Source: Heliocidaris erythrogramma
Lineage: Eukaryota; Echinodermata; Echinoidea; Camarodonta; Echinometridae
Reading direction: 5' to 3'
Assembly: GCA_025617745.1 (NCBI GenBank)
Contig: CM046856.1
Span: 45,065,049 to 45,129,048, forward strand
Length of the DNA: 64,000 nt
Shown: positions 1 through 64,000 of the stretch, piece by piece
Numbering within the stretch: the stretch's first letter is position 1
How the letters are laid out: each line of letters opens with the position of its first letter
Translations under genes and position numbers: made by a program
Notes under the pieces: model-generated
The model's database searches: none
What the model was told of the DNA's origin: nothing
Seen by the model: only the letters and a program-made list of their open reading frames with translations

Positions 1-130
1 TCAAGGAATTACTGAGAGTGAGATTATATTTTCATAAAAATACACTGGAACTTGGAATTGGAACAATTTCACGTGTGTCTTATTTGTTTCCTTGAGGATC
101 TTGTTGTTCACCGTTGGACGTTAATCTGGG

Positions 131-228
131 ATGTTATGGAGTAGGATTTCAATTTTCTCATGCCGGATCATCGTAGGAAAGACGGATTTGTACCGGAATT
201 ATTGGACGTAGCTTTGAGGGAAATATGA
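131..228 (+). promoter_or_regulatory. putative 5' UTR with three upstream ORFs
   Basis: Seen in sequence: ahead of the ATG at 225 there are three upstream ATGs. ATG 131-133 opens a 26-codon ORF that stops at 209-211. ATG 136-138 is followed two codons later by TAG at 142-144. ATG 160-162 opens a 22-codon ORF whose TGA (226-228) overlaps the main start in an ATGA arrangement. Upstream ORFs of this kind often lower translation of the main ORF or feed it by reinitiation; that role here is inference. No TATA box or transcription start could be fixed, and the window begins inside this region, so the promoter itself may lie before position 1. Confidence 0.4.
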
Positions 229-419
229 GCTGGTCTGATGGCAAGGAACACCGCCTCTACCACCTGGCAAGAAAGTGGGATGAGAAATGGAGTGACCAGC
301 TCGGAAGTTTTGGACTCGCATCCTTGGAAGATTATGATTCAGATGACACCCTCGATACCGTGAGTACCCTCCGCGATGATATCCGTGGTGGAGGTGATTG
401 TGAAGATGATGATGATCAT
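225..419 (+). CDS. putative alternative first coding exon A (65 residues), unknown gene
   Basis: An open frame starts at ATG 225, with an in-frame TAG upstream at 174-176, and encodes 65 residues before a candidate splice donor (CAT|GTGAGA, GT at 420-421) in phase 0. If unspliced it ends two codons later at TAA 426-428. The peptide is high-complexity: a Trp/basic first half (W3, W18, W22, with HRLYHLARKWDEKW at 9-22), then an acidic, Ser/Thr-rich second half (LEDYDSDDTLDT about 34-45) ending in a Glu/Asp run at 60-64. No signal peptide, membrane segment or known domain is visible. The exon is followed by 35 kb with no clear acceptor-exon pair, and another phase-0 ATG exon lies at 35361, so I read it as an alternative N-terminus of a larger intracellular protein. 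It could instead be a short 67-residue protein. An alternative donor (GAG|GTGATT, after 393) would be phase 1. I do not recognise the family. Confidence 0.5.
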
Positions 420-428
420 GTGAGATAA

Positions 429-960
429 TGGGGATTTTTTTTATATATTGATTTTCCTATTTAACACGCTTAATTCTTTGCGTGTGTGTTGTGGTACGGT
501 TTAGGACAAGTTGGTTTCCCCGGCAAGTCTCCCGTGCATTCAGGCAGTGCAACGTACCAGTCGCGCAAGGGCCACCTGCTTGAAATTGAATCATAACACT
601 CGTTTGATCTAGATATTATTGCGATATTTTGATATTGTATCATATTATACCCGAATTTATGAAAACCCCATGCCTGAGTAGATGAAAGCCATTGTACTGT
701 AATGTAAACTCACAGACATCAATCACTTTGCCATTGTGGAGTAATGTATTTTAAGCTCATTCATGACTGGTGAGGCTGAATTTTTGTATGATGCCATGCA
801 AATGGGAGAGAATTTCATGAAACTAAGTTACCCATTAAAATAGTTTGCATGAATTGAATGTTGTTTATTCAAAAGAAGTCATTTCAAATGAACTGATATG
901 AGCATTCACATTTAGCTAGCACCATAAACAATATAACACAAAAGAAGACAAGGAAAGATA
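429..960. other. intron-like sequence, nothing recognised
   Basis: AT-rich unique-looking DNA downstream of exon A. A slightly GC-richer patch at 480-590 follows the donor. No ORF, RNA gene or repeat was recognised. Confidence 0.4.
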
Positions 961-961
961 T

Positions 962-985
962 GGAGGAGAGAGAGAGAGAGAGAGC
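962..985. repeat. (GA)n microsatellite
   Basis: A short perfect GA run. It is the first of many GA/CT tracts in the window. Confidence 0.9.
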
Positions 986-1107
986 CACAAACCTATGTTT
1001 ATCTAAATATAAATTGAAATTGCACATTTAAGTGTAGGCTTACATTACATGAAAAAAATTGAAACTGAAAACAGAGAGAACCACCAAAAGAGGGAAAGGA
1101 GCAGTGG

Positions 1108-1290
1108 CAAAGGAGCAGTGGCAAATGCCCCATGCCCCCCCCCCCCCCGTTGCCCCCAATAATTTTCCGAGTGAAAAAAAAATAAAAGGGTGAAAAAAAT
1201 TTTTGTCCGCCCTTGCCCCCCAACATTTTCTTTTGCCCCCCATTTGCCCCCCCCCCCCCCCTTTAAAAATCCTGGTGCCACCACTGGAAA
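1108..1290. repeat. C-tract interspersed repeat, copy 1
   Basis: The segment starts near GGCAAATGCCCCATG, carries two runs of 14 or more C (about 1136-1149 and 1246-1261) and several 'TTGCCCCCC' motifs, and ends with AAAAATCCTGGTGCCACC. The same end sequence in reverse complement, about GGATCCAGGATTTT, recurs at the homopolymer repeat at 56183-56395. This is therefore a dispersed family built of homopolymer tracts. The homopolymer lengths are unreliable in any assembly. Open frames on the minus strand here are shadows. Confidence 0.65.
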
Positions 1291-1765
1291 GGAGAGGGAA
1301 GGAGTGACAGAGAGGGAGTGAAACATATATACATTTAGATAAATATAGACACAGACAGATAAAAAGACGGACATTATAAAGACGGTGATTTGTCATGGAT
1401 CAATGAGCCGGATAATCTAGGGCTCTGTATTGACCCTCTTCTGCCCAGTCTGGGAAGAAATAACTTTGCTGTGCCCATTGTATATCAAAGTATGCAGGTG
1501 TATTCATGCTTCTATTTGAATTAGAACACTTGTTTCCCCTCTCTGTGATATTTGTTTGATTTAACAGTAAACATTATTCCCTCAGAAGATTATGCAAACT
1601 GTCCCCAGTGAGGAATGGATTTCTCTGATGAATGTAATGTGGCCGTTTTGAGATCATTGCAGGGCGTCCTTGAATTGGAGAGGTGGGTAATTGGTAATGT
1701 GTGTTTTGCAGCATGAAAGCAAGAAATGAGAGTCACTAGAAGAAACGTAAAGAGATAGAGGAGTG
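1291..1765. other. intron-like sequence, nothing recognised
   Basis: Unremarkable AT-rich DNA; no ORF with coding character and no repeat seen. Confidence 0.4.
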
Positions 1766-1767
1766 AG

Positions 1768-1865
1768 GGTATGGACAGAGAGAGAGAGATAGATGGATAG
1801 AGAGAGAGAGAGAAAGAGAGAGGAAAATAGCTAGAGAGAGAGAGAGAGAGAGAGGGAGAAAGGGG
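1768..1865. repeat. imperfect (GA)n / polypurine tract
   Basis: About 95 bases of nearly pure purine on the + strand with GA dinucleotide periodicity, interrupted by GATAGATGGATAG. Confidence 0.85.
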
Positions 1866-4015
1866 GAAGTGATTAAAAAAAAATCATTAAAAAAAGAACA
1901 AACATATACATATTTGATTGTCTGAAAAAAGAGCTTCCCAATAGATGTAATTAGAAAATAATAGAAATGTTGGTAGATATTCGACAGCTTGAAAACACAG
2001 TGGCGGTGGAGGAGAGACCTGGTTTAACTAAACTCCTTGGTTTAGCAGTCTATGCATAGGCCTATACATAGCATAAAATCCTAATTTTCAATCTCTTACA
2101 CTACTACACCAGGTAATACTGGTACATGTTCAAAGATTATCATATCCCGTGTTTGTTTTGATCTGATACCCTGAAACCAAACACTCCTGACTTCATGAAA
2201 CAGAGAAACTGATGTATGCTCCAAAGAGGCACCCATGAAGCATGCTGGGCCATAAATTAGGCAGGAATTTCCTCCCTTCTGCAGGTTCCAATTATGGCTT
2301 ATGATTTTTGATGTGTATTGAAAATGAAAGGTGCAGTAACTTGGAAATAAAGTGCTTAACTAGGTGTGGAAAAATGTCTGCATTACTGTGACAACACCAG
2401 TGGTGGTTTATAGTGTAGGATGATATTAAACCATGGAGCTTCTGGTCATGATAAATTTCAGACATTCAGATAAATATTGCATTAAAAAGCTATTTTGCTC
2501 TTCAACAGGTAATTTTAAGGAATATGATAGTTTGCATTGGGAATATTATAGATTAATTATACTACATTTGTGTAACAAAAGATAGTACTTTCCAAAAGTA
2601 TGTTGTGTGTGATGCAAATACATTGTGAATTATGTCTGGAAATTAAAGAATGCCCCAAGTTCTTTTGTTTATTGAATACCTACTGTCTTTTATGAAATAA
2701 ATACCTGAGATTTTTTCCCTGCCAACTTTTTAGCCTTCCATAGGCTATTTTATTGAGTGAAATAAACAACATTCATTTTTACAACTCAATGAAACTGATA
2801 TGAATCTTATAAACATAGGGTTAGTGTTGCCAATTTGGTAGGGTGATAGATAAATGTTGATATATATTTTAGGAAAGAATGATAGAAGTTACAGCATCAT
2901 GAATACGTCACCTGTTTCGTATCAGCAATAGTACCATCTGTTGACATACTTACAGTCAGTGAAATAAGAAGAAGCAGCTCTCCTCAGTATCTCATTTTCT
3001 TGTCAAGAGTGTTCGACTCAGTGGAACTCATTTTATTAAAGGGGCATATCAGTATTTGGGAGAATACATTTATCTTTGACTGTACAGGTTGAGGTTCATA
3101 TGTTTTTTTGTGAGTAGAAATGAAAAAGAAATAAGCACTGAATTATATGAGCGATAAATGACATCCATTTGGATCAGGAAGACAGAAAAAAGAGAAAAAA
3201 TCATGTTCATGCCATTTCTGGAGGAGTTTCTTATATATTGGTAATTTTGCAAAAAATTTAGTTTAGTTTTTCTGTCATATGAAATATAAGTACAGTTATG
3301 ATTAATGTTAGCTTGGGTCATGCCAGTACTTTAGAATCAGTTAACCCAATGCACACAATCTGATGTCGGCATTTCCGGTAGACTGAACTGGGAGTTTTCC
3401 TGGGTTTAGTGTTCAATGCACCAGGTTAAAGATAAAGCACCATTAGCAAGTAGGCCTGTAGTTTTTATCCCTTCATCTAAGTCTACACTTAATGACATCC
3501 TCTGAAAACCACCATGCTTCCAACTTGGAAAAACATTACTTTTTGGTACGCTAGTTTCATGTTATTCTAAGTACATCGTTGACGTTCAGCTAAATCTATT
3601 CTCCAATGAAAGAGTTGTGGAAGAAATCATGCTTTGTGATCCTATAGTAGCCTATGATCTGTCATTCTATATTGTCTGTTTATAAAAGTTTTTTATACAA
3701 TATTCCTGTATAGAACTCGCAAGCATTCCCTCAAAATTGATTACCTTTCTCTACAAATAGAACTCTGCTGATACACTGAAAGGTTTTAGGATGTGGTCCT
3801 CAAGGATAGCATTAGGGGAATGTGAGAAGCCCAGATCTTTTGTGGTGGTAATGAGAATAATGTTCTTTTCATGTCCTATCAGGAATCGCCTAAGGGTAAT
3901 AATCTGAAAAGTTAGAGATATGAGAGAAAGAGACGAAAGCGCCTGGTATGAGTTTGGCTGGATTGTTTAGAATGTAGCATTTTAAGAAAAATAGAAGTAG
4001 AAGTAGAAGTGGATG
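1866..4015. other. intron-like sequence, nothing firm
   Basis: Over 2 kb of AT-rich DNA. At 3341-3426 a pair of TTAACC ends in opposite orientation brackets two direct CAATGCAC motifs, possibly a decayed short inverted-repeat element. No gene is supported; the minus-strand frame at 3070-3321 lacks coding character. Confidence 0.35.
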
Positions 4016-4027
4016 TAGAAGACAGAG

Positions 4028-4066
<39 letters not shown>

Positions 4067-4415
4067 GTGATATGAAGTGATATGAAGGGATATACATGTA
4101 AGAAAGAATGGATACAAATGCTAAGAGAGGGTTATTTTGAGATTCAAAGCCTTGGATAGAAAAGGGAACTTTGAGAATAGCGATACAGGGAGAAAGAGAG
4201 TGAGAGAGGAATATGGGGAATATAGAGAGAAGAAGAGAGAAACGAAAGGATGTAAGAAAGAAGAAGTCATAGAAAGAAAGGGGAATATGAGAATAGAAAT
4301 TAAGATAGGAAGAGTGGGGGGATAGAGAGAGAGAGAGAGGGGAGAATGAGAGAGAGAGAGACAGACAGACAGATATACAGGAGAATGGGAGAGAGAGAGA
4401 GAGAGAGAGAGTGGT
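4016..4415. repeat. polypurine region with (GA)n cores
   Basis: A 400-base purine-rich stretch with GA cores at about 4031-4064, 4325-4365 and 4388-4411. It starts beside a short AGAAGT tandem at 3990-4008. Open frames on both strands (up to 198 codons on the minus strand) follow from the low complexity and are not taken as genes. Confidence 0.85.
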
Positions 4416-5855
4416 ACTGGTACAATGAGACAAACAAATAGAGACCAGACAAACAGACGGATGAAGAAAGATTATAATGTTCATTCCCTTTTCCTTGATA
4501 TTTGACATATTTCCATTTCATGTTGATCTGTTTAGTTTTTACCTATTTTCTATAAAAATGAAGGCAATATGTTAAAAAAAATTTCTTGCTAGTCACTGGT
4601 TTGAAACTTTATCTGACAAGCTGAAAATATATATTTTTCCCAATACCAATTTTTTTTTCTACAGAAAAGCAAACGTAATAGTGTATTTTAGATTTGCATA
4701 GAATAGTTTCATGTTTGTCCATTCATAGCTGGATCTATTTAGCATGTTTTATTTGGTGGTTAGACATTCTTGCAATCTCAGTTGGACCCCAGACCTAAAT
4801 ACCAAAGGAAGGTGGTCTTCAGTGAAATGCAACAACACCAACTGGGCAGGCCTTTAAAGGTACAATCAGAGATTGATATTTATTTATTTATTTCTGCAGG
4901 GTTCATCACATTACAAAGTATGATCATGATGAGAATAATCAAACAAATGTAATCATAATATATAGGCTAATAATGCATACATACATTCTTCTTTCTGGCG
5001 TACCCCAAAACGATTGATCTTACAGTGGACGTTCAAGAGATGTTGTATTGTAGTCAAATTTGTAGATTAGAGAAGTCTGCCATACTGTAAATCTTTTACG
5101 AAGTAACTTTTTGTCCTACAATCAGTTTACATTGTATCTTGCTCAAGTTATGGAGATTGAGCTGAAGTTACTTTATCTATACTACAGCAAATGCATTTGT
5201 ATGAAAAAAAATTGCTAACATTCGCGATTACAGTATAGAAAGGTGTATTACATTTCAAGTAGGCTTTTGATACATTTGGTGAACTGTATAATGTGCAAAC
5301 TATTTGTATCAAATTAAATGGCAAAATGTATAACATTAGAGTTGTTTTTTTCAGTTTATTGAATTTATTTCTTTAGAAAAAATGTAGATAAACCTATGAT
5401 TTCTTTCATTTCTCTTGGATTTGCTTGATCAATTCACTTGATATTATTTTGAGTTGATTAATTGATGGACTGATTGGAAAGGGTATTTTATTAAAAACCA
5501 TATTGCCTCTCAAGAGCTGACTTCTATGGAATGTAAATATAATAAGCATTACAAAGTAATATACAACTTATATAGAATTTGATATATCATAGTGTGGTAG
5601 CCATTTTTCACCCTGGTAAAGTCACAATACTTTACCTACTGAAATTTGAATAGCAATTTACCAATTTCAGTCAACAGACAAATATTTTGTTTAAAATTCT
5701 ACACAGTTCAATGTAGCAAACAGCTACACATCTGTAAATTTGTGTAGCAATTATACCAAAACTGCTTGGCAGATTGCTATGCTATACCTGGTAGATTATT
5801 CCCTGTAAATATATGCATAGAGCTGCGTTAAAATAAAGATGGAGAAAATAAGATG
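4416..5855. other. intron-like sequence, nothing recognised
   Basis: AT-rich DNA with no supported gene. The stretch 5590-5800 repeats TTTACC/GGTAAA and TGTAGC/GCTACA words irregularly but forms no clear hairpin. Confidence 0.35.
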
Positions 5856-5863
5856 GAGAAAAT

Positions 5864-5940
5864 GAGATGGAGAGAGAGGGAGAGAGAGAAAAGCGAGAAA
5901 GAAAGGGTAAAAAGATACTGAAAAGAGGGAGAATATAAGA
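5864..5940. repeat. short polypurine tract
   Basis: GAGA-rich purine run on the + strand, imperfect. Confidence 0.7.
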
Positions 5941-6633
5941 GATGAACACTCTTAATTTTCGATCACATCTTGTAACCTGCCTGCTTCAATAATGTACTGG
6001 CATGCATGCCAAGATATACTGGTGATCTCGTCTTGCACTCTTTTGGATAGCAGAAAGAGATCTTATAACACCTTTAAAGCTGTAACGCCATGAATCCCCA
6101 TGTGCAATGCACCTCGTTCATATCGCCAATCTTGCTTCTGACATCTCCATTAAAAAAAAAAAATTATTTCCAAAATTATGCTTACAATCAGGTTGTATAT
6201 TAGAGGATATAAATATAGCATCAGCAGATATAAGATTGTCTGTATATGTATCCCTGGGTAGATAAATTTGCTGTTGTTACTAGAACCCACTACTTCACTT
6301 GTTAAGTAGATAAAGTAATCAGATAATGAAATTTTCAATTTTTAAACTAAATTTGTTACTGTTATATTTAGTATCTGTACTTATTTTATTTCATGTCCAC
6401 ACATTACTGTGTTTGTAGCATTGTTCACTTTCTTTCTTTGTATATACACAGGGCTCTTTTTGAAAGCAGGCCATTAGGCTCTGAAAAGACTATCCTGTTT
6501 TTAAATAAAACGTAATAAGTGAATTAAATAAAGAAATAAATAAATAAGAAAAATCCAAACCATCCAGAATTCTAAAAGAAAGTTTCTTCCCAGAAATCAA
6601 TGCGATATACATGTACTGTTTATTTCCCTCGTT

Positions 6634-6778
6634 ATATTATCATAGCAGCATACTTCAAATGGAATCTTTCTTGTTAATTTCACTCTTCATATTATCATAG
6701 CATATTTAAGTTGGAATCTTTCATGTCAATTCTACTCATTATATTATCGTCGCATATTTTAGTTGGAATCTTTCTGGA
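6634..6778. repeat. three tandem units of about 52-55 bp
   Basis: Units start at 6634, 6689 and 6741, each beginning ATATTATC and containing GGAATCTTTC about 27 bases later. Unit 3 is truncated. Divergence between units suggests an old local duplication. Confidence 0.75.
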
Positions 6779-6789
6779 ACATATTTGCT

Positions 6790-8200
6790 GTTGATATGTC
6801 AGGCAAGATTTTAGAATGCTTTCCTACCCTGACAATGCATCGATGCAACATTCATTTACAATATATTCAAAATGTACCTTCATTGTTTAAATGATACAAC
6901 TACATCACAGCAAATTTAAACAGGCCGATACCAAGGAAGATTTAAGAGGCTGAGGCCTCCTTGTCCTGTACGGTAACACTTACACATCCTATTCTAAAAA
7001 CAGAGCATCCCATTCTCATTTGTGATTGATAAGCAAATGAACTACTTTGAAAATCCTTACTTTCCCTCAAATTCCCATTTCAATTTCAATTTGAAACTCA
7101 AATTGTTATCTTCAAAATTGTTGATTCAAATTGAATGTTATTCCCTATCCAAAAGACATTATGATTGTGCATGTACTGTATATGGAGTATGCAGAATCTC
7201 TAGGAATACAAGAATGAAAGTAAGAAATAATCATAGATCTATCGCCAGCCAGCAATCTAATTCATTAGATGCCGTTGGATTGCGTCCTGTTCACATTTAA
7301 TTTATTAGCTACCCCCCGAGGAGAATGATAAAAATATGGTGTATCTTATATCCGCATTAATAATAATAATAATAATAAATAATGATAAATAACACTGTCC
7401 AAGGACGCTCATGTTGCTCGCCCAGCAAACAGTTCTCTTTAATCCAGGTTTACTACAAATATATGTTATACTGGATCATTAGTACTAAAAACTTAAAACA
7501 AATTCACAACATTTGCATCACCCGCTGCGACACTCAGCTCCACCTGGTGAGGCCCGGTGACCTCTTGCTTCATTCATTGTGTTCAGTTTAAATGATTGAA
7601 ATTATAATTAATAAAATTTGATTAAAAATCAGTTCAAATCAATTAATAGTGAGGATTGAAGTTAAGACTTGTGGCTAGTAATTAAGTTTGCTTTCATTTC
7701 CCTCTCCGGCACAAGTGATGCTGAATACTTAATAACTGGTATGAAGAAAAATGGGTTCATTGAATGAAAATTATTTTTAAAAAGAGGCTGTAATGTGCTG
7801 TTGTTTAAAGAGGTTATCTTGAATTCTGGTGATGAGGGAAATTTTTTTCACATAATCTCACAAACACATACATTGAATGATCAACACTACAAGTAAAAGA
7901 TACCTGACAAATGTTTTTGGTAGAATGTATAAAACAGCTGAGTGATGAGCTATGAAAGATACAGAATATTTGAGTTGGTTATTATCCTTACCCACTAATA
8001 ACATTTAGTCTCATACATGCATGTGTAAATGTCAGTTTTGGTTTTGAGTGGTTGTGATTTTCAGTAAGTGTTTGTTAGTTTGCCTATACTTTGCTGGCCC
8101 TTGCAACCCATCTATTGTGTGGTGAATAATCAAGAATGACTGTGAGCCAGTTTATCTTTAAAAAGGAGGTCCCTTTAATACCAAAACTTAAATTGGTATA
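6790..8200. other. intron-like sequence with a slightly CpG-richer patch
   Basis: AT-rich background with an (AAT)n tract at about 7359-7380. The stretches 7230-7320 and 7500-7570 are higher in CpG and GC and could be regulatory, but I see no specific element. The 92-codon and 69-codon frames here look like chance frames. Confidence 0.3.
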
Positions 8201-8204
8201 AATT

Positions 8205-9215
8205 AAATGTATGTCAGTATTTGGATCATCATTGTTATCATCAATGAATTTTGCATCGACATCTTTAGAGTCACTTTTATTATCGTAATCCTCATGAATA
8301 TCACCAATTTACAATCAGCATCTTTATAAGCATCTGGAAATTTATTGGTATTGTGGCTTTCATGGTCAGAATAGTATAGGCTCACTGTTTTTATCTTTGT
8401 CATTGAACCATCATTAGCTACGTTCATACAGGACTTGTGGTTTCAAAACTTTAAGTTAGCGAAACTTTAAGTTAACAAAACCATGACTCCCTATCCGCAA
8501 CGAGGGTTCACACGAGCTTTAAACAACGAGCTGAAACTACAAGCCGAGTGATCGTCATGGTTAACCCCGGAAGTAGATATGTGTGCAGTACTCATACAGA
8601 TCCTGTGTTAATAATTCGCGTGAAGGGTATGACCCGGAAGTTTAACATGAACAGTGAGGTCATTGCTAACCAAGACTGTGACAAGGGAGGACCACCCACT
8701 GCTTGTGGTTTTGGCCTTAACCACACGCTTGCTTGTGGTTCTTGAACTACAAGTAAACTTAAAAGTTCGAAACTACGAGTCCGTTCATACGTACTAAAAC
8801 TGCAAGATAACTACAAGCTAACTTAAAGTTTCAAAACTACAAGCGAAACTTAAAGTTTAGCTCCCATCGTGTGAATGTAACTATAATCGTCTCCATCATC
8901 AGAATCATTTTTTTTTTTTTTTTTTTGGGGGGGGGTATCATTGTCATTACCAGAGTCATCACCATCATAACTGTCATCATTTTCATCATCAGTATCAGAA
9001 GTGGAATTATCCTATGTTTCATTTATGAGGGTCATCATAATTTTCATTATTTACATTTGTAATCTTCATACCTCTGTTATGTTTGGTATCATCATACTAT
9101 CGTCACCATGCATTGTCATCAGTGGATTATTCACACCACTGTCATCATCTTCGTCATCATCATCATCATCATAAGTGGAATCATCGTCTTCATGGATGGT
9201 CTCATTTGAAGCTTC
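8205..9215. repeat. cryptic (ATC)n-rich region split by a transposon-like element
   Basis: Both 8217-8414 and 8884-9215 are dense in TCATCA/ATCATC words, with a clean run at about 9140-9172. The intervening 8415-8883 is not. The simplest reading is that the TIR element inserted into an existing trinucleotide-rich tract. A poly-T/poly-G run lies at about 8909-8935. Confidence 0.65.
8415..8883. mobile_element. non-autonomous TIR element, copy A
   Basis: The left end reads TAGCTACGTTCATACAGGAC and the right end, reverse complemented, begins TAGTTACATTCACACGATGG. The inverted similarity continues inward with repeated AACTTTAAGTT and CTTGTRGTTT words. A second copy in the same orientation lies at 27243-27648 and shares ends and core (GGACC...CTTGTGGT...TTAACNACC). 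No transposase is encoded, so it must have moved in trans. Superfamily unknown. The 65-codon frame at 8548-8745 lies inside it and is not a gene. Confidence 0.7.
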
Positions 9216-10255
9216 CCTGATGAATAGTACATTGACCCATATGTTTCAATAAATCTTTAATGTTTATCATCAACCAAAATTAGTTTCACAGCATGGGCCA
9301 TCAGTCAGTCGTACTGATCATGATGAGCATTACTGTGAAGAAGTTCCGGTGATCATGGGCAGATAATGAGGCAATTTTCTCATTCACAACTTCCAGGCTT
9401 TCATCAGGTGATGCAATTTTAGCATTATAAATGTCTCTTTTGGTCATCTTTTGATGCACTGCTGTGATAGATTTTTAAAGCTTTTTTTAAACCTTCTTGG
9501 TAGATTTTGTGTTTTAAATTGTTGTTAATGTAGCAAAAACTCTCTTCGGTATTTTCTTTCTGGAAATCGCATTAGCAACAGCATAAAATGTACCTAAAAA
9601 AATGTTAACATCATGTGCTGAGAAAATATATTATGATTTCATATACTGAACTTGAAATTCATGTACATACATGTATATATACTTGCGTACTTCTGTCAAC
9701 CAGTTAATACCTCATGTATCATGTAAATTGTATGGTTCAAGACAGGAAGGTGATTTTGAGAAGCCAACACCATGGGTTTTAGTGCTCTACTGCCCTCTTT
9801 TGTTTGATTCTTCTGTGCATAAAAGTTGTATTGAGCAATAAGTGACATTTATTATGACATGGCTTTTAAAATTCTTTGAAGATGTTTCTAAACTGTAACT
9901 GCTATTTTACTGATGAAATTTTGTGAAATCAAAGAGAGAACAAGATATGCATGTATCAGGAGTATGAATTTCTGAATATTCTAGACTTTATTAAAAAAGG
10001 GGTTGAAAATTATGTGTATTGTAAAATCCACTTTGTTGCTTTATTTTGAGCGCAACAATTTCAAATACAAGTTTTGTCAGAAATCCTCAGATATCACTAT
10101 TCAGTGAGCCAAATATACAAATATACATATTGTGGTCTCAACATCTACAATAACGCACTGTTTTTAAAACATAATTTGAAGAGGGCATTCTCCTACTGCA
10201 AGCAACATAATGCACGACCTGTGCATAAATGTGCTAGTGTATACAATTAGCTCAT
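9216..10255. other. intron-like sequence, nothing recognised
   Basis: AT-rich DNA without ORF, repeat or RNA gene that I can support. Confidence 0.35.
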
Positions 10256-10259
10256 ACCT

Positions 10260-10330
10260 ACTGAGAGCTAAAGGGGTGTTACTCTATGTATTAGGCCTGT
10301 CATCTCTTTAACACCCTTCTGGCTCTCAAA
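10260..10330. repeat. dispersed hairpin family (GAGCCAGAAGGG), member 1
   Basis: The right arm holds CACCCTTCTGGCTCTCAAA and the left arm the matching TGAGAGCTAAAGGGGTGTTA, about 22 bp each, with a loop of about 25 bases. Relative to the member at 40554-40620 the C-G pair after GGG is replaced by T-A on both arms, so pairing is kept at that site. Confidence 0.75.
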
Positions 10331-10784
10331 AGACAAAATGATGTGCAGCCTCTTGTTTGTTAGGGACTGAAGGCCTTACCCAGTAATTGGTCATCTCTTC
10401 AAATGGGTGATATTGCTTTGAAAAATCATGAAAACTGTATGTAGGCAATATTCTATGCCCTACTTACGATCTTGCGTACATATATTCCCACTGGACGAAC
10501 TTAATAGAAGATTGATATTATATTACTATTTAGGCTGGTTCCTAATTTCAGCCCTGCCATTTTCCATTTCTTACTCCTTCAATCTTCCTTCAAGGAAAAT
10601 GGAATCCTTTGGAGTGGCCCTCAGGACAAATGTATCATGTTTTGAGTTGTCATGGGAACCAAAAAAAAAAGCAGTCACAGATTTGATGAGGAAGGATGCC
10701 TGTTTATAATACTTCACTAAAATGCTTTTGTTATGTTGAGGGAGCAAACAATATAGTCCCTTGTGTAGCCTTTGGGTATTTATG

Positions 10785-10864
10785 TTAATCTGTTGACTAC
10801 TGCATTCTCTCATTTCCATAGGCTCAATACAGGAGCCACCCGGTTCCAGTAAGCAGTGGGTTAA
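10785..10864. mobile_element. 80-bp TTAA-ended inverted-repeat element, unoccupied copy
   Basis: The segment begins TTAATCTGTTGACTACTG and ends, in reverse complement, TTAACCCACTGCTTACTGG, with ACAGGAGCCACCCGG in the middle. A homologous copy at 51296-51514 has a 136-bp MITE inserted exactly between ACAG and GAGCC, so this copy is a natural empty-site control. TTAA at both ends is reminiscent of TTAA-targeting (piggyBac-like) elements, but only as inference. Confidence 0.6.
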
Positions 10865-10916
10865 ATGTAGAGTTCGAATAATGCAGATTTTCTGTTACAG
10901 GGGACAGGTTACAATG

Positions 10917-10924
10917 AGTGTGTC

Positions 10925-10958
<34 letters not shown>

Positions 10959-11020
10959 GGTGGGGGTAGGGAGATGATTGAAAGAGACTGAGGAGAGAAA
11001 GAGAGAGAGAGAGAGGGGGA
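10917..11020. repeat. (TG)n-(GA)n compound microsatellite
   Basis: A TGTGTG run followed directly by GA repeats, then polypurine sequence. Confidence 0.85.
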
Positions 11021-11099
11021 GAGCCATAAGAATAAGATAGTAAAGGCAGGCTGAGAATCTCATAGCAAATTAGCCATGAGCTGTAAGTTTAAAAACAAT

Positions 11100-11275
11100 G
11101 TCATGAGAAAGACATTGAGGTTAGAGAAGAAAGAAGAGAAAATGAAAAGTTACAAAAATACAAAGATGCAGGGAGTGAGAGAAAAGGAAAAGAAGGGAAA
11201 GAAGAGGGGAAAATGGTGAGTACTAGAGAGAGAGAGAGAGAAAGAGAGAAGGTGGGGGGGGGGGGGGCGTTAGAG
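11100..11275. repeat. polypurine tract with (GA)n and a poly-G run
   Basis: Purine-rich on the + strand with a GA core at about 11225-11252 and a run of more than ten G at about 11255-11268. Confidence 0.8.
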
Positions 11276-14200
11276 AGGTTAGAGAAGAAAAGCAGTCTTG
11301 ATGTAAAGCCATTTGAATGACACACAGTGCAGCCAGAACTCAAGATTAGCTTAAAATGATGTTGGATATAAACCAATATTATATATAGATCCTTGATAGA
11401 TAAATTAAGGTGATCACCAACAGAGAAATTGACATCCTTGTAAGGTGATGATGGTGTTAGAGCAGTCAAACCCTCTACTTTCAAGTCCTCATCTTGTGTC
11501 ATAGCTTATTGGTTTGATACCCCTATCTCGCTCTCCTCCTACTTCAGCTCTCAAACACCTCACAAGGTTGTTAAAATGACCAATTTGCACACAAACCTTG
11601 AAATATGTTGCCTTAAAACCTGGTTGTGATTCTGGTGTTTGAGTGGAAATTTTATCCTTTAATGCGTCTGCACACCTTTTTGTTGGAAACTTTTTTAGTG
11701 AATGAGTAATCATCCAACAAGTTTATTATCAGAGTAGTAATTTGAATGCCCCATCACATTTATATTATCAGTAAACATTGCACAGAGTAATTTGAGAGTA
11801 TTTTCAGTAGTTTATCAATATAAGAACTTTTGCCAAGACATTTGCAATATATAGAAAGGCGTTTTGTAGAAGATGCCTCATTTGGACGATACACTTTACT
11901 TCCATTTGTGAATCTTGGTTCCAAAATCTCTGGGAAGAGTAGAATGCACCATTAATGGGCATAGCTGAGAAACAATGGTTTGTTTACAAAAAAACATGAA
12001 TGACTGTACAATTGGATGTAAACACATTACATAAATTGCAATTTCTGCACGCTACATTGACTTATTTGGTTTAGTATCTAGGTCACATTAATAGGGTAGC
12101 TTTAATAGTGAAATGTTGTGGCGTAAAAAAGACGCATCCAGAATGCAAAAAAACAACATATTATTGAAAATTATATTTTTATGACATTGAGGTATAACCA
12201 TATTAGGACATGGAGTTTATAGTAAATGTGTCTATAACCTTGATTATAAATGCCAAATATTACCAAAAAATGTATCTCAGATACATGTATATCAAATTAC
12301 AACTTTTTATTCCGTGATATCACCAACTATTCCAGATGCTATATGCCAAAGAATATTAAGAAATGCTTATGAATCAAAGATGATTGAGTTTCAAAATCAG
12401 ATATCAACAAGAATGAAACAAGTTACTTATCTGTTATTGTCTCTGTTTTAACAAGTATTCTCAAAAGTTATCAGTTATTCTAAAATGTTGAGCAAGGTGT
12501 AATAGATTTTCAAGGTAAATTAATTCACCTTATATTAAGAGAAAATGTATGAAAATTAATTTTCCTTATTTTTATAATTTATATCAACAATATTTCATAC
12601 ATGAACCATGCAGAAGAAAGGAATTGTTATTCCATGAAAAACAACACAAAACACAAAACAAAACAAAACAGTATGTCCACTTCTAGCTGCTTGAGTATCT
12701 CTTTTCCTATATTCCATTCAACTGTCCAAACGAATAAAGCCCTTCTATATAGATGTAATGACTTGCTTTCCTCTTACAGCTCCATTGCCTTGCCTTCCAA
12801 ACAAGTTCATCTAGCTGTTCATTTTTGAATGGCTATTTTGTTTGCTTCAACGCCTCTTGGTCCTTCTCCTACTTGTATTTACTTGTGTTCACTTGTATTC
12901 ACATTGTATTGTGAACGGCAGGCAAATGAACTCTAGATTTATGCCTTTGGTAAATGTAGCAAGAGGAAAAGAAGGAAATAAAACTGGCTTATATGGAAGC
13001 TGACAGATGGGTGTTGTTTGGAATAGCAGAGGATTAAACAGTTGTTACATTGCCAAGGAATGCTGGATATGAAGATGGAGGTCTTTGGCATATTCCTCAA
13101 GGATTATCTGTGTCTGTGGTGAAAATAAGATAAATAGGAATTCAAGAAAGTCAAGGAGATGATGGGATGATGTGAGTAGAATTGAGGATTTTAGTTCCAT
13201 TTTTTGGCATTTTAATGCTTTGGTATTTGGATGATGGCTCTTATATAAAACGGAAGATCAATTTTGCAGTATTTGCTTCAAAAGGAAACCCCAACATATG
13301 AGTAGGTTGATATTAAAAGATACTATTTATAAAATGACATAAAATGTCTTATTTTTATGCTGGCAGATGGTTGTTAGTAACGTAAAAAGGATCCCCCCAA
13401 ATATTATGTCTGTGAATGCTGGCTATGAACATGGATGTTTTATTTTAATGTATTCTTCAAACCAGGGAGGTGGAAGAGAGATCTCTTCCACCATCCTTTT
13501 CAAACTAAATAAGATTGTTTTGAAGAAACATGCATTTCGGGGAAAATGAGATACAGAGAAATATGCCTTTATAAGTAAGCTTAGGAGATGTATAGATATT
13601 GTTAGTAAAATAAGGTTTTTTGATGCTTTTACAGATATTTTAATCTTTTGTGATGTGAACTGTGGCTCTTGAGGTAGTAAGGAAACACTTTTTCAGGACT
13701 TACTGAAGTTTGCAACAGGGCTTTTGACAGGCATATATCATCTTTATAGATAAAGGCAAGAAATATGTTTCTGTGGCAGTCATATGTTCCTTCCGTTTTC
13801 TTTGATTATTGTACCACTTGAGAAGTGTCACATACAGCTCGACGATGCCATCACTTTAATATCAATATTGAGGTTTAGAAAGCAGACTAGGGAAAATCAA
13901 GGCAGGATCAATAGTAGTTAGGAAATATGATTGAATTGATTTGGCCTGACAGGTGCTAGGATTTGTACAGTTTCTACAATACTGGCAAACATCTAGATCT
14001 CCGCAAGAATATTATGTAGTTATTTTTAAAAGAGTTGCATGTATATGCTCACCTTTTCAATTGAGATTCAATTTGAGATTATAAATCGGCCTCTTTTATG
14101 TATTTGAAATTGAGAGAGTATGCTAGTACTTGCAGCTAGCAAGAAAACTAAGGCTCAGTTCCTTTGCTATGTATATTTAAAGGGTATTTGGGGGGAAAAT

Positions 14201-17200
14201 CAGATTTTAAATAAATTGATTGGATTATTGAATGTAACAGGTGCAGTGTTAATACTGCAGTGCAAAGTGCATCACAGATTCACATTGATATGAATAGGAA
14301 TATCATAATCACTGATGGTATTATTTAGTATATACTAACCATAGGATGTCTGTGTACTCTAGATGTGCTCATTTGTTTTATACACAAAACTCAGAAATTC
14401 TCCTTTTTCGGGCTGACATGAGGTCATAAAACGTCACGTGGTATGACTGATTTTTGTAAACTTGGTGTCAAAAGACGCGCAACACTGAAAAAATAAAAGT
14501 CAGAAAGATGCATTCCGTGAAATGCAGTGGTTTGAAATGCACTGCAAAATTTGTCGGGGGGGCCTGGGAGGCCTCCCCCCCCCCCCATCAGCACAGTAAG
14601 TGTTAATAAATACCGCTCATCCTTGTACTGAGGTGTTAAGATTTATAGCAATCATTTGATGTAAATGAAGCTATGAAAACCCTAACATTGTAGATAAACC
14701 GTCAACATGAAGATCCGACCTGAACTATGGATAGTATTACAGGGGAATTCCCTCACGTACACCTGCCTGCAGTTATCCCCAACTATACCTGCGTTCCTAA
14801 CAGTGATCAAATATTTCGGTGAGCTCCCCCCGCAGTTCTTCAACAAATTTCATATTGAATACTTTTTGCCTGGTCTTACGTCATTCATGTACCAGAGAGG
14901 AGTCCCTCTAAAATACATTTTTGAAAAAGAAATAAAAACTTGTTGGCTGTCATAAATGTACAAATGGAACATGGAAGAAAAGAGGGGTATGAGAAGAGGA
15001 GTGGAAACTGGAAAATAGAGATGATGGCAGAGGAGAAAAGATTTGTTTTATCATTAAGGGATACCTGACTTTTATATTTATTGTGAAAATATTTAAAAAC
15101 ATGGAGGTCTTTAACATTGAAGAGTGAATTTACATCCTTTCTTTTAATCCTACAAAGAAACGTGATTTTAAAGTATGATCTTGTTAATTGTAGCCTTGTA
15201 ATATTATTATTTTGAATTTAGTGGGAGGAATGGACATTAATTGAATTTTGCATGATCTGAAAATAAATTTCACAGCTCAGATGGTTAGGATCAATGTGAA
15301 GTGTTATTTTTATTTTTATTTTTATTTTTTTACTTGTCTGTGGCTTAAACTATCTGGGTTACTTTGATGGCGTGGGGTTTTTCGGTGGAAAAATGGACAT
15401 TCCTCCAATATAATTTAAAAATATTTCATCAAAATAAGGTTAAGGTTACCCTTAAATCCAAGAAGTGCTATCCCCTGTCATCACCCTACCCCATTAATTG
15501 AACCAACCCGGACATGAAGACTTTTGTCAAATTGACCCAATTACTAATAAGAGGCTCATGTATGACCCCCTCCTGCTTGCTAAAGATGAAGAAATGATCC
15601 CTCCTCCCTCTTCTCCCCTTGCAATCATTAAGGTTTCTAGGTCAAACGCTTCAATACAGTCTCTCACCTATGTCGTCAGTGGATGGGGCAAGTGAGAAAA
15701 TAAAAGTTGACTATCCCAGTAAGGTTATCCTTTACAAAAAAGATACTCCCTGTATGATGGAGATGGGTGCCACTAGAATGTCCTCATCCTAACATATCCT
15801 CCTGTTCAATCGTACGGTCTGTGATTACATTGCTGTGTTAGTTGTATCTTTCCTTCCTGATTGATAGGGAATATTCTGAACATTGGTCAGACAATTCCGG
15901 CACTTCAACCCCAAATTTATGCATTTTTTTTCTTTTTAAAGCAGGAGAGTTCAATTTATGGCTACAAAGTGCTGCTTTACAAGTCAGCCCGTTTGTAATT
16001 TTTACATCTAGTTACACTGATCATTCAGATTCGATAACAAGGATTTTCAACCTGGCATACTGCCAAAAAGGAGAGTTTTGAGATGATATTTATCTTGCAG
16101 CTGGTATAAAGACAGTTAGATATACACTTACACAACGCAAATTGTTCATTATTCCCCTTATACCATGTCTAAGCAAACAAAACAGACTCCAAAGAGAGGC
16201 ATCCTCGAGAATACCTCATAATACAGTCATTCTACCATTATATGTCACAGAAGTGAGCAATTGTAGAATTGTTCCAATGAACTTGGTGAACCTTCCAATG
16301 ACAGCCCCAAAGAAGCATGTCTCCTTACAGAACCCAACGGAACCCAACGGAACCCAATGGGTCTCCTTCCCTCATTGTCATCTAACACCCAGGGTCACTA
16401 CTCAACAAACAGGCTTGGAAAACAGGCTCGGAAAAGGGAAGAAAAAGAGCTCCAAAGTCGTGCTGAGAGCTTGAAATATCATTCGCGAGCCTTCACAGCG
16501 GCCCCAGGCTCTCTCTTCCGTGGTGCTCTTAACGCCTTGGTTTGAAGCTGTAGCATCAGGGGTTAATCCTTCATTCATTGCAGCTTTTTATTCTTGGAAC
16601 GCTCCTCATGCGTCGTCGCCATCGCCGTCATTTCTACCACTGCACCACCACTGTGCTGAAAACTTTCTCCAAAGTTTATATCAAACCGTTATGTTGTGCT
16701 CTATGAAGGAAGGTCAAAGTTCATATGTGAAGAAGGAGGGAATTTAGTGTTTTCTTGCTGCACGTGGGATCTTGGAATTTTGGTGTGTGTGTGTGTTCAT
16801 GTCCGGAAACAACAGACTTGCCTGGGAATGTTGTTGTTTGATTCCTACAACTCCCCTGTTCCCCCATGTGCAGCCCTCCCTCGCTTGGTGAACGGGTGAT
16901 TGAAAGATCACAGATTGGTAAAAGGGGGACTTGGACAGAATAGTCATGCACCACTTCAACTCAACATAGTCTGTATTTGGATTGATACACATGAGAATTT
17001 TCTTCTAACTCGTTGCCATGACAATGGTATGCCAAGGCCGTTCATCATCTTGTCAGGAGTAGGTTAGAACCCACATGCTTTTATTTACATTTGGTTCCTG
17101 TTTTGTGTGGACTTTATGTAATTGCAAGTCCACTTGATGAGTCTTGTATTCAACTTGGTGGAACGGTGAATCGCATATTGTTAACAATTGCTTGTCAAAC

Positions 17201-17400
17201 TTAGCTTTGTCTGTCATTAAGATTGATGAAATATCTCATATCTTAGGCTAATAAATCTAAGGGTATATTTATGGAAATACATTATATGTCATCCTCTTCC
17301 CATTGATAATGTTTGATGAGATTTTTCAACAGTGATGTCCATGTATTTTCAAAAATTAAGAGTGCCTTTGAAATTCATGTAAAAGCATTTGGAAGAACAT
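11276..17400. other. 6 kb of intron-like sequence; no gene supported
   Basis: Minor items seen: an (AAAAC)n-like patch at 12650-12669, a (TTTTA)n run at 15305-15331, a G/C-tract patch at 14553-14588, and three tandem AACCCAACGG-type units at 16331-16360. The subregion 16300-16640 is GC/CpG-richer and is reported separately. ORFs of 60-110 codons occur but none has recognisable domains or splice context. Confidence 0.35.
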
Positions 17401-17410
17401 TTTACTTGAT

Positions 17411-17441
17411 CTCTCTCTCTTCTCCCCCCCCCCCCCCCCCC

Positions 17442-17475
<34 letters not shown>

Positions 17476-17480
17476 CTCTT
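17411..17480. repeat. (CT)n tract around a poly-C run
   Basis: CT dinucleotide repeats interrupted by about 16 C and one short TTCT block. Confidence 0.85.
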
Positions 17481-17916
17481 TTTTCCCTCTTTGTCTATTT
17501 CTATCTCTCCTCTTGCTTCTGTATATGATTCACATTTTCTATGATTGTGAAATATATTTATAATTCATTTTATTCAAATGCTAACACCAGTAATGTTTTT
17601 AATTTTCATATTCATTTCATCCATTCTAACCATATGCCGTACCAAAACATAAGACGTCTGCGCTGTTGAACCAGCGGCTGTAGAAGTCTTGTTTGGTTAT
17701 CACTGTGAGAGGTCTGTAATGGATGTAGCATCAATCTCCCTTCTCTCCAATAATGAGACAGATGAGAGGAATAGGAGATGGCTTTCAGCTGATGCGCCTT
17801 CTTGGATTCAATATCTCATTAAAACTGGCTAAAGTTTAACTTTTTAGTTTCAATCCTATATCACTTTACAATTTGGAGTCCCCATTTACGACCTGGTCCA
17901 ATGTTCTTTTAAAGCT

Positions 17917-18285
17917 AAAGTTGAGTTCTGATCATGCGATTACATTGTGAAAGAAACTGTCTACATAAGAGTTGGTGTATTCTGAGAGGTTTTGGAATCA
18001 TCAAATTGATAAGAAATTGACACAATCTTGCTGCAGAACACATGCACTACACACAGGAATGGATGTATGGGACTCTACACACATATGGCATGAATGTTCG
18101 GCTCGAACACTTAATTTAGCTTTTTCTGGTCATATATCAAATATGAGGGCATTCGAAGAGCAATCCTTTTCGGGGAAAATTTCTATTATGATGTTCTTCC
18201 AATCTGGCATAAAAGGAATGAGAAAGCTCACAAATCATTTTTCGACTTTCCCAGAAAGCTTCCCTTTAAACCATGATCTCCCATT
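17917..18285. repeat. dispersed repeat of about 370 bp, copy 1
   Basis: This stretch aligns along its whole length with 46472-46860, same orientation: shared words include GAGTTCTG.TCATG.GATTACATT, GGTTTTGGAA, ACACATATG, ATGAGGGCATT (ATGTGAGGGCATT in copy 2) and AGAAAGCTCACAAA. Neither copy has evident terminal inverted repeats or a poly-A tail. The 114-codon frame here (17972-18316) is not preserved in the other copy, so it is not taken as coding. Confidence 0.7.
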
Positions 18286-19140
18286 TTTTTTTTACTTTGA
18301 TCCTATATCCTTCTGACTTATTTATACATTTTTGTTGATTCTCTTCTTCATTCTTTATCTTTTCTTTAATATCATGATGTTTCATCCTTAATATTTCTTT
18401 TGTCTTGTCATTTATTTCATTATTTTCCATCTCATATTTATTTTCATTTTTCTCTATTTTATCCTCTTTCTCTTTCTATATCTGTCTCTTAATTTCCATA
18501 CCCGTCATATATCTTTGTACCATCTTTCCTAATGTTTTACCTTCATTTTTCTATCTTTTTGTTTCTTCAGTCCTTCCTTATCTCAGTTAAGATGTCATTC
18601 TGTATATACTTACTTTTATCTCTACCTTATTATCTTCTTCCAACATATCCCATCCTTCCATCCCAGTCTTGATGAGAGTATCAAGAACGTATTTGAGTTT
18701 TGATTATGACATACGCCATCATAGTTTAGAATTCTCATCACTCATATGTGGTAAGCCAGGAGAAGAGAACATAGAGAAGAATATTTGGTAATTAAAACAC
18801 CAGCCATGTAACCTTACTTCCAGGCTTTCTGTGTATAGATTCACATTAATGAGTACTGGTAGGATACAAGCAAACATTTCACTATATATGCTTCCTGAAT
18901 TCATATCCAATAGAAAGACTGTTCATAACTCTATGAATCATACATCCAGTGATTAACACTAACCAGTGTTACTACTCTGTTGTACGTAAATGGAATGACA
19001 ATAACACAAAAGCTTCAAAGTCAGAATATAAAATTGGACACTTGTTCGTTTTGGAAATTGATGGCAGAATAGCAGATGCCCTGTATGCATTTATCATTAG
19101 GAAAATATGGGTTTCCCCTTAAAAAAAAAAGAAGAAGAAA
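18286..19140. other. T-rich then ordinary intron-like sequence
   Basis: 18290-18660 is pyrimidine-rich and low in complexity; the rest shows nothing. Confidence 0.35.
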
Positions 19141-19149
19141 ATTCAAACA

Positions 19150-19385
19150 TTGAACTCCCTCCCCCTGTCTCTCTCCCTACATGTATGTATATCTCATCTC
19201 TCTTCCTCACCCCCCCCCCCCTCTTTCTTTCCCTCCCTCTCTATCTCTTCTATTTCTCTATCTCTCCTTGCTCTGCTCACTCCTCTCCCCTTCTTTCCTT
19301 TCCCCTTTTGCCATTATCCCTCTTTCCCTCCTCTGTTTCTGTCTCTTTCTTTCTCACCCCCTCTCTCTATCTCCATCTTACATTC
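19150..19385. repeat. polypyrimidine (CT-rich) tract
   Basis: About 230 bases of imperfect CT-rich sequence with a poly-C run near 19210-19220. It opens all three + frames by composition, so the 70-100 codon frames here are artefacts. Confidence 0.8.
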
Positions 19386-19419
19386 AGAAGGTTTAATAGG
19401 AACCCATCTTGAACTTTAA

Positions 19420-21495
19420 TGACATAATTGCTTTTCTTAATCTTAGAGGTAAACAAAGACATCAGACTGATATCCCTGTCTCATTTATGTTGCTTTATTA
19501 TAGATGGATTCCACTGTGTCATCAAGTTGATTTTATTGAAAGTGAAATTAGAGAAATAAATCAGTGAAATTTAATTTTAAAAAAAAAGGATTACCTGCAG
19601 AACACCGAAGGTCAACTATAAAAGGAAAAAAGCATTGAGTTTTCAGGAAATTTGAATGGGAAAATCTAATGTATCTTGCAACTCTTTGACTTATATATAC
19701 TGTTTTCAAGATGCTCATTTATTCCTTTTTAATTTTGTTTTTATTTCTCTTAATTATTATATCATATGAAATATCCAAAAAGTTTTTAAAATATGATTTG
19801 ATTTAACAATAGTCATATAATTTACACATAAGTTAAATATTATACAATCTTAACAGTAACTTTTTTGTCATGGTTCCTCAGGCTTTTTATAAAGGCAATC
19901 TCACCTGGGTGGAATTTTCTTGAAACCAATCGAATATCTGAGTTATCTTCCATCACTGTTAAGAATGGAGGTGTTCTTCTCACAACATCTCATTTTCTTC
20001 AATAGTTGCTTCTCACTCCTCAGTCATTCTAATTAGGTCTCTTTCTATCCCCCGCTCTCTCTCTCTCTTCTCCCTCTCTCATCCTATATCTCAATCTCTC
20101 TCATCCCTCCTCCTCCTCATTAACGAGCGACCTTCCACTCCATACAGTGTATAGCCCAGCTCCTCATTATTACTGTCTTGTAAGAATCTGCAAACAAGTG
20201 TTTACATCTCGGCCAACCACATCAGGAATCGTCGTATTCGCTTGAGCCTCTTCCTGGATACTGCACTAAACTGCTGCGGAATTGATTCTTGAGACATGGA
20301 TTATACTCAGCATGGCTGCATGGAAGTTGCAGTGTTGATTGTGGTGTTGTGATTGATAATGATGGATTTGCATTAAGCATTGTCTTTGTTTGTTTCATGG
20401 AGCATTTAACTTCTTAGCAAGTATTTTTTTAGAAAATATTTTCTTTGGTGTGTGTGTGTGTACTCTTGTGGAAAATTGGGAATATCATCTGTTTGTCTAT
20501 ATCAGGTTATCTTAAACAAAAGGGCTATTTACACATAGCAGCAAAGAGGGAAATTCATATATACAATTTGTAATTGCAATCGGAATCTCGCTATTATTGT
20601 GTGGGTTAACAAGAAACGTAATCGCAAAGACTTCAAAAAATCAATTTAAGGACAATTTAAAAGCCTAGCTAGTGCATCATCTATTGAAATGTGAGAAGAT
20701 TACAATGATACATGACATAATCCTTTGCTGTCATGTGACAAACTCACTAACTAGTAAGATTGTGACTGCAATTCAAATCTTGCTAAAAGTCATTTTCTTG
20801 TGGATGATCATCGTTATTTGTCATCTAGGGAGATAAGAAAATTGATTTCATACATCCCATATGTGGACAGCGCAAATACATTGAAATTTGAACTGTGATT
20901 AAAATTTCACTTTTCTAGTGTGTGAAAAAGCCTGAAGAGAGTTTATGGATCATTTTGTCGCAGTCATACCTGAATGGCACGTTTGCCTCCATTGCACTTA
21001 TTCCACGGGTTACTAGTAAATATTTTCTTGAATTTTTCTCTTTCTTTCCCCAAAGGTGGAAACTTGCTTTGTCGAATGCTACCTTCCAAATCTGCCAATC
21101 TGCAAATCTGCAAATAATTTGTCATAGCTCTACAAGATTGGCGAATGTATTCTGACTTCCCTTTTCATCAGTTATTGACTAAAAAGTGCAAGGTTATTGT
21201 TGGTGTTTTCAAGTCTTTTTTTATACATTTTACACAAAGGGAGCAAGTATATGCTCAGCCTCAGAGTTAGGAAACGTTTAATACAGCTTACTTAGTACTA
21301 TCTGATGGATGGAATTACTGTTGTTAATCTTGTTTCCTATTGATTTGGAAACCTATTTTGATAGATCTTGTGACCTTGAGGTATTAATTAGCTTTTAATA
21401 TTTTATGATATTTTGCATATATGATTATGATGCAACTTAAAAGTAAAACAATAAAAATGATCATGAATATACTAATTTTGACCATTCAGCAAAAG
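19420..21495. other. intron-like sequence with a short CT tract and a CpG-richer patch
   Basis: A CT tract at 20045-20110 is followed by a GC/CpG-richer patch at about 20120-20350, which contains a well-contexted ATG at 20299 with only 18 codons. Nothing else stands out. Confidence 0.3.
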
Positions 21496-21499
21496 GATC

Positions 21500-21628
21500 C
21501 CTTGTAAAAAAGTACCATAGTACCCATGGTAATATGACGGTAATTCAACCAAATTACCATGATTTGATGGGAATTTGGTTGAATTACCGTCATATTACCA
21601 TGGGTACCATGGTACTTTTTTTACAAGG
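21500..21628. repeat. near-perfect 129-bp inverted repeat (foldback)
   Basis: Left arm 21500-21555 and right arm 21572-21628 are reverse complements over 56-57 bases with one substitution and one single-A length difference in an A/T run. Arms start CCTTGTAAAAAAGTACC and run inward through CATGGTAATATGACGG. The 16-base loop itself can pair CCAT with ATGG. Such perfection implies a recent foldback element or gene conversion between arms. No clear target duplication is visible. Confidence 0.9.
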
Positions 21629-22291
21629 TATGACATTGTCATTATTGATAATCAAACTTGTAAGTCATAATACCTTTTTTATCAGTTCAAAGTAACATTT
21701 ATTTATGATTCTCTGTTAACCATTTCTGATGTAAGGATATTTTCTGTAAAATTTTCATGTGAAAGGTTTTATTGATATCTCTTTTGATAAGCAATTCGAT
21801 ATAACACATTTACCAAGTCCATCTGTAGTCTCTTGTCCAGACTCTGATATTTTGATTTATCCAGTAATTGGTTGATTTATAGACTATGAGGGTTTCTAAG
21901 AAGGCCAAGGCTGTAGGGACGGATTCCTTGTCTTAGATTTGGTGTTCCATACCTAAGATCTGACATTTGATGTTGAAAGGGAGTTTTTGACAGAAGGATG
22001 AAGGTGTTTTAATCCTGAGGTGCAGACTATCCTTGTACACTTGGCCAATTTCATGCATCATAAATTTGATTATTTGCCGCACAATTTACCTGGCATTGAA
22101 TTTCATATATACAAGGATTTGTGGCTCAGTCTCTTTGATTTGTATGCAGAACTGAAGGTATGATAGACCTCCATATCACTTTCACTCTTTCTCCATCCAA
22201 TTAATTCTGGTTCAAGATGTATGTATGTTTATGAAAAACAGCTATGATGAAAAAAATCAGGTATCGTCAGGGCTAATCTAAAGCCAACCTG

Positions 22292-22427
22292 GGGAGCGTT
22301 TCATCAATTGTTTTGTCAGTGATTTTTACTGACAACTGTTATAAGCTACTGAAATCCTTGCATCTGATTGGCTGAGAGCAAATTTGTTAGTAAAAATCAC
22401 TGACAAAACACTTGATGAAATGCTCCC
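22292..22427. mobile_element. 136-bp MITE with CTG target duplication
   Basis: Terminal inverted repeats of about 40 bp begin GGGAGCGTTTCATCAA and continue with TTTTGTCAGTGATTTTTACT. The element is flanked by CTG at 22289-22291 and 22428-22430. The core contains a CCAAT box on the minus strand (GATTGGCTGAGAGCAAATTT on +). Same length and structure as 51344-51479. The 3-bp CWG duplication fits some Harbinger-like DNA transposons; that assignment is inference. Confidence 0.85.
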
Positions 22428-22430
22428 CTG

Positions 22431-23120
22431 GACCTGACTAACTTATTCAGTGATATTATGCATTGCAAGTAAATTGCAGATAATTAAGGTTTCCATAGAG
22501 GTTCTCTTATCATTTACAGTACCCTTTTTTCAAAGAAATTCTGGGGCAAATCACCACTAGCCCCCATTTATTTTTTCTTTAGGCTATTCAGTAGAGTATT
22601 GGGATAGTTTGCAAATGCCATTCTGTGTCTTTGTTATATGTTGTGCTCATAATTATATGATTGCCAATTTGCTATAAATTTTAGGATTTTCCTTGCTGAT
22701 ATAAAGGCCTTGTTGAACCTGAAGTTGATTGATCATTACTTTTGTTTTTACTATAAAACACGCTGTAAAAAATAAAGATATTGTAAAAGCATTTTTTACA
22801 TACCGGTTATTTTTCCCAGGAATTTTCTATTAGTGATAAACAAAAGAATTTAAATCTGTCTGCATAATCCTGGGGAAAAAAAATTGTGTCACAAACACTT
22901 TCTCAATTTTTGTTCCTATTTCCCTCGTTTTAGGGTACCAATCTCATAAACATAATCCTCTTTCAAACAGTGCTAATTGTCTCAGAGAATTTCTTGCAAA
23001 GAAGGTGATGATGATATAGAAACCAGTAAATCAAATCAAATCAAATCAAATCAAGATCTAGAAATTCATTGTATCTGTAATTTATTGCTTGGAATTTGAA
23101 TATTATGCATAATTATTAAT
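22431..23120. other. intron-like sequence with a short (AAATC)n run
   Basis: AT-rich; the only repeat is five AAATC units at about 23029-23054. Confidence 0.4.
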
Positions 23121-23134
23121 TCACAGATTTAAAA

Positions 23135-23375
23135 CAAAAGCAGGGTTCGTCTTTTACGGTGTCCCGGGTGCCAATGGCCTCCTGAAACAGCTGAAACTGT
23201 TGGATCGGTGGCCCGGCTAGCCACTGAAAACAATATAGTGTAAGATACAAATACATAAAATGTACCATTCGGGCCACCTGAGAATCCATTTGGCAATCTG
23301 GATCTCATGCTCAAGTGGCCCTGCTGGCCACTATTGAAAAAAGTTAAGGGCAAGCCCTGAAAAGAGAATCCTTCA
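23135..23375. repeat. probable degenerate dispersed repeat, unclassified
   Basis: GC-richer than its surroundings, with repeated GGCC...GCCACT..GAAAA words at about 23211-23230 and 23318-23341 and weakly inverted ends (GCAGGGTTCGTCTTTT against the reverse complement of AAAAGAGAATCCTTC). An 85-codon minus-strand frame covers it, but its composition follows the repeat. No family recognised. Confidence 0.35.
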
Positions 23376-23567
23376 TTTTCAATCAAAACCTAGCAAAAAG
23401 TATCTGTTCACTATTGAAAGTCATAATTCATTTGTCGTGTGTATGGTCGTAGGGATTGTGAAACGTGATTTGCGGTTACATTGGGAAAGATATGGGGTGT
23501 ACTTACAGCGTTTTGGTGCCAGGAGATATGTCGTAGATGATTGTTGATCAGCTAGAGAAAATGTGTT

Positions 23568-24745
23568 TTTATGCCTCTGCCCACCGAAGGTGGTGCCGGA
23601 GTCGTCATGTTTTCGGGTTGTCCTTCCGTCAGTCCGCCCTGCTTTCTCGTTCTCGCGATAACTCAAGAACCATTTGAGGTATGAACTTTAAACTTGGTGC
23701 TAGTATGTATCACCATAGGAAGACAATCTGATTAGATTTTGGGGTGCGTAGGTCAAAGGTCAAAGGTCATAAAGGCCAATTTCTGAAATTTCAGGTGTTA
23801 GCCGTGTTCTCGCAATAATCCAAAAACCATTTGAGGTATGACCTTCAAACTTGGTACTAGTATGTATCACCATAGAAAGACGATCTGATTAGATTTTAGG
23901 TACATAGATCAAAGGTCAAAGGTCATAGAGGTCAATTCTAAAATTGCAGATTTTAGTCTTGTTAACGTGATATCTCAAGAACCATTTGATCTATTAACTT
24001 CAAACTTGGAACTAGTATCCATCACCATAGACCACATTTACACCGGAATACTAAGGAGTCTCAGGGGGCCCCGAGACTGGTCTCTGGTAGGTTTCAAATC
24101 TGGTGTAAATGCATGAAATCTACCCAAGACCACTTCCGAGCAAACCAGTCTCAAACTACCTAGCGATGTGGTCCGAGACTGGTTCAGGGGTGCCCCGAGA
24201 CTCCTTAGGATCGGTGTAAACGCTAACCTACCCGAGACTAGTTTGTGCGCTGCTAACACATGTGGAATGATTGCGTCATGGCAAACACAGCGCGCACTAA
24301 ATACAGTCCGCCCACGCCCACAACGTCAGCAAACAGAAAGTCTCACTCGAAACCTATCTCGGGTAGCTTTGGGTAAGATGGTGTAAACGCAAAAAAAGCA
24401 GTCTCGGGGTGCCCCAAGACACTTTACGATTTTGGTGAAACAGGGATCCCAAAATTTGGGTCAGCTTGTAACAGGGGTCATAATGAGACAAACTGATTAG
24501 ATATTTGTTCACGTAGGTCAAAGGTGACAGGTCATAGAGGTCATTATACAGGTGTATGTGAAATTATTTTGTACCTTTGTTATCACCATATCTCAACTAT
24601 TTTGTATTCATGACTAGGAGGAGATAAAGTGATCAGACCTTTGGGTTATAAGGTGTAAGGTCAAATGTCAAAGAGGTCAATTAACATGTAATTATAGGCT
24701 TTTTGTTCTTGTTATCACAATATTTCAAGAACAGTTTGAGCCATT
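23568..24745. mobile_element. TTTATGCCTCYGCC element, copy 1 (diverged, interrupted, 3' truncated)
   Basis: It begins like the element at 41668 (TTTATGCCTCTGCCCACC, then GTTTTCGGGTTGTCC) and continues through at least four diverged 170-bp-type monomers: GATATCTCAAGAACCATTTG, then AACTTCAAACTTGG, then a cluster of AGGTCA-like half-sites. It is interrupted by a CpG-rich insertion at about 24031-24447. The right terminal repeat seen in the other copy is missing. Confidence 0.8.
24031..24447. mobile_element. CpG-rich TIR insertion inside the 23568 element
   Basis: The left end (CATTTACACCGGAATACTAA...GGAGTCTCAGG) and the right end in reverse complement (GTTTCACCAAAATCGTAAAG...TGTCTTGGGG) match imperfectly for about 45 bases and both lead into CCCCGAGACTG. 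The motif GCGTTTACACC or its reverse appears five times inside (24036, 24099, 24212, 24381, 24433 approximately), so the left half is itself an inverted repeat (a composite or twice-inserted element). Both flanks are fragments of the host monomer. No transposase is encoded; 72-73-codon frames on both strands are shadows of the palindromic structure. Confidence 0.7.
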
Positions 24746-25385
24746 CGCTTTTCTTGCTTTGTCCCAGCAGTTTGAATTTAAATTCACATACTGGTATTGG
24801 ATTAGGCAAATCATACAATAAGTTTTCTCATAAATATGTTATCTGTCAACATAGCATATATGTAATTTATACGTAATAAAATTTCATTAAATCTTTTATT
24901 TTGTCATTACTGAAAAAAAAATTACCAAACAGAAATTGGCAATTTAACAAGTATGGATCAGGTCATATCATAAATTGTTAAATGTCATCAAAATAGTAAT
25001 TAGATTTGTGCCAAAGAGCACTGACATGATTTATTTTTAGCCTAAGCAAACTCTTAAAATCTAGTAGGCAGATTTTTGTCAACGACTAGAACCATTACCT
25101 GCTTATGAAATGATATTGGTTATACACTGTATATAACCCGGGCTCTAATATTCATTAGATTTTTCATTAAGTATTGTTATAGAGTCTGCTTTTGCAGACT
25201 ATCATGTTACTGGCCAATACTAATTACTATCATGTAGGACAGACCAAGTTCTCCCACTAATACCGTCCTTCTCCCCTAGAAAAAAAATGGGAAGGGATTG
25301 AGAGAAAAAATAGAATTTATGGGAATGATGAAAATTAGAATGACCTTTTAGTTAATGAACTTGCCTGGTTGAGGGTCAGTCAGCA
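24746..25385. other. intron-like sequence, nothing recognised
   Basis: AT-rich DNA with no supported feature. Confidence 0.35.
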
Positions 25386-25386
25386 T

Positions 25387-25466
25387 ATCGTCCGTTGAGA
25401 GCCAGAAGGGTGTTAAGTCATATTATTCAACACAGGATTACTGCCCTTTTGGCTCTCAAGGACGAT
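25387..25466. repeat. dispersed hairpin family, member 2
   Basis: The arms extend further than in other members: ATCGTCCGTTGAGAGCC on the left pairs with GGCTCTCAAGGACGAT on the right. The inner part AGAAGGGTGTTAA against TTACTGCCCTTTT has mismatches. Confidence 0.8.
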
Positions 25467-27240
25467 ATGAATATAGTTGTCATGAGGAAAGTTCATTGAC
25501 AGGAGAAATGACCAGGTACCTTGTCACAATGATGAAATTAATCATCGTTTAAAGGTCGTATGGATTAAATATGAACTCACCTTCCATGTCTATCAACAGT
25601 TATTACTTAAGTGTAGGATAGAGATATGTAAATTACATTTAAAATGAAATACATGTATTGGGAGTTATATTTGGTGCACTTTGTGCATATTCATGCTGTT
25701 TTGGTAAAGGGTAACATAATTACTGGTGAGGGAATTCCAATTTGAGTTAGATGAAATTGTGTGATATCTGCAATAATGTCCTTGTTCAGAATGAGTTTTT
25801 ATGTAGGATATTTTGATATCAACTTCATACTTCTACATTTAGTTTTGTGTGACTGCATATGAGAGGTGGTCAAGGTTCAGAATAATTATGAAATTGATTT
25901 CCTGAAAGTGATGATGAATTTTGAGTAAAACAGGAAAGGCAGTAGTGGGTTTACTTTTTAATTGAGTCTACAAAGAGGCATCACAGTTATTCTTCAAAAG
26001 AAAACATATTGAAGGTTCGCTTTTGTTATTCATTTTGTAGGGGTAAAATATGGTACATGAATCCGAATTCCATTTTTCTTGCCTTCTTCCTTTTGTTTTT
26101 GTTTTTGTTTTGTTTTGTTTCATGAGAAATGATTTGGTGTCTGACATTGAGACAGTATAATTATGTTAGCTGAACTTATTATATGATAGTGGCTAAGAAA
26201 ATATTGTATGGTCTCAATGGAGCTGCAAACAAATTCGAGAAAAAAAATTGAAAAGGGAGGAAAATTAATGAAAAATTGGAGCGACAGTCTGATGAGATGT
26301 GGGCTGAAGTACAATTCAATAAATATTGCAAGTCTGTATTGATAGAACGGCACCTGGTGTCCCACTTGTATCAAGGGCAGTATAGATTGGTAGGGTTTGT
26401 TCATACATGGCTCATCTTTTCGGTGTGCTCTCCTCAAGGTAGTGTACAAGCAGTAGAGTAAGTAACTGGTGAAGCTATGATGGACCTGAGTCCTGGACAT
26501 CTCCTCTTCCAGCAAAGGGAAATCTGTTGTGTTGAAAGCAGGAAAACAAACAGATCACTGAAAGTTCAAAGAAAATCTGATAAAGTTATAATAAAATAAG
26601 TAAGTTATCAATTCAGTTCAATTCAGTTTTAATTTTCAATTCATTAAAAAAAACCAATACAAATGAAAACAAACAGACAAATAAACAACTAAAGCAAGTT
26701 AAAAACATGCAAATATGTCATTAACATAGATTGGCAAACAAAATAATAATAACCATAGTATTGGTAAAAGTGTATGTATGCATTGATAGTATAAATTTTA
26801 AGAAAATGAATGGAAATTGGGCATGTCCTAGAAAAGCCAAGAGGAAGGCTTGTTTAATCGCACACACCCTAAACATCTTGATCATTTAAATAATTACAGT
26901 AAGAACGTACGTGGTAAGTACCAAGTCATGAAAAGAAAGTTAAAACTCAAAACTTAAAACCTAGAACTTTCAAGTGTCCATCAAACGCAAATGAGCATGC
27001 TTACAGTAAAAAAAAAGAAGAAAGAACTATGCTAAGTTGTATCCCTGTGATTCATTTTTGAGAAATTGCTATTCCTAATAATGGGAAAATGTCCATTAAT
27101 AAATACTTATTGGGAGGTTTGTGTATATTATTGGTACACAAAATGCTTGGTTGCACTTTCCCACTGCTGTACCCAACATCTATAGGAAGTACTGTCGCAA
27201 ACATTTACCATGGAGAACAGATTGATCTACATCTATTCTC
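25467..27240. other. intron-like sequence, nothing firm
   Basis: A G/T run (GTTTTTGTTTTTGTTTTG) at 26093-26119 and an AATTCAGTTC duplication near 26609-26630 are the only structures. The 131-codon minus-strand frame at 26120-26515 has no recognisable domain. Confidence 0.35.
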
Positions 27241-27242
27241 AT

Positions 27243-27648
27243 TAGCTATGTTCATACGGGACTTGTGATTTCGAAACTTTAAGTTAACGAAACAATGACT
27301 CACTAACAACGACGAGAGTTCACACGGGCATGAAACAATGAAGCTCGTTGTTCTGAGATTACAAGTTAAGGGATCGTCGTCTATCATGAGCAGAGAGGTC
27401 ATTGTTAAGAACGAGATTACTAAACTTAAAGTTTATTCTGTCCGCATGGTCCATAACTACGATGGAGGACCCCCTGCTCGTGGTTTCGGTGTTAACAACC
27501 AGCTCACTTGTGGTTCTAGAATTACAGGTAAACTTTAAAGTTTTTAAACTACGAGTCCGTTCATACGGTCTGAAACTACAAGATAACTTGCAGTTTTGAA
27601 ACTGCAAGCAAAACTTAAAGTTTAGCTCCCTTTGTGTGAACCAGATAT
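27243..27648. mobile_element. non-autonomous TIR element, copy B
   Basis: Second copy of the 8415-8883 family, same orientation: left end TAGCTATGTTCATACGGGAC, right end ...TTTAGCTCCCTTTGTGTGAA. The shared interior includes ACTACGAGTCCGTTCATAC near the right side. About 60 bases shorter than copy A. Overlapping 65-99-codon frames on both strands lie within it and are not conserved as frames in copy A. Confidence 0.7.
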
Positions 27649-27649
27649 A

Positions 27650-29530
27650 TATTTTCATAGAATATGATAGGATATGAAATAAAAATGACCTACCATCATA
27701 TATTTATTGACTCCAAATATGTCACATCCTAAGCACTGAAAAAGCAAACCCAGTTTGCGGTGGTGGATGATTTGGCCTTGGGCTGCCTCGTCCACCCATA
27801 AATATCAAAATTGGATTGATTAATGTTCTCAATTTCATTTGTCCTATTCAATAACAGTAGATTATTCCATGTGAAGTGGGACAATGTCAATATACAGTCC
27901 CTTGTGAAGGGAAATGAGCAAGTCAATGAAATAGTAAATAATAATGACTTCTTTTGTAATTACTAATGAATACTTAATGACGATTATATATTCTGGCATT
28001 GTATAACAGTTGAATTCTAGACATTTGTGATGGCATGTATATAATAGGAAATTGCACGTATTTGTAAAATTCATGAAAGAAACGGCTGAAATGAGTTAAA
28101 ATAAACAGGCAGAGACTGTAGACTGCAGTGTTATTGGGAGCTCTTTTTGGACTTGCTGTTATAAAAGTGACATTTCCTCTCAGAAGTGTTTGTTTCTTGT
28201 TATCTTTTTACCAGGGCTTACATTTATTTTTTTTTCAGATCTTCTTTTCAGCAACCAAGAGCTAAATTTCTCACTGCTTCTCTGTATTGTGCTTTATTGG
28301 TAGGTGCTGTTTATATCATTCAGAGAAGTTTTATGTATTACAAGATATGTGAATACTTGAAAGCTTTGATTAGATGATTAAATAGTGAACAGTGACTCTG
28401 CTTGTGTTTTTTCATTCTGTGTCTGTTAAACATAACAAAGGGCCTATAAATGAAGTTCTAAGTTTAAATAACCATAAGGTTTACAAAAATGTGGATTCAG
28501 ATTCATCTGGGACCAATAACTTATGCTAAATTCTTCCTTCCAGGCATTGTAAACTTCAAATTGCATTCATGTTCAGCAACATTCACAGAAGGTAATGTCT
28601 GTCTATACTCGGAGGCATACCTGTCCTGCTTTCTCAACTCTGCCGCTCATGATCATTATTTACCATAAAAGGTCACAAATTACAATCATTACAACATGAT
28701 CAGCTATGTATGGGGCTGCATGCAAAGGAGGAATATACAAGCCATACTTGGCTCCGTGTTTGATGTTTTGCTTCAAAATAAGTGTGACTCTGTAAAAATC
28801 ACAACTTTTGAGGGGAAATTAATTTAGCCTGATCCAGACAAGGTCATATTTCTAGAATAAACTTCATTATGGGTTCAAAATGAGCTAAATTTGATGTTGC
28901 ATTATGTAATTTCTGTCACTGGTTAGGGTAAATTGAAGCTCATGTACCTCATAATCTGATCTGGCAAAGCAGTGAGGTATCACTAAAATGACTTCTCCTA
29001 TTACTCCATGCCTAGATTATGCGGCACCTCAGAGGCTGTATGTATTTGTATCATAAACTTAAAGGGCAACTCGGTTCCAAGAATAAAAACAAAAAAATTA
29101 GAAAGATAGATAAAGAGATTTTGAGAATAATCACCCTAGATTGATATCTAATAAAGACAAAGTGGCAACCTTAATCATGACTTGGTGATGTAAGGTTTAT
29201 CATAATTTACCAATTGTATATAAGATATATTTTTATACCAAAAATTTCCATCTTTTCCCCTAGTAACTATATTCTTTTGTCAATGCTTGCCTGATATTCA
29301 TAGAAACTGATTTTCGTGTGCCTTTACCATAACTTTATTTATGTTAACTAGTAAACTGATTGCATGCGTGTAGTGATGTAGGGATCTGTCTTTTTCTTTC
29401 AGAAACATTACAGTTAGGGAATTATAATTTTGTGCACTTCGGGAGAAAACAAATTTTTGCAGCAGTGTAGGATTTAAAGGAACTATTTATCAACTGTAAT
29501 CAAAGGCATGAATCTGATTTTAAAAATATA
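27650..29530. other. intron-like sequence, nothing recognised
   Basis: AT-rich, no supported gene, RNA or repeat. Confidence 0.35.
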
Positions 29531-29534
29531 TATT

Positions 29535-29700
29535 TGTTATTTATTATGTTTTTGATTTTGTTTTGTTTTTGTTTGGGGGTTTATTTGTTTTTTGTTCTTT
29601 GTTGTTAATTGTTTGTTTTGTTATTTTTTTATTTTTTTATTTTTTTTATTTTTGTTGTTGTTGTTGTTGTGGGTTTTTTTTTTGGGGGGGGGGGGGGGCC
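29535..29700. repeat. T/G low-complexity tract ending in poly-G
   Basis: T-rich and GTT-rich sequence (TTGTTG repeats at 29653-29669) followed by T9 and about 14 G. Confidence 0.85.
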
Positions 29701-30039
29701 AAAAGGGGATATGGGCTATAATAATTGACTGAAGCAGTAAGGGGACAATAACTCTAATCCAGTTTCTATTTCCCTTAGCTAAAGTATTAGGCATCATGAA
29801 TGCTATATATATAAATGCCCTGTTCCCCATTTTGACATATTGATTTCCTGAAGTAGTGGGGTCAAATTATTTCCAGTAAGACTTTTTTATACTTCATCAG
29901 GCTTAGATGTGCAGCATCACCAAGACTATACCTACCCAGTTCACATTCTGAACTTAATGATTTTCCTTTTATTTTTTAATGATAATAACTCCCCGATGTT
30001 TGTCACATAGTGTTGATTAGACAGTCTATCAAATCATCT

Positions 30040-30106
30040 GTTTGGAGCTAGAAGGGCTTTAACTATGTAAAATATGATATGAGTTAATGCCCTTCTTGCT
30101 CCAAAC
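30040..30106. repeat. dispersed hairpin family, member 3
   Basis: 25-bp arms (30040-30064 and 30082-30106) differ at two positions only; 17-base loop. The outer end reads GTTTGGAGC, as in the right arm of the member at 40554. Confidence 0.9.
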
Positions 30107-30394
30107 AGACAAAATATGAATTATTGGAATCAGTCATCTTTAGCGTTTTACTTTTGAATATATAATTCATGTATATACCTTAAATTATCCTATAAAAGAG
30201 TTATGATGGTGAATCTATAGTGATTCTTGCGCATCTGAACTTGATTATTTTCCTTTGATTTTAATTTTTCATAATCACTCCTTCGTTTTAATTTACATGT
30301 ATGTCACATTACTGTTGATAACACATTCCCCCAAATATGGAACAGTGGAAAATCAATCCTTTTCTTATTTTGATTTTAAAATTATGATTTATGT

Positions 30395-30540
30395 CATGGG
30401 TGAATCCCAGATGGGTCATAGGGGTCTGGACCCCCCCCCCCCCTCTTTTTTTGCCAATTGTTTTTATTTTTTGCTTGTCAGAAATCTTTTTGGAATTGGA
30501 TCCCCTTTCTACAAAATTCTAGGCTGCCCCTGCGTGTAGA
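30395..30540. repeat. C-tract interspersed repeat
   Basis: Contains GGGGTCTGGA followed by about 14 C and T7, then a right end CTACAAAATTCTAGGCTGCCCCTG. Resembles other homopolymer-bearing repeats in the window (1108, 56183, 59195). Confidence 0.5.
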
Positions 30541-30999
30541 TCATAAATTATCCTATAAAACATTTATATCTCATTAGATTTTCCAAATCTGCTTTCATTT
30601 CTTATTTACAGTCGGAAACATTAATAGAAGAATGATGCCTTAATAAAAGGTTGGAAATCTTTTACTTACTTATATCTACCTCAAGAAATGTTCTAGCATT
30701 AATCAACAGTAATCTGTTTTCACTTTCATTTTGTGATATTTCACTGTAGTTAGATCCTGTATCATTAGATGACTGGAGTGAGCGAAAGTAGGGGAATTTG
30801 ATTGATTCCCCAGTGAACATATGAATGAATGTGTGAAAAAAAAGGAATTTGCATTATTTGTAATATGGCAGCTGAGCATTTGAGATTGAAAGAAACATGT
30901 GTATTCTCACACTTATGAAGTACTCATCCATCAAAAATTAATTTTCATATGTGAAAGGGGTGCTGGATATTGTCATCTCTGTCCATCCTGTGTCTTATC

Positions 31000-31170
31000 G
31001 GTCAGTGTCGGCCGTAGCGTACTTTATTTAACGGGGAATCAGTGATGCGTACTCCGATCTCACGCATCATCATGGTGTCACAGCTGCGATCACCAGTGAT
31101 AATGGTCTGCTCACTTCAGGTTGTCACGTTTCTAGCGTCAGGAGAACGTTGGGATTGTGCCAGCTGAACA
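31000..31170. other. CpG-richer island in AT-rich DNA
   Basis: This stretch has a locally high density of CpG (for example GTCGGCCGTAGCGTAC and CTCACGCATC). It contains a 40-codon ORF from ATG 31045 that reads through a possible but weak CAG|GTTGTC donor after 31119. It may be a regulatory element or a minor first exon; nothing decides this. Confidence 0.3.
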
Positions 31171-34100
31171 GAGAGTGGTACATTTCTAATTTTCATTTGT
31201 GGTTGATCGTTGACTGTATCACATTTCATTTATTTCAGCATACTTTACAATAGGACCCTGCATTTTACAAACAGGATTTCGCTTTAATCTATGCCTGGTA
31301 TATGATTGACATATGCATTTTTGATGGGATATGTCATAATTGTTGAGGTTTTTACTTTGCTCTGAGATCATATCTGTTCCATTAATGTTAGTACTTGCTT
31401 GATAATTCCTCAGGTTGTGGACAAAAGGAGTTAATTTCTCGTGTGTTGGATTTATTGGTTGGAATACATGGTGCGTGGGTTTTGAATGCAACTCCATTCA
31501 TTATACCAGGGGTGAATGCCCTTTGAGCATTGCTGTATTGAAGCATTGGGTGGATGTGTTACAAGATGCCACGTGTTTGGTAAGGTGATTATTTTCAATG
31601 ATTTACTGGCTTTAGTTTGTTTTTAAATACTCTAGATGAGATATTCTTATTGCATGTAGAAGCTATGTCTTGAGTATCGTTCATATCTGTTTATCTTGCG
31701 AAATAATGCGAAATAGTTAGAAATAAACTTCGGTCTGAATGAACATGAAATTATAGTAACTATTTATAAGATCAATAGTAGCATTTTAGTGTGGGATTCA
31801 TACAAATACACAGGTATATGAATCATCCTATTAAAATAATTCACATTTAGGATTTTAAAAAGGGTTGTTTTGTAGGTATAATAATGAGACATTTGGGTTT
31901 TGAATAAAAAGCCTTTCACTTCCTCCATGTTTTGAAGCATAGTTGGCATGATTGAAATAGCTGTGAATATCTCAAATAATTTTGGAAGATGCCACAAGAC
32001 AGATCCATGAAAGAGGAAGCATCCTCAATTGAGAACTGTATTTGACAACAAAGCCCTCCTTAGTCCTGTGACCCCTTGTTGTATAGGGATGCGTTATAGA
32101 CAGATCAGGTGCAGATAGTCTCAACAAACTAGACCTTTTAGAAGTACTGCCAGACTAAGACAAAAATGGCCATTGCCTTGTAGGTAAAGAGACATCAGGA
32201 AATGATAGACGACAGAGTTGGAAATATATTTTAAGATCATGTGCAGATGCCAGTGTCGAATTATTTTCGATGACTCATCAACTTTCCCAGGAAACAGGAC
32301 AGGGTCTGTGTTTCCAGACTAGTCAAAATAGACAGGAAAATTCATAAGTACATTTCCATCATTCCTACTCCCTTTGCCCCATTTTGTACCCATCTTCTGT
32401 TATCCGCTGCTATATTATGATGAATATTGCAGGATTATGAACTATCAAACATCGCCGACAGGCTTCATGACAAGTCAATTCTTAGACCATCATCCAAGAT
32501 TCAATCAGTAAGGGGAGCTTCTATACCATTCTTATCTATACCAGATATAGACGTAGTGCAGTGCGGTCACATTACTTGTGTTTAGGGCATTTGTTCACTC
32601 AGCTAGTCTTGTATTTTGCTCTTTTTCAACCAGATTGAGCATATTTTTACAGTTGGATTGTATTCTAGCTCATCTTTTGGACATTATATTTTGGACTATA
32701 TTTGTTGCACCTTGCAGGTATGCATTATTTTTTAAATTTTATTTTAGATGATTTCTTTGACTTTTTCTGATGTGTACCTGTATTCTATTCTGATGACAGC
32801 TTGTTCTTTTTTGTTTTTACTGGTTTATGTGATGGTTATATACTAATGGTATTACATTGCCTTTGTGTACAATAGCGAGTAGCTCTACCAATATCTCATG
32901 ATGTCAAATTGTGATGTTCAGCTCATTTTCTTCAAGGATACCATAATGGATTCACTTCAGTTTCATTAAACTGTTCACAATGCTTTAGTAAAGTTTTGTG
33001 TAAATATACTTTTAATATAGTTTGTATAATGCATTAATGCTCATGATAGCAAAAATGCTTATTCAAGCTCGTCGTGGAATATACACACATACTTCAATAG
33101 GGTTATTGAACTTTCTCATAATAACCTCTACCCTCACAGTATTTGGGGGGGGGGGGGGGTACCTTCCCTTTCCTGCCTCCCTGGAGTTGTTTATATATGT
33201 AGGACATGTGCTGATAATTTGATTAATGGACCTAGATATGATTTGAAACCTTCCAACCTGCCATTACTACAGATAGCTAGGAGCAATGTTGTTGTCCAGA
33301 CAACAGTCTTCCAGGCTCGTTCACACATTATTGAAATGCATGTGTGTTTACACATAACTCTATGCATGTTTCTTTATCTGATTGGTCAAAAGTGCTATAT
33401 TCATACCTCATCAAAGTGTGTTTGCCTATTACTGCTGATGTAAATTCATCATAAATTTCTTTTCAAAATCCCCTTCAACGGCCATTTTTCTTATCGATTA
33501 ATTTTTGGATTCAAGGACTTTTCCCACATCATAATGCTGTGTACGTACATCTCGGCATTTCTACTAGCTGTGCACAATAATTGTGTTTTTGTATCATGCC
33601 CAAAGTGTATTGAATAGGAGTGAATTATAGAAATATCCTTGAAAATAACTGCACAATGTAAATATTGATGTATCATTATTTTCTTTCATTGTTATTCAAC
33701 CATGTTTTCAATAGAAAGTGGGAAATGTATTGTTAGGAATTTAATGGATTGGATTACAAAATACCAAACCAAATTGAATGGGAATGGGCACAAGATTGCT
33801 TTATTGTAGTAGTGTACAAATGTCTCTGTTAACAATACAGAAATAAACACTTGGTTTGCTTTTCTTGTATCATTGTGCATCCAGCTTGAATTTGACTTTG
33901 AAATTAAGACCTGAAGATTAGAATTTCCTGTCAGCATCAAGAAGGGTTTGATGGCAAGGCCGGCTGAGAACTGCTTGATTTTCTTAAAATCCCTGCCAAT
34001 ATTTCTCTGGTTATATTATGATTTCTCCTGATATTTTAGTAGTTCTATTTAGAAGTGAGTTGCTTTGACTTTAAGTGAAGGATGTCCTTGTTGGAGATTG

Positions 34101-34990
34101 ATACTGTGTACTGAGCAGGGGAATTTCGGTGATTGTATCTTGTTTAATTTCCTGTGTCAAGATTTTGCACTCAAGGTTGTTAATTTCCACGTTGTAGCAG
34201 TTTGTTGTAAGGCATTTTTTTTATACCACTCATTTTGTGATATTGGAATAGTAGTGCCTGTAACACAAGTGGATCAAGAGAAGTCTGTTTCAGGAGGATT
34301 TGTCTTTGTCTTATCTATATTGCCGAATACAGCATCAGAATCTGCAGATTTTTAAAGACTTTGACATCTGCATCTGACTGCATTGTAGGAATTCATGGAA
34401 GCAATTGATTATCTTGGCTTCTTGCGCAGGAAAGACAAATCTTTCATTGTGATGTCTTCAAGAAAGTAGGACTTCGGAAGTGAAAGAGTTTGCAAAATAA
34501 AGTGGATTAACTTCCTGGTATCCCAGTTGTCTTATTCATCAGTTTTGTTTTTCATGTCATTAATTTTCAGAATCTTTGGATGCATTTTAGGGAAGTGTAA
34601 CCTTCCTAATTATAATTAAGTATTGCCCTAGACTTCTGACATTAACAATTCATGGGTTATACTTAGAATTTAAAAATGTTCTTGTATCTCATTTAGCTCT
34701 TTCTCTTCCAGTCGTTCTCTCTCTCATTTGTTTGAATGTTTACATCAGCATAAAAAATGTGACCTTAATTAGTGGAATATAGCCTATGTCTATGAGAAAG
34801 GACCTATTCACATCATCTGTGTTACTCATCATCTCTGAAGCCAATCTAATGCTTTGGTGTATTTTCATCTCTAAGATAAACCTGAGAACACCTTGATGAA
34901 CGAGTGAAAGGTGTCATCGAACAGTCCTTAAATCTTGTTTGACAAGTGTCTGCTAGACAATGAGTATGGGAGGAATGAGGCAGGAGTCAC
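31171..34990. other. intron-like sequence, no gene supported
   Basis: Includes a poly-G run at about 33146-33160 and several 60-96-codon frames (for example 34065-34355) without domains, splice context or compositional support. Confidence 0.3.
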
Positions 34991-35360
34991 CAACTTGGAA
35001 TCCATTACAACCAAGCAGTATTTAGCTCACCAAAGTCAGGCACCATATGACATGGGATTTGTTTTAGCAGAAAGACGCATAGATACAACCATGTAACCCC
35101 ACTCTGTGCACTTTACCAACCTTTGCAATCGTATTGAAAAGTCAAACAGTCAAAACGAACAAAAAAGGACCTTTCGGCGACCGTGAAAAGCTTGTAAAAT
35201 CATCTCGCTGTCGGACAATGCAAAATCCGCAAGGCAATTTGGCAGTGTTTTAGTGCGCTGCTTCTTCGTAGAGAATACTCTATTTGTGCAATAATCAATT
35301 TGGAAGTGTCTGGTGGTCAGAGAGTACTACTGTTCTTTTGTGGATTGGATGTAATATTTT
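34991..35360 (+). promoter_or_regulatory. probable promoter / 5' UTR of first exon B
   Basis: DNA upstream of the exon-B ATG becomes CpG-richer from about 35100 (CTTTCGGCGACCGTG, CTCGCTGTCGGAC). No canonical TATA box was identified at a plausible distance. A minimal upstream ORF, ATGTAA at 35349-35354, sits six bases before the main ATG and supplies its in-frame stop; such start-stop elements can stall or reduce initiation, which is inference here. Confidence 0.35.
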
Positions 35361-35546
35361 ATGTGTGACAAGCCAGCGATGAGGAATAATGAGCAAGGCT
35401 ATGATTTGGATACGGCGATACGGGAACTGGAACGCATTTCACATTGGAGGCCGCGAAAGGTGGTCCATTTCTCGCCGGATGTGGAGAAGTTCTTCATGCT
35501 GAAACCCAGATACTGGAGCCAGGAATTTGCTGACGACTTTTCCCTG
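35361..35546 (+). CDS. putative alternative first coding exon B (62 residues), unknown gene
   Basis: ATG 35361 follows an in-frame TAA at 35352-35354. It encodes 62 high-complexity residues to a candidate donor CTG|GTAAAC (GT at 35547-35548) in phase 0; unspliced, the frame ends three codons later at TAA 35556-35558. The peptide has a charged N-terminal helix-like part (YDLDTAIRELERI, 14-26), a basic RPRK at 30-33, and the string KVVHF at 33-37, which fits the [RK]x(0,1)[VI]x[FW] pattern of protein phosphatase 1 docking motifs, then SPDVEKFFMLKPRYW. No membrane or secretion signal is seen. It shares phase with exon A at 225-419, supporting alternative first exons of one + strand gene whose common exons lie beyond this window. 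It may instead be the end of a 65-residue protein. Gene not recognised; the PP1 link rests on a short motif only. Confidence 0.55.
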
Positions 35547-35558
35547 GTAAACATTTAA

Positions 35559-36050
35559 ATCTTTTATTTTATTTCTTATTCAAGTGAATGTGATGATCAG
35601 AAATAATGTGTGTGTTGTTGAATGAGTTGAGAGATAATCTATTTATTGCTTGATATCTGCCTCCTTGTATTTCCATTAGAAAGTCAATTTTATACATAAA
35701 TGAGTATCCATGAATGCTTGAATGCTTGGGAAATTGAAAATCATATATTATGTACTAGATCTCCTGTACAGCCATGTAAAAGAATTTTGTTACTTTGCAT
35801 TTTCATGTAAAATGCACTGGATGTACAATTCGGTTAATTTTAGTATTTTTATTCTTGTCAGTCCATATATTATCATTTTTGGGGGGTTATTGACATACCA
35901 AAGTTTACATGTCCATACGTCATACTCATTTATACATATAAGTTAACAGTATACATGCAGATCCATATATACCCATTTTTTAAACAGAAATAACAAAATG
36001 CATAAAAAAGAGTATCATAAAAATGTGAAAGGTTAAACTATGACCTGTCC
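35559..36050. other. intron-like sequence downstream of exon B
   Basis: AT-rich, no feature beyond a G6 run at 35881-35886. Confidence 0.4.
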
Positions 36051-36056
36051 TGGGCC

Positions 36057-36178
36057 CTGTTTCATAAACTTGTTATCAACAAAGCTGTCACATTTCTATG
36101 ACAAATCTGCTCTCAGCCAATCAAATGCAAGTGTTTCAGTAGCTTGCATCAATTATCATAACTTGTTTTATGAAACTG
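36057..36178. mobile_element. diverged relative of the CWG-duplication MITE
   Basis: Inverted ends GTTTCATAAACTTGTTATCA and, in reverse complement, GTTTCATAAAACAAGTTATG bracket a core (ACAAATCTGCTCTCAGCCAA, then ATGCAAG...TTTCAGTAGCTT) that matches the core of the copy at 52331-52465. Its terminal repeats are different and no target duplication is clear. Confidence 0.65.
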
Positions 36179-36339
36179 TCTTGTTCTGTTTGTATTTTGT
36201 GCTTTGAGCTTTACTGTTTTTCCTATTTTTCCTTGTTCACCTCGCTCACCTCGGTACCCTTTCTCCTTTCTTGTTACACTTTCTATTATTCATCTCCTGT
36301 ACACTTTCTCTCATATTTCCCACAAGCATCCTCCTTCCC

Positions 36340-39290
36340 CTCTCTCTAGCTCTCTCCCTCTCCTTTTGTTTCTGTCTCTTCTCTCTCTCCTTCTGTTTCT
36401 TCTCTCTCTCCTTCTGTTTGTGTCTTCTCTCTCTCCTGTTTCTGTCTCTTCACTCTCTCCTGTTTCTGTCTCCTCTCCTGTTTCTGTCTCTTCTCTCTCT
36501 CCTTCTGTTTCTGTCTCTTCTCTCTCTCCTTCTGTTCTGTCTCTCCTCTCTCTCCTTCTGTTTGTTTCTTCTCTCTCTCCTTCTGTTTCTGTTTCTTCTC
36601 TCTCTCCTTCTGTTTCTGTCTCTTCTCTCTCTCCTTCTGTTTCTGTCTCTTCTCTCTCTCCTTCTGTTTCTGTTTCTTCTCTCTCTCCTTCTGTTTCTGT
36701 TTCTTCTCTCTCTCCTTCTGTTTCTGTTTCTTCTCTCTCTCCTTCTGTTTCTGTCTCTTTCTCTCTCTCCTTCTGTTTCTGTTTCTTCTCTCTCTCCTTC
36801 TGTTTCTGTTTCTTCTCTCTCTCCTTCTGTTTCTGTCTCTTCTCTCTCTCCTTCTGTTTCTGTTTCTTCTCTCTCTCCTTCTGTTTCTGTTTCTTCTCTC
36901 TCTCCTTCTGTTTCTGTCTCTTCTCTCTCTCCTTCTGTTCTGTCTCTCCTCTCTCTCCTTCTGTTTCTGTTTCTTCTCTCTCTCCTTCTGTTTCTGTTTC
37001 TTCTCTCTCTCCTTCTGTTTCTGTCTCTTCTCTCTCTCCTTCTGTTCTGTCTCTCCTCTCTCTCCTTCTGTTTCTGTTTCTTCTCTCTCTCCTTCTGTTT
37101 CTGTTTCTTCTCTCTCTCCTTCTGTTTGTTTCTTCTCTCTCTCCTTCTGTTTCTGTTTCTTCTCTCTCTCCTTCTGTTTCTGTCTCTTCTCTCTCTCCTT
37201 CTGTTCTGTCTCTTCTCTCTCTCCTTCTGTTTCTGTTTCTTCTCTCTCTCCTTCTGTTTCTGTCTCTTCTCTCTCTCCTTCTGTTTCTGTCTCTTCTCTC
37301 TCTCCTTCTGTTTCTGTTTCTTCTCTCTCTCCTTCTGTTTCTGTTTCTTCTCTCTCTCCTTCTGTTTCTGTCTCTTCTCTCTCTCCTTCTGTTTCTGTTT
37401 CTTCTCTCTCTCCTTCTGTTTCTGTTTCTTCTCTCTCTCCTTCTGTTTGTTTCTTCTCTCTCTCCTTCTGTTTCTGTTTCTTCTCTCTCTCCTTCTGTTT
37501 CTGTTTCTTCTCTCTCTCCTTCTGTTTCTGTTTCTTCTCTCTCTCCTTCTGTTTGTTTCTTCTCTCTCTCCTTCTGTTTCTGTTTCTTCTCTCTCTCCTT
37601 CTGTTTCTGTTTCTTCTCTCTCTCCTTCTGTTTCTGTCTCTTCTCTCTCTCCTCTCCTGTTTCTGTTTCTTCTCTCTCTCCTTCTGTTTCTGTTTCTTCT
37701 CTCTCTCCTTCTGTTTGTTTCTTCTCTCTCTCCTTCTGTTCTGTCTCTTCTCTCTCTCCTTCTGTTTCTGTTTCTTCTCTCTCTCCTTCTGTTTCTGTCT
37801 CTTCTCTCTCTCCTTCTGTTCTGTCTCTTCTCTCTCTCCTTCTGTTTCTGTTTCTTCTCTCTCTCCTTCTGTTCTGTCTCTCCTCTCTCTCCTTCTGTTT
37901 CTGTTTCTTCTCTCTCTCCTTCTGTTTCTGTTTCTTCCCTCTCTCCTTCTGTTTGTTTCTTCTCTCTCTCCTTCTGTTTCTGTTTCTTCTCTCTCTCCTT
38001 CTGTTTCTGTTTCTTCTCTCTCTCCTTCTGTTTCTGTTTCTTCTCTCTCTCCTTCTGTTTGTCTCTTCTCTCTCTCCTTCTGTTTCTGTTTCTTCTCTCT
38101 CTCCTTCTGTTTCTGTCTCTTCTCTCTCTCCTTCTGTTTCTGTCTCTTCTCTCTCTCCTTCTGTTTCTGTTTCTTCTCTCTCTCCTTCTGTTTCTGTTTC
38201 TTCTCTCTCTCCTTCTGTTTCTGTTTCTTCTCTCTCTCCTTCTGTTTCTGTTTCTTCTCTCTCTCCTTCTGTTTCTGTCTCTTCTCTCTCTCCTTCTGTT
38301 TCTGTTTCTTCTCTCTCTCCTTCTGTTTCTGTCTCTTCTCTCTCTCCTTCTGTTTCTGTTTCTTCTCTCTCTCCTTCTGTTTCTGTCTCTTCTCTCTCTC
38401 CTTCTGTTTCTGTTTCTTCTCTCTCTCCTTCTGTTTCTGTTTCTTCTCTCTCTCCTTCTGTTTCTGTTTCTTCTCTCTCTCCTTCTGTTTCTGTTTCTTC
38501 TCTCTCTCCTTCTGTTTCTGTTTCTTCTCTCTCTCCTTCTGTTTGTTTCTTCTCTCTCTCCTTCTGTTTCTGTTTCTTCTCTCTCTCCTTCTGTTTCTGT
38601 TTCTTCTCTCTCTCCTTCTGTTTCTGTCTCTTCTCTCTCTCCTTCTGTTCTGTCTCTTCTCTCTCTCCTTCTGTTTCTGTTTCTTCTCTCTCCTTCTGTT
38701 CTGTCTCTCCTCTCTCTCCTTCTGTTTCTGTTTCTTCTCTCTCTCCTTCTGTTTCTGTTTCTTCTCTCTCTCCTTCTGTTCTGTCTCTTCTCTCTCTCCT
38801 TCTGTTTCTGTTTCTTCTCTCTCTCCTTTTGTTCTGTCTCTCCTCTCTCTCCTTCTGTTTCTGTTTCTTCTCTCTCTCCTTCTGTTTCTGTTTCTTCTCT
38901 CTCTCCTTCTGTTTGTTTCTTCTCTCTCTCCTTCTGTTTCTGTTTCTTCTCTCTCTCCTTCTGTTTCTGTCTCTTCTCTCTCTCCTTCTGTTCTGTCTCT
39001 TCTCTCTCTCCTTCTGTTTCTGTTTCTTCTCTCTCTCCTTCTGTTTCTGTCTCTTCTCTCTCTCCTTCTGTTTCTGTCTCTTCTCTCTCTCCTTCTGTTT
39101 CTGTTTCTTCTCTCTCTCCTTCTGTTTCTGTTTCTTCTCTCTCTCCTTCTGTTTCTGTTTCTTCTCTCTCTCCTTCTGTTTCTGTTTCTTCTCTCTCTCC
39201 TTCTGTTTCTGTTTCTTCTCTCTCTCCTTCTGTTTCTGTCTCTTCTCTTTCTCCTTCTGTTTCTGTCTCTGTTCTATTTCTGTCTCTGTA
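36340..39290. repeat. 2.9-kb polypyrimidine minisatellite (27-bp unit), adenine-free on + strand
   Basis: About 110 tandem units. The commonest is 27 bp: TTTCTGTTTCTT, then CTCTCTCTCC, then TTCTG. Variants of 26 bp (TTCTGTCTCTT start) and 25 bp (TTTGTTTCTT start) occur, and blocks of variant units recur (for example near 37048-37220, 37871-37960 and 38827-39000), so the array grew by segmental duplication. From 36453 to 39275 the + strand has no A. Because every stop codon contains A and T, neither strand can contain a stop in any frame there; this explains five overlapping open frames of 591 to 1046 codons, none of which I take as genes. The strand asymmetry makes triplex (H-DNA) formation plausible. 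Confidence 0.95.
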
Positions 39291-39870
39291 TCTGTTTGTC
39301 CTTTCTTTCTCCATATCACTCTGCCTAAAAACACGATAATCTAACCCATTTCCTATTCTTTCATTCCGCGCAATTTGCATTCATTGATATTATACTCTCA
39401 TCCATTTCTTCATCTGATTCCGTCAAAACATCGGCCACGTTTCATGAATTAAGGGGTTCATTAGACCAACACAACACAGCATCTGAATACTCACCCATAT
39501 TGTCCCAAAACCCCATCAACTTTCAATTTTCTTCATCAAATCCTCAATTTCCTGAGTGCCAGAGGACAAAGACGTGAGTTTTCATCTCTTTCAAAATAAT
39601 TGCTTGGCCCTCATCAGAGATAATAATTTGTGTCTTGTTCATGCATTTATAAGTGCTGGATAGAGAGGAAAACCCATATATATATATTATTACAGGGTTT
39701 TCAACTCTCAGGCTGAGTACCAGTTAACATTCTGCTTAATAGATTCTGGGACTGTGTTATTTCACAAACTAGAAATGTGAACCATTGGTATTAATTTCTG
39801 TTCATACATGTACATGTAGACATAAAGAATACATGATCAGCTAGAAAAGAGACATTGAAGATATGAAAGA
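39291..39870. other. unique-looking sequence between two arrays
   Basis: No gene or repeat recognised except an AT dinucleotide run at about 39677-39688. Confidence 0.35.
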
Positions 39871-39879
39871 GGGTGGAAA

Positions 39880-40425
39880 GAAATAGTGTGGAAGATGATG
39901 TTGGAAGGAAATAGTATGGAAGATGATGTTGGAAGGAAATGGTATGGACATGATGGAAGATGATGTTGGAAGGAAATGGTATGGAAGATGATGTTGGAAG
40001 GAAATAGTATGGAAGATGATGTTGGAAGGAAATAGTATGGAAGATGATGTTGGAAGGAAATAGTATGGAAGATGCTGTTGGAAGGAAATGGTATGGAAGA
40101 TGATGTTGGAAGGAATAGTATAGAAGATGATGTTGGAAGAAAATAGTATGGAAGATGATGTTGGAGAGAAATAGTATGGAAGATGATGTTAGAAGGAAAT
40201 GGTATGGAAGATGATGTTGGAAAGAAATAGTATGGAAGATGATGTTAGAAGGAAATGATATGGAAGATGATGTTGGAAGGAAATAGTATGGAAGATGATG
40301 TTGGAAGGAAATAGTATGGAAGATGATGTTGGAAGGAAAAGGTATGGAAGATGATGTTGGAAGGAAATAGTATGGAAGATGATGTTGGAAAGAAATAGTA
40401 TGGAAGATGATGTTGGAAGGAAATT
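39880..40425. repeat. 28-bp minisatellite, about 19 units
   Basis: Unit ATGGAAGATGATGTTGGAAG plus GAAATAGT, with single-base variants and one unit expanded by an ACATGATGGA insertion near 39946. Purine-rich on the + strand. A 120-codon minus-strand frame crosses it by periodicity and is not a gene. Confidence 0.95.
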
Positions 40426-40553
40426 TAGATCAGCAGAGTGGAAGAGAAGGAAGGATAGAGGCTGAAGGAAAACAAGATTATTGATGAAGCAATAAGTGTA
40501 CAAAATATGAAGGGCATGCTTTTGGAAGCAATGTTGACATTTACATTTCATCC

Positions 40554-40620
40554 GTTTAGAGCCAGAAGGGCGTTAACTCATGTACTTTAACACAAAGTTA
40601 ACGCCCTTCTGGCTCCAAAC
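40554..40620. repeat. dispersed hairpin family, best-preserved member
   Basis: 25-bp arms at 40554-40578 and 40596-40620 differ at one base; the stem contains GAGCCAGAAGGGCGTTAA and its complement, with a 17-base loop. The whole is 67 bases, a size like that of a pre-miRNA hairpin. Confidence 0.92.
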
Positions 40621-40928
40621 AAAAAATATCATAGTTAAATGTAATAACCATTCATGTGTGATATAATAACCTTCTTATATTTCATCTTTTCTGCTTGAAA
40701 GTGCAAACCCCAATCAAGAAAGCAATTAGACGGAGCAACACCATTGAGAAGATAAGAACACTTACAGAATGATAAAGATTCTTGTGTGATTGTCAAGAGT
40801 GTGAAGATTGAGCCATTATTCTGAAGAAAGAAAATGTAAAATATAGTTCAATGACCCTATCATGGTGTTTTTGAGGATTATTATTTTCCCAATGATGGTT
40901 TGGTGTTTCTTTGTCTCTGAAAATAGCA

Positions 40929-41010
40929 AGAGAAAAAGGGAAAGGGAAAAGAGAGAGAGGGGGCAGAAAGAGAGAGAGAGAGGGGGAGGGGGAGGGAGGA
41001 TGGGAGAGGG
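40929..41010. repeat. polypurine tract with (GA)n
   Basis: Purine-only or nearly so on the + strand, grading from AGAAAAAGGGAAAGGG to GA repeats and GGGAGG words. Confidence 0.8.
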
Positions 41011-41665
41011 AGGAAGAAACAAAAAACAGGGAAATGGGGAAATAATAAGAGTGATGTGAGAGAAAAATCAAGGATTATTTCCTAATTTTTAATGTGGTTC
41101 TTTCACATTGACTTAAATTTCAGTTGTACATAAGATCAGCATCAATTTTAATACAATAGATCTTTTAGGTGACGTACTATGGTGCAATAAGCTTGTAAAA
41201 CCATCAGGATGAAAAAAGGCAGATCAATTGAAAATTAAAACATTAAATTGAAAGAGAAGATATTTGGTATTTTCATTTACAAGGTCATCTAGAGGCATTG
41301 CAATCACCATTGATGTGTGAAACACCACTTATGATAATTAGATTATAAGATGACCTCTTCCTCAATCAGGATTTGTAAATAATCTAGTTATGATATTAAG
41401 AGAAGCTAGTGGTCATCTTACCCTATTCTTATGTCCTATTTCAGTTATTGTAGAAGTACATTATGGGTTTCAACCGTTCCTAGAAATGAATAGGAAAACC
41501 AACACAGTACCTTATTCCGTAATGGTAGAATAAATTGAATGAGACGTGATAAATTGAATCTCATTTTTTTGTTCATAAATATATGATAGAATTTTAAAAT
41601 GGAACATATTTGAAAGATTCAAGCTAAAAGGTGATAATTAATGCACAGCTCTTTATTGCAATACA
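41011..41665. other. intron-like sequence, nothing recognised
   Basis: AT-rich DNA with no supported feature. Confidence 0.35.
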
Positions 41666-41780
41666 TTTTTATGCCTCCGCCCACCGAAGGTGGGTGCCGG
41701 AGGCATTATGTTTTCGGGTTGTCCGTCCGTCCGTGCGTCCGTCCGTGTGTCCGTCCGTGTGTCCGTCCGTCCCACTTCTC

Positions 41781-42975
41781 GTTACCGCGATATCTGAAGA
41801 ATCATTTGAGGTAGGAACCTCAAACTTGGTACTAGTATGTATACCCATACGAAGATGAACTGATTAGATTTTGGGGTAAGTAGGTCAAAGGTCAGAGGTC
41901 ACAGAGGTCAATTTACATGAAATTACATAAGAATTCTTGGTTTTTAGCACCGTTACCACGATATCTCAAGAACTATCTGAGGTGAGAACTTCAAACTTGG
42001 TACCAGTATGTATCCCCATAGAAAGATGAACTGATTAGATTTTGGGGTAAGTAGGTCAAAGGTCAGAGGTCACAGAGGTCAATTTACATGAAATTACATG
42101 GAATTACTGGTTTTTAGCACCGTTACCGCGATATCTCAAGAACTATCTGAGGTGAGAACTTCAAACTTGGTACCAGTATGTATCCCCATACGAAGATGAA
42201 CTGATTAGATTTTGGGGTAAGTAGGTCAAAGGTCAGAGGTCACAGAGGTCAATTTACATGAAATTACATAAGAATTCTTGGTTTTTAGCACCGTTACCAC
42301 GATATCTCAAGAACTATCTGAGGTGAGAACTTCAAACTTGGTACCAGTATGTATCCCCATAGAAAGATGAACTGATTAGATTTTGGGGTAAGTAGGTCAA
42401 AGGTCAGAGGTCACAGAGGTCAATTTACATGAAATTACATGGAATTAGTGGTTTTTACCACCGTTACCGCGATATCTCAAGAACTATCTGAGGTGAGAAC
42501 TTCAAACTTGGTACCAGTATGTATCCCCATAGAAAGATGAACTGATTAGATTTTGGGGTAAGTAGGTCAAAGGTCAGAGGTCACAGGTCAATTTACCTGA
42601 AATTACATAAAAATTCTTGGTTTTTAGCACCGTTACCACGATATCTCGAACTGTTTGAGGTAAGAACTTCAAACTTGGTACTAGTATGTTACCGTATACG
42701 AAGATGAACTGATTAGATTTTGGGGTAGGTAGGTCAAAGTTCAAAGGTCACAGAGGTCAATTTACATGAAATTACATGGAATTAGTGGTTTTTACCACCG
42801 TTACCGCGATATCTCAAGAACTATCTGAGGTGAGAACTTCAAACTTGGTACCAGTATGCATACCCATAGAAAGATGAACTGATTAGATTTTTGGGTAAGT
42901 AGGTCAAAGGTCAGAGGTCACAGAGGTCAATTTACATAAAATTACATGAAATTACTGGTTTTTAGCCTTGTTATC
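41781..42975. repeat. seven tandem 170-bp monomers with AGGTCA half-site clusters
   Basis: The landmark GATGAACTGATTAG starts at 41854, 42025, 42195, 42366, 42536, 42703 and 42873, a period of 167-171. Monomers alternate between two types, ATAAGAATTCTTGG with TTACCACG and ATGGAATTASTGG with TTACCGCG, giving a dimeric higher-order repeat of about 341 bp. Each monomer carries AGGTCA, A, AGGTCA, G, AGGTCA, CAG, AGGTCA in series (spacing 1, 1, 3). Unit 5 has spacing 1, 1, 1, and unit 6 has one AGTTCA. In total 27 exact half-sites plus one variant. Confidence 0.93.
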
Positions 42976-43133
42976 AAATATTTCTAGTTTTATATGAAAA
43001 TGAAATGAAATAAATTTTTCTGTCTCCTGTGCATTTTAAGTGAAAAGATTTGTCATTTTGTTGGACCAGTCCTTTTTAGAGTGTACATGTATGCCATACA
43101 TTTCCAATCTGGTGATGGCGGAGGCATAAATTC

Positions 43134-43149
43134 CGACCGCGCGCGGTCG
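43134..43149. repeat. perfect 16-bp CG-rich palindrome
   Basis: CGACCGCGCGCGGTCG is self-complementary and sits four bases outside the right terminal repeat of the element. With six CpGs in AT-rich DNA it stands out as a possible methylation or cruciform site; function unknown. Confidence 0.85.
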
Positions 43150-43308
43150 AATATTCATCTAGTTTTACTATGATTATGTCCAGCCATATGGCAAACATGA
43201 TAATAGTAATAATAATAAAGTGAGCATGAAAGTTTATTAAAAATATTTATCTTTTTAAATACTGTCCTAAATATGTCACATGGAGTATACATGTATTTCT
43301 TGGATACG

Positions 43309-43353
43309 CTACCCTTAACACTTTCGATATGCTACCCTTAACACTTTCGATAG
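43309..43353. repeat. tandem duplication of a 23-bp unit
   Basis: GCTACCCTTAACACTTTCGA occurs twice in succession separated by TAT. Confidence 0.85.
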
Positions 43354-46035
43354 ATTTGGCATCATGACTTAAGTCATAAAAACTGTTCAATGTATGATAT
43401 CAGTGTTGTTTTGTTTTTTTGTTTTTTTTTAATTTGGACTGGGATAGTGGACAGTTAGACACATTGTACACAGGCCAATAAAGTGATAAACTCATTGTAG
43501 TGTTAACAGGAGTTGGCTAGAGTCAAGCTGGATAAAAAAAGGTATTGGAGGGGCTTAGGAATTGACAGCCACCACTAATTACTTAAGGGGATTTAAATAA
43601 TCTGCTACAGTTACAGGGTAATTGAGCCTGTGGATATACTCGCTAGTCTGGGAATACAGACATAACTGTTCTGATATTTGATTGTTTCTTTTTAACAAGT
43701 CCCAAACCTTCATCTAGTGTGACTCTTCCTTGTCAGTGAAAATATTTGTTCTACATTGATGAAGCTCTGAAGTATCTGATCGATTTTGAATTTTCAAATA
43801 ATGTGTATATCATTAGAGACATGAAATCATCCTCCCACAAAACTATTTGAGACATTTATATGGTTAAGGATTACAGAATATAAAGGGATTTTTGTTAATT
43901 TATTTTAATGGCTTGCACAAAAATGAGTTGGAAATGCATCATTAGGCACCAAATTTGTGCAAATGTGTCAACTTGTGTGCTCGCAAATTGCTTAAACTTT
44001 GTTTACATTTCAAGGTAAAGGTTAACAAACAAAAAACAATGTGGAATAACTCTATAGAAATAAATTTCAAGCTGAATTTGTGATATAGGATACCAGATAC
44101 CAGTCTGGAACCAAACTATACAGAGTACCTTTTTTGTGTGTCATTAGCCATCTGTAAGTCTTACTTAATGTGTCTGTTCTGAATATTGTGTAGGTCCTTT
44201 ACCTTATATGGTATTGAGATATAACTTGATATTTCCTCAGTATTGTATTTCAATTCAGGATGGTCACACCCAAAAAGTGTCCTTTTCTAAGGTATTATTG
44301 ACCAATACAATTGAAAAGAAACTGCAATAACTGTGGGAGGTGAGGTAAGAACCCTGGCATGTTTCTTTTTTTTGTTGCAGATTGTGCCTCCTTCCCCTTT
44401 TGAAACCCAACTCACATACCATAAGAAAACAATCCCAAAAATGTGGCCCTTCCTTTTCACATATTTTACCCAATTGGCACCAGAAAAATGTAGTAAAAAT
44501 ATGACAACCTGTTTGGGGAGGTCAGACATTTTTTTGAAAAAAATGTGCCCCCCTTAAAATAAAAAATCCTGGATCTTTCCTGAGCTCACCTACAGCAAAT
44601 TATTGTCTAAATTGGGAGGAGCCTAAATTGTTAAAAATTTATTTCCCTTTGTTTCTTATTTTAAAAATAAACTGACCCTACTTTATGTTATCAAGTTTCG
44701 AAAGTATAACCCTGTGAATATAACCATGATAGATTTGGGGATATAATGAAAGAGTTTCTTTGCAATAATGGTGGATGATAATCATGAAAATCTAGAATTA
44801 GTGATAGGAAATATTGATTAAAATACAGATTCTAGGATCAAGAAAAAAAGGAGTTCATTAATGCCCCATTTTTAAATTTAAAAACAAAATTCTTTCACAG
44901 CTGTTATTTTACTTTTTTGCTTTTTCTTAATGCATTTCTCTCTCTCTCTCTCTCTCTCATATTCAATTGCGTCTCTCCAAAATCAAGCAATTTGTATTTT
45001 AAAATTCTATTTGAATAAACCTCAAAAAAAAATTCTTTATTTTCATTTACAATTCTCTGTCCTTCAGTCCAGATGTGCCTTCCACGAGGTGTTTGACAAT
45101 GGAAATGGTGCCGTTTCTATGCATATACTAACTCATGACCTTTCTTCCAAGGTGAAAGAAATGCCACCATTCAAATTACTTGGTCAATGTCATTTGCTAA
45201 TGTTATTTGACCAGGCTACTTTGTGTAATAGTATCCAATAGCAACAGACCATTGTCCTACTATACAAGGTATGCAATTTTTGAAGGACCACTAATACAAA
45301 CACATAAATATGATATCAAAATATTGACATGTATTTGACGGTAGGGAGCGAGTGGTTTGAGTAGTAGTTCAATATGTATTGTTTGGTTAACAGTCACCTA
45401 ATAGAAGTCGAGAATTTGACATCAAAGCAAAGATGTGTTTGAAAATCAATACTTGTGTGAATGGCAGGTGTAAAAGTCAAGTAGGTTTTCTCACCAAATT
45501 TAGCAAGATGGCCTGGGAAAATAGCTTAATAATAGCTGGAATATTTATATTTGTTAGATTGCACTTGTACTTTGGAAAGTGTTGTTAGGCTTTTAAAAAA
45601 TCTTTTAAACATGAATTAAAATAGATAAAAGGGTTCTTTGTATATTCAACCTCATTTTCACAATCGCGTCTTGATATTTTAGTGTAAATTTGCCTCTTAT
45701 TTCCCCATTCCTCTTTACTCTTTATTTCTTTTTATTTAAAGTCTTCTATTCTGCTCTATTTCTACAAGTACCTGTAACTACTTAAAAGAAATAATAACAA
45801 GTCAATTCAAATATTGTCTATGGTATCACTGCAATAGTAAACTTAATGAATGATTTGAGATGTTTAACACATGCTTGTGTTACATTAAACTCAATTGAAC
45901 CCTTGAACATGACAGCTAATGCTTGTCATTTTCTTCCATCAATATATGAGTGCCCCGCCTTTCAAATTTATCCAAACAGACCTCGTATTTTCATCCCTAT
46001 TTTTCCCCTTCTCATATTCCTCTCATGCCCACAAC
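43354..46035. other. intron-like sequence, no gene supported
   Basis: Contains a short poly-G/C-flanked patch at 44505-44580 ending AAAAAATCCTGGATC, probably a degraded member of the homopolymer repeat family, and a CT run at 44937-44960. Frames of 69-103 codons lack support. Confidence 0.35.
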
Positions 46036-46044
46036 TGACTGAAA

Positions 46045-46152
46045 ATGGCAGGCAACAGCCGCATACGTCTACATCATAGACCTAATTGGTGCGATAGTGC
46101 ATGCTACCACGAGAAAAGCGGCCAAGCGAACGATGCGATGCACTCTTTACAG
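46045..46152 (+). CDS. weak candidate third alternative first exon or small ORF (36 residues to donor)
   Basis: ATG 46045 has a strong start context (A at -3, G at +4) and an in-frame TGA at 46036-46038. The frame encodes 36 residues, rich in His, Arg and Cys, to a possible phase-0 donor CAG|GTCATG (GT at 46153-46154); unspliced it continues to TGA 46213-46215, 56 residues in all. It lies in a locally CpG-rich stretch and would join in the same phase as exons A and B. Against it: the donor lacks the A at +3 and G at +5, and the peptide is short. Product not recognised. Confidence 0.22.
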
Positions 46153-46215
46153 GTCATGCGGCTAACATTTTTCAACCCTGCAGCACGGAAATTCCTTCTC
46201 GTATCATCGCATTGA

Positions 46216-46425
46216 TTTTCTCCTTTTCCATTCTTTTCGACAACTCTGTGTAAAGCTGTTCTGTGTAGATCGTGTATAAGTGTTTCTACGTGTAGTGCAA
46301 ATAGATATGAGTACAGTGGCTAAAGTTTCTACTTCATATTAAAGTATTTGTAATTTTAGAACTAACTATAGTTAAGACACCTGTACAATCAGTAATTTGA
46401 TAGTTTGTCTATTATTCATCCCACC
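46216..46425. other. CpG-moderate sequence downstream of the small ORF
   Basis: No feature recognised. A poly-C/poly-A junction follows at 46422-46451. Confidence 0.3.
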
Positions 46426-46471
46426 CCCCCCCCCCCCCAAAAAAAAAAAAATAAATAAAAAAATTATACCT

Positions 46472-46860
46472 TAAAGAAAAAGTTTTGAGTTCTGGTCATG
46501 TGATTACATTATGCAAGAAACTATCAAAATAATTGGGAAAGATTGATTATATAGTACATAAAAATTGGTGTATGCTGTAAGGTTTTGGAAACACCAAAAT
46601 CAGAAGAAATTGACTCAATCCTGCTGAGAGTCACTGCACTGCACACAGAAATGTGTATATAGGACTAAACACATATGTTTGACCCGAACATTTCAGCTGT
46701 TTCTTGTCATATATTGAATGTGAGGGCATTTGAAGAGTAGTAATTTTCGGGGGACATATCTACTATGATAATCTTCCAAACTAATATAAAAAGAATTAGA
46801 AAGCTCACAAAATATTTTTTTACCGTTCCCAGAATTCAACCTTCTCTTTAAACAACTTAG
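46472..46860. repeat. dispersed repeat of about 370 bp, copy 2
   Basis: Aligns with 17917-18285 throughout, same orientation, with an insertion of about 30 bases near 46525-46555 (GGGAAAGATTGATTATATAG) absent from copy 1. It lies directly after a poly-C/poly-A stretch. Confidence 0.7.
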
Positions 46861-47079
46861 CCTTGAAAATTAGCACAGTTAAGACTAGGACAACTACAAA
46901 AAATGTAATAGGCCCTTTATATTATCATAGAACCTGGGATGGTATTTTCCCTCTCTTTTGCTGAAAGGATGAAACTTATATTTTGCACTGTGCATCTTGA
47001 GCCAGATTGTTATTTTTTTTAATCCTGAAAAAGAGCTTCATTGACAATGTGATTTGTCCTAGATCTGTGAAACAGTGAG

Positions 47080-47290
47080 TGTGGCTTGAATGCAGCGATA
47101 CAAACGCTGGATGTAGAGGATACGAGTGCAAGAGCTCGGGGCCCTCCACCATCAATCAGTGTTCGCTAAAGTATTTGCACTCGCTTTGGTGACCGATCGA
47201 TGTAAAACGATGTTTTTCTTTCCCCGCTGGCACTTGTACGAGCATGACACCGCGGTGGTAATTGTGAAGTGAGGCTGGGGAGTTTGGAAA
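47080..47290. other. CpG-richer island, possible regulatory element
   Basis: CpG and GC rise sharply (GCAGCGATACAAACGCTGG, GAGCTCGGGGCCC, GACCGATCGATG, CACCGCGG). There is no convincing ORF on the + strand, and the 69-codon minus-strand frame has no support. It may be a cis-regulatory module or a noncoding exon. Confidence 0.3.
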
Positions 47291-47361
47291 GTGAATGAGA
47301 GAGAAACGAGGGAAAAGTGAGGCACAGTGTGGATTTTTAAAGTGAATGTTGAGTGCTGCAT

Positions 47362-48145
47362 AGAGTTAACATATATTTTATAGTGTATGTCATAAAGTTA
47401 GTGAAAGACACTCTAAATTATTCTTAATGATTTTAACCCCTTCCATGCCATGCTATGAGTATGGAAGCTCTTAAGAATGGCAAAGATGAACTTCATGTTT
47501 AGGTTTTAAATGGGTAATTTTTTCCCATACTGATACAACACAAGTAGATCTAAGCTGCCGATTATTAAACCCAGTGTCAGTATTTCATGCCCTTTCCAAT
47601 TAAAGTTCATCCCCAAGAGGAGTTAAGTTGAACCTTTTTCATGGTTTATAATACGAGGGACTGGATTTTTCATGTTAGCATTGTGACAATGACCAAACTG
47701 ATGTTGTGTCATGTTTTTCAAATGTTATCATCTTTTACAAATTTTCAATTTTTTTATTTTGAGTGATGTCAGTATGTGTTTAGTACAATATTGTGTAAAA
47801 AGTTTAGAAATAGTAAAAAAGGGATGTGTCATGGAATATGGTATGTAATTATGAAAGAGCAAAATTGAACATGTGTGCATTCCAGAAATTATAAAAGTCG
47901 CCCAATAGGTAAGAGAACAGTGGATAGAGAAAATTTCAATATGTTAGTAATCATAGATCATTGTAAATTACTAATTTTGCTGCCTCCGTGGAATAGATAC
48001 TTTTCATCTGTTATGTTTTCATTAAATATATTTGATGAATCTTCCTGTCATCACCATCAACTATTACATGTCGCTGCCATTCACAAAATATAGTAGAGGC
48101 ACGCTAAGAAAGATGTGTTTGCATTGAAACACCATCCTCCAATAG
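47362..48145. other. intron-like sequence, nothing recognised
   Basis: AT-rich DNA with no supported feature. Confidence 0.35.
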
Positions 48146-48149
48146 ATGG

Positions 48150-48420
48150 CATCAGTGGCATAGTGAGGGTCCAGTCGTTGATAGGTACTGGTGTTGAGAG
48201 GGTGGGGGAGGTACTAGTCCTTCTCAAACAATGAAATGCTTTTAGAACAAATCTGTTGAGTAACGATGTATCATCTTATTTTCACGTTGCCTCCCCCTCC
48301 CTTTCTTTCTCTTTCATTCTCTTGTTCTCTCATTTTCCCCCTTTTTCACCATTCACTTGGGGGGGGGGGGGGGGGGTATGTGCCCCCTGTAGCTATACCA
48401 CTCCATGGCATACTTTCTTT
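48150..48420. repeat. G-tract interspersed repeat
   Basis: Contains GTGGCATAGTGAGGGTCC at the left, CT-rich sequence in the middle, about 17 G at 48360-48376, and GTGCCCCCTGTAGCTATACC at the right. Looks like another homopolymer-bearing repeat; boundaries uncertain. Confidence 0.45.
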
Positions 48421-49200
48421 ACACTCTGAAAATGCGGGCTTGTGATCACAAGCATACTGCTATGTCATCTGTATCATAGATGGGCATTCCATTACCCTTT
48501 AAATATCTAGGATATCAGTATGTTTCCTGCTGACTTGGGTATGGAGTGATCTCTCTGACGAGACCATCCAATATTGAAGAAAATCAAGCCCACCTAAGTA
48601 CCCCACCCTCATCCTAAATGCGTGGCTGATACGATGCTAGTTGTCTGACTAGATACTTCATCATTGAAAAAAAAAATTATCAAGTTAAATATCTGAGGAA
48701 ACCTAAGGTCAAATTTTTATTTAATACCAAAGATTTGAGTTGTCTTGCCATTTGTTACCATGTAGCATTAATCCATTTGATGGTAATGATTTATTGATAA
48801 ACTGACTGCATATAACACATATAATATGATGACAAAATTGTCTCTGTCATGTCAGTATTATGATTATATAAACTTGGCTCCCAGTACTATAAGACCACAA
48901 ATTTTGCATGGATGTAACTTGCAACTGGTTTAGATTTGTGAATATTTAATGCCATGAATCAATGAAATCACAGCTGAAACATCAGTAAATTTGTGTAATT
49001 CACAAATGCTTCTTTCTTGGAATATGGCAATCGTTTACAGGTCATTACTGTTTCATGTCACTAATGTTATGTTTTTTCATTACATAGCATTAATGCATTT
49101 GATGATTGGTTCAATGATAAAAACTTTCATTCCTTGAGAGTGATTGCTGCAATCATTTGAAATCATGCTTCTCTTATGGTATAGAATTATGTTGTGATTT
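48421..49200. other. intron-like sequence, nothing recognised
   Basis: AT-rich DNA with no supported feature. Confidence 0.35.
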
Positions 49201-49205
49201 CATAG

Positions 49206-49262
49206 ATTCATGGCATAATAGACATTCATGGCATAATAGACATTCACGGCATAATAGACATT
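49206..49262. repeat. three tandem 18-bp units
   Basis: ATTCATGGCATAATAGAC is repeated three times with one T-to-C change in the third unit, followed by a partial fourth (ATTCAC). Confidence 0.9.
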
Positions 49263-49679
49263 CACAAAATCAGTTGGAAAATTCCAATGGACTATCCTAC
49301 CTTTAAAATTTATTTGGCAGTATATCACGGAATAATAATATGAAACCAGTTTCATATTCACAAGACTTGGAAAAAAAAATGCCATTTCCACACAAACTTA
49401 TTTCAAGTGTGAATCTCAAGGTCGATATCAACACAATATTGAGACTTTAGAGATTCAAACTTTTTCTTGGACCACCTCTATCCGGCTTTGCCAAATTTCT
49501 TGCTTTAGGAAAACAGGATTTGAAAGGAAAAGTGCATTACATGAAGACTTGAGGGTAAGATAATGTGAGGAAAAATGTAAGGCAACATTCTTTTTATTCC
49601 ACCTGGTATATAGTTACAAGATCAGGGATTGAGATTGTGTTCTATTGGGGAATTTTGTCCCTTGTGTGTGAGAGACAGA

Positions 49680-49790
49680 ACATGATAGAGAGAGTGGGAA
49701 AGAGAATAATAATAAAAGTAGTGTATAAGAGAAGAAGCAGAAGAGAGAGAGAGAGAGAAGGAGAGGGAGAGAGAGTAAGAAAAGGAGATT
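49680..49790. repeat. polypurine tract with (GA)n
   Basis: Purine-rich on the + strand with GA cores at about 49742-49776. Confidence 0.8.
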
Positions 49791-49987
49791 GAGCGGTGAG
49801 CCCTTTGTGAGGATTTTCGAAGGGAGGAAATGAGAAGAAAGGAACGAAGCAAGAAAGAAATGAAACATGCCTTTGGATGCAAAATCATTCAAAGTGACAA
49901 GCATGAGATTTTAATTTGAGCACTTTCCCAGGAATTTCTAATGTTTGTGTAACAGTCTGAAGAATAGGTTTTAGGCAACTGGGTACA

Positions 49988-50050
49988 ACCCCCCCCCCCC
50001 CCCCCTTCCTCTTTCTCTCTCTCTCTCTCTCTTTATTTTTTCTCTCCCTC
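49988..50050. repeat. poly-C followed by (CT)n
   Basis: About 18 C, then TTCCTCTTT and CT repeats. Confidence 0.85.
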
Positions 50051-50980
50051 TTGTAATACATGGCCATACTCGTTGAGGCTCAGTTATTTTGCTCAAATTT
50101 GGACAAGACCTTTTCAGATCTCACACACAAGTGCTTTTTTTTTTAATAAATACGATTTTGAGCAAAGAAGATTTTGATATTGTTGCGTGCAAGTTTCGGA
50201 CCTGCCAGTTTTCAATAGCACAATGAAAAGAAAAGAAAGAAAAAAATTGGAAGCCTTCCATGACTTTTCTGCAGATTCCATCACGAGGGAGTAACAGGAT
50301 ATTTTGTTTTGTCAATTATTTCAAAAACTTTCATGTAAGCCCCTTTTCAGAGCTTGGGACTCCATTATTGGTGTGGCTCTGAAGGAAGGAAATTGACACA
50401 GTAATTTTTCTTATTGTCATGGTAACTGGATATTTGTTTTTATTTCTTTTCAATCCTCCTGTTAAAACGAAAAAATTGCTGGTAGTTCTGTCTGTGATAT
50501 TCAGTTAAACCCTGTATTACAATGTCTTCGATTTCAGACATGCCTTTGGTGGCAGCTAGGTATAAGTCATTGTAAATCATGCAACTTGAGTGTGCATAAA
50601 TGGGTTTAAAGGCGCAGAAACATTTGTAAAATATCAGTTGAAATGATATGGCACATATATTGAGCTTGGAATTGCAGCCATTATTTACATACATGTATAA
50701 TTTATGTAAGGGGGGTGTGTGAACATGCATTGAAAATATCACCATCACTTTTTATTTGGCAGAATAAATAGTAAGTTGGTATCAAAGATCATCAAAGATT
50801 CTCAAAGAGAAAAGCTTGTATCCTTGAAGTATATAATTTTTTGACCTTTTAAATACTGCTTTCTCACTCATCCTTTATAGCCTGATGTGTTTCTTTTCAT
50901 TCGTGCCAAAAGTGTTTTCCTATTTAGGATTGATTATTTTCTTCTCTTTTTTGCCAGTAATATATTATTTTGTTGGTATA
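50051..50980. other. intron-like sequence, nothing recognised
   Basis: AT-rich DNA; the 102-codon minus-strand frame at 50440-50748 has no recognisable domain. Confidence 0.35.
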
Positions 50981-50983
50981 ATA

Positions 50984-51196
50984 CAGCCATGGAAAAAATT
51001 ATTAGACCATGAATGGTTCCTGAAAGAGTTATATTTGTGGTAAGAAGGAAATAAAATATCATAAAAGCAAGGTACAATTGCTGGAAATTTGTTATTCATT
51101 CAATGAAATACAAAGACAAATCATTTTCATTAGTTTGAATGTATGTTATTGTACCTTTATTACAGAAGCTTGGTCTAATATTTTTTTCCAGGGCTG
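50984..51196. mobile_element. Tc1/mariner-type MITE (213 bp)
   Basis: Left end CAGCCATGGAAAAAATTATT and right end, in reverse complement, CAGCCCTGGAAAAAAATATT, each continuing with AGACCA. The element is flanked by TA at 50982-50983 and 51197-51198, the duplication typical of Tc1/mariner elements. No transposase is encoded; the interior is AT-rich. Confidence 0.88.
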
Positions 51197-51295
51197 TATT
51201 CCTAGCCATGACATTAATAGATAGATCTATTGCTATAGATATAGAAAACCTTCTGGTAATGATTAATGTTGTACATGTATAAGGGTTACTTTCTA

Positions 51296-51514
51296 TTAAC
51301 CCGTAGACTACTGAATTCTTTAACTCTCATAGGCTTAAAACAGGGGAGCCTTTCATCAAGTGTTTTGTCAGTGATTATTACTGACAACTGTTATAAGCTA
51401 CTGAAATCCTTGGATCTGATTGGCTGAGAGCAAATTTGTCAGTAAAAATCACTGACAAAACGCTTGATGAAATGCTCCCCAGGAGCCACCCGGTTCCCAT
51501 AGTCTATGGGTTAA
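51296..51514. mobile_element. TTAA-ended inverted-repeat element carrying a nested MITE
   Basis: Outer ends TTAACCCGTAGACTACTG and, in reverse complement, TTAACCCATAGACTATGG. It is homologous to 10785-10864 except for the 136-bp MITE at 51344-51479 and its duplicated CAG. Confidence 0.75.
51344..51479. mobile_element. 136-bp MITE with CAG target duplication, nested
   Basis: Same family and length as 22292-22427. Flanking CAG at 51341-51343 and 51480-51482; the homologous empty site at 10785-10864 has a single CAG. This shows a real insertion with a 3-bp duplication. Confidence 0.9.
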
Positions 51515-52325
51515 GAATTAAAGGGAGTTGTGTGATTTTTTTTTTTTTTTTAATCTAGAGCATTTTGATTCTGTGCTTAAATATTACCAAATCTGAACAA
51601 TTGGCTTTTCTCAGTGATAGATTGGCCTAAAAAGCTTTTCATAGTTCACCATTCACAGCTTTAGGTCCTTTTGTGAGAGTATAAAGTCCTTAAAGCCCAG
51701 CACACAAAAGTCAAAGTCGTATGAAATTGAGTGTGAAAAGACCTGCTTTCACAGCTTGTTCTCATTGTTGAGTCCCCAGTCATCCAGGTCTGTTAGATCA
51801 ATAGAAGGCAGGATGGGTTCACACTAAACTTTTGTCATGATACAATGTATATGTACAGCTTTCTTAAACCCTTGTTCCTCCACAAAAAGTTAAACAAATC
51901 CTTACTAAGAATGAAATTTAGAATATTTTACAAGGAAGTTCAATTCAATTAAAAACATGTTTAGCAGTACAGAGACTGCATTGCACAGTTTACAATAATC
52001 AAGACACAATATCAATATGAATCATAAACTATAAGACATACAAAATAGAATGTACAAGCCATTATATCAAGTTACAGTACATCGATAAAGCAATAGGTTA
52101 TAAAATTATAAAACATGTACATTAAAAATCTATGGTGAAAAACCATAGATCATACTAAATAACAGAATAAGGGAGATATACACAGTGCGAAGGAAAGAGA
52201 GAGTGAGAAAGACAACAGAGATATTACATGTGAAAGAGAAACAGAATACAGGAGAAATGTAGATAAAAAGAAAAGAATATACAGACTGGTAAACTGGTGA
52301 GCCTTGTTCCATCATGCTGCAGTAA
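51515..52325. other. intron-like sequence, nothing recognised
   Basis: A poly-T run at 51538-51552 and AT-rich DNA. No gene supported. Confidence 0.35.
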
Positions 52326-52330
52326 ACCAG

Positions 52331-52465
52331 GGAGCGTTTCATCAAGCGTTTTGTCAGTGATTTTTACTGACAAATTTGCTCTCAGACAATCAGATGCAAG
52401 GATTTCAGTAGCTTATAACAGTTGTCGGTAAAAATCACTGACAATACGCTTGATGAAACGCTCCC
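52331..52465. mobile_element. 135-bp MITE with CAG target duplication, core inverted
   Basis: Same terminal repeats as 22292-22427 with one G fewer at the left end; CAG at 52328-52330 and 52466-52468. The core (TTTGCTCTCAGACAATCAGA...TTTCAGTAGCTT) runs opposite to that of the other two copies, and the CCAAT is changed to ACAAT. Confidence 0.88.
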
Positions 52466-52469
52466 CAGC

Positions 52470-54400
52470 TTTAAAATAAAACCCTGTCACAACAAAATAA
52501 AATAGTTCTATGTGTGAATGACTAAAAGGTAGCTGCATTCAACAAATGGCCATAAGGGTTATTGGTTATCTTTATGTTGTAAGGTGTTATGAAGTGCACA
52601 ATGCCTTAGTTTTCTGCGGCATTTAGGTTTTACGTGGTTTAACACCTCATAATGGTGAACAAAGTTTCATGCTAGAAAACTACAACTGGTAGCCTATACC
52701 TCTCTTCCTTTGGAAGTATTTGTACCAGTATTAGTATGCAGCAGATGGAAAAAAGATTGTTGGTACATGTGGATCTTAAAGATGACATGATTCATACATG
52801 CATCGCCTATAATTATGTAAAGAATTATATGTACATGTAGGGCCATGGTATATGTAAGCTTACATTTAGTTGTGAAATTTTTGGTCAAGCCTGGTATTCT
52901 TGTACGAGTTTGAGTATGTTTTGCAAGAGCTAAACCAGAAATTTATCAAGTGCAAAGAACCATATACTGCTAAGCCTATGTTTATTTGTTGACTTTTTGG
53001 TTAAGCCTGGTATACTCATATGACAGTCGAAAATGATATGCAACGGTTACTAAACCTGATATGGACAAGCACACGTTTACTGTATGTGTGCAGTTACATT
53101 TTTGTAAAATTGAATGTGGTTTTTGGCCCTAAAGACACTTTTCGGCTTGAGCTGACTTGGGATAATGAAAACACGCCAATGTAGACACTTTGTTCTAAAA
53201 CTTGCCACTTAAAGTGTGAACGCAATCTTAAATCAATAGTTTAGGAATTTTTTTTTCCTTTTTGAGTTGTGGTTTTTAGAGCTGTCAGAGTGTGTAGTTG
53301 TCATGAAATATACTTGTAAAGATCTTAGGGACCAGCAACTTGTTGGAGTTAAATTATTCATTTCGTTTTTGTACGGCTTGTAGTGGAAATTTTGGAGGTG
53401 GATCTATGCAGTAAATTAGAGTGAAGGTAGGACTATCTGATGTGTGCATTGTTTGGTAAATATGGCAGTGTGATGATATAGAGATATGTTCCTTAATTGT
53501 ACTTTTATATAACTTTCTTGATGCCTCAAAGTGTGCAAGTGGTGGGGAGTCATGGCTGCGGTGAACAAGAAGATCTATAAATTAGGAAAACATTTAGGGT
53601 GGTGACTTGAATAGCTTCCAATGAAGCACTGATGTTTTTTTTACAATTCAGATACACCCATCCTCCAGTCAATGTTTTTTTATTAGAGCTTAGATATAAA
53701 GTGTCATAATGGATTTCCAGTTTTTGTCTTATTGATATATAAGGTAAAATAAATGAAAAAGTACCTCATTTGTTAAATGATACTCTTCAAAGATCTTACA
53801 TGTCAATTAAAACTGCAATTTCCAAAAGTTGAATAAAGCATGTAAAACAAAGGACTTATGGTAATGTGATTTAACAACCAGGAAATTTATCCAAGCATGT
53901 GACAGTTCCCGTGATATTGCATTATGAAGCTTTTGATTTGACTATTAGAATTTTCAGAGATCATAAATCAGCTAGTAAGTGATGAGGCTACTTGTACAGA
54001 AACAAATTAATGTATTAATTGTCTGTCGCTGATAGATGTGCAATGATGTCAAGAACCTGTATAGTTATAGCTCCCTCTTGTGACCATCCTTATGAATTCT
54101 TCTGTGTTGCTGACCATCATGTAGAGGTTTGTATCATAAATGTCTTTTTCCTGGTATCACAAATCTGATTGTGAGTTGCCAAGTTCAATTTTGTAGTCTG
54201 AATAAAACATAAAATAAAAGATGAAGCAAACAAAACAACAACAAGAAGAAAAATCTTCAATGCAAGTTTTAGGAAAGAAAAAGCTCATTGCCTATAAGCC
54301 GAAGAGGGGTGTATATTATATCTAAGGATTTTTAAAAATAGGAAGGGAATCGTTAAAAAGTGAGATGGAATGAAAGATGAAATTTGAAGAAAAATATACT
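52470..54400. other. intron-like sequence, nothing recognised
   Basis: AT-rich DNA with no supported gene or repeat. Confidence 0.35.
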
Positions 54401-54404
54401 CCAA

Positions 54405-54690
54405 CAAGAGAGAGAGAAAGAGTCATATCAAGATGTCATCAAGATAGAGAGTGAGAGAGAGAGAGAGAATGGGAAGGGAGAAGAAAGGAGAGGAGAAAAA
54501 GAGGGAATGATGGAAAGAGAGGAGAAAGTGAGAAATCAACATTTAGAGATATACAAAGACAGAGGGAGAGTGTGAGAGGAACAGAACTTTGAGCTGAAGA
54601 GGAGGAAAAGGGAGAGAGAGACAGACAGACAGGCAAACAAACTGACAGAGAGAAGGGGGAGAGATAGAGAGAGGGAAAGGCTGACAGAGT
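54405..54690. repeat. polypurine tract with (GA)n
   Basis: Nearly 290 bases of purine-rich sequence with GA cores and GACAGACAGACAG at 54620-54632. Frames on both strands (63-108 codons) are compositional. Confidence 0.85.
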
Positions 54691-56180
54691 GATGAAGGAA
54701 CAGAAGTGAACTTCCCCAGCAAAAAATAAAAAGTCAAGAATATAATTCATGTTAACTTGCATCATATATCACCAGGGCAGTTGATGACATTCAAATGTAC
54801 AATGTCCATTGTGTGAGAGAGTAGCATATGTTCCGGGAGAAAGGTCACCTTTTTAATCCAATTGTTTTCTGAAATAGGTTAGATATATTAGGATTAGAAT
54901 TGTGTTGACACCTCGAAGGCCTGCTGTATAGTCTTGTCTTATGTATCTCTTCTTGGTATACTTCTTGCTGTACTGTTTTATGAACTTTGACCAGTAGATC
55001 AGTTTCTTGAGATATTGTATTCAAAATTTGTGAGGTTGTCCTTAAGTGCTCTTCGATGAGTGATTTAATAATGAGTTCACAAGTTTCTTATCTAGGTATT
55101 ACTCTAACCAGCGTTTATTTTACATCCAAAGGATGATGCCATGTTGGGCAAGCCTTTGTGCAGTTTGACAGTTGTCAAAGATTGACATTTTTGAGAATCA
55201 AATTGCTTGTGTGTACTGATAGGTAGCAGCTGTCTATTTTTTTTCTTCAATTAATTGAATCATTTTTTTTTACTTTGCTATGATTGTATTTATTAACTAA
55301 GAAACAATTATTTACAATACAGCATTTACAACATAACTGAGCTAACATCTTGCAAATTAATTATGACAAAAGTGAAAAGGAATGGTGAAATGGAACCAGA
55401 AAACAACAAGTGCTGGTCATGTCTGGCCCCAAAGAGTTGCACACAGTGTGTGATAAAGCAACTTATTATTCTGTGTATACCTTGTACAAATCTTTCTAAT
55501 ATAACACCAACTATGTGTATTCACATGCAAAATATAATCATAATACACCAGTTACAAATCATGGCTCCAAAATATAAAGGTTGAATCGTGAAACAATTCT
55601 GTTGTCAACTTCATATGTATCTGTAAAGCATCTTGAAACTGTTTCCAATCTTTCAGTCCCACTATTTCCATCCATAAGTCTTTCAATCCCGCTATTTCCT
55701 TCCATAAGTCTATCATCAAAGTCTTTTCCAAGCAGGTTTGGACAGCATGTACCTGTCAACACAAGCTAATGATCTCAACTATGATTGCTCTCATGAGCTA
55801 GGTTTAGTCTATTTTTAGGGAACATATAATGCTTCTTCTGTGTGGCTTTCATATATTTATTTCATCAAAGCAACTTACAGATCATTGATAAGATGGTTAA
55901 TAATTGATTTGTGGCTTCATACACCTGGCACAAACTTCTGATTTCTGAACATAAAGCTAGAAAAAGACCCTTATGCAGCTGAGTATTAAAGGTTAAGTTG
56001 AAATTTCATACATCTTGTCTCTTTAGGGCAGGGTAGGGGCTTTGGAAGGCATTTAGAATGGGGTTGATAGTAGTGACTACCTTTACAATCTTTATATCAT
56101 ATGCTGAGATAAATGTCAAACTGGTGTCTTTTCTTAGTGCAAATATAGGGCCTCTTTGCCCGACAGATCTTTGAATTTAT
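54691..56180. other. intron-like sequence with one 30-bp duplication
   Basis: At 55651-55712 TCTTTCARTCCCRCTATTTCC occurs as two 30-31-bp tandem units; on the minus strand the overlapping frame reads a ten-residue repeat (RLMEGNSGIE / RLMDGNSGTE). No supported gene. Confidence 0.35.
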
Positions 56181-56182
56181 TC

Positions 56183-56395
56183 TCTGCACCAGGGGTGGAT
56201 CCAGGATTTTGTAAAAGGGAGGGGGGCACAAATCTCTGAAAACTTTCTGACTAAAAAACAGGTTATCAGTTTCAAAAGGGGGGGGGGCACAATTTAAAAA
56301 AAGGGGGCACAATGTACACTTTTCTTTTAAAAGGGGGGGGGGGGGGCACGGGTTGATAGTGCCCCCCCCCCCCCCCTTAATTCGCCACTGCCATG
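56183..56395. repeat. G/C-tract interspersed repeat
   Basis: Left end CAGGGGTGGATCCAGGATTT, then repeated AAAAGGGGGGGGCACAATTT-type blocks, then a G run and a C run facing each other (about 56333-56346 and 56361-56376), right end TTCGCCACTGCC. Best-defined member of the homopolymer repeat family. The 163-codon minus-strand frame across it is not a gene. Confidence 0.7.
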
Positions 56396-57200
56396 CACCT
56401 ACCTTTCGCCTACCTATCACAAAAGAAAACTTAATGATGACATTTATTGTCCATACTGTAATCACATTTTTATTTTCCAAATTCTCATACTGAAATTGAA
56501 ACAAGCGAGTGAAACATCTTTTTATATGAGATGTAGTTGATGAGAAAATATGGGTCTGAAATATATTCATTCCATCAATTTCTTTCATGGAGGCTTATAT
56601 TATATGAATCTTTATAATTATGTCACTATTCATTATTGAAGGGGTATCCATCATCCTCGATATGACTGTGTGTATTGTATTTGTATTATACAAATTTGTG
56701 ACGTATTCTTTTGAAGCTTTTATCATGTCACTGCAAACATTTGTCAATAGATGTAATTTCTTAATCAGGCAAACTGGCAGATTGACAAAGGATGCATTCT
56801 ATGTAATAGCCACAGTTTATCAAATGCCCTTATCAAATACTTTTGCAGTTAGAAAATACCAGTAATACAATGCATGTTTTCTATTTAACATCATTATTTA
56901 AGGGTTCCTGTAATGTAATAACAATTTAGGGAATATCTTATAGAATACTGCATAACTTAATTGAAATGTAGATGCACAAAATTTGAATGAATTTATGTTG
57001 TTTTAAAATAATAATAATTACATGTATTATTGTTACCATTATCATTGTCTGCCAAAAATTTAGGGTATTTCACCTCAAACTACAAAATATACTCATTGTT
57101 GTCATAACAAAAATGACCATTCATTGTATTTCACATTAGAATGACAACTATATAATAATTTAATGATAATAATTCTAGTTTATAGTTAATGCTTTATATA
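56396..57200. other. intron-like sequence, nothing recognised
   Basis: AT-rich DNA with no supported feature. Confidence 0.35.
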
Positions 57201-57206
57201 TTGTAT

Positions 57207-57256
57207 GTTGAGAGCCAGAAGGGCTTTATATGGATAACGCTCTTCTGGCTTCAAAC
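57207..57256. repeat. dispersed hairpin family, short-loop member
   Basis: GTTGAGAGCCAGAAGGGCTT pairs with AACGCTCTTCTGGCTTCAAAC, about four mismatches, with a loop of only a few bases. Confidence 0.8.
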
Positions 57257-59190
57257 AGATATGAAATATTACATGTTCATTCACATAAATACTATGGCTA
57301 TTGATGCTGATGGATCAATTTTAATTTGCCCCTGGTCATTATTATCCTGGTTATTTACATTGGGGCTGTTCACACACATGATTTTTTGGGGGGTGGGGTG
57401 GGGGTCTCTGGATATGGTGTGTATAAGTGTATTCTCTGTGTTACTTATTTCGCCTCTAAAATTTTTACTTTGTTGGTGCCTTCTATTGTATAAGCCTTGT
57501 GTTTTTTGAAGGTATCCTTTCATTCTCTTTTGCCCATTCTATGCAATACTGTTCATATGTGTTTTTATATATTTGAATTGAATTGTAAAAAAGATATTTG
57601 TACGATGTACAAATCAACTTTTAATGCGAACAGAATTTCACTTTTTCTCAGGTGTGAAACAGTTGTGATTTAAATCCCATTTAAAAGTCTGTTGTGGGGA
57701 AATTACTGGTGATGTTTATCATTTGCCATGCCTTCTCTCTGAAATGAGCTAAGGAAATTAAATTTATATATGTATATCCCAGTTACATTTGTATCATGTT
57801 TCAAATCTCGCTTTTTTTTGTGTGTGTGTGAATGGGTCCATCGTGGAAGCGAAATCCCTTGGAGCCAATATGGACTCTGAGAGCAAGGCAGTTCTGTCTC
57901 TTCTTTCTTTCCTCCTTCAATGTTTATTGATGATAGGTTCTGACTCCATCTTCATCACGGCCAAATTAGGCCAGAAATTGAGTCATCGTAACAAACATTT
58001 GGGGCATCATGATAGTTATATGGTGCCTAATATATTTGGTTTTGAAAAATCAATTATTTGTTCATGATGGCCCAGCTCTTGTTATGATTAGACTGTTACG
58101 ATTCCTTCAGGCCTTTCTCTTTGTCAGTGATGGTGCAAAATTTGGAAAAGCATACATGTACATGTATGAAGAAAATATCGTGGTGATGTGATGAACTGAT
58201 GACAATTTTCTTCATTACTAATTTTTGGTGGAATCATTTTTTTGTGGAGAGAGAATGATGAAAGGAAGAGATCTAGTATGCAAAAATTTTAGAAAGAATT
58301 TTTGTGGTGACCTGTGTTTTTATTCATTTTGATTGTACAAAACTTTCTTAAACAGTAGTATTGATTGCTAATGCATGGTAACACATTCATTAATGTATTT
58401 TCATTGGTTTGAACTTTTAACAAAATGAAGAAATTGAAAGAATATGCCTGTTAGGTAGATGAATACAGTTTATATCATCTTTAGATACCATGTAAATTTT
58501 TCTATAAATTTAATTTTTCATTGATATTTCAAAGTAATTATGTTTTTAATTTATGTTTAAATATATATATATATATCTTTATTGACCATTGAACAAAAAC
58601 GTTTTACAACCGGAATGTTCTAATGGAGACTAAGCAAAATAAGGCTTAGATTCAGGTTTTGTAAATTGCATTATTTGACCTATGTTCATAATTAGAACCA
58701 AATGCTGTTTGGTCTGATTGCATTAGATATTTCACTCTACAATGGAATTACACCATCTTTGTGATAATCAATGCTAAGATTGATACCAGTTAGTGCTGCA
58801 TGCTGGCTTGCATATATGTAAAATGAAATTGAATATCCCGCTGCATATCGTCATTCATGAATTCACATATTGACTTTCCATCCATCTAGCAGGCCTTCTA
58901 TTTGTTTAAAGACCCAAATCCCCACAGAATACAGTGCTGCCTTGAAAACTAATTCATTAGCAGCAATCGTCCACCGAATATTTATACGGGTGTTCGGCAG
59001 GTTTCGTCACACTCTCATATTTCATCGTTTGGTAGCCAACATGATTTTTTTTTTTCTTCTCTTGTGTGTGGCCTACTTTGAGCTTGACTCTTTCAGGGGA
59101 TCAAGCCATGTAAATGGAATGTAAATCTAATTTAACCAATACTTGCTCTGACATTGTTGCTAGCAGTACTCTATGGTTTTATTTAAAGGT
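57257..59190. other. intron-like sequence, no gene supported
   Basis: A 92-codon + frame at 57789-58067 has an internal well-contexted ATG (57870) followed by a hydrophobic stretch, but no domain, donor or conservation evidence. An (AT)n run lies at 58562-58577. The stretch 58950-59040 is slightly CpG-richer. Confidence 0.3.
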
Positions 59191-59194
59191 TATC

Positions 59195-59410
59195 TGCAGG
59201 GGCATTGCTAGAGGAAGGGGGGGACCACCCCTCCCCTTTAAAATTTTCTGTTGGGAAATTTTAATTTTGCAAGGTTTGTTGTCAAATTGCAAAGGTCAAT
59301 GAACCTTTTTTTTTGCTTGTTGGAAATATGGGAAAAATTTAGGCTAACATGTAAGAAACATTTCTTTTACAACCCCTCCCCCCCCCCCCCCATCCCGCTC
59401 TCCAATTCAA
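59195..59410. repeat. G/C-tract interspersed repeat
   Basis: GGGGCATTGCTAGAGGAAGG and a G run at the left, TTTAAAATTTT after CCCCTCCCC, and a C run at about 59378-59393 at the right. Organised like 30395-30540. Confidence 0.5.
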
Positions 59411-60940
59411 AATGGTCGTACAACGCCCCATCTTGCTTGCCCAGCATTTGTTTATTTCTTCTTCTCACGTTTGTACCGCTGAAAAGCTATTCAGTAATCC
59501 CTTTGATTCTGCCATAGTACAAGAATGTTTGAAGTGCACAAGGTTTATGGTACAGTATTTGAGTCCATTTTGCAGTATGGCAATTGATTCAGTGCTCTCA
59601 GGGCTCTTTATCTTTAATTGTAACTTTTATGCAAGTGACCCCTGATCTTCATGAAATGATTTGTTGATTTTTAGAGAGAGATAAGCAGGAGAGGACAAAA
59701 ATGTGGTTTGAATGATGTGGTACTCTAAATTATGTCTGCTTACCAATCTTTGCTGTGAATAGGTATTTTTAAAGAGGCAAGTTGAAAGAAAAGAATACAT
59801 CAAATCTAAGGTGAAACTGAAATAAGTAGATAAAATGTAGCCAAGTTTTTTCATGTGGCCTTTCAATTTTTACCAAGAAGGCTCTATACTTCATAGATTA
59901 AACTCTTTCACAGATAGAGCAGGAGTCTGCGTTTTTTTTTCTATTGCAATCCGACCACATATCTGATAGTCATTAGCTTTTAATGACACTAACATGTTCC
60001 AAAATCAGCTCCAATTCTCCAGAGCTCCAATTATCATTCTGATTACGGCATGATTTCTCATTTGTGTTTCCATGACGAAGCATGATTGATGCTGTGTCTG
60101 GTACACACAGGGGAAGGAACTTTCTTCTCAATCAAGGCTTGTGTACTGGATGGAGTATCAGCCTATCCCATTTTTGTTCATGTTGTTATAGCAGAGGCAT
60201 TGGTTGAATCCAAAAGACCAGTTAACTAACTTATTCAAATGTTATGCATTACTCTATAATGAACCCAAAGGTTTGCCTGACAAAGGAACAACTAATGTAG
60301 GCCTGTGCAAGGTTGATTCCATCCATACAGATGCAATCGTACATATTAACAGGTGAAGTAATCATCCTATCGAAAAGGGATCTTGGACGAAACTCCCAAT
60401 GAATACATTAGTATGCAGCATTGTGAAAAATTTGATATGGAAATAAAATCAGAAATCTTGGGAAATAAGTGAATAAAGAAACATTAAAGACTGAATAGTA
60501 TTCTTTATGAATTATTATATGTTGAAATAGAATTGTTCAACTGACAGAGCAATGCAATATTTAGAATTTGGAAATTTAAAAAGTCATAGTTCTGCCCAAT
60601 TAAGAGTTTAACATCTAATGCTGATAGTGCTTTTTGAAAGCTTTCTTTAATTGCCAGTAATGATATCTTTTAGTCTGAAAAAATAATCAAGCTTTTATTT
60701 GAGGGGGGGGGGGTATGAAGTTCTTACCTCAATAAATAGATATGAGCAATAAATTGACATTGAGATATACTTGTTATGACACATCCAACTATGCTTGGCT
60801 TCATAAATTCCCATCCCATTTTACCCTGGGGCATTGTTGAAGTTATTACTGTTGACATATTTTCACTGCAGTGTGCAGACATGGGTGACGACTTTCTACC
60901 ACTGCTTACCCTAGTATGCAGTATTTCAAGGAGAATTCGT
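59411..60940. other. intron-like sequence with one poly-G run
   Basis: Poly-G at about 60702-60713; otherwise nothing. Confidence 0.35.
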
Positions 60941-60944
60941 CAGA

Positions 60945-60995
60945 TATGAGCAAGAAGGGCATTAAATCATATCATAACGCCCTACTGGCTCTCAA
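60945..60995. repeat. dispersed hairpin family, member 6
   Basis: GAGCAAGAAGGGCATTAA pairs with AACGCCCTACTGGCTC with a few mismatches; short loop. Confidence 0.8.
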
Positions 60996-62640
60996 CAAAT
61001 GATTTAATCATATGAATTAGGATGTGAATGACAAAGAGAGGTAAAAATCCACAAGACTCGTCTCTTTTATAAGAAAAATTGGCCATCGGTATAATTCACA
61101 GAGAAGGTTATAAGGAGGCTGTGTGACTAAAATTCAATTCCACTTTTTTATTCAGACGCGCTAGTAACATTTGTTACAACATGACATTTATAAAGATTTG
61201 TGACCACTTGGTTGTAATAAAAGTCCCTCTAAACATCATTTCACTGTGATGTTTTACTACCACTGCACATTCAGTTTGATTTACACTTCTCATGAATGGG
61301 CGTCGGTTAAGAGTAGTCTTGAGAATTGCATTTCTTATGAAGTACACTTTGGGATATGAAGATGTTTCTAAAATTAATTGTCTGTCAAATAAAGATAAGC
61401 CTTTTGAAATTAAGTGTGACTATAAACACATTTTATATTTCTTCTCCTAATATTTAAATCAGCTTTAAAGTATTTTTGATTTGTTAAAGTGACCTGTGAG
61501 CATTGACTTGTCGATGCACCTGTAGGCCCCTATCCACTCTATAGAAAAGGGCCTGCACGAAACCCACATCCAGCTTCGGTTTGTTGTATGTAAATCCTTG
61601 AATGCACTTGTGTTCGAGTATGTACGGCAAGAGGAATTCTTATGCTGTCCTTTATTTTCCACATTTTTCTTTCCTTCTCTTTTATCAGTTAACCCACAGA
61701 ATGCTGGGTAAAGTTTGTGTTGTTTTGTGCTGTTGTTGTGTTGTTGGTTTTTTTTGGGTTTTTTTTGGGGGGGGGAGTGGGGGAGGGGATCAATTTCATA
61801 AATATGCTGCACACACATTATATTTGTAGATATGATTGGTCCCCTTCAAAGTTTGTGCCGTCATGGGCGAGCGCCACTCCCTGCCTTCATCTCACTCATG
61901 TGTGAATGTCAAGTCCCTAATTGTTGGCGGATCTCAACCAAAACCTGCGGAGGAGTTGGTATGGTTGGTGGTGGTTGTGGTGGTGGTAATGTATGATCAT
62001 AATGATGATGTATCCAGATGGTCTCCAGCTGAGTGAGAGGGTTTTAAAGGGAAACATCAAGCTTAGGTGATAGGTATGAATTTATAAAGATAATAATGAA
62101 AATAATTCTTGTCCGTCATGCGATGATGCTCCTGGGGCTCCAATATTAATGTTACCCGTTATAACCGAGCTGCTACTGGTAATCTATAATCTGTCTTCTT
62201 CTTGTAATTTAATTAATGCTATGAAAGTCTCAAAACTAGGTTGGGAATTTCGAAATCTACAATGATATACATGTTTATAACTAGCTCAAACTCATGCTTA
62301 AAGGGAAATTAACCTCAGCGTATGAATTAGCTTATTTTGAATGGTGTAGTATATGCCTCTTATTTGATACATGCAATTTCATGTAAAAACACAGGATATA
62401 GATATAAATCACTATTTTCCAGCCAAGTTATCGTCTGCTAGCAATAATAAGGGGGCTGCCATTACTTTATGTGTACACGAACATATTTTTCATCCCAAGT
62501 AAAATTTCCTTCATCGTTAACTTGTAATTGATTTTTAGAGGACAAATATATATTAGATAAAGTCACATATTCTGAAATGTAAGTTTAGTTTTATATATTT
62601 TTTAAAAGGTCTTAATTTGTTCATAAAAAATATACTTCAT
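60996..62640. other. intron-like sequence, no gene supported
   Basis: A T/G run at about 61748-61790 and a GGTGGTGGT patch at 61960-61990 are the only structures. Confidence 0.35.
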
Positions 62641-62652
62641 AAAAAATATACG

Positions 62653-62842
62653 TCAAGGACGGAGAATTGACGTCAAGGACGGAGACAATCGTAACAATAC
62701 CAAAACAAAGCGAGGAATCTGCTTTACAGGATGGCTATTAGAACTCATGGGTCGTCAATTATCTAGGCCCATGGCCAATAACAATCGTAATACAATCAGA
62801 ACAAAGCGACGTATCTGTTGTAAAGGTAGGCTATTATCAATG
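62653..62842. repeat. local direct duplications
   Basis: GACGTCAAGGACGGAGA-type words occur at about 62651-62668 and 62669-62686. A longer unit of about 57 bases (ACAATCGTAA...ACAAAGCGA...GGCTATTA) occurs at 62685-62743 and again at 62782-62840 with substitutions. CpG-richer than the background. Confidence 0.75.
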
Positions 62843-63107
62843 CATATGGTACCTAATGATCCGTGTCATGCACAAAATGGCAGCCTCCATGGAAAGACGT
62901 AGCAGACAATAGGTGCATCTAGAATATCACGTGGGGTTACTTGTCCTTTAATTTTAAAATGTTTGCCTAACTTTATTTATTTGAATTTTGATTTGTACAG
63001 AGGATAACAAACATCTTGCTGCTGTGTCCGTTTCAACTTGCTTTAAAACTTGCTTTAGGAAGAAATTGCTATTTTTAGTACAGCGTGTGTGGGCGTGTTT
63101 AGCAGTA

Positions 63108-63272
63108 TGTCCGAGGACATTTTCGGACAGAGAACAAAAAAAAAATCATGACAACAATGGTCCTCGGAAGCCGGACAATAGTCCTCGAACGTCGAACAAT
63201 GAATTTGTGCTTTATTCCGTCGACTGTCCGAGGACGGAGGAACAATAGAGGAACAATACTTGTCCTCGGAAA
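63108..63272. repeat. cluster of CCGAGGAC / GTCCTCGG words
   Basis: GTCCGAGGACA at about 63109, GGTCCTCGGA at 63160, GTCCTCGAAC at 63180, TGTCCGAGGACGG at 63226 and TGTCCTCGGA at 63261: five related words in both orientations within 165 bases. The three overlapping frames here are shadows. Confidence 0.75.
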
Positions 63273-63290
63273 TAAAGCCATACAAGACTG

Positions 63291-63328
63291 TGTGGGTGTG
63301 TGTGTGTGTGTGTATAGCGTGTGTGTGT
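63291..63328. repeat. (TG)n microsatellite
   Basis: GTGTGTGTG runs interrupted by TATAGC. Confidence 0.9.
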
Positions 63329-63344
63329 AATTTAGTTTTTACAG

Positions 63345-63506
63345 ACGTGTATCAATCAAATATGATTATTTAGGTCTGGAACCAACCTTCAACTTCACCA
63401 TCCAAAAGACGGGACTGAGATTCGAACCTGTATGTGTCCGATCAGAGTCAGTATATAGGCGAATTCAGAGAGCTGCCCGCAGATGTTACCGCTAGACCAA
63501 CAGCTC
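63345..63506 (-). mobile_element. tRNA-derived SINE
   Basis: Read on the minus strand from 63506: GAGCTGTTGGTCTAGCGGTA contains an RNA polymerase III A box (TGGTCTAGCGG), and about 75 bases later GGTTCGAATCTC is a B box (63418-63428). The T-arm stem does not pair well, so it is not an intact tRNA gene. The head is followed by CCGTCTTTTGGATGG...GTTGAAGG, which resembles the body start common after tRNA heads in marine-invertebrate SINEs. The 3' end is not clearly defined and no poly-A tail is visible. Confidence 0.65.
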
Positions 63507-64000
63507 AATTGCATTCAACATGTATTTCAATCTTCGTTATTCCTCACCCGAAACTACCAATTCCCTTTAAGGCATGACCATAGTACAGGTGTTTCGCTTC
63601 AGTGTATGAATGATGCCATTATCTCATCTGACTTGTTTTTCTCTTCTTTCCACCAGAGACTTATACAATCCTGACATTCATATTCCACATATCTAATGAT
63701 CTCATTTCATACTCTCACATAACCTTTCACCTCTGACCTCAATCCTAACCCCCAGTAGTCTTCTGAATAATTCAAACTCATATTTCAGATATTTCTGTAA
63801 TGATGATATCTCGCTGGGGCTGCAGGTAATTTGTAATATGAAAGAAAGGTTTAGAATTCGCAAAGTACCAAAAGAAGGAAATTTCCTGTGTTCTAGGTGG
63901 TAGGTCTGTGAATTTTATAAGCAATGTTCCTGCATGTTATACTATTACTTTGTTGTACAATACATAGAAAAAACAATTGTAGTGAAATATATATATATTT
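63507..64000. other. intron-like sequence to window end
   Basis: No supported feature; an (AT)n run ends the window. Confidence 0.35.

Follow-up and report, generated by a model that had tools for sequence, protein, structure and literature searches.

At the core of an element of about 1.5 kb, which we identify with high confidence as a non-autonomous Helentron (HINE), lies a tandem array that carries 27 AGGTCA half-sites in one orientation; the window referred to throughout is the whole 64-kb stretch of DNA that was analysed. The original prediction had described a transposon-like element at 41781-42975. The description was right and can be narrowed to the anatomy of a non-autonomous Helentron, that is, subterminal inverted repeats (subTIRs), an internal inverted repeat (IR), a microsatellite, central repeats and a palindrome; the interval is that of the array, and the element itself is larger (about 41666-43163; Table 1). 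Our full explanation, namely that the element is a HINE, that its half-sites are multiplied heptads and that binding by NR2-type receptors would most likely be incidental, we regard as about evenly balanced between right and wrong.

Table 1. Features of the Helentron-like element, its half-site array (A) and the second copy (B). Positions are those of the window.
Feature	Position	Strand	Remarks
Whole element, HINE-like non-autonomous Helentron	41666..43163	+	subTIR pair, T-runs; ends approximate
5' subTIR TTTATGCCTCCGCC	41668..41681	+	100% complementary to 43117-43130
Internal IR CGGAGGCAT	41698..41706	+	pairs with part of the 5' subTIR
GTCC-type microsatellite	41721..41772	+	period 4, 13 copies (TRF)
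Central tandem array	41780..42966	+	seven ~170-bp monomers, readable as 341-bp dimer (TRF)
Monomer starts, array A	41780, 41951, 42121, 42292, 42462, 42631, 42799		
Half-site block, A1	41882..41910	+	DR1-DR1-DR3
Half-site block, A2	42053..42081	+	DR1-DR1-DR3
Half-site block, A3	42223..42251	+	DR1-DR1-DR3
Half-site block, A4	42394..42422	+	DR1-DR1-DR3
Half-site block, A5	42564..42590	+	DR1-DR1-DR1, two spacer bases absent
Half-site block, A6	42731..42759	+	DR1-DR1-DR3, AGTTCA as second site
Half-site block, A7	42901..42929	+	DR1-DR1-DR3
3' subTIR	43117..43130	-	14 nt, perfect complement of the 5' subTIR
Palindrome CGACCGCGCGCGGTCG, 3' stem-loop	43134..43149	+	perfect, 16 bp; read by eye
Second copy	23566..24760	+	left end, monomers B1-B4, truncated B5
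Insertion splitting monomer B3 of the second copy	24031..24487	+	inverted-repeat-rich; ends approximate

Anatomy of the element

The element has the parts expected of a HINE: subTIRs within the 11-15 nt range near both ends (14 nt, 100% complementary), an internal IR near the 5' subTIR, a GTCC-type microsatellite past the left end, central tandem repeats (170 bp x 7), a 3' palindrome able to form a stem-loop (16 bp) and no coding capacity. Both ends of the element fall in T-runs (41666-41670 and 43163-43166). The 5' subTIR and the internal IR, which is separated from its partner arm by 18 nt, are predicted to form a strong hairpin (DNA fold of 41664-41725, z = -6.1; 0 of 200 shuffles were equally stable). 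At the other end, the predicted fold of 43115-43165 (51 nt) includes the palindrome stem, with a stability no better than that of shuffles (z = -0.5; 57 of 200 fold as well). The palindrome is followed, 9 bp further on, by CTAG (43159-43162) and then by the T-run; some 32 bp separate the 3' subTIR from the presumed 3' end. About 150 bp separate the array from the 3' subTIR, and this stretch has no match elsewhere in the window. The two perfect matches to the subTIR in the window are exactly the two ends of this one element; when three mismatches are allowed the motif is not enriched (4 matches where 2.1 are expected, a count equalled or exceeded in 17 of 100 shuffles). Eight-nucleotide matches to the 5' end (62352) or to its complement (28612) showed no element structure on reading.

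We rejected a reading as protein-coding sequence or as an RNA gene. None of the 89 listed stop-to-stop ORFs of at least 80 aa overlaps 41666-43163, one translated frame of 41667-42280 gave no Pfam match up to E 1, and the monomers are 168-171 bp long, so no single reading frame is shared through the array. The window contains no Rfam match at gathering score and no tRNA; a search of eight translated stretches against Pfam returned a single weak match, below the cut-off (E 0.13), in the insertion within the second copy. The window's base composition, its scarcity of recognizable coding sequence and its repeat families give an impression of a marine invertebrate. Pattern scans of viral and prokaryote contig collections, from which records of the source or very near genomes may be absent, found no relatives. 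Four loci from one of the viral-contig scans (L001-L004) were judged to be chance matches: they look phage- or bacterial-like by eye, with no tandem array in the stretches read.

The closest anatomical parallels come from published descriptions that we cite from excerpts. In the excerpts of PMC7492417, the Cg_HINEs of the Pacific oyster are built in the order 5' subTIR, IR, microsatellite, central repeats, 3' subTIR, palindrome; several have GTCY, GTCC or GTCK microsatellites, and their repeat consensus is 138-181 bp long (mostly 140-180). The element described here resembles them in the order of its parts, the GTCC microsatellite, the repeat length, the short array and the T-rich surroundings; this likeness is one of anatomy and repeat length. 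It differs from the excerpted Cg_HINEs in its subTIRs (14 nt here, 11-12 there), in the gap between the IR and its partner (18 nt here, 1-12 there) and in what follows the last repeat (about 150 bp before the 3' subTIR here, a 60-bp right flank there). The same excerpts report that oyster HINEs with related flanks bear unrelated central repeats; thus, the central repeats need no particular sequence.

The excerpts of PMC4067079 describe DINE-1/HINE elements of Drosophila and mites that share with ours the subTIRs (12-15 nt there), microsatellite, central repeats, 3' palindrome and, putatively, a T-rich insertion site, again as a likeness of anatomy. HINEs are expected to enter T-rich DNA, preferably at TT, without target-site duplication. 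The 18-nt IR gap, which falls outside the Cg_HINE range, is within the DINE-1 range (about 3-22 bp from the 5' subTIR), whereas the 3' subTIR, at about 32 bp, is nearer to the presumed end than in the mite HINEs (38-60; PMC4067079, excerpts). The Tsp transposons of the sea urchin S. purpuratus and the bivalve pearl elements are called DINE-1-like in the excerpts of PMC4067079, and pearl is credited with up to six central repeats of about 160 bp in those of PMC7492417; we set both beside the present element by description only.

A canonical Helitron, as excerpted from PMC4067079, begins with TC and ends in CTRR, has a palindrome of 16-20 nt some 11 bp short of the 3' terminus, and inserts between A and T. 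The CTAG after the palindrome, followed by T, fits this 3' end; a TC start adjoining the 5' subTIR is absent. The subTIRs, the IR and the microsatellite favor a Helentron over a canonical Helitron; the 18-nt IR gap, the right stretch of about 150 bp, the unremarkable 3' fold and the CTAG end speak against a strict HINE.

The half-site array

The original prediction counted 27 AGGTCA in 41781-42975, and this count is exact: all 27 are on the + strand, with no TGACCT. TRF describes the array as a 170-bp unit repeated 7.0 times at 41780-42966 (monomers of 168-171 bp) or, alternatively, as a 341-bp dimer repeated 3.5 times. The DR1/DR3 spacing that had been proposed is also right at the level of sequence, and the DR1-DR1-DR3 blocks have the form of a nuclear receptor response element, in which RGKTCA is repeated directly at intervals of 1-5 bp. 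Five of the seven monomers have DR1-DR1-DR3 with perfect sites throughout, the exceptions being A5 (DR1-DR1-DR1) and A6 (AGTTCA). Four half-sites per monomer, as predicted, are found in perfect form in six of the seven; A6 has three perfect sites and the variant AGTTCA. The seven monomers derive from one unit by copying, so what counts as an independent event is a single block of four half-sites in 29 bp, not 27 separate half-sites.

AGGTCA is in excess in the window as a whole (69 on both strands vs 34.9 +/- 6.0 in shuffles; 0 of 100 shuffles reached 69). By hand count, 39 of these are inside the two element copies (27 + 12) and the other 30 are background. DR1 sites with at most two mismatches number 31 vs 5.3 expected (maximum over 100 shuffles, 12), with 24 in the two copies and 7 elsewhere in the window; all 16 perfect DR1 sites of the window are within the two copies (13 + 3). 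Separately, an overlapping pair of degenerate DR1 sites is found on the - strand at 63720-63739, isolated and outside both copies.

The 341-bp dimer matches better than the 170-bp unit (94% vs 91%, TRF). Alternate monomers of A1-A6 differ downstream of the half-site block, so part of the array probably grew by two-monomer steps.

A second, diverged copy

The left end of the element recurs at 23566-23639 with 88% identity and is followed by monomers of the same family, so ordered as in the first element 18 kb away; two of the monomers are 83.8 and 83.9% identical and three shorter pieces 78-82%. The right end of the first copy has no counterpart in the window. An insertion of roughly 410-460 bp interrupts monomer B3; it looks like a nested non-autonomous element, and around it one 5-bp candidate is the only possible target-site duplication, with none that is clear.

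The original prediction held that a diverged copy at 23568 keeps the half-site layout. It does, in four alignable monomers instead of a single one: each of B1-B4 retains its four half-site positions, spaced DR1-DR1-DR3, and of the 24 half-site bases one is substituted in each of B1, B2 and B3 and three in B4. The variant last half-site that had been read in this copy belongs to B1 only (AGGCCA); in the others the variants are at other positions, that is, the first in B2 (AGATCA), the second in B3 (AGGTGA) and the first and third in B4 (AGGTGT and ATGTCA).

Conservation of the half-sites

We aligned 11 monomers from the two insertions (A1-A7 and B1-B4) and counted inferred changes per alignment column; B5, which is too short to contain the half-site block, was omitted before counting. 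The half-site columns have 7 changes in 24, and all other columns 114 in 136, that is, a rate about one third of that elsewhere (column permutation, P about 0.0005; the observed placement of the half-site mask is the lowest of 160 circular shifts). The proposal that the half-sites decay more slowly than the monomer flanks thus withstood comparison of two copies. The test is post hoc, on two insertions picked because the motif had been noticed, and, since monomers within one array depend on each other, the P values given here should be taken as no more than a guide.

The difference persists when the sample or the alignment is changed. Without B3 and B4 there are 3 changes in 24 columns vs 57 in 131 (P 0.0085; lowest of 155 shifts), without B4 alone P is 0.0002, and with A3 as the single A monomer against B1 and B2 it is 0.021. 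Restriction to the middle columns gives P 0.0012 with all monomers and 0.022 without B3 and B4. When the alignment is repeated under three other MAFFT settings, P is 0.0002 to 0.0008 with all monomers and 0.003 to 0.007 without those two. The lower rate also holds for A, C, G and T columns separately, with small numbers. Within single copies the signal is weaker: array A alone has 1 change in 24 columns vs 31 in 146 (P 0.039; 12 of 170 shifts as low), and copy B alone has 6 in 24 vs 83 in 137 (P 0.0066; 10 of 161 shifts as low). The five spacer columns within the block carry 5 changes in all, and runs of invariant columns also occur elsewhere in the monomer (e.g., AAACTTGG).

The four half-site positions are present in 11 of 11 alignable monomers. 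Ongoing slippage of the heptads as the source of half-site uniformity is disfavored for this reason. Shared ancestry alone is sufficient to explain the layout common to both copies. The low rate of change, seen post hoc in two insertions, hints that the half-sites may be constrained; constraint would fit the contrast between half-sites and spacers, together with the layout of all 11 monomers, better than a pure passenger would.

Origin of the block and readings of the half-sites

From what is described for its family, the protein-less element would depend on the Rep/helicase that an autonomous Helentron encodes to be copied into T-rich DNA. Within the 170-bp monomer, the half-site block reads as AGGTCAN in direct 7-bp repeats; the block most likely arose once, when the heptad was duplicated over a short range in an ancestral monomer, and would then have been multiplied as the monomers and the element were amplified. 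HNF4-type sites are known to include the perfect DR1 with a CAAAG core (PMC3252374, excerpts), so binding of the 16 perfect DR1 sites by NR2-type receptors in vitro is likely, to judge from their sequence. If accessible, these sites would very probably be bound by receptors of the HNF4, RXR and COUP-TF class; such binding would most likely be incidental, with effects on host genes that would arise copy by copy.

The half-sites might instead be a maintained cis-element: NR2-type host receptors would bind the block and open chromatin or drive transcription in the germline or early embryo, aiding the spread of the element, and some copies may act as host enhancers. We consider this possible, if somewhat unlikely. 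It would account for the position of the half-site mask as the lowest of 160 shifts (P 0.0005, and 0.0085 without B3 and B4), for block spacers that vary more than the half-sites they separate (5 changes in 5 columns vs 7 in 24) and for the confinement of the perfect DR1 sites (16 of 16) to the two elements. Precedents exist in excerpted reports: the ISX/ISXR helitrons of Drosophila, which spread MSL sites (PMC4384637), are likewise Helitron-class elements dispersing binding sites for a host regulator, and Alu repeats with DR2 sites that recruit RAR (PMC1785376) or with sequences bound by HNF4 in vitro (PMC3252374) are likewise a repeat family spreading direct-repeat receptor sites. However, for ISX/ISXR both binding and co-option are reported, and for another regulator, and Alu is a SINE, not a rolling-circle element, with binding reported there as well (same excerpts); the sites here are predicted. 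Against maintenance also stand the post hoc nature of a test on two insertions, the weak signal within array A (P 0.039; 12 of 170 shifts) and within copy B (10 of 161 shifts) and the invariant runs in other parts of the monomer.

In its most specific form, that a rolling-circle transposon in a marine-invertebrate-type genome has kept DR1-DR1-DR3 arrays under selection that recruit NR2-type receptors in the germline or embryo, the regulatory proposal is unlikely in our estimate. Were it true, one insertion like that at 41666-43163 would deliver 28 half-sites (27 perfect and one variant). Should selection really be preserving the half-sites, the repeats would count as regulatory cargo and not as filler, and the spread of hormone-receptor sites by a transposon in an invertebrate could readily be studied in this family; otherwise the element is an ordinary one with hitch-hiking half-sites. 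The titration of receptors and the rewiring of their targets that the original prediction raised would be further possible effects. We view a regulatory role as a testable lead for which the sequence comparisons offer modest support.

A reading unrelated to nuclear receptors, which is our own conjecture, is that the heptads are iteron-like: Rep, or a zinc finger associated with it, would be supplied by the autonomous Helentron and bind them, and they would be kept for transposition. The short direct repeats are in one orientation, 7-7-9 bp apart, in a class of element moved by Rep, and the same conservation data (7 in 24 vs 114 in 136) apply; we know of no Rep binding site of the AGGTCA-heptad type, and we count this against it. 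In the excerpts of PMC7492417, the orientation of the array relative to the ends is invariant in oyster Cg_HINEs, as an iteron-like function would have it, but the unrelated repeats of HINEs with related flanks imply that a shared motif is not needed for mobility. Overall, we judge iteron-like heptads to be improbable.

An ordinary satellite, or a tandem duplication of local origin, whose terminal features are due to chance is a very improbable account of the array: although HINE central repeats also occur as classical satellites (PMC7492417, excerpts) and the subTIR motif with three mismatches is not enriched in the window (4 vs 2.1 expected), the left end and monomers recur together in the same order 18 kb away, perfect subTIR matches occur only at the two ends of one element, and the parts stand in HINE order.

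Relation to the literature and neighboring repeats

AGGTCA-rich repeats of a similar kind may occur in other marine invertebrates. To our knowledge, a role, if any, of satellite-like repeats in non-autonomous Helentrons is not established. In the open-licence full-text literature we found no report linking a Helentron with a nuclear receptor and none combining satellite DNA, nuclear receptor, half-site and transposable element. In the same literature, helitron with AGGTCA gave plant papers only (by title), nuclear receptor with AGGTCA, transposable element and tandem repeat gave only a paper on oyster Pdx and insulin, and AGGTCAAAGGTCA was not found among the matches listed. For a Helentron with receptor half-site arrays, we thus found no earlier report in the open-licence full-text literature.

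A 27-bp TC-rich tandem repeat is present in about 110 copies at 36353-39270 (2.9 kb), and all six listed frames are open across it for about 1000 codons. About 600 bp past this array begins a second one, of a 28-bp repeat (ATGGAAGATGATGTTGGAAGGAAATAGT-like) at 39874-40424, which lies about 1.2 kb upstream of the element.
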